Source: a virus
IMG/VR virus record: IMGVR_UViG_3300044972_000600
Coordinates: 1 to 21,676 of that record
Reading direction: 5' to 3' (one strand)
Length of the DNA: 21,676 nt
Positions within the stretch are counted from its first letter, which is position 1. Each line of letters begins with the position of its first letter. Shown piece by piece: positions 1-21,676 of the stretch. Made by a program: the position numbers and the translations under genes. The notes beneath the pieces were generated by a model. That model did no database searches. It was not told the DNA's origin and saw only the letters and a program-made list of their open reading frames with translations.

Positions 1-4
1 ACAC

Positions 5-412
5 ATGTTTGAATATTATGTAAAGAAAGTAACAAAGGTCGTTGATGGAGATACCATTGATGTCGATATTGATTTAGGGTTTGACATTTCTTTTAGTTCA
101 AGAGTCAGACTGGCTGGCATTGATACACCTGAGTCTCGTACAGCAGACAAGGCTGAAAAGGCTTTAGGACTGGAAGCAAAGGCTTATTTGAAGGCTGCTA
201 TTGACAGTGCTAAGTCCGTTGTAATCAAGACTGAGAAGATGAACTCATCTGAAAAGTTTGGTCGCATCCTTGGTTGGGTATACCTTGATGGGGACACCGT
301 TTCAATCAATGACAAGATGATCAACGATGGCCATGCCTGGGGCTATATGGGAGAGACAAAGGTCAAAGATTTTGTTGCACTTGCAAAGGCTAGAAAGAAG
401 TCTGGTAAGTAA
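5..412 (+). CDS. Staphylococcal nuclease-like (SNase/thermonuclease) endonuclease
   Basis: A 135-residue protein covering a whole SNase (OB-fold) domain. The motif VVDGDT lies at residues 12-17. The catalytic set D21, R35, D40, E43 and R87 falls at the same positions as in classical micrococcal nuclease, inside RLAGIDTPE and GRILGW. Such enzymes hydrolyse DNA or RNA with Ca2+. There is no signal peptide, so it probably acts in the cytoplasm, for instance in host DNA breakdown or phage DNA processing (inference). The stop codon overlaps the next start (TAATG), so the two are probably translated together. The upstream promoter lies outside the window. Confidence 0.9.
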   Translation: MFEYYVKKVTKVVDGDTIDVDIDLGFDISFSSRVRLAGIDTPESRTADKAEKALGLEAKAYLKAAIDSAKSVVIKTEKMNSSEKFGRILGWVYLDGDTVSINDKMINDGHAWGYMGETKVKDFVALAKARKKSGK

Positions 413-633
413 TGAACCTAAGAAGCCAAGCAATGGTAGAGCATTTAATTATGCAGGGTGCCGTAGAAATGGCTGGGATAGATGAAAAAGGCGAGATGCT
501 TTATTCAATCACAGACAAATTAGAACTGGTTAACCCAACACTATATGCAGAACTAACAGAACAATATAAACATCACATATTTCAAATGGTTAAGCAAGGC
601 CCAAAGGCCATGACCTGGAAACTACGTGTTTAA
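412..633 (+). CDS. Hypothetical protein, 73 aa
   Basis: Not recognised. It starts inside the stop codon of the nuclease gene (TAATG), a coupling used throughout this window, and that supports it as a real gene. The protein is mostly helical in character, soluble, without Cys pairs or membrane segments, and ends in a basic stretch (WKLRV). It closes the first transcription unit: a new promoter follows within 60 bases. Confidence 0.65.
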   Translation: MNLRSQAMVEHLIMQGAVEMAGIDEKGEMLYSITDKLELVNPTLYAELTEQYKHHIFQMVKQGPKAMTWKLRV

Positions 634-644
634 ATATATTGACA

Positions 645-673
645 TTTTCAATTTATGACAAAAGTGATACAAT
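645..673 (+). promoter_or_regulatory. Extended -10 promoter for the 692-3947 operon
   Basis: TACAAT at 668-673 is preceded by TG with one base between (an extended -10), and TTTTCA at 645-650 gives a 17-bp spacer. A better -35 hexamer, TTGACA at 639-644, sits one half-turn further out. A start near 680 would leave a short leader containing the ribosome site GGGGG (682-686) before the ATG at 692. Confidence 0.55.
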
Positions 674-691
674 GGTTATCTGGGGGTATTT

Positions 692-1105
692 ATGAACAAC
701 GTGTACGGAGCATTGGCTTTAACTATTCCCTTATTATTAGTAATAGGATATGTAGTATTCTTTAGAAACAGGGCAGTTTATGAGCCTATGATGACTCAAT
801 CTATGATTCATAATCAGTACTCTGTTAGAAGAAAACATATTGAAAAAATAAATAGAAAAAGCCAGTCAAAAATTCGTCAAGAAAAAGAAAATGTAAGAGT
901 TATTATTGTTGAAAATGAAGCGTATTGGATCAAAGACAATACCTTTTATACAGCACCAATGGTAAATAACTTGATCGGAAAAGATTATGCTATGCAAGTT
1001 GACACGAGCACTATGGATAAGGTACAATTAGACAAGATGTTATTCATATTAGACAAACTAAGAGAAGGGATAAGCAATGATAGTAGGGGTGCAGGGAACG
1101 ACTAG
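692..1105 (+). CDS. Single-pass membrane protein, 137 aa, unknown function
   Basis: One N-terminal hydrophobic segment (about residues 7-24) is followed by a long basic, cytoplasm-type linker (about residues 45-70) and a small mixed domain. It has a GGGGG ribosome site and is the first gene after the promoter at 645-673. Its last 29 bases overlap the next gene, which argues for coupled expression. No family recognised; a membrane-anchored accessory protein is as far as the sequence goes. Confidence 0.7.
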   Translation: MNNVYGALALTIPLLLVIGYVVFFRNRAVYEPMMTQSMIHNQYSVRRKHIEKINRKSQSKIRQEKENVRVIIVENEAYWIKDNTFYTAPMVNNLIGKDYAMQVDTSTMDKVQLDKMLFILDKLREGISNDSRGAGND

Positions 1106-1427
1106 TTTCAACAACTACAACATTTTTCTTAGAGCAATGGCAGTTGCATTATCTGAACTAGAAGAAAGTGACAAGGAGTTTTACTTGTACACTGCTGGTC
1201 CAGCAAATATTAGTGCAATGGCATCTGAATTTGTCAATCTTTCTGAAAGAGGGATGAAGTCTAGAGGAAAGTCAATTAAGTTATTCAGAGTTACGCCTGA
1301 ATGGATTGAAGAAAACATGAGCAGTTTTAATCACTTTGCTTTTGTTTCTAATCCAAAAGAGCAGGCTTCTCGAATAGTAGGTTTATCAAAATCAAAAAAC
1401 ATCAACACGAACGTATACAACTTCTAA
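1077..1427 (+). CDS. SLOG/DUF2493-like Rossmann-type protein
   Basis: A 116-residue protein beginning IVGVQGTTSFNNYNIF, which matches the pattern of SLOG/YspA (DUF2493) domains: a first beta strand, a glycine turn with a small polar residue, then an aromatic-rich helix start. Members bind nucleotides or nucleotide-derived ligands, but the ligand of this one is unknown. The remainder alternates strands and helices as expected for a single domain. The start lies inside the upstream membrane-protein gene (29-nt overlap). The assignment rests on motif shape and is moderately certain. Confidence 0.55.
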   Translation: MIVGVQGTTSFNNYNIFLRAMAVALSELEESDKEFYLYTAGPANISAMASEFVNLSERGMKSRGKSIKLFRVTPEWIEENMSSFNHFAFVSNPKEQASRIVGLSKSKNINTNVYNF

Positions 1428-1439
1428 GGAGTAGACACA

Positions 1440-1652
1440 ATGGTATCAATCAGTTCTCTTGAAAAAATGGAAGCAATTGTTTCCAAGAACAGCAACCTTT
1501 CCTGGGATGGATGGGATGTTGTAGAGATGACAAGGTCAGATAAGGCCTTTACATCAAAGCATGGAGCATTAAAAAATAATGCTTGGCACTTAAAAAAGAT
1601 CTTTGTCGTTTCTAGAACTGGATGGGAAATACCTGACAAGTATGTAAGGTAA
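1440..1652 (+). CDS. Hypothetical protein, 70 aa
   Basis: A small basic soluble protein rich in Trp and Lys, with no recognised family. The start is well supported by the ribosome site AAGGAG at 1426-1431. It sits one base before the WhiB gene and belongs to the same operon. The open frame on the opposite strand here (1424-1705) is longer but has no ribosome site and runs against every neighbour. Confidence 0.7.
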   Translation: MVSISSLEKMEAIVSKNSNLSWDGWDVVEMTRSDKAFTSKHGALKNNAWHLKKIFVVSRTGWEIPDKYVR

Positions 1653-1653
1653 C

Positions 1654-1935
1654 ATGAATAAGTATGAGTGGAAAGATAATTCCTCATGCCTTGACTACGA
1701 TACAAATGTATTTTTTGACAAGTATGAAGAAGATGAAATCTTAAGACCTGCAGTAGATCTAATATGTTCTAACTGCCCTGTAAGAAAAGAATGTTTTTCT
1801 GTAGGTATCTCTGGAAAAGAGTGGGGAGTTTGGGGTGGAGTGTACTTGGAAAATGGGGAAATATCAAAAGAGTTTTCTAGCCATAAGACAAAGGCAGACT
1901 GGGGAATAACATGGCAGTCCCTAACAATGGAGTAA
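1654..1935 (+). CDS. whiB: WhiB-family iron-sulfur transcription factor
   Basis: A 93-residue protein with the WhiB signature: C12, then C38-x2-C41-x5-C47 to hold a [4Fe-4S] cluster, and the turn GVWGG at residues 58-62. WhiB proteins bind the sigma-A subunit of RNA polymerase and are confined to actinobacteria and their phages, which makes this the strongest host clue in the window. Phage copies such as WhiBTM4 of mycobacteriophage TM4 are known to act as dominant-negative regulators of host WhiB2. After the turn this copy has an acidic/polar tail and lacks a strongly basic DNA-binding end, so it may act by interfering with host WhiB proteins (inference). Confidence 0.92.
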   Translation: MNKYEWKDNSSCLDYDTNVFFDKYEEDEILRPAVDLICSNCPVRKECFSVGISGKEWGVWGGVYLENGEISKEFSSHKTKADWGITWQSLTME

Positions 1936-1936
1936 T

Positions 1937-2176
1937 ATGTATACAGATCAAATGAGAAGAGCGTTCAGATCTCTTAGATGTCCTGAAGGATTTTCTTTAG
2001 AGTTAGTAGATAATGACACATTCATAACCGTTAAGGCAAAAGAAAAAGTCTTTATGTCTCTTGAAACAGTTGAAAAGAAAAAGCAGGCTATAGAATATAT
2101 GATCCGTGTAAAAAAGGCTTTGGAAGATAACGGAGCAATAGTTCTTTTGGTTAGAGAGGGTGGCAAAGAACTGTGA
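1937..2176 (+). CDS. Hypothetical protein, 79 aa
   Basis: A small charged protein, with a Lys/Glu-rich central helix between beta-like ends. No family recognised. It begins one base after the WhiB stop and its own stop overlaps the GTG start of the next gene (GTGA), so it is firmly within the operon. A DNA- or protein-binding accessory role is possible but not shown. Confidence 0.7.
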   Translation: MYTDQMRRAFRSLRCPEGFSLELVDNDTFITVKAKEKVFMSLETVEKKKQAIEYMIRVKKALEDNGAIVLLVREGGKEL

Positions 2177-2574
2177 TTGAATTAATTTTTATATGCATCT
2201 TGTCTTCTCTAACTTTGCTTTTCTTGTCTCTTTATATTATACAAAAAAGGGCTAACAAGGTTATTATTCAAAAGACTTTAGAGGCCATGCTAATTCAGCA
2301 ATTAAGCAGCAACACAAACAAAACAGACAAAGATCAGTCTAATGAAGATTTTTTAAAATTTGTTTCAGATTCTCGTGACTGGGCGTACCAATATATAGAA
2401 GAGGTTCAAGAAGGATTAAATAATTTTATTACTGATATTGAGCCTGAGATAGAATATTTCAAAGAGTACGGAGACCTGGGCTCTATGGCACCAAACTACC
2501 ACTCTATGAAAAAAATTGCTGGGGCTTATGAAGAACTAAAGAAACTGCTACCAGAAGACTATGATAGAATATAG
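2173..2574 (+). CDS. Membrane-anchored coiled-coil-type protein, 133 aa
   Basis: It starts with GTG overlapping the upstream stop. Residues 2-23 form one hydrophobic helix (IELIFICILSSLTLLFLSLY); the rest is polar, Glu/Asp-rich and largely helical, probably cytoplasmic. No enzyme motif is visible. Together with the 692 gene it is the second single-pass membrane protein of the operon. Function unknown. Confidence 0.7.
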   Translation: MIELIFICILSSLTLLFLSLYIIQKRANKVIIQKTLEAMLIQQLSSNTNKTDKDQSNEDFLKFVSDSRDWAYQYIEEVQEGLNNFITDIEPEIEYFKEYGDLGSMAPNYHSMKKIAGAYEELKKLLPEDYDRI

Positions 2575-2576
2575 TA

Positions 2577-2723
2577 ATGATAACACTAAAGAGCACAAAC
2601 AACATCAATATGTTTATGTGTGAAGAAGAATCCTGCGAAGAAGAGAGCACCCGCATTTGGGCAAGTTTTGAAAGCAGAATTGTCGATTTGTGTGAGTATC
2701 ATTATAGTAAGGCAACAGAATGA
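2577..2723 (+). CDS. Tiny acidic Cys-containing protein, 48 aa
   Basis: A reading frame filling the gap between two operon genes. The ATG comes 2 bases after the previous stop, and the TGA overlaps the next ATG (ATGA). Cysteines at 15 and 20 and a later C-x3-H pair could bind a metal ion. The middle is very acidic (CEEESCEEES). Gene-like spacing on both sides supports it; the function is unknown. Confidence 0.6.
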   Translation: MITLKSTNNINMFMCEEESCEEESTRIWASFESRIVDLCEYHYSKATE

Positions 2724-3628
2724 AATTCTATTATTTTGGTGGAGTAATGGGTGATACAGGAAACATAAAGTCTCCTTCAAACCTAAACAAGAATAACTTC
2801 TCTGGAGTAATGTTTACGCATGATATTCCAGAAGGAGACATGTTTGTTAAAACTGCAAAAGATATAAAGCAGGGTGAAGATATAAAATACTTAGTTGCTA
2901 TCCGTCCATACACAATTTCCCCTCAGTACCTTTCTATGATTAATAGATCAATGGACAAGATAGATAGAGGCAGACTTCAGATCAATTTAATTTCTGGATA
3001 TATAAAAGATCACGAAGATGGTGTTGGTGGTGTTGTTGGAGATGTCAATGATAACTCCAGTGCTGTTGATAGATCAAACTATATGATAGAGTTTCTTAAC
3101 GTATTAAACGATATGAACCAAGATAAGGAGTCTCCAGGATACTGGCGTGACCCAAACCATAAAAACAAACTAGATGTATATGTTTCAACAACTAACAGTT
3201 ATGTTTTTGAAACAGTAAAAAAGTATGGTCATAAAATTATTTTGCCATACCATATCTATGCTCGTGGTGGATGGTCTGACTTCTTAAAAGATTCTTCTAT
3301 ATCTATTCCTCTGGAATTGGACGGCATAGAAGTAATGATTGCAATTACTCCCATTCTTAGAAAAACAGAAGAAGAACTTGACCTATTAACAAACCACGTA
3401 GTTCGACCAGTGTGGAGAAAGGGAGAGATACCGCAGCCCGTTTTAGATGCTGCCTACTTCACATACGAACAGTTTGATGATCTCGTAAAGACTCTTGAAA
3501 GCAGGGGCATAAACCATATGCTTATTAATGCTGTTCCATCTGAAGAAGTAGATGTAATAGTGCCATTTATTAACCAGTATGTAGAATCAAGAAAAGGTTT
3601 TGTTAGTAACAAACTAACAAATGAATAA
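2720..3628 (+). CDS. Luciferase-like monooxygenase (SsuD-like) family protein
   Basis: A 302-residue protein. Residues 57-70 (YLVAIRPYTISPQY) and 84-93 (GRLQINLISG) match the pattern of luciferase-like flavin monooxygenases such as SsuD, in which ...ALRP..P... is followed by GRL-x2-N-x3-G. A later Asp/Ser-Arg-Tyr-type segment (VDRSNYMIEFL) sits where SsuD has its conserved RY...E helix. The family uses reduced FMN or F420 and oxygen on sulfonates, alkanes or aldehydes. The substrate cannot be told here, and the C-terminal third looks divergent. It lies inside a phage-type operon next to small hypothetical genes; an enzyme of this family in a phage is unusual. It could be a catalytically dead relative. 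Confidence 0.6.
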   Translation: MKFYYFGGVMGDTGNIKSPSNLNKNNFSGVMFTHDIPEGDMFVKTAKDIKQGEDIKYLVAIRPYTISPQYLSMINRSMDKIDRGRLQINLISGYIKDHEDGVGGVVGDVNDNSSAVDRSNYMIEFLNVLNDMNQDKESPGYWRDPNHKNKLDVYVSTTNSYVFETVKKYGHKIILPYHIYARGGWSDFLKDSSISIPLELDGIEVMIAITPILRKTEEELDLLTNHVVRPVWRKGEIPQPVLDAAYFTYEQFDDLVKTLESRGINHMLINAVPSEEVDVIVPFINQYVESRKGFVSNKLTNE

Positions 3629-3647
3629 ATATCCTAGGAGGAAAAAA

Positions 3648-3947
3648 ATGAACCAACAAATCAAAAACGCACTAGCGTCATACGGAAGATCAGTTCTTGG
3701 AGCAGCAACAGCAATGTATGCTTCTGGAGTTACAGATCCCCAGACACTAGCATACTCACTACTTGGAGCACTTGTGCCCGTTGTATTGAGAGCAGCCAAC
3801 CCTAACGATCCTGCATTCGGCAAGATGCCATCTGTAGATGAGGTAGATGCAGCAGTTAAGTCTGCAAAGGTTGTTAAGAAGACCGCAAAGAAGGCTCCTG
3901 CAAAGAAGTCATCTGGCGGAGGAAAGACAACCCATCAAGTAAAGTAA
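3648..3947 (+). CDS. Holin-like phage membrane protein with Lys-rich tail
   Basis: A 99-residue protein with two hydrophobic stretches (about residues 13-27 and 35-49), then the motif RAANPNDPAFGK and a Lys/Ala-rich tail (VVKKTAKKAPAKK). This layout is common among small actinophage membrane proteins often annotated as holins. A start at 3648 is chosen because AGGAGG (3636-3641) lies 6 bases ahead; an in-frame ATG at 3621 would add nine residues but has no such site. No lysin gene is adjacent, so a lysis role is only suggested. Transcription ends right after it at the terminator near 3963. Confidence 0.6.
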   Translation: MNQQIKNALASYGRSVLGAATAMYASGVTDPQTLAYSLLGALVPVVLRAANPNDPAFGKMPSVDEVDAAVKSAKVVKKTAKKAPAKKSSGGGKTTHQVK

Positions 3948-3962
3948 TTTTACTATAGACTG

Positions 3963-3994
3963 GCAGGCTTGTTATTTGACAGGCCTGCTTTTCT
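3963..3994 (+). terminator. Intrinsic terminator of the 692-3947 operon
   Basis: A GCAGGC/GCCTGC stem (3963-3968 with 3983-3988) is followed at once by TTTTCT. It lies 16 bases after the holin-like gene. The 14-base loop contains the -35 hexamer of the next promoter. Confidence 0.7.
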
Positions 3995-4004
3995 ATGTTA
4001 TAAT
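3976..4004 (+). promoter_or_regulatory. Consensus sigma70 promoter for hsp20
   Basis: TTGACA (3976-3981), a 17-bp spacer and TATAAT (3999-4004): a perfect vegetative promoter. Its -35 box lies inside the loop of the upstream terminator. Transcription from near 4012 would give a leader of about 50 nt before the hsp20 ATG at 4061, with AAGGGG as ribosome site. Confidence 0.85.
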
Positions 4005-4060
4005 ATTGTTACCTGCCCAATATGGGGGGAATTAAATTATTCGCTTGAAAGGGGAATAAC

Positions 4061-4465
4061 ATGGTAAAAACAGCACTGGATCTTTTTAATGATCCTTTTT
4101 TTAATACCTTCTCAAACTTACAGAAGGTAACAACAACAACAAACTATCCACCTTATAATCAGGTTAAACTAAATGATAAAGAGTATATTCTTTCATTTGC
4201 TTTGGCTGGGTTCTCTAAGGATGATGTCTCAGTATCGCTAGACAATCGCAAACTTACAATCAAGGGCGAGAAGCAGGATGCTGAGTTACCAGAGGGTGCG
4301 GAGTATCTACACAAGGGAATTGCTGCTCGTAAATTCACTGATATCTTCACTCTTCCTGAGTTTGTCGAAGTTGTTGGGGCTGAATTTAAGGACGGTATCT
4401 TAGATATCAGACTTGAAAAGCAGATCCCAGAAGATAAACTACCAAAAACTATTGAAATTCAATAG
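4061..4465 (+). CDS. Small heat-shock protein Hsp20 (alpha-crystallin family)
   Basis: A 134-residue chaperone. The alpha-crystallin domain runs over about residues 35-125 (start around YILSFALAGF, conserved GILDIRL near the end), and the C-terminal I-x-I anchor is IEI at 131-133. Such proteins form oligomers that hold unfolding proteins without ATP. Hsp20 genes are well known in cyanophages, where they are thought to help folding or virion assembly. This gene has its own perfect promoter, so it may be strongly and early expressed (inference). It leads into the pstS unit. Confidence 0.93.
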   Translation: MVKTALDLFNDPFFNTFSNLQKVTTTTNYPPYNQVKLNDKEYILSFALAGFSKDDVSVSLDNRKLTIKGEKQDAELPEGAEYLHKGIAARKFTDIFTLPEFVEVVGAEFKDGILDIRLEKQIPEDKLPKTIEIQ

Positions 4466-4480
4466 TATAATAGATACTAT

Positions 4481-4582
4481 TCCGTCATGATACATGCAGT
4501 TGCTTATAGCAACCCTATTGCTGAGTACGGATAAGCCAGGGTCGCACCCTGGGAGACCTGAGCAAGTCCATAAACTGCTCCA
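4481..4582 (+). ncRNA. Candidate structured RNA upstream of pstS (copy A)
   Basis: A gene-free stretch with dense helices. CCGT/ACGG (4482-4485 with 4527-4530) encloses a CATG/CATG hairpin and a GTTGC/GCAAC hairpin (4499-4513). Next come a 7-bp CCAGGGT/ACCCTGG stem with a three-base loop (4536-4552) and a GAGCA/TGCTC hairpin (4560-4580). A TATAAT at 4466-4471 could start it. Parts of it match the RNA element downstream of pstS (5708-5791): the segment around GGATAAG, and GAGACC-TG-GCAAGTC. It may be a leader regulating pstS or an independent small RNA, but the predicted leaderless pstS start argues for independence. Confidence 0.45.
4557..4580 (+). repeat. 24-nt hairpin motif, + strand copy before pstS
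   Basis: The only + strand copy of the window's recurring element (left part CCTGAGCAAG, right part AAACTGCTC), with the GAGCA/TGCTC stem and an 11-nt loop. It forms the last hairpin of structured RNA copy A. It has the same orientation relative to transcription as the - strand copies have to their genes. Confidence 0.6.
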
Positions 4583-4644
4583 TTATTCATCTAAAGTTCT
4601 TTGTTTGTTTGCCATTTATAACAAAACTTTATAGAATTGTTAGA

Positions 4645-4650
4645 TATACT
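4645..4650 (+). promoter_or_regulatory. -10 box of a leaderless pstS promoter
   Basis: TATACT ends exactly 6 bases before the ATG at 4657, so transcription should start at or next to the A of the ATG. No clear -35 hexamer and no ribosome site are visible. The same spacing is seen at many other genes of this window. Confidence 0.5.
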
Positions 4651-4656
4651 ATAACT

Positions 4657-5691
4657 ATGAAACTTAAACTATCGCTCATCGCAGCACTCGTTGCGTCATT
4701 TATTTTTATTCCATCAGCATCCGCTTCAGAGCAAATTACTGGTAGCGGATCTTCCTTTATAGCAAACTACCTTGATGCATGTCGTATCACTTATGCAAAA
4801 TCAACGGGAAATACAGTAACATATTCATCACTTGGATCTGGGGCAGGAAGAAACCAACTATCCAATAAAATAATAAATTTTGCTGGTAGCGATACGCCAT
4901 TTGCTCCAGGTGAGCAACAGCCAGAGGGATATGTTTATGTGCCATTCATTGCTGGTCCAATTGCAATAATGTACCGTCTTGATGGGTACAACAAACCAAT
5001 TCAATTAAGCAGAACTACCCTTGCTAATATTTTTGCAGGTAAAATAACAAAATGGAATGATAAGGCAATAGTTAAAGACAATACCATAAAAGGTGTAAAA
5101 CCAAAACTTCCAAACACTTCATTAAAAATTGCTTTTAGATCAGATGGTTCGGGAACCTCTCAAATATTTACTGAATATTTTAATGCAGTAAATCCTAACA
5201 TCTGGAAAAAACCAGGAAATAAAGATTTTAAAAGTGCATTTCCAGGAACAATTCCAGTTTCAGCACAGTCTGGATCGGGATCTCATGGTGTTGTAATGAT
5301 TACAAGACAGATGAATGGTGCAATAACATATGCAGAGTTATCTTATGCATCTGGTTTAAAGGTTGCTTTGATAGAAAACTCAGCAGGAAAATTCATAAAA
5401 CCAAGCGCAAAGTCAGCATCTCAATTTCTTAGTAATTTTCAGCAGGGAGATAACGGTATTATTAATGCTAATTATAATAACCCAAACCCATTAGCATATA
5501 ACCTATCTGCTTTTAGTTATATCATAGCCTTTAAAGAAAAAACTCCTAAAAATACTGAAGTTAAACAGTTCCTATCCTTTTCAATAACAAAATGTACAAA
5601 GGATGCAGTTGGGTTAGGATATGCACCACTGTCTGGTCCTGCACTAATCCTTGCTAGAGAAAAAATATCTGAGATAAGTTCTGGAAATTAA
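4657..5691 (+). CDS. pstS: Periplasmic-type phosphate-binding protein PstS
   Basis: A 344-residue secreted phosphate binder of the high-affinity Pst transporter. Residues 1-23 form a Sec signal peptide (Lys-rich start, hydrophobic core, cut after A21-S22-A23). There is no lipobox Cys, so it would be released or held otherwise. Phosphate-site motifs are GSGSSF (29-34), GSDTPF and FRSDGSGTSQIF, followed by the QSGSGSHGV segment. Only the binding subunit is encoded, with no PstABC nearby, as in pstS-carrying cyanophages, so it would have to feed the host transporter. The start at 4657 is chosen over 4609 because the signal peptide begins there and a -10 box lies 6 bases upstream. Structured RNAs flank it on both sides. 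Confidence 0.93.
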   Translation: MKLKLSLIAALVASFIFIPSASASEQITGSGSSFIANYLDACRITYAKSTGNTVTYSSLGSGAGRNQLSNKIINFAGSDTPFAPGEQQPEGYVYVPFIAGPIAIMYRLDGYNKPIQLSRTTLANIFAGKITKWNDKAIVKDNTIKGVKPKLPNTSLKIAFRSDGSGTSQIFTEYFNAVNPNIWKKPGNKDFKSAFPGTIPVSAQSGSGSHGVVMITRQMNGAITYAELSYASGLKVALIENSAGKFIKPSAKSASQFLSNFQQGDNGIINANYNNPNPLAYNLSAFSYIIAFKEKTPKNTEVKQFLSFSITKCTKDAVGLGYAPLSGPALILAREKISEISSGN

Positions 5692-5707
5692 CTGATATAA
5701 TATTATA

Positions 5708-5791
5708 GTCCCACACAGGACCTTAGTGATGGATTAGTTACCCATTGGATAGAGACCGTGGCGCAAGTCAGGTGAATTGCCTGTGTGGGAC
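5708..5791 (+). ncRNA. Candidate structured RNA downstream of pstS (copy B)
   Basis: A perfect 12-bp inverted repeat, GTCCCACACAGG (5708-5719) with CCTGTGTGGGAC (5780-5791), closes a 60-nt interior that can form at least one more hairpin (GATGG/CCATT). It is not followed by a clean T-run, so it is not a typical terminator. Interior segments match copy A upstream of pstS: around GGATTAG, and GAGACC-GTG-GC-GCAAGTC. It could also give 3' stability to pstS mRNA or separate it from the nuclease gene that starts 28 bases later. Class not recognised. Confidence 0.5.
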
Positions 5792-5818
5792 CTAATATTT
5801 TGCGGTATAATAATAACA

Positions 5819-6091
5819 ATGACTGACAAAGAGTTGGACCATTATAATAAGCAGCAGTACAAGAAGATGCTTGCTAAGATAAAAGAGGATTCTGGCTGTG
5901 TAGATTGTGGTGTTGGTAACCATATAATCCTAGACTTTGACCACATAAGAGACAAGAAATACAATGTATCAAGGATGATCCATGATGGTTTTTCATGGAA
6001 GGCTATCAAGAAAGAAATAGAAAAGTGTGAAGTGGTTTGTGCCAACTGTCACAGGATCAGGACTTACAACAGGCTTAACGGTATGATATAA
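5819..6091 (+). CDS. Small HNH endonuclease
   Basis: A 90-residue HNH nuclease. The zinc pairs are C27-x2-C30 and C74-x2-C77. The catalytic DFDH lies at 39-42 and the final N76/H78 at the end of the motif (CANCHR). Enzymes of this kind nick or cut DNA and are common in phages as homing or packaging-related nucleases. The start at 5819 is chosen because TATAAT (5806-5811) ends 7 bases before it, giving a leaderless mRNA. An upstream TTG at 5777 would lie inside the RNA hairpin and lacks a ribosome site. It directly follows structured RNA copy B; a functional link is possible but unproven. Confidence 0.85.
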   Translation: MTDKELDHYNKQQYKKMLAKIKEDSGCVDCGVGNHIILDFDHIRDKKYNVSRMIHDGFSWKAIKKEIEKCEVVCANCHRIRTYNRLNGMI

Positions 6092-6098
6092 TTATAGT

Positions 6099-6401
6099 AT
6101 GACAAACTGCCCAAAATGCTCTTCTTCAGCAATCGATTCAGAAGTTGCTATGGCTATGTACGACTCATCAATTGGTAAGGCATACGAAGACTGTGGTTGT
6201 CCAACTTGTAAAGAACTAAACGTAACCTGTGAAGAGTGTCCAGATTGCCAGGCTGAAACAGTTGCTAAGCAAGCACCTTGCTGGGATGGCTATGTACAAA
6301 GAGGCATGAAGCCAGGTGCAGACGGAAAGCCAGTACCTAACTGTATTCCAGTCGCTAAGTCAGATAGTTGGATTGATTCTCCATTTAGGATGGTAAAGTA
6401 A
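6099..6401 (+). CDS. Cys-rich zinc-binding-type phage protein, 100 aa
   Basis: Ten cysteines: C4, C7, C32, C34, C37, C44, C47, C50, C61 and C82. The first eight fit two zinc-ribbon or knuckle units. The segment CWDGYVQRGMKPG...VPNC (61-82) resembles a short C-W-x-G-Y...K-x-G...V-P-N-C element seen in various phage proteins; this is from memory and not checked. A TATAAT (6087-6092, extended by TG) ends 6 bases before the ATG, although it overlaps the stop of the preceding gene. The stop overlaps the next start (TAATG). Function unknown. Confidence 0.75.
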   Translation: MTNCPKCSSSAIDSEVAMAMYDSSIGKAYEDCGCPTCKELNVTCEECPDCQAETVAKQAPCWDGYVQRGMKPGADGKPVPNCIPVAKSDSWIDSPFRMVK

Positions 6402-6529
6402 TGCCAAAGAAAAAAGCAGCAGCGTTTAATCCTATTCAGATTAAAGATGGATGGATTGTTAGATTATATAAAGATGGTCGTATTAAGTCCAAGATCGCAC
6501 CTTACGAAGTAAAGCATCCTAAGAAGTAG
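6401..6529 (+). CDS. Small basic protein, 42 aa
   Basis: It starts within the stop codon of the Cys-rich gene (TAATG) and ends 2 bases before the sulfotransferase start. The sequence is Lys-rich with a beta-like centre (GWIVRLYKDGRI) that could be a nucleic-acid-binding hairpin. Its exact fit between two genes supports it. No family recognised. Confidence 0.6.
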   Translation: MPKKKAAAFNPIQIKDGWIVRLYKDGRIKSKIAPYEVKHPKK

Positions 6530-6531
6530 TA

Positions 6532-7275
6532 ATGTCAAAGTATAACAAAGTATACTTTTTGCATATTCCAAAAACTGGTGGAAGATTCTTAACCAAGTAT
6601 ATCTTTAGACCAATGGAAACTGTATTGGCAGACAACGGAATAGAACTTGTAAAGTCTCCACAAGACATGAGGCAGCATGCTGGATGGCCATCCTGGATAG
6701 ATGATAAGACATACATTGTTTCAGTTTTTAGAGATCCATGTGAGTTCTTTGTTAGTGCAGTTTGCCATGCTGTGGCAATCAAAAATGAATTAGTAGATCA
6801 GAACAATTGGGACGTAATAAAAGAAGGTAATGATTCATTTACTGTTGACAAAGATGAACTATATGGAGCACTAAGCAGATGGGAATACATCAAAGACTTT
6901 CAGTCTCAAAACTTTGCTTTAAGTCCAGATCCTGAGCGTATGTCAGTACTACATGAGTCTATGGCCAAGCATAAGAACAATGAGCCATTTGATACAGAAG
7001 AAATTTACAAAAGAATTAAAAGAGTTAATCTAATGATTAGGCACAAAGATTTAAAGTTTATGGATTACAACTTATTAGTAGATAAAATTTCACAAGACCT
7101 AGGAATAGAAATAGATATTAACATTTCAGGTGCTGATAAAGAATATTTTAAAAATAAATCCTCAGAGGTTCTTTTTAATTCATTAAGTCAAGAAGATAAA
7201 GACTTTATAGGAAAACATTTTCCTTTAGATAAAGAGATATATAGTAATGATTCTTTATTTTGGACAGGGAAATAG
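6532..7275 (+). CDS. Sulfotransferase-family protein
   Basis: A 247-residue protein with the two PAPS-binding signatures of the sulfotransferase superfamily. The 5'-phosphosulfate loop FLHIPKTGGRF lies at residues 9-19 and the 3'-phosphate motif RDP-x5-S at 67-75 (FRDPCEFFVS). The family moves sulfate from PAPS to carbohydrates, lipids or proteins. The acceptor here is unknown; cell-surface glycans or phage structural proteins are possible. It is the last + strand gene before the convergent katG gene. In phages such genes are occasional auxiliary genes. Confidence 0.75.
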   Translation: MSKYNKVYFLHIPKTGGRFLTKYIFRPMETVLADNGIELVKSPQDMRQHAGWPSWIDDKTYIVSVFRDPCEFFVSAVCHAVAIKNELVDQNNWDVIKEGNDSFTVDKDELYGALSRWEYIKDFQSQNFALSPDPERMSVLHESMAKHKNNEPFDTEEIYKRIKRVNLMIRHKDLKFMDYNLLVDKISQDLGIEIDINISGADKEYFKNKSSEVLFNSLSQEDKDFIGKHFPLDKEIYSNDSLFWTGK

Positions 7276-7298
7276 GGTAGTTTTAAGTCATACCCAGG
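7275..7298 (-). repeat. 24-nt hairpin motif after katG, covariant copy
   Basis: Read on the - strand it has left part CCTGGGTATG and right part AAAACTACCC, 16 bases after the katG stop. The stem is GGGTA/TACCC instead of GAGYA/TGCTC, so two base pairs have changed on both sides while pairing is kept. It also overlaps the last base of the convergent sulfotransferase gene. Confidence 0.65.
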
Positions 7299-7314
7299 AC
7301 TATTTGTCTTTGTG

Positions 7315-9396
7315 TTAGAACATATCTAGGTTCATTACCTTTGTCCATACAGAAGCAAAATCATTTAAAAACTTTTGCTTGGCATCATCAGATGCATATA
7401 CTTCTGCAATTGCACGAAGTTCTGAGTTTGAGCCTACGATTAGGTCAGCACGACTTGCACTTCCTGCATCTTGTCCATCTCTTGTTGCTAGGTAAGAATC
7501 TTCGCTTACCTTTGTCCAAGAAAACTTTCCAGATACCATTGCATTTAGATATCCAGTGTGGAGGCTCTGTCCAACAAGAGTTCTCATACCACCTAATAGA
7601 ACAACCATTTCAACTGGAGTAAGTCCAAGCATGTTTGCTTTTTCTACCAACAGTACTTCGCTAGGAACAGTTGTGTCTTTCTTAAGATAGTTAATAAATC
7701 CATCAGCAATTGGCTCAAGAACTGCGAATGACTCAACATCTGTCTGCTCTTGAGTTGCATCAGTTCTTCCAGGAGTAAATGGAACCTTAACTAATTCTTC
7801 AGATGCCTTTTCAATAGCAGCAGAAGCAGCAAGAACGATCAGATCAGCAAGAGACATGCCCTTCGCAACTGTTTGTTGCAATCCTTCAAGGTATGCTAAT
7901 GTATCCCATACTCTTGGAGTGTTAACAGTCTCCCAATTACCCTGTGGTTGTAGTCTAATTCTAGAACCATTTGCACCACCACGCTTGTCTGTCTTGCGGA
8001 ATGTTGATGCAGAAACCCATGCAGTATAAACAAAGTTATACAGCGAAAGTTGTGATGATTTAATTTCTGATTTGATTTGATCTATATCTAAATCAACAGG
8101 CTCATACTTTGGAACTGGATCCTGCCATATAAGTTCTTCTGAAGGAACTTCCTTACCAAGATACCTTGATACTGGTCCCATGTCTCTGTGCGTTAGTTTA
8201 AACCATGCACGAGCAAAGGCATCTGAGAAGTAATCAAAGTCTTCAAGGAATCTGCGAGAGATCTTCTCATACTCTGGATCAAATCTTAATGCAAGGTCTG
8301 CTGTTGTCATAACTGGAGCATGGAACTTTCCTTCGATGTGTGCGTCTGGAACTAAATTAGCAGCAGACTCATCTGTTGGAATCCATTGTGTTGCACCAGC
8401 AGGTGATTTTGTTTGTGTCCAATCATACTTAAACAATAACTTAAGGTATGAGTTGTCCCACTTGGTAGGTGTTGCAGTCCATGCACCCTCAATACCACTT
8501 GTGATTGTATCTTCTGCATTACCCTTACCAAACGAGTTCTTCCATCCAAGACCCTGCTCTTCAATAGGTGCACCCTCTGGTGCAGGACCTACATGAGATG
8601 GATCTCCAGCCCCGTGTGCTTTACCAAATGCGTGTCCACCAGCAATTAGTGCAACTGTTTCTTCATCATTCATTGCCATTCTTGCAAATGTTTCACGAAT
8701 GTCTTTTGCAGAAAGAACTGGATCAGGATTTCCATTAGGTCCTTCAGGGTTAACATAAATTAATCCCATCTGCACAGCAGCAAGTGGATTTTCTAACTCA
8801 CGATCTCCGCTATAACGGTTATCTGCAAGCCATTCCTTTTCTGCACCCCAGTATGTGTCGTCAGATTCCCAAACATCTTCACGACCACCACCGAAACCGA
8901 ATGTCTTGAAGCCCATGTTCTCAAGAGAAACATTGCCTGCAAGAATCATTAGGTCTGCCCATGAAATCTTTTTACCGTACTTCTGCTTAATTGGCCAAAG
9001 AAGTCTACGAGCCTTATCTAAGTTACCATTGTCTGGCCAAGAATTTTGTGGAGCAAATCTGTGTAGTCCTTCTCCAGCACCACCACGACCATCACTTACT
9101 CTGTAGGTACCAGCAGAGTGCCATGCCATACGAATAAAGAACGGACCATAGTTACCATAGTCTGCAGGCCACCAATCTTGCGAGGTAGTTAGAAGTGTAT
9201 CAATATCAGCCTTAACAGCATCAAGATCTAAACTATTAAACTCCTTGGCATAATCAAAGTCTTCTCCCATTGGATCTGACTTTGAGGAATTCTTTCTAAG
9301 GGGAGACAGGTCTAGTTGGTTTGGCCACCAGTCTTTATTTGATGTAGCCTCTGTTGTGTATGTCTTACCAGTGTATGGACACTTTGCTTCACTCAT
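7315..9396 (-). CDS. katG: Catalase-peroxidase KatG
   Basis: A 693-residue bifunctional haem enzyme that removes hydrogen peroxide, slightly shorter than typical (about 720-740 residues) but with both halves present. The distal site is R89, W92 and H93 in [11 protein letters not shown]. The crosslink triad needed for catalase activity is W92-Y214-M240. The proximal haem ligand is H255 in IAGGHAFGK. All key residues are intact, so it is probably active. There is no signal peptide, so it is cytoplasmic. The ribosome site is AGAAAGAG. It is expressed from its own extended -10 promoter with a long hairpin at the mRNA 5' end, downstream of two tRNA genes. It most likely protects an infected host from peroxide (inference). 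Confidence 0.97.
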
Positions 9397-9436
9397 GAGT
9401 TTCTCTTTCTGCTAGTTATGTATTGCAAAAGTTAGG

Positions 9437-9499
9437 AGGGTGTGGTGTTGCAACATAGGCTATATATGTTTCCCGACACATATAGGCTAACCACACCCT
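9437..9499 (-). promoter_or_regulatory. 5'-terminal hairpin in the katG leader
   Basis: A perfect 10-bp stem (AGGGTGTGGT with ACCACACCCT, at 9437-9446 and 9490-9499) encloses a second stem TATATGT/ACATATA (9463-9469 with 9478-9484). The predicted start of transcription is at 9499-9500, so the stem would begin at the first or second nucleotide of the mRNA. Such 5'-terminal stems are known to protect mRNAs (ompA in E. coli). The katG ribosome site lies outside it, about 25 nt downstream. Confidence 0.65.
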
Positions 9500-9506
9500 T
9501 ACTACT

Positions 9507-9515
9507 ATTATAGCA
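9507..9515 (-). promoter_or_regulatory. Extended -10 promoter of katG
   Basis: TGCTATAAT (TG, one base, TATAAT) on the - strand; the -10 hexamer is 9507-9512. The TG overlaps the 3' end of the tRNA-Arg gene, and no good -35 hexamer exists inside the tRNA. An extended -10 can work without one. katG could also be reached by read-through from the tRNA genes. Confidence 0.6.
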
Positions 9516-9585
9516 TCCCTGGTAGGATTCGAACCTACGGCCTACACCTTAGAAGGGTGTCACTCTTCCGCTGAGTTACAGAGAT
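9514..9585 (-). tRNA. tRNA-Arg (anticodon TCT)
   Basis: A full cloverleaf: acceptor ATCTCTG/CAGGGAT (one G-U), D arm ACTC/GAGT, anticodon stem ACACC/GGTGT with loop CTTCTAA, T arm GTAGG/CCTAC with TTCGAAT. Discriminator G; CCA is not encoded. It reads AGA codons, which are frequent in this AT-rich genome and would be rare in a GC-rich host. Confidence 0.9.
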
Positions 9586-9589
9586 ATCG

Positions 9590-9664
9590 TACACCAGGTA
9601 GGACTTGAACCTACGAATAGCCGAATTATGAGTTCGGTGCCTTAACCAACTTGGCTACTGGTGC
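9590..9664 (-). tRNA. tRNA-Met-type (anticodon CAT)
   Basis: A cloverleaf with acceptor GCACCAG/CTGGTGT (first pair G-U), anticodon stem CCGAA/TTCGG with loop CTCATAA, and T arm GTAGG/CCTAC with TTCAAGT. It lacks the C1-A72 mismatch of initiators, so it is elongator Met. Alternatively it is Ile with a modified CAT anticodon, which cannot be decided from sequence alone. CCA is not encoded. Confidence 0.88.
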
Positions 9665-9670
9665 TAGTCC

Positions 9671-9814
9671 TTATTTAATTAATAAACCAAAGAATGTTCC
9701 AAGCAAAAAGCATAAAATACCTATAGTGGTATGGTAATATGTTTTCATATGCTGCTTAATAATATAACGCTTTAGTTCTTTTGATATTTTATTTAACTCT
9801 TCATGATCTACCAT
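9671..9814 (-). CDS. Small C-terminally anchored membrane protein, 47 aa
   Basis: A charged N-terminal half (HEELNKISKELKRY) is followed by one hydrophobic helix near the C-terminus (TIGILCFLLGTFFGLLI). GGAG lies about 7 bases before the ATG. It lies between tRNA-Met and the next small gene in the same direction. No family recognised. Confidence 0.6.
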   Translation of the reverse strand: MVDHEELNKISKELKRYIIKQHMKTYYHTTIGILCFLLGTFFGLLIK

Positions 9815-9828
9815 GAATATCTCCAGTT

Positions 9829-9993
9829 CTAGTTAGGTACTGATGACTTTAGTGCTCCAAGAATGATTGCTTCTCTAATCCTTTTTTGTTTACGCTCAAA
9901 CTTTGAAAGGTATGGCTTAGCCTGTGTTCTTTTCTTATTCTTAACTGCTCTCTTAATTTTATGTTGAGAGGCTTTGTTGTTGGACTTTCTCAT
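9829..9993 (-). CDS. Small very basic protein, 54 aa
   Basis: Lys/Arg-rich over its whole length (KIKRAVKNKKRTQ, FERKQKRIREA), suggesting nucleic-acid or ribosome binding. Its ATG overlaps the stop of the upstream zinc-ribbon gene (ATGA), which supports both. No family recognised. Confidence 0.6.
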   Translation of the reverse strand: MRKSNNKASQHKIKRAVKNKKRTQAKPYLSKFERKQKRIREAIILGALKSSVPN

Positions 9994-10127
9994 TTTGCAC
10001 CCTGATTTTCTGCTACGCTGTCACATGGACAGATAATTGACTCTGGTAGTTCGTGAACCTTCGTTACAATAGTAATCATAGTCTCACACTCAACGCACTT
10101 ATAAATTTTCTTAACTCGTTTGCTCAT
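9990..10127 (-). CDS. Zinc-ribbon mini-protein, 45 aa
   Basis: C11-x2-C14 and C33-x-C35 are separated by a short beta-rich stretch, the layout of a minimal zinc ribbon. The start is fixed by a promoter whose -10 box ends 6 bases before the ATG, so the mRNA should be leaderless; no ribosome site is present. The stop overlaps the next start. Function unknown; such proteins often bind nucleic acid or RNA polymerase. Confidence 0.65.
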   Translation of the reverse strand: MSKRVKKIYKCVECETMITIVTKVHELPESIICPCDSVAENQGAK

Positions 10128-10133
10128 GATCTA

Positions 10134-10162
10134 ATCATATCATAGTCTGCCTTGATGGTCAA
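10134..10162 (-). promoter_or_regulatory. Leaderless promoter for the 10127 gene
   Basis: TTGACC (10157-10162), a 17-bp spacer, TATGAT (10134-10139, extended by TG), then exactly 6 bases to the ATG. The -35 box overlaps the last codons of the HAD phosphatase gene. Confidence 0.65.
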
Positions 10163-10626
10163 CTACGATCTCCGTCCCAATCTCCTATTTTTGTGGTAGG
10201 TATTCCATGCTCTTCCCACAACCTAATGACATGTGGGTTATCATCTACTGCATGAAAAACGTTCCAATGTTTCTTAATCTGAAGTAATATATCCTTCTTA
10301 ACTTCATAGTCTGGTCTTGCATCATCATCTCTACGCATATATAATGCATGGTGACCAATATCATTTTTGGCAAGCCACAAAGAGGTAAGTCCACGCCACT
10401 TTTCTTTTCTTGATGTGACAATAATTACATGCATCTGATCAAAGAATGCTTCATTTAACATTTGTATAACTTCAAAATTTGGCAGGGCATCGATAGAGGC
10501 CTCATGAAAGGCATCGTAATCTTTATTGGGACCACGAACAAGGTGAATGTATGGATCTACATTGGCTAAGGTTCCATCTACATCAAAGATGTAGGCTAAC
10601 TTAGTTGGACTAGTCTTGATTAACAC
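10159..10626 (-). CDS. HAD-superfamily phosphatase, Pnkp 3'-phosphatase-like
   Basis: A 155-residue single-domain HAD enzyme. Motif I is FDVDGTLA (nucleophile D15, acid D17), motif II VTSR (near residue 70), motif III a Lys in the KKD segment, and motif IV VDDNP. The WLAKNDI...LYMRRDDDARPDYEVK stretch resembles the phosphatase domain of T4 polynucleotide kinase-phosphatase, which removes 3'-phosphates from nucleic acid ends. The kinase half is missing. The start is GTG at 10626, overlapping the end of a 29-residue membrane-peptide gene. A nucleotide phosphatase role is the alternative. Confidence 0.8.
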   Translation of the reverse strand: MLIKTSPTKLAYIFDVDGTLANVDPYIHLVRGPNKDYDAFHEASIDALPNFEVIQMLNEAFFDQMHVIIVTSRKEKWRGLTSLWLAKNDIGHHALYMRRDDDARPDYEVKKDILLQIKKHWNVFHAVDDNPHVIRLWEEHGIPTTKIGDWDGDRS

Positions 10627-10699
10627 GGTACGTCATAACGAAGTAGCACACTACATATCCTGCAATAAATGCTGGAACTAAAAAGAATAAACTAATCAT
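10610..10699 (-). CDS. Tiny membrane peptide, 29 aa
   Basis: Almost entirely one hydrophobic helix (LFFLVPAFIAGYVVCYFVM) with a short polar tail. The ATG overlaps the stop of the upstream gene (ATGA) and the stop lies 17 bases inside the HAD gene, a coupling typical here. Too short for family assignment. Confidence 0.5.
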   Translation of the reverse strand: MISLFFLVPAFIAGYVVCYFVMTYRVNQD

Positions 10700-10869
10700 T
10701 CAAAGTCCACCTGTGTTTCAAAATATTTACTCATATAATTATCTTTTCCTCTTGCTATACGTGCAGCAGCCAGACGCATACCTAATGCATTTGTTACTGA
10801 TGGTTCAATAGGAAGAGACTCAATCTCTCTTGCTATCTCTTCTCTTAATGCCATCTCATCCATACTCAT
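10696..10869 (-). CDS. Hypothetical protein, 57 aa
   Basis: A helical, charged small protein (MALREEIAREIESLP, then an Ala/Arg-rich helix). Both ends overlap neighbours by ATGA, which is the main support. A second in-frame ATG two codons downstream (10863) is possible. No family recognised. Confidence 0.65.
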   Translation of the reverse strand: MSMDEMALREEIAREIESLPIEPSVTNALGMRLAAARIARGKDNYMSKYFETQVDFE

Positions 10870-11189
10870 TCCTTATCCTCCCAATATGCTTTACCAAACT
10901 CATCAAGGTCATCCCACCCTGAACCCTCTAGGTCTTTTTTCATTTGTTCTATATCAAGTTGGTAGTATGTACCCCACCATGTGTAGGGTTTGTTAAGAAT
11001 TATCCACATTTTTGCGTGGTACTTATGACGAAAGCCTAAGTCAGCATCCAACTCTTCTTCCAACATTAAAGCCTTAAATAAATGATTACCAGCAAATCCA
11101 CCACAGAAATTACCTATGACTCTTAGTGGCCAGATCCTAGTCTTCTCTATCTTTGTTGTACTGTTGCGGTACCCATCTGAGTTTGCCAT
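10866..11189 (-). CDS. Hypothetical protein, 107 aa
   Basis: A Trp- and Tyr-rich soluble protein with an acidic C-terminus, coupled to the next gene by ATGA. No domain recognised. Its first 53 bases overlap an upstream frame (11137-11253), so the true start might be slightly later; no other good start is visible before the conserved-looking core (RVIGNFCGGFAGNH). Confidence 0.65.
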   Translation of the reverse strand: MANSDGYRNSTTKIEKTRIWPLRVIGNFCGGFAGNHLFKALMLEEELDADLGFRHKYHAKMWIILNKPYTWWGTYYQLDIEQMKKDLEGSGWDDLDEFGKAYWEDKE

Positions 11190-11253
11190 CTACATACACC
11201 CTTTCATATCCTAGTGCTTTCCAATCCATCTGCATAATTCTAGGCTCTTTCAT
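11137..11253 (-). CDS. Probable small protein, 38 aa, overlapping its neighbour
   Basis: The sequence MQMDWKALGYERVYVDGKL followed by RWVPQ reads like a real protein, with regular amphipathic and Trp-rich content. The ATG at 11253 overlaps the upstream stop by 14 bases. The 53-base overlap with the following gene is larger than usual, so either this frame or that gene's start may be wrong. Confidence 0.4.
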   Translation of the reverse strand: MKEPRIMQMDWKALGYERVYVDGKLRWVPQQYNKDRED

Positions 11254-11341
11254 CCATACTCCTGTCCCATAAAATTAAGCACTTAGTACATTGTATACCA
11301 TTCTCACGCATATACCAAGTATGGCTACACTCTTTTGACAC
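11240..11341 (-). CDS. Zinc-finger micro-protein, 33 aa (GTG start)
   Basis: C5-x-H7 and C18-x2-C21 could bind one zinc. The GTG start lies about 7 bases after AAGG inside the upstream gene, overlapping it by 17 bases. Similar Cys-pair micro-proteins occur around it. Confidence is limited by its size. Confidence 0.45.
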   Translation of the reverse strand: MSKECSHTWYMRENGIQCTKCLILWDRSMDERA

Positions 11342-11426
11342 ACCACACCTTGTAATCACTCATAGTTTGATGAGTATCCCAGTAGTTAATGTTTTCTTTA
11401 TCCATACCGCAGGTTTTACAGATCAT
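11325..11426 (-). CDS. Cys-pair micro-protein, 33 aa
   Basis: It begins MICKTCGMDKENINYWDTH, a C-x2-C knuckle near the N-terminus with one later Cys. It lies 4 bases after the stop of the 189-residue gene. Only half a zinc site is obvious, so it may dimerise or pair with the next micro-protein. No clear ribosome site. Confidence 0.45.
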   Translation of the reverse strand: MICKTCGMDKENINYWDTHQTMSDYKVWCVKRV

Positions 11427-11430
11427 AACA

Positions 11431-12000
11431 TTAAATGCCTAACTTCTTTCTTTCTTCCTCAAACATAATGTTAGTATTTTTAATGTCTCTATTATTGCCA
11501 ATCCATAGGATTGTCATCCATACTGCAAACCAAGGCCAGTGAACAATTGCCAAAAAGGTATAGGAAGAAAAGATTAAAAATATTGCAAAAATTAATTGAG
11601 CAGCCATAATGGTAGCACCAACCTGACTTAAAAGTGAGAAATTCTTAGAAACACACAACTGTCTTAATTCTGTCAATTGCTTGTCTAATGCTTTTTGTGC
11701 CTTGGCCTCATCGCTAAAATAATAAATTGCTTCATCAACACGCAGTAGGTTTTTTATGTTTACATATACTTCATTTGTTTGATCTACATCTGGATAGGTT
11801 TTACTAAAATACTCCCACTCTGCATAGCAATAGGTCAACAACTCTTCTTCCGAACCAGTCATATGAAGCATCTCATTTTGAATTCTTTGCTTGTAGACCA
11901 TGATGTTTTCTTTGGTATTGCCTGATCTGCTAAATACTGCAATGTGTTCAAGATTTGATAGGCTGCCCTCTAACGCTTCCATTGCCTTGTCTGTACTCAT
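11431..12000 (-). CDS. Membrane protein with helical N-terminal domain, 189 aa
   Basis: The N-terminal 125 residues are soluble, helical and charged. Two hydrophobic helices follow (about residues 128-148 and 150-170), then a charged tail. The two helices form a hairpin such as SMODS-associated or other effector proteins can have, but no family is recognised. It has its own strong promoter (12030-12058) and ribosome site AAGGAT. Confidence 0.75.
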   Translation of the reverse strand: MSTDKAMEALEGSLSNLEHIAVFSRSGNTKENIMVYKQRIQNEMLHMTGSEEELLTYCYAEWEYFSKTYPDVDQTNEVYVNIKNLLRVDEAIYYFSDEAKAQKALDKQLTELRQLCVSKNFSLLSQVGATIMAAQLIFAIFLIFSSYTFLAIVHWPWFAVWMTILWIGNNRDIKNTNIMFEEERKKLGI

Positions 12001-12029
12001 TTTTATCCTTCGTTAGTAGTTATATTATA

Positions 12030-12058
12030 AGTATACACTTTGCGACGGTATATGTCAA
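12030..12058 (-). promoter_or_regulatory. Sigma70 promoter for the 12000 gene
   Basis: TTGACA (12053-12058), a 17-bp spacer, TATACT (12030-12035, with TG one base before it). The -35 box starts 2 bases after the upstream gene's stop codon. It is near-perfect and should be active with a housekeeping sigma factor. Confidence 0.8.
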
Positions 12059-12060
12059 GT

Positions 12061-12183
12061 CTATTGTCTATGCCTCTTCTTATTACCAAACTTAGACTTG
12101 ACTTCAGCCTTAGCCTGATTAACTATAGCATTAGTAATATCTTCAACACTAAACTCTTGATCGAAGGCTTGCTCAGTATCCAC
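12061..12183 (-). CDS. Hypothetical protein, 40 aa (GTG start)
   Basis: An acidic first half and a basic end (FGNKKRHRQ). GTG lies 4 bases after AGG and overlaps the upstream stop by 11 bases. No family recognised; the overlap and orientation are the main support. Confidence 0.5.
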   Translation of the reverse strand: MDTEQAFDQEFSVEDITNAIVNQAKAEVKSKFGNKKRHRQ

Positions 12184-12379
12184 CTAGGCACTCGTTTCTT
12201 GTATGGTATAGACGTATCTTAGTTAAAATTTTGCGGGATGGAGCAAACAACTCTTCCTTACAACATCCACATTTCATATGCCATTCTTTAGCAAAGAAAT
12301 CATATACAGCACCTTTAGCGTTGGCATATTTCTTGGCTACGAAGGTTTGGAATGGATCAGGAATCTCCATGTTAATCAT
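12173..12379 (-). CDS. Small Cys-rich protein, 68 aa
   Basis: C37, C39 and C40 form a compact C-x-C-C knuckle, with H59 and C64 near the end completing a likely metal site. The start at 12379 is chosen because ATGA overlaps the stop of the upstream membrane-protein gene; a longer TTG start at 12391 is less likely. No family recognised. Confidence 0.65.
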   Translation of the reverse strand: MINMEIPDPFQTFVAKKYANAKGAVYDFFAKEWHMKCGCCKEELFAPSRKILTKIRLYHTRNECLGGY

Positions 12380-12657
12380 CGACGGGACCAAACTAAACCA
12401 AGGAACTTATTCCAAGACAATCTGTCTGACTCTAAGTCTTTCCAATGTCTGTATGATTTAATATAAACAACAGAGTAGGCGATAGCAGCAAAGATAAAGC
12501 CATACTGCTTGGTCACTAAGGCATAGTAAATCCACATAGCCTCATTGAAGGTAGCCCATATCCATGCCCATATTTGTTTTCTGCCAACAAAATAAATTGC
12601 TGCGACACCACTGAGGGCAAGCACCCATGAGGCATAGTCGTTAATCCATTGTTCCAT
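12376..12657 (-). CDS. Small multi-pass membrane protein, 93 aa
   Basis: Three hydrophobic segments (about residues 9-24, 29-47 and 52-66) with many Trp and Tyr. The short-loop, Trp-rich layout is reminiscent of PnuC-like vitamin transporters or other small transporters, but it is less than half the usual PnuC length. This likeness is weak. TATACT ends 6 bases before the ATG, so the mRNA is probably leaderless. Confidence 0.7.
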   Translation of the reverse strand: MEQWINDYASWVLALSGVAAIYFVGRKQIWAWIWATFNEAMWIYYALVTKQYGFIFAAIAYSVVYIKSYRHWKDLESDRLSWNKFLGLVWSRR

Positions 12658-12663
12658 ATATTT

Positions 12664-12669
12664 AGTATA
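12664..12669 (-). promoter_or_regulatory. -10 box of a leaderless promoter for the 12657 gene
   Basis: TATACT lies in the 27-base gap after the 12685 gene and ends exactly 6 bases before the ATG. There is no ribosome site and no clear -35 hexamer. Confidence 0.5.
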
Positions 12670-12684
12670 CCTTAAAGTAAGGGT

Positions 12685-12921
12685 TTAGTCAACTGGCTTT
12701 TGCTTCCACTTGGTTTTTACCCAAGTGCCTATTTTATTAATGTTAACTTTTGCTCTAAGCACTTCTGCAAAGTCTGTGCTTATCTCAGATCCAAGGTACT
12801 CTTCGCCTGTTTCTAAATCAGTAAGTTTCCATTTTCCAGGGGCTTTAGTATGAATAATTAAATCAACTGGCTTATCGAAAGAATCAACCTCAGATCCATC
12901 CTTTAGTATTCTTTTGTCCAT
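12685..12921 (-). CDS. Hypothetical protein, 78 aa
   Basis: A beta-rich small protein (VDLIIHTKAPGKWKLTDLET reads as strands around a turn) with a Lys/Trp-rich end. Its ATG shares one base with the stop of the upstream zinc micro-protein (TAATG). No family recognised. Confidence 0.65.
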   Translation of the reverse strand: MDKRILKDGSEVDSFDKPVDLIIHTKAPGKWKLTDLETGEEYLGSEISTDFAEVLRAKVNINKIGTWVKTKWKQKPVD

Positions 12922-13046
12922 TACGATACAAGACCCATAGACAGGTGATCTAGGCAGACATCGGCAACTACGTAGTCAGCGTGGTCCACAACCACGTCAT
13001 AATGGGTTGCGTCCTTATCACAAAAGAAACACTTAGATTTGTTCAT
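12921..13046 (-). CDS. Zinc-binding micro-protein, 41 aa
   Basis: C6-x2-C9 and C31-x2-H34 would make a C3H zinc site, with H15 and H22 between. The start is well fixed: TATAAT (13053-13058, extended by TG) ends 6 bases before the ATG, no ribosome site is present, and the stop overlaps the next ATG. Function unknown. Confidence 0.65.
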   Translation of the reverse strand: MNKSKCFFCDKDATHYDVVVDHADYVVADVCLDHLSMGLVS

Positions 13047-13052
13047 GTATTG

Positions 13053-13058
13053 ATTATA
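13053..13058 (-). promoter_or_regulatory. Extended -10 box of a leaderless promoter for the 13046 gene
   Basis: TG-A-TATAAT followed by exactly 6 bases and ATG. It lies in an intergenic gap after the 2OG-oxygenase gene, so it is not constrained by coding. Confidence 0.6.
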
Positions 13059-13086
13059 TCATGATTTAGGCTTGACAAATAGATGT

Positions 13087-13773
13087 TTAGCAGTTATCCC
13101 CAGAAGATATAGTTCTTTCGGTATCAAGACTATCAATACAGATGCCATACATTGTGTGCCTTATTCCAGAGGTTACTGAGGTTACTTTGTGAGTAAACTC
13201 TTTTGTTATAGGTATATTGATAATCATTCCTGGCTTTGGTTTGATAATAATATCTGGTTTGTATTTAAATAATAACTCTCCACCTTCAAAATCATCATTT
13301 AAATATAGTGACCAAGCACCAGTTAAGCCATCATCTTTTTGCCCTGGATTGCCCTTTTCATGATGCCAGTCAAATGCTCCATGATTGTCAACACCGTCCT
13401 GAAATGGCCAGAATGACTGGAGGGTTGTGTTGCGAACCAAAGTGTTAGGCAGCACCATTGATAGTCTATCTAGCAAAGCATTAGGGCCCCAGAATATGGG
13501 ATCGTATTGTCTTTCATCATCATCTGTTGGAAATACTGCACTTAACCCTAGGTCAATTCCTCTTGTAGGGCATACCGTTCCTTCATCGTGTAGTCTGTAT
13601 TTGACACCAATAAATTTATTTCTTATGGATGGAGACCTGGATGTTATGTACCACCCTGTAGGCTCGTCGCAATGTCTTTTGAGTTCGGCGGATTCATCTT
13701 CAGTCAAAAAATTAGGTATGTACCACAGGTCTTGGTCTAGGTATACTTTCTGGCTTTCGAGCAATCTCTTCAC
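13087..13773 (-). CDS. 2OG-Fe(II) oxygenase (prolyl 4-hydroxylase-like)
   Basis: A double-stranded beta-helix dioxygenase. Counting from a GTG start at 13773 (228 residues), the metal site would be H137-x-E139 in WHHEKG and H195 in FTHKV, with R205 binding 2-oxoglutarate. The segment LYLNDDFEGGEL and a later IKPKPGMIINIP match the P4H-like pattern. Glu in place of the usual Asp in the iron triad is uncommon. Start choice: TATAAT at 13781-13786 ends 7 bases before GTG 13773, while ATG 13779 or ATG 13875 would lengthen it by 2 or 34 residues. The substrate is unknown (protein, nucleic acid or small molecule). Confidence 0.8.
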   Translation of the reverse strand: MKRLLESQKVYLDQDLWYIPNFLTEDESAELKRHCDEPTGWYITSRSPSIRNKFIGVKYRLHDEGTVCPTRGIDLGLSAVFPTDDDERQYDPIFWGPNALLDRLSMVLPNTLVRNTTLQSFWPFQDGVDNHGAFDWHHEKGNPGQKDDGLTGAWSLYLNDDFEGGELLFKYKPDIIIKPKPGMIINIPITKEFTHKVTSVTSGIRHTMYGICIDSLDTERTISSGDNC

Positions 13774-13856
13774 GCCCATTATTATATCATCTTTAAAGTT
13801 CGGCGCAAAATAGAAGTAAAGAACCTTCCTATGCCCTAAACGGGCACTATTGGTTA

Positions 13857-14306
13857 CTATACAACTGTTGCCCATTTAATTACATTGCACCTTCCATGTG
13901 CTGGTCTGACATTTTCCAGGGTATCTAGACCACCCCTAGACAAAGGATAAACATGATCTATGTGCAAACCCTTCTCCCATCCATTCTGACCTACCTGTCT
14001 TGGAGCATTTAAATCTATTGGGGTTTGACAGATATGACAGTCTAAACCATAAACCTCAAGTACATCCTTGTCTGAATAGTTTCCAGGAGATGTGTTGTTT
14101 CTACGAAAATGTCTACGAGCATTAGGTGTGCGAAATCTCCAGTCTCTTCGTAATCTATTTATCTCTTCCTTACGAACAACTCTTTGGTTTCTCCAATAGA
14201 CTCTCTCTGCATCTGTACATGGCTGACAAGGCTCTTCTTTCATATCTCGTCTATGCCAATCATAGCCAGATCGTGTTCCGTGCTCAGGCTCTGATTTATG
14301 TCTCAT
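13857..14306 (-). CDS. HNH endonuclease, 149 aa
   Basis: An HNH nuclease with zinc pairs C90-x2-C93 and H137/C140 and catalytic HIDH at 115-118, followed by PLSRGG, N132 and GRCN. An N-terminal C27-x2-C30 and Arg-rich helices (44-70) probably bind DNA. Its start at 14306 is fixed by a promoter with the -10 box 6 bases upstream. Free-standing HNH enzymes in phages may be homing nucleases or part of packaging; no terminase is nearby, so homing or host-DNA cutting is more likely (inference). Confidence 0.88.
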   Translation of the reverse strand: MRHKSEPEHGTRSGYDWHRRDMKEEPCQPCTDAERVYWRNQRVVRKEEINRLRRDWRFRTPNARRHFRRNNTSPGNYSDKDVLEVYGLDCHICQTPIDLNAPRQVGQNGWEKGLHIDHVYPLSRGGLDTLENVRPAHGRCNVIKWATVV

Positions 14307-14312
14307 CAAACC

Positions 14313-14341
14313 ATTATCTCAGAAAATTCGGGGGAAGTCAA
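14313..14341 (-). promoter_or_regulatory. Leaderless promoter of the HNH gene
   Basis: TTGACT (14336-14341), a 17-bp spacer, GATAAT (14313-14318, extended by TG), 6 bases, ATG. It lies in the 75-base divergent gap shared with the + strand oxygenase gene. Confidence 0.65.
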
Positions 14342-14369
14342 GAAAGCATCATAATCCCCAATAGCATGA

Positions 14370-14375
14370 TAGAAT
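14370..14375 (+). promoter_or_regulatory. -10 box of a leaderless promoter for the 14382 gene
   Basis: TG-A-TAGAAT ends exactly 6 bases before the ATG at 14382. It is divergent from the HNH promoter, so the two genes share a control region. No ribosome site is present. Confidence 0.5.
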
Positions 14376-14381
14376 ACCTAT

Positions 14382-15236
14382 ATGAAACCAGAACTATGTA
14401 ATGCAAGCCCCCAAGGAGTAGGACATGCTGGAGAGTATGGCAAGATAGGCTTTTCCCCATGTGGCGAATATGTCTCCCATGAGAGTGATAAACCCTGCAA
14501 CCCTCTACCTGTTAATGAAGGTTTGATAAATAAGGATAACTGCCACTGTAAGGAAGCCTTATGCCCATGTGGGGAGTTCTTGTCCCATAGGGTGATTGAT
14601 CCATGTACCGCAAAAATATCAGAGCCAGAGATTGAACCAGAGGTTGAGAGTTATGGTGAGATAGGTTTGGCTACAAATGTATTTTCAGAAAAAGAGATAG
14701 ATGGTTTGTATGCGATTATAAATTCCAGATGGCCAGATACTAACAAAGAGTTAGGTAGAATTGAGTTTAGCCTACCTTTGGATATCATAAAGACAAAGAC
14801 CGTTGAAAAATTACAAAATATTGTAAAGCAGGTTACTGATGTACCGTTGGAGATACGCAGTGTTACCTATGTAGAGTACAACCCATTGTATGGTAATCCT
14901 AACCTACCCCCACACCTTGATGCAGATGTAAATGACCTTATCCTGAATATCCAGATAGAGTCTAACACCGATTGGGCTTTAGGTTTAGACCTTAAGGCAT
15001 ATAAGATAGAGGACAACTCTGCCCTTATCTTTAATCCCAATAAGCAGATCCATTGGAGAGCCCATAAGGAGTTTAAGGATGGAGAGTATGTCAGGATGTT
15101 GTTCATAAGGTTGTTTAACCCAGAGAGCCCATCAGATTACTCACACCTAGATGTTCTCCAAGACCATGAGATGTTTAAAGAAGCAAGAGAGTTTAGAGAT
15201 AGTTATCCACAGGCTGATAGACTAAAAATGTCATAG
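14382..15236 (+). CDS. Cys-repeat / 2OG-Fe(II) oxygenase fusion
   Basis: A 284-residue protein. The N-terminal part has two copies of CGE-(Y/F)-(V/L)-SH-x5-C (C27...H33...C39 and C63...H69...C75) with further cysteines at 6, 54, 56 and 61, probably zinc knuckles. The C-terminal 190 residues look like a 2OG-Fe(II) oxygenase: H178-x-D180 in PPHLDAD, a distal His (H224 or H228) in IHWRAH, and R238 or R243 for 2-oxoglutarate. It is the only + strand gene between two - strand blocks. Its last codons carry a DnaA box. The substrate is unknown; the knuckles may bring it to a nucleic acid or protein partner (inference). Confidence 0.7.
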   Translation: MKPELCNASPQGVGHAGEYGKIGFSPCGEYVSHESDKPCNPLPVNEGLINKDNCHCKEALCPCGEFLSHRVIDPCTAKISEPEIEPEVESYGEIGLATNVFSEKEIDGLYAIINSRWPDTNKELGRIEFSLPLDIIKTKTVEKLQNIVKQVTDVPLEIRSVTYVEYNPLYGNPNLPPHLDADVNDLILNIQIESNTDWALGLDLKAYKIEDNSALIFNPNKQIHWRAHKEFKDGEYVRMLFIRLFNPESPSDYSHLDVLQDHEMFKEAREFRDSYPQADRLKMS

Positions 15237-15320
15237 TTATCCACAAGTTATCCACAGATTAATCTTACTGATTATATTATTAGACAGTCTAGAAGTGGAG
15301 TGAAGTGGAGGATAGTGGAG
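15203..15320. other. Candidate replication origin: DnaA boxes, AT-rich stretch, iterons
   Basis: Three perfect TTATCCACA boxes lie at 15203-15211, 15237-15245 and 15248-15256. The last two are one helical turn (11 bp) apart in the same direction. An AT-rich stretch follows (15257-15290), then three GTGGAG units with a strict 10-bp period (15295, 15305, 15315). This is the arrangement of origin elements in plasmids, phages and chromosomes. No rep gene is visible nearby. The first box is inside the end of the oxygenase gene and could be chance. Confidence 0.5.
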
Positions 15321-15390
15321 TATAGGGCCCTTTTATAGATGGCGTCGTAATCTTCTGGGCGACAAACCTCACATCTCCAAACCTTCAAAC

Positions 15391-15419
15391 CTCATACCAC
15401 ATATGCCCGATATTGTCAA
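15391..15419 (-). promoter_or_regulatory. Orphan promoter facing the DnaA boxes (inverted copy)
   Basis: TTGACA (15414-15419), a 17-bp spacer, TATGAG (15391-15396). It lies inside a longer sequence that recurs in the opposite direction at about 15872-15909 (GGTTTGACAATAT, ten variable bases, TGGTAT-R-AGGTTTG). No open frame follows it; a transcript would cross the iterons and DnaA boxes. Confidence 0.5.
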
Positions 15420-15447
15420 ACCTCATATCCTATTGTAAGGTTTGGGC

Positions 15448-15476
15448 ATTATACATGCAAAACCTTGGTTTGTCAA
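15448..15476 (-). promoter_or_regulatory. Perfect orphan sigma70 promoter
   Basis: TTGACA (15471-15476), a 17-bp spacer, TATAAT (15448-15453) on the - strand. No gene follows before the end of the convergent oxygenase gene about 200 bases on. It may make a non-coding or replication-primer RNA (inference). Confidence 0.7.
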
Positions 15477-15521
15477 GTCCTTGTATGCATGATTTTGCCC
15501 ATAAAAAATCTCCCAAAACCA

Positions 15522-15546
15522 GGGAGAAATTGTCGATAATCGTAAT
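15522..15546 (+). repeat. Copy R1 of the GGGAAAA-N12-TCGTAAT repeat
   Basis: GGGAGAAA (15522-15529) and TCGTAAT (15540-15546), with the same separation as in copies R2-R5. It is the most diverged copy and lies in the gene-free part of the candidate origin region. Confidence 0.4.
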
Positions 15547-15603
15547 CTTATTTTATAAAACCAATATGAAATATTTAAGAAACCAGGATAAAAGGTTTGT
15601 TAT

Positions 15604-15855
15604 TTACCATAGGGTTAATTGGGTATACTTTGACTCCCCCGATTTTTGCGACGGCATAGGATAAGGGGCATGATTAACAGTATTATCAATGATTTCCGCA
15701 GGGGATCTAAAGAAAGGAAAGAAAGCCTTAAGAGTAACAATAGAATACAACATGCCTGTTAATGTACCTACTGCTTCATTAAATATTGCAGAGTCAGAAA
15801 GAGAATCATGTCTATGAGACTTGTTCTGATACATCTTTGCAAAGTGGTGTGGCAT
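15604..15855 (-). CDS. Hypothetical protein, 83 aa
   Basis: A His-rich N-terminus, one moderately hydrophobic segment (about residues 28-48, GTLTGMLYSIVTLKAFFPFF) and a polar tail; it could be membrane-associated. TATAAT (15862-15867, extended by TG) ends 6 bases before the ATG, so the mRNA would be leaderless. It is isolated inside the repeat-rich origin-like region. No family recognised. Confidence 0.55.
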   Translation of the reverse strand: MPHHFAKMYQNKSHRHDSLSDSAIFNEAVGTLTGMLYSIVTLKAFFPFFRSPAEIIDNTVNHAPYPMPSQKSGESKYTQLTLW

Positions 15856-15861
15856 GGTTTA

Positions 15862-15867
15862 ATTATA
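15862..15867 (-). promoter_or_regulatory. Extended -10 box of a leaderless promoter for the 15855 gene
   Basis: TG-T-TATAAT, 6 bases, ATG. It lies back to back with the + strand promoter at 15875-15903. Confidence 0.55.
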
Positions 15868-15874
15868 ACATGGT

Positions 15875-15903
15875 TTGACAATATAAGGTTTGTATGGTAT
15901 AAG
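15875..15903 (+). promoter_or_regulatory. Orphan + strand promoter (inverted partner of 15391-15419)
   Basis: TTGACA (15875-15880), a 17-bp spacer, TATAAG (15898-15903), embedded in the same GGTTTG-flanked sequence as the - strand copy. Only frames of 11 and 25 codons follow. The RNA would cover repeats R2 and R3 and run antisense into the 16068 gene. Confidence 0.55.
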
Positions 15904-15919
15904 GTTTGGCCAAACCAGG

Positions 15920-15997
15920 ATATGCTAGGTTTGGGGAAAAGAATTGGCCCATCGTAATATGCCTAGGTTTGGGGAAAAGAATTTGATCGTTCGTAAT
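15920..15997 (+). repeat. Tandem repeat units R2 and R3
   Basis: Two near-identical units 37-39 bp apart, each ATATGC(C)TAGG, TTTGGGGAAAAGAATT, about 6-8 variable bases, then TCGTAAT. The G-run at 15933 or 15971 is 19 or 20 bases before TCGTAAT. The same pattern, more diverged, recurs at 15522-15546 and 18811-18879, always between genes. Confidence 0.65.
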
Positions 15998-16035
15998 CAT
16001 CTTTTGAAAATGTGGTTTGCATGGTTTGACATATG

Positions 16036-16063
16036 AGAAAATATAGGGCGCCCCCGCAGGGGC
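16036..16063 (-). terminator. Intrinsic terminator after the 16068 gene
   Basis: On the - strand a GCCCC/GGGGC stem with a short loop (16050-16063) is followed by CGCCCTATATTTT. It lies 5 bases after the stop of the 16068 gene. The U-rich run is interrupted, so termination may be partial. Confidence 0.5.
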
Positions 16064-16067
16064 CAGA

Positions 16068-16361
16068 TTACTCGATTGTGTTTCTCTTTTGGTGTGAAAG
16101 TTCTAGCACGGAATCTAAGTTAATCTTGGGTAGCATCTCAACTTCCTCTACTGTGACATCTAACAACTTAAACATCATCTCAATAGTTTCGTCAACATAG
16201 TCCTCACCAAGTGGTGTCAAACCAGGAACCAAACCTTCTGCCACTACATACGACAATGGCAAACCAATGTCGTTGTATTCCATAAATACGGAGAAGTCCT
16301 CGTCATCACGATAGTCAATCCATAGTTGTGCTAGTAAGCCTGTCTTATCTGCGTAGTCCAT
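16068..16361 (-). CDS. Hypothetical acidic protein, 97 aa
   Basis: A strongly acidic soluble protein with a long Asp/Glu-rich helical end. No family recognised. Its start overlaps the upstream gene by 17 bases. It is the last gene of this unit, followed by a terminator. Confidence 0.7.
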   Translation of the reverse strand: MDYADKTGLLAQLWIDYRDDEDFSVFMEYNDIGLPLSYVVAEGLVPGLTPLGEDYVDETIEMMFKLLDVTVEEVEMLPKINLDSVLELSHQKRNTIE

Positions 16362-16584
16362 TTGCGGGTCCTTTCATCTCTAACATAAGTTTATCATACT
16401 CTTCCATAGATGTCAAACTCAAAACCTCTAGTCTGTGGTAGTTAATAAGGGGTAGGTTTCTTACCATGTAGTATCCTACTCTTTCTAAGTCTACCGCAAA
16501 ATCTTGGGTAAGGAGTCTGCCTAACTGTTCTGCCATACGTGTTTCTTTATTGTGTGTTGCCGTTCGTCTGATTGAATAAGCCAT
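16345..16584 (-). CDS. Hypothetical protein, 79 aa
   Basis: A basic N-terminus (SIRRTATHNKETR) and a helical remainder. The ribosome site GAGGAG lies 7 bases before the ATG, and a terminator sits immediately upstream at 16612-16651, so it probably begins a new transcription unit. No family recognised. Confidence 0.7.
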   Translation of the reverse strand: MAYSIRRTATHNKETRMAEQLGRLLTQDFAVDLERVGYYMVRNLPLINYHRLEVLSLTSMEEYDKLMLEMKGPANGLRR

Positions 16585-16611
16585 AGGTATCTCCTCTATT
16601 CTATTGTATCA

Positions 16612-16651
16612 AAAAGTAGGGGGAAGGGCAAGCCCCACGCCAGCCCCTCCC
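16612..16651 (-). terminator. Intrinsic terminator of the 18800-16679 operon
   Basis: On the - strand GGGAGGGGC (16643-16651) pairs with GCCCTTCCC (16621-16629), nine pairs with one G-U, followed by five bases and TTTTT (16612-16616). A second hairpin CTAGGG/CCCCTAG lies just after the 16679 stop. Confidence 0.65.
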
Positions 16652-16678
16652 ACCTTATTAATCTAGGGGACCCACTCC

Positions 16679-17047
16679 CTAGATCTGCTCAGCCAAAACC
16701 TTGGGTACGTATGCATTAATAAACATTTGCCAGTCAACCTGTAGGTCCCTGCCTGCCTCATAGATAGTCTCTTTAGCAATATCGATGACGACTGTGGTCT
16801 CACCTAATTCAAAGTTGGTACCTTTAATGGCATAAATTCCAAACCCTGTTTCCTCTAGGATTGAATCTTGCATAAAATAACTAATCATCATACGGGTAAA
16901 GTAGGCATAGTCTGACCACCTAGGCTTTGCATGCTGCAGGGCCATTGCTAGGTCCCGTTGCCATTCTGTCTCACCCCAGTGGCTATATAGGACTACGTGT
17001 GCTTCATCCTCAACGTCTTTAAATACAAAGTTAATACGTGCTCCCAT
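16679..17047 (-). CDS. Hypothetical protein, 122 aa
   Basis: A mixed alpha/beta soluble protein with Trp-rich parts (HWGETEWQRDLAMALQHAK) and a beta stretch (TTVVIDIAKETIY). It ends the overlapping operon that starts at 18800. AAGGAG lies 10 bases before the ATG, which overlaps the upstream stop (TAATG). No family recognised. Confidence 0.75.
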   Translation of the reverse strand: MGARINFVFKDVEDEAHVVLYSHWGETEWQRDLAMALQHAKPRWSDYAYFTRMMISYFMQDSILEETGFGIYAIKGTNFELGETTVVIDIAKETIYEAGRDLQVDWQMFINAYVPKVLAEQI

Positions 17048-17193
17048 TAGTCTTGCTCCTTAAAAGATACAATTGATAGTTGGCTTAGAATTTCGTTGCA
17101 GAGGTCCTCTTCATTATCTGATTCAGCCTCGTATCTAAATGTCATGTAATCACCTGTTGGTTCGAAGATGATCTCTACTTTGTATTCGTTCAT
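17047..17193 (-). CDS. Hypothetical protein, 48 aa
   Basis: A beta-hairpin-like start (EYKVEIIFEP...MTFRYEAE) followed by an acidic helix. Both ends overlap neighbours by TAATG. Its small size and tight coupling are typical of this operon. Function unknown. Confidence 0.65.
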   Translation of the reverse strand: MNEYKVEIIFEPTGDYMTFRYEAESDNEEDLCNEILSQLSIVSFKEQD

Positions 17194-17381
17194 TAGTTTG
17201 CAGCCTCCATTGATTTACGATATGCTTTCCAAGTTTTATCAATCACTTTAAATTCTTCAGGTGTGGTGCAGGTTGGACAAGCACCCATTTCTATATAGCC
17301 AGCATTCTGAATGAACCATAGGTCTGAGTCATTCTCGTCATCAAAAACATTTGAACACCTAGGGCATGTATATTCTTTCAT
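17193..17381 (-). CDS. Zinc-ribbon protein, 62 aa
   Basis: C6-x2-C9 and C35-x2-C38 form a classical zinc ribbon (YTCPRCSNVF and GACPTC). The start at 17381 is chosen because AAGGA lies 9 bases ahead and the ATG overlaps the upstream stop (ATGA); the frame is open further upstream to an ATG at 17399. It probably binds nucleic acid or protein; no specific family. Confidence 0.7.
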   Translation of the reverse strand: MKEYTCPRCSNVFDDENDSDLWFIQNAGYIEMGACPTCTTPEEFKVIDKTWKAYRKSMEAAN

Positions 17382-17761
17382 TGGTTTATTCCTTCGCATA
17401 GTGGGTCGTGGGGTAGTTCTTCATCAAGTATATCACCACAGAAATCACATGTCAAGTCAGGCTCACCCACCTGTATCTGAATGGTCAGACCATCAGGGCA
17501 CGGCACCTCAGTGACGAAGTATCCTAATCTATTTACAAATCCCCAGCCATTCCATACATAGGTACCACCGTCGTCACCCTGACCATACATCCAGATATTG
17601 GCAGGGGACTGAGACTTAACAAACTCAACCTCATCACCATAGGTCTCAAACATAACACCACCGTCTCCATTGTCAAAGGAGGCATTACTGTCTATATGGT
17701 TAATGATTGGCTTGTATGTGTCACACCACTCGTCAAAGTCCATTTCAATGAAGTTACCCAT
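17378..17761 (-). CDS. Hypothetical protein with C-terminal zinc motif, 127 aa
   Basis: A beta-rich, Gly/Trp-rich body and a C-terminal TCDFCGD...LPHDPLC with C-x2-C, His and Cys that could hold zinc. The ATG at 17761 overlaps the end of the previous gene by 8 bases; upstream in-frame starts to 17788 are less likely. No family recognised. Confidence 0.7.
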   Translation of the reverse strand: MGNFIEMDFDEWCDTYKPIINHIDSNASFDNGDGGVMFETYGDEVEFVKSQSPANIWMYGQGDDGGTYVWNGWGFVNRLGYFVTEVPCPDGLTIQIQVGEPDLTCDFCGDILDEELPHDPLCEGINQ

Positions 17762-18020
17762 TGTTCTTAATCCTATCATTAATAGCAAAGGCTAGGCCAT
17801 ATGTTAGTTGGTATACTTCTACATAAGCGTCAAGCATACCTTCTAGGTGTAGTCGGTTTACTGTTTGGTCATACTCCTCATCATCGTGGTCAGTGTACTC
17901 AGCCAATGCTTGCTCGGTTTGATACATAAGGTTTTTTAGTTCACCATGTAGAATGTCTGTGCCAGACTCTCCTAGGTCAACCAGTTTTTGTAGTCGTGGG
18001 TCTAGTTGTGTTGTTGTCAT
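17754..18020 (-). CDS. Hypothetical helical protein, 88 aa
   Basis: An all-helical, acidic soluble protein (long helices around residues 5-45 and 52-85). The ATG shares a base with the upstream stop (TAATG). No motif recognised. Confidence 0.7.
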   Translation of the reverse strand: MTTTQLDPRLQKLVDLGESGTDILHGELKNLMYQTEQALAEYTDHDDEEYDQTVNRLHLEGMLDAYVEVYQLTYGLAFAINDRIKNNG

Positions 18021-18181
18021 TACTCTAGTATACCCTCGACCACTGACAAATAGTGACGGGAGACATCAATGGCACCTTCAAGGTAAGGAACAATGCTATC
18101 AGCACCGTCCTCGTTATCTAGGTCTTGCTCTAGACTGATGATATGTATCTTTATATATTCTTTGAGTGTGTTTAGGTCCAT
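18020..18181 (-). CDS. Hypothetical helical protein, 53 aa
   Basis: It fills the gap between two operon genes and ends in a TAATG overlap. Helical and acidic; no ribosome site. A TATAAT 7 bases before the ATG lies in the last codons of the upstream gene and is probably coding coincidence. Confidence 0.6.
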   Translation of the reverse strand: MDLNTLKEYIKIHIISLEQDLDNEDGADSIVPYLEGAIDVSRHYLSVVEGILE

Positions 18182-18185
18182 AGTA

Positions 18186-18401
18186 TTAATTATACGGGTT
18201 CGTGTTGATTTTTACAACCTCACGGGGTGTGACCTTCGTCACAGGCTCCAGGAGTGGTCCTGTTCCATCTCCCTGTGATAATAGGATAACTATTCCTAAT
18301 CCACCGCAAATGCAGGCGGGATCAAGAACCTTATCAGCACAGGCAGTAATCTCTATAAGTGCATCACAATCAGTACATAGATAATCATACTTAGTCCACA
18401 T
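18186..18401 (-). CDS. FmdB-like zinc-ribbon protein, 71 aa
   Basis: The start YDYLCTDCDALIEI resembles FmdB/Zf-ribbon regulatory proteins, with C9-x2-C12 and C30-x-C32 as zinc ligands. The start at 18401 is supported by GGAG 9 bases ahead and a TAATG overlap with the upstream peptide gene. The second pair is C-x-C rather than the usual C-x2-C. The role is unknown. Confidence 0.65.
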   Translation of the reverse strand: MWTKYDYLCTDCDALIEITACADKVLDPACICGGLGIVILLSQGDGTGPLLEPVTKVTPREVVKINTNPYN

Positions 18402-18478
18402 TATTTGCTCCAATAATATACTAAAATAAGAAAAATCCCAGTAAGACTTAGGGCTATAGAAATAGTTTCATTTGTCAT
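18401..18478 (-). CDS. 25-residue membrane peptide
   Basis: A polar start, one hydrophobic helix (ISIALSLTGIFLILVYYW) and SK at the end. Both stop and start are tied to neighbours by TAATG, which makes a chance frame unlikely. It could be a small regulator of a membrane protein. Confidence 0.5.
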   Translation of the reverse strand: MTNETISIALSLTGIFLILVYYWSK

Positions 18479-18636
18479 TAGTCAAAGTACCCTTCTGCCC
18501 ATAGTCCATTAAGAAAGTCTGAGGCGTTGGATAGGTATCTAGCAATAGCAGGGTTCTCGTCCTGGTTTATCATCAATAGGGCAGAGTCAATGCCATAGGT
18601 CATATCATTTAGATCTTGTAGTTCATAGCCTAACAT
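18478..18636 (-). CDS. Hypothetical protein, 52 aa
   Basis: A helical, acidic soluble protein. The start shares a base with the upstream stop (TGATG) and the stop is in a TAATG overlap. No family recognised. Confidence 0.6.
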   Translation of the reverse strand: MLGYELQDLNDMTYGIDSALLMINQDENPAIARYLSNASDFLNGLWAEGYFD

Positions 18637-18800
18637 CAGTTCTCCTCATCCCACCAGTATTTGACTATTGTGTTTAGGGTAGTGTGGATGTTGCAATCAC
18701 AATCCCCACCGTTCATATTTTCCATGTATTCGAGATGGGACTCGTTGTCCATATACATCTCATTGACTAGTTCGTCAATCGTTCTCATTGTTTGGGTCAT
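18636..18800 (-). CDS. First gene of the overlapping operon, 54 aa
   Basis: An acidic, Met-rich helical protein with a C-x-C pair (GGDCDCNIH). No ribosome site; the ATG lies 6 bases after a -10 box, so it is leaderless. An alternative ATG lies four codons in (18788). No family recognised. Confidence 0.6.
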   Translation of the reverse strand: MTQTMRTIDELVNEMYMDNESHLEYMENMNGGDCDCNIHTTLNTIVKYWWDEEN

Positions 18801-18806
18801 AGATTA

Positions 18807-18835
18807 ATTCTAGCAGGTTTCGGGAAAAAAATCAA
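18807..18835 (-). promoter_or_regulatory. Leaderless promoter of the 18800-16679 operon
   Basis: TTGATT (18830-18835), a 17-bp spacer, TAGAAT (18807-18812, extended by TG), 6 bases, ATG. The spacer and -35 box overlap repeat copy R4. It would drive ten or so overlapping genes. Confidence 0.6.
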
Positions 18836-18879
18836 CTCTTCGTAATTAAATTCCAGGAAAAATATCACTCTATCGTAAT
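18811..18879 (-). repeat. Repeat units R4 and R5
   Basis: Two units 33 bp apart with GGGAAAA (18822) or AGGAAAA (18855) followed at about 18 bases by TCGTAAT (18840-18846 and 18873-18879). They match the units at 15920-15997 in layout. R4 overlaps the operon promoter, which suggests a regulatory role. Confidence 0.55.
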
Positions 18880-18900
18880 TAAGTTTTAACAAAAATCTCA

Positions 18901-18916
18901 TGTGACATAGATCACA
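18901..18916. promoter_or_regulatory. CRP/GlxR-type palindrome
   Basis: A perfect TGTGA-N6-TCACA, the consensus of CRP-family regulators, including GlxR/Crp of actinobacteria. It lies between tRNA-Asp and the promoter at 18807-18835, centred about 108 bases upstream of that start. Confidence 0.5.
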
Positions 18917-18938
18917 GGGGGCGCCCCATTTTTTCTTG

Positions 18939-19012
18939 CGATCCGTACGGGACTTGAACCCGTGACCTCTACCGTGACAGGGTAGCGAACTAACCAACTA
19001 TTCTAACGGACC
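18939..19012 (-). tRNA. tRNA-Asp (anticodon GTC)
   Basis: A cloverleaf with acceptor GGTCCGT/ACGGATC (one G-U), anticodon stem CTACC/GGTAG with loop CTGTCAC, and T arm with GGTTCAAGTCC. Discriminator G; CCA not encoded. It begins 4 bases after a copy of the hairpin motif and lies in the same direction as the DUF932 gene, so it may be processed from that transcript. Confidence 0.92.
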
Positions 19013-19016
19013 ATGT

Positions 19017-19044
19017 GAGCAGTTTTTGCATCCACTTGCTCAGG
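19017..19044 (-). repeat. Hairpin motif, long-loop copy (28 nt)
   Basis: On the - strand: left part CCTGAGCAAG, right part AAAACTGCTC, with four more loop bases than the other copies. Stem GAGCA/TGCTC. It lies 22 bases after the DUF932 stop and 4 bases before tRNA-Asp. Confidence 0.6.
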
Positions 19045-19066
19045 TGGCATTTATTTATTTTTTTAT

Positions 19067-20080
19067 TTATGCGTTAGTTAATTCACGCACAATTTTTAGT
19101 AAGCGATTTTTTTCTGCATTGATAGCAGGGTCAAAACCACTTGCAGATGCAAGGATTGATTCGTTAGAACCACCACGAGCAGAACGGTGCCAATCTAAAC
19201 GCTCAGTAAGTGCATTGAAAGCACCCCACGCATTACCAGCAATCATTCCGTTAAACTCGCCTGTGTAGATGTCATTGATAACATCAACCTTGTTTTCCCA
19301 CTTCTTGAAAGCACCCTTAGAATCCTTTTCAGGCTTTGGGTATGCAGCAAGAATGATGTCGTTAAACATCTTAGCAGAAACTTCTTGTTGAATCATAGCG
19401 TTAGCCATGAGGTCAAAAGAATCCATGTACTTATGAGCAAGCCCAAGAGTTTCACGAGCAACGGCAACCTTACCAGATGCTGTCTGTGTGTGGCGAATCT
19501 TGAAAGATTGCTTGACACCATTCTTCTTGCGTGTAGTATTTAGTGCAAGGTTAAGAGTGTTAGCACATACAACACGAACAGGTGTAATAGATGCTTGAAT
19601 AGCGATTGAGCCGTCATGTGATGTGTTGATAAGTAAATAAGTCTTTACCTTATCTGCAACACCATTAGGGTCTAAGATTGTTTCACGCTCTAGTGCTAAT
19701 GCACCGAACACAACACGTCCACCCTTAATTGAGCCAGCCGTTTCCCAACGACCTCCACCGTCAAGAATGTTGTCACCGAATGAAAACAAATCTTCATTCT
19801 GCATTACATGGTAACGCTCACCAACGACACCAAGAATGTCGGTCTGTGTGTTATCTGTAGGGTTAGTACGCAAAACGTACTGATAGTTTTTATCACTTGT
19901 CAAATGTGATGGGGTTTCCAAATCCTCAAGACGAACATTCCAATTAGAAAGGTTAGCAAGGTCTAACATTTCTTTTGTGGTCTTTTCTTCTGTGAATACG
20001 GTACCCAATCCATGCCAAGCAGGTTCACGGAAAGATGCAAAAGATGCCTTACCGTTTTGTGTTTCTAGGTCATGTGCCAT
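19067..20080 (-). CDS. DUF932 / TIGR03299 phage-plasmid-like protein
   Basis: A 337-residue protein matching the DUF932 family: a start with the WHGLG element (FREPAWHGLGTVF), the core GVVGERYHVMQNEDLFSFGD, and the later TPVRVVCANTLNLAL signature. The family is widespread in actinophages and plasmids; its function is not settled. The length is normal. AAGGAG lies just before the ATG. It has its own promoter and is bracketed by two copies of the hairpin motif. Confidence 0.9.
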   Translation of the reverse strand: MAHDLETQNGKASFASFREPAWHGLGTVFTEEKTTKEMLDLANLSNWNVRLEDLETPSHLTSDKNYQYVLRTNPTDNTQTDILGVVGERYHVMQNEDLFSFGDNILDGGGRWETAGSIKGGRVVFGALALERETILDPNGVADKVKTYLLINTSHDGSIAIQASITPVRVVCANTLNLALNTTRKKNGVKQSFKIRHTQTASGKVAVARETLGLAHKYMDSFDLMANAMIQQEVSAKMFNDIILAAYPKPEKDSKGAFKKWENKVDVINDIYTGEFNGMIAGNAWGAFNALTERLDWHRSARGGSNESILASASGFDPAINAEKNRLLKIVRELTNA

Positions 20081-20110
20081 GAGTTTTCTCCTTTTTGTTG
20101 TTGAGATTTA

Positions 20111-20140
20111 AGTATAACAGGACGGACTGACAAATGCAAA
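20111..20140 (-). promoter_or_regulatory. Promoter of the DUF932 gene
   Basis: TATACT (20111-20116) with TTTGCA (20135-20140) at an 18-bp spacing. A TTGTCAGT at an 11-bp spacing is also present and is shared with the 20705 promoter. The leader is about 25 nt with AAGGAG. Confidence 0.55.
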
Positions 20141-20246
20141 TCGGGATAGTTAATCATGGACAAATCGGACATTTCGTAAAAGATCACCCCTAAGCATCGG
20201 CGTGTCGACTTGACAGGGGGCGCCCCAAAATTTTGAGGGAAGAGAG

Positions 20247-20270
20247 GAGCAGTTTTAAAACATGCTCAGG
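20247..20270 (-). repeat. Hairpin motif, 24-nt copy after the 20289 gene
   Basis: On the - strand: left part CCTGAGCATG, right part AAAACTGCTC; stem GAGCA/TGCTC; 18 bases after the stop of the 20289 gene. Confidence 0.65.
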
Positions 20271-20288
20271 TTTATTAGTAGCCCCCTA

Positions 20289-20705
20289 CTAAATTTCTAT
20301 ACGGTCAACACTGGATGATAAGTAAGTTACTTCTTCACCATATGAGACTGAATCAAAATCAATATCATGAATTAGATTCTGTGCACTCTCTTCATCACGT
20401 GCATTAACTGTAATTGAATATTGAACTGTAACTTCTAATTCAAATTCTTTTGACAATTCGAATCCGCAAATGTCTGCAATTTCTTGTGCAGTAGACTCAT
20501 CGATTGTTCCGTGCTCCATTGCTTCCAAGGTCCACTCTTGCATTTCGTTTTGCATACGTGAACGCTCTGCAGCCTCGCCATATGAACGTTGGGTTACCTT
20601 TTGGATGTGCTCTTCAAGTTGCTGAATGCGTTCTTTGTTTTGTACAAGAGTTGTTTCTAAAAACTCTCGTGTCATGTAGTGATTGTCGATTACTGGCTGG
20701 TCCAT
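20289..20705 (-). CDS. Coiled-coil protein with small alpha/beta end, 138 aa
   Basis: Residues 10-65 look like a continuous charged helix or coiled coil (NKERIQQLEEHIQKVTQ). Residues 88-138 are beta-rich with regular acidic turns (ELEVTVQYSITVNARDEESA), as in small ferredoxin-like folds. The ribosome site is AGAAAGAGG. It has its own strong promoter (20738-20767). No family recognised. Confidence 0.75.
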   Translation of the reverse strand: MDQPVIDNHYMTREFLETTLVQNKERIQQLEEHIQKVTQRSYGEAAERSRMQNEMQEWTLEAMEHGTIDESTAQEIADICGFELSKEFELEVTVQYSITVNARDEESAQNLIHDIDFDSVSYGEEVTYLSSSVDRIEI

Positions 20706-20737
20706 GGGGGCCTCTTTCTGTTAGTTGGTTTACATTA

Positions 20738-20767
20738 ATTATACTGGGTGCCACTGACAATTGTCAA
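20738..20767 (-). promoter_or_regulatory. Consensus promoter of the 20705 gene
   Basis: TTGACA (20762-20767), an 18-bp spacer and TATAAT (20738-20743). A second TTGTCAGT sits 11 bp before the -10 box, overlapping the spacer. Confidence 0.8.
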
Positions 20768-20780
20768 GGGCCCTTGCGGG

Positions 20781-20804
20781 GAGCAGTTTTGATACATACT
20801 CAGG
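20781..20804 (-). repeat. Hairpin motif, 24-nt copy upstream of the 20705 promoter
   Basis: On the - strand: left part CCTGAGTATG, right part AAAACTGCTC; stem GAGTA/TGCTC with one G-U. No gene ends just before it; the 117 bases up to the next copy hold no convincing reading frame. Confidence 0.65.
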
Positions 20805-20921
20805 TAGTTACACTTCTTGCAGTTGGTGTGAACTGGCTCTATAGTATTTATATGATCGCCCTAATCAGCCTGGCGAATCTCCACTCTATTTATTTAGCCA
20901 CGCATTTCTGTGGTCGTGGTT

Positions 20922-20945
20922 GAGCAGTTTAGCGACATACTCAGG
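20922..20945 (-). repeat. Hairpin motif, 24-nt copy after the 20961 gene
   Basis: On the - strand: left part CCTGAGTATG, right part TAAACTGCTC; 15 bases after the stop of the 20961 gene. Confidence 0.65.
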
Positions 20946-20960
20946 TCGTTTATTATCTAA

Positions 20961-21383
20961 TTATAGATAACGGGCAACGGCTTGATAAGTTGATGTGGAA
21001 ACTGTTTCCTCATCTGTCATCTTTAGTATGCGAATAGCGTTAGAGATTTCCTCTTTCTGCTCACGATAGTTGTAGATAGAGATTTGCTCAAAATCCTTTA
21101 CAGGCTCTTTAGGCAAGTCCTTGTCTGAAACTGTTAGGTCGAAGTCAATGTTTAACTGGTTATTCCAATTACGATAGTTGGTGCGTAGGTTTTCTGCCTT
21201 CTTGATGTTTGCTACGGCATAGTCAAAAAGTTCCTTTTTCCACTTCTCGTATTGCTTCTGATACTTTGCTTCGTTTGCTTCTTGTGATGTGTAGTCAAGT
21301 TCTAACTTAGCAAGTGCTTGCTCTAGTGCCTTGATTACCTTTGGTGTTGCGATTTTTACTGAGATTGCTTTCTGTCGTGCCAT
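20961..21383 (-). CDS. Hypothetical Lys/Glu-rich helical protein, 140 aa
   Basis: Mostly long charged helices (about residues 15-75 and 105-125), probably a coiled coil. No motif recognised. The ribosome site AAAGGA follows a CTAACAG element that is shared with three other genes. It lies between two hairpin-motif copies. Confidence 0.75.
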   Translation of the reverse strand: MARQKAISVKIATPKVIKALEQALAKLELDYTSQEANEAKYQKQYEKWKKELFDYAVANIKKAENLRTNYRNWNNQLNIDFDLTVSDKDLPKEPVKDFEQISIYNYREQKEEISNAIRILKMTDEETVSTSTYQAVARYL

Positions 21384-21418
21384 TGGGTCTGTTCCTTTTC
21401 TGTTAGTTGGGGGTGGTT

Positions 21419-21442
21419 GAGCAGTTTTTATTCATACTCAGG
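21419..21442 (-). repeat. Hairpin motif, 24-nt copy after the 21457 gene
   Basis: On the - strand: left part CCTGAGTATG, right part AAAACTGCTC; 14 bases after the stop of the 21457 gene and 35 bases before the next start. Confidence 0.65.
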
Positions 21443-21456
21443 AATTAGTAATTAGA

Positions 21457-21624
21457 TTACTTAGCCGTCCAAGTTGTGTAACGAACTGAACCATTTACAT
21501 CTAACTTAACACGAACTGATTGTCCGTTTGGGTTAGGTGTGATTTCTGTGATTGTTCCTGTTACCTTTGACTTCTGTGTTGTGTAGAGGTCTCCGACTTT
21601 GTATGTTGCTGTTGCTACTGACAT
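21457..21624 (-). CDS. Small beta-rich protein, 55 aa
   Basis: The pattern YKVGDLYTTQKSKVTGTITE followed by PNPNGQSVRVKLD reads as an SH3/KOW-like small barrel: alternating strands with a Gly-Asp turn. The ribosome site AAAGGA lies 8 bases before the ATG. No exact family. It may be the last gene of a unit starting further right, but a -10 box at 21667-21672 suggests its own promoter. Confidence 0.65.
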   Translation of the reverse strand: MSVATATYKVGDLYTTQKSKVTGTITEITPNPNGQSVRVKLDVNGSVRYTTWTAK

Positions 21625-21656
21625 TGTATTTCCTTTTCTGTTAGAGGGTTGTTTTC

Positions 21657-21674
21657 GTTATACCTAAGTATAAC
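21657..21674 (-). promoter_or_regulatory. Palindromic operator over a -10 box
   Basis: A perfect GTTATAC-N4-GTATAAC inverted repeat. On the - strand it contains TATACT (21667-21672, extended by TG), about 43 bases before the 21624 start. A dimeric repressor bound here would cover the -10 region (inference). Confidence 0.45.
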
Positions 21675-21676
21675 AT

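Follow-up and report, generated by a model that had tools for sequence, protein, structure and literature searches.

We found that a compact block of DnaA boxes, an AT-rich stretch and three short direct repeats in an actinobacterial phage most likely serves as the replication origin of freshwater actinobacterial phages related to the Stanwilliamsviridae, or as the DnaA-loading and unwinding core of that origin. The comparison of related sequences makes it probable that the block is a DnaA-dependent phage origin that is crossed by an opposing transcript and that carries a putative binding box for the host regulator MraZ at a fixed distance. The anatomy of the block, its conservation and the identity of its repeats with boxes found upstream of bacterial mraZ are established, and neither MraZ nor the C-terminal domain of DnaA was detected in the phages searched.

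The window and the anatomy of the block

The window (the whole stretch of DNA analysed) is an IMG/VR virus contig of 21,676 bases. It encodes a WhiB protein, which points to an actinobacterial phage, and a phrog_1221 protein of a kind common to many actinobacterial phages, and the DnaE polymerase of one complete relative was closest to that of Streptomyces phages such as BillNye (Stanwilliamsviridae). Taken together, these three observations indicate that the window derives from an actinobacterial phage. The KatG encoded in the window was nearest (65-69%) to that of a set of genomes, most of them small (1.3-1.8 Mb), and freshwater actinobacteria as host would fit these small genomes. KatG (a catalase-peroxidase type protein) belongs to a set of host-type genes at 4061-9396 that also includes Hsp20 and a phosphate-binding-type protein (PBP_like_2). 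The phages encode their own replication proteins (a DnaB-like helicase and a DnaE polymerase), and one neighbouring protein of the block had 410 candidate relatives in IMG/VR.

Table 1. Features of the block and its flanks (positions in the window)
Feature	Position	Strand	Remark
Left neighbour, 284 aa	14382-15236	+	gene at this place differs between relatives
DnaA box 1, TTATCCACA	15203-15211	+	inside the 3' end of the left frame here; intergenic in many relatives
DnaA box 2, TTATCCACA, of tandem pair	15237-15245	+	
DnaA box 3, TTATCCACA	15248-15256	+	AGTGGAG triplet begins 46 bp after the start of this box in 49/59 non-redundant relatives
Core AAT-n-TTACTGAT	15262-15272	+	TTACT starts 8 bp past the DnaA box
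AT-rich candidate unwinding stretch	15265-15282	+	readable as six triplets similar to DnaA-trios, TTA CTG ATT ATA TTA TTA
MraZ-type box, three AGTGGAG repeats	15294-15320	+	3-nt spacers, 10-bp period
TCGTAAT repeat, first of four same-strand copies	15345-15351	+	others at 15540, 15952 and 15991
Promoter P2, leftward	15391-15419	-	TTGACA-17-TATGAG
Promoter P1, leftward	15448-15476	-	TTGACA-17-TATAAT, 12/12; predicted to read across MraZ box, AT-rich stretch and DnaA boxes
Conserved 83-aa protein	15604-15855	-	nearest of the fixed right-hand genes

An earlier note on this DNA had described three consensus DnaA boxes (two of them 11 bp apart), an AT-rich stretch, three GTGGAG units of strict 10-bp period and two tandem sigma70 promoters followed by no reading frame. 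All of these were recovered (Table 1): the starts of boxes 2 and 3 are separated by 11 bp, the repeat unit is AGTGGAG with starts at exactly 15294, 15304 and 15314, and one of the two promoters is a full match. The same note had placed these elements in a gene-free stretch, which holds from 15237 onward; box 1 falls in the final 34 bases of the left-hand frame, and the right part of the larger gap holds the conserved minus-strand gene for the 83-aa protein. Markov shuffling of the window, repeated 300 times, gave a mean of 0.34 boxes per shuffle, and neither three boxes within 60 bp nor an AGTGGAG triplet occurred in any shuffle; the block of boxes and repeats is not due to chance.

Several other features were seen in and around the block. 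A fourth perfect TTATCCACA lies isolated at 11000, outside the element, and complete relatives also have several scattered copies. Between 15200 and 16070 there are 15 copies of the hexamer GGTTTG, some in each orientation (noted at window 15363-16028). They overlap both leftward promoters and also a promoter-like site at 15875 that points right, and look like operator repeats of some regulator. In most freshwater relatives TCGTAA is less frequent across the genome than expected, but several of these relatives have copies grouped close to the element, and TTCGTAAA is also present in the gene-poor gaps of BillNye and Samisti12. A TATAAT-like -10 precedes the start codon of the 83-aa gene by only a few bases (window 15604-15868), as in leaderless mRNA. 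In some relatives (L008, L013) the match to the 284-aa left neighbour is confined to its first 79 residues, and this N-terminal part may, judging from the sequence, be a separate module.

Conservation in related phages

The first relatives were found via two flanking proteins, and in these the block was the best-kept part of an otherwise changing noncoding region. To keep the motif itself out of the choice of loci, we aligned one protein encoded to the right of the block, used it to search IMG/VR and obtained 60 usable loci. At least two TTATCCACA boxes together with TTACT were identified by script in 59 of these and by inspection in the remaining one (L487), where the distance from box start to TTACT is 17 bp as elsewhere. 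The AGTGGAG triplet was present with at least 19 of 21 matching positions in 56 of the 60 loci, the few weaker triplets mostly retaining TGG at the 10-bp positions, and the leftward promoter in 57. In a second set, for which the triplet was the criterion of choice and which comprises 59 non-redundant elements, TTACT starts 8 bp past the box in 53. On a tree of 57 loci, chosen for having box and TTACT, the core AAT-n-TTACTGAT is unchanged except for n and one change of the last base. The sequence following the box is AT-rich, as expected for an unwinding element (79% AT versus 63% for the loci). Four loci (L219, L226, L262 and L263) keep TTACTGAT and the MraZ box and have no consensus DnaA boxes. 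No match to the block was found among plasmids, and deposited phages match it only in short pieces around the boxes.

The genes on the right side are fixed and all on the minus strand. The left neighbours belong to 33 protein families in 83 cases (44 on the minus and 39 on the plus strand), and since they vary in kind and in orientation the block does not serve one gene. In 51 of 52 elements there is a leftward promoter that matches 11-12 of 12 consensus positions with a 17-bp spacer, at 128-194 bp to the right of where the triplet starts; a score of 11 was reached in 2 of 260 shuffles. The second, tandem promoter is visible in the alignment of relatives. Given the diversity of left neighbours in both orientations, the predicted transcript would cross the block whatever gene comes next.

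The AT-rich stretch, when read as triplets, is similar to DnaA-trios and has T in the middle position at 74-100%, which is an enrichment over within-triplet shuffles. The count of changes by triplet position on the tree of 57 loci (20/21/47) indicates that the middle base is no better kept than the first. No report of DnaA-trios in a phage origin was found among the titles and abstracts that searches of open-licence papers retrieved.

The earlier note had proposed cumulative GC skew as a check, and had taken a skew or depth minimum elsewhere combined with boxes not conserved in relatives as speaking against an origin. The boxes are overwhelmingly conserved. In two circular genomes (G006 and G008) the skew, which is not a strict criterion for phages, follows gene strand and has its extremes at gene-strand switches away from the element, with no turn at the element itself; this check does not favour the element as origin. 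Strand-corrected GC skew revealed no replication signal. In the same two genomes (L383-L394) the third-position skew differs between the genome halves and has the same sense on both strands, so that it tracks gene class or region and not the replication strand.

The repeats as a putative MraZ box

The 10-bp repeats had been described as iterons. This we rejected for plasmid-type iterons, which are longer and are bound by a Rep protein that the replicon itself encodes, as the units are 7-mers at a 10-bp period and match the bacterial MraZ box, for which 7-nt repeats with 3-nt spacers have been published (PMC7761207). Known boxes have at least three such GTG-containing direct repeats, and the MraZ-type box of the window has three, with 3-nt spacers. 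A coding origin of the triplet rhythm was rejected by eye, as in the consensus an in-frame stop (TAA) directly precedes the triplet.

A scan of bacterial genome contigs with the exact AGTGGAG triplet connected the repeats to mraZ. After removal of 5-bp-periodic repeats and cut contigs, the triplet was located upstream of mraZ in 52 of the 81 remaining bacterial loci among the matches listed, a share that applies to those matches and is no census; the MraZ signature starts 57-155 bp downstream of the triplet in at least 55 bacterial loci. Nine small actinobacterial genomes from the top of the list of matches to the window KatG all encode MraZ, and 10-bp boxes of related sequence are found about 86-131 bp upstream of mraZ in these nine KatG-selected genomes. 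On this sequence evidence, the repeats are a putative box of MraZ, a cell-division regulator. A same-strand -10 just upstream of the box, overlapping the transcription start as in bacterial dcw promoters, was not found in the phage; the conserved promoter faces the box from the opposite strand.

Exactly one triplet was found in all but one of 18 phage records, four of these one-triplet records (L160, L192, L209 and L213) belonging to a group in which the triplet seems to be coding. This second group (L151, L177, L209 and others) was excluded, as its AGTGGAG triplet seems a coincidence inside a conserved reading frame on the other strand (YSTxLHYTPLY, read by eye). A search of the 18 phage records detected no MraZ, and a search of 9 detected no DnaA C-terminal domain; in the sampled phages the host proteins are thus expected to bind. 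No paper on an MraZ box in a phage was found among the titles and abstracts that searches of open-licence papers retrieved.

Proposed origin function and alternative readings

Protein binding, melting, transcription and the start of replication at the block are what we infer, as follows. Host DnaA would bind the tandem boxes and open the adjoining AT-rich stretch, after which the phage DnaB-like helicase and DnaE polymerase would take over. From 70-155 bp to the right, the two sigma70 promoters would drive leftward transcription across the AT-rich stretch and the boxes, and the resulting RNA could serve as an activating or primer transcript, similar to the transcription that activates the lambda origin. 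The putative host MraZ box lies between promoter and AT-rich stretch, at the fixed 46 bp from the DnaA box, and our guess is that bound MraZ bends the DNA or blocks the opposing RNA polymerase, making firing dependent on the division state of the host. That host MraZ is built into the phage origin, with firing gated by host DnaA and host division state, is a tentative proposal that we hold with some doubt. Of the origin reading in the earlier note, the use of host DnaA and of a transcript that activates or primes replication fits the comparative evidence, as boxes, AT-rich stretch and leftward promoter are conserved as a unit, the left neighbour is not conserved and the phages lack a detected DnaA C-terminal domain; the iterons are the part that did not stand.

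Conservation of nearly perfect promoters would also suit a role in transcription control, with DnaA and MraZ acting as roadblocks or operators on a P1/P2 transcript that serves the left genes or a small RNA. The overlap of the GGTTTG repeats with P1 and P2 and the presence, in some relatives (e.g. G006), of a left gene on the strand of the transcript are in line with this reading. We nevertheless consider it unlikely, since about half of the left neighbours, spread over 33 families, are antisense to the transcript and the AT-rich core is left unexplained; in addition, alifold gave an energy of 0 and no consensus structure for the leftward RNA, in a run without a control. Somewhat less likely still is a decoy, in which replicated phage DNA acts as a sponge for host DnaA and MraZ, so that host initiation stops and the division gene cluster is disturbed, and is not an origin. 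Both kinds of sites belong to cell-cycle regulators of the host, and the searched phages lack MraZ and the DnaA C-terminal domain, as a decoy would have it, but there is a single MraZ box per genome, and a sponge needs neither the rigid 46-bp spacing nor the invariant TTACTGAT core nor a conserved opposing promoter. A packaging or terminal-repeat junction site, suggested by Samisti12, where no more than 100 bp separate the DnaA-box block from position 123045, at which the right terminal repeat begins, is very improbable: the box cluster of BillNye is 5.4 kb from its terminal repeat, and DnaA and MraZ sites have no known role in packaging.

The origin reading can be compared with known systems. 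The block resembles the basal unwinding system of bacterial oriC, which combines tandem DnaA boxes with DnaA-trios (PMC8287927), in its same-strand tandem consensus DnaA boxes, short spacer and AT-rich triplet-like stretch, but it is located in a phage with an MraZ-type box next to it and neither dnaA nor dnaN beside it, and its trio-like triplets are degenerate and without support from the tree-aware count. With the lambda origin and its pR/pO transcription (PMC3985674) it shares transcription across the origin region and involvement of host DnaA, both of them predicted here, and DnaA-box-like sites near a promoter; it differs in that no O-type initiator sites were found, the core consists of consensus DnaA boxes and an MraZ-type box is present. 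With the MraZ box of mraZ/dcw promoters (PMC7761207, PMC8475190) it has the repeat architecture in common, whereas the phage box is intergenic, precedes no division gene and does not directly follow a same-strand -10. In bacterial sequences, four TTATCCACA boxes were seen just upstream of dnaB (L417 and L419, the latter from an Aquiluna MAG) and a TTATCCACA pair between dnaA and dnaN (L418).

The closest parallel among cultured phages is found in Samistivirus (Samisti12, Jay2Jay; Stanwilliamsviridae), where a conserved noncoding DnaA-box cluster likewise lies left of a leftward gene block with a phrog_1221 gene, in Samisti12 at a position comparable to that in the window. The Samistivirus boxes are mostly convergent, however, and the MraZ box and the TTACTGAT core are absent. 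Gene-poor gaps of Samisti12 and BillNye hold three or four clustered TTATCCACA and no MraZ box. Across nine Samistivirus-type phages no other noncoding part is conserved as well as the box block, which carries no origin annotation in the cultured phage records examined. We infer that the DnaA boxes are older and that the MraZ box was added in the freshwater group.

The block provides a concrete candidate origin for phages of the Stanwilliamsviridae type. MraZ is known for regulating the division and cell-wall cluster of bacteria, and little is known of its use elsewhere; if widespread lake phages place an MraZ box by their DnaA boxes, their replication may be tied to the division control of the host.
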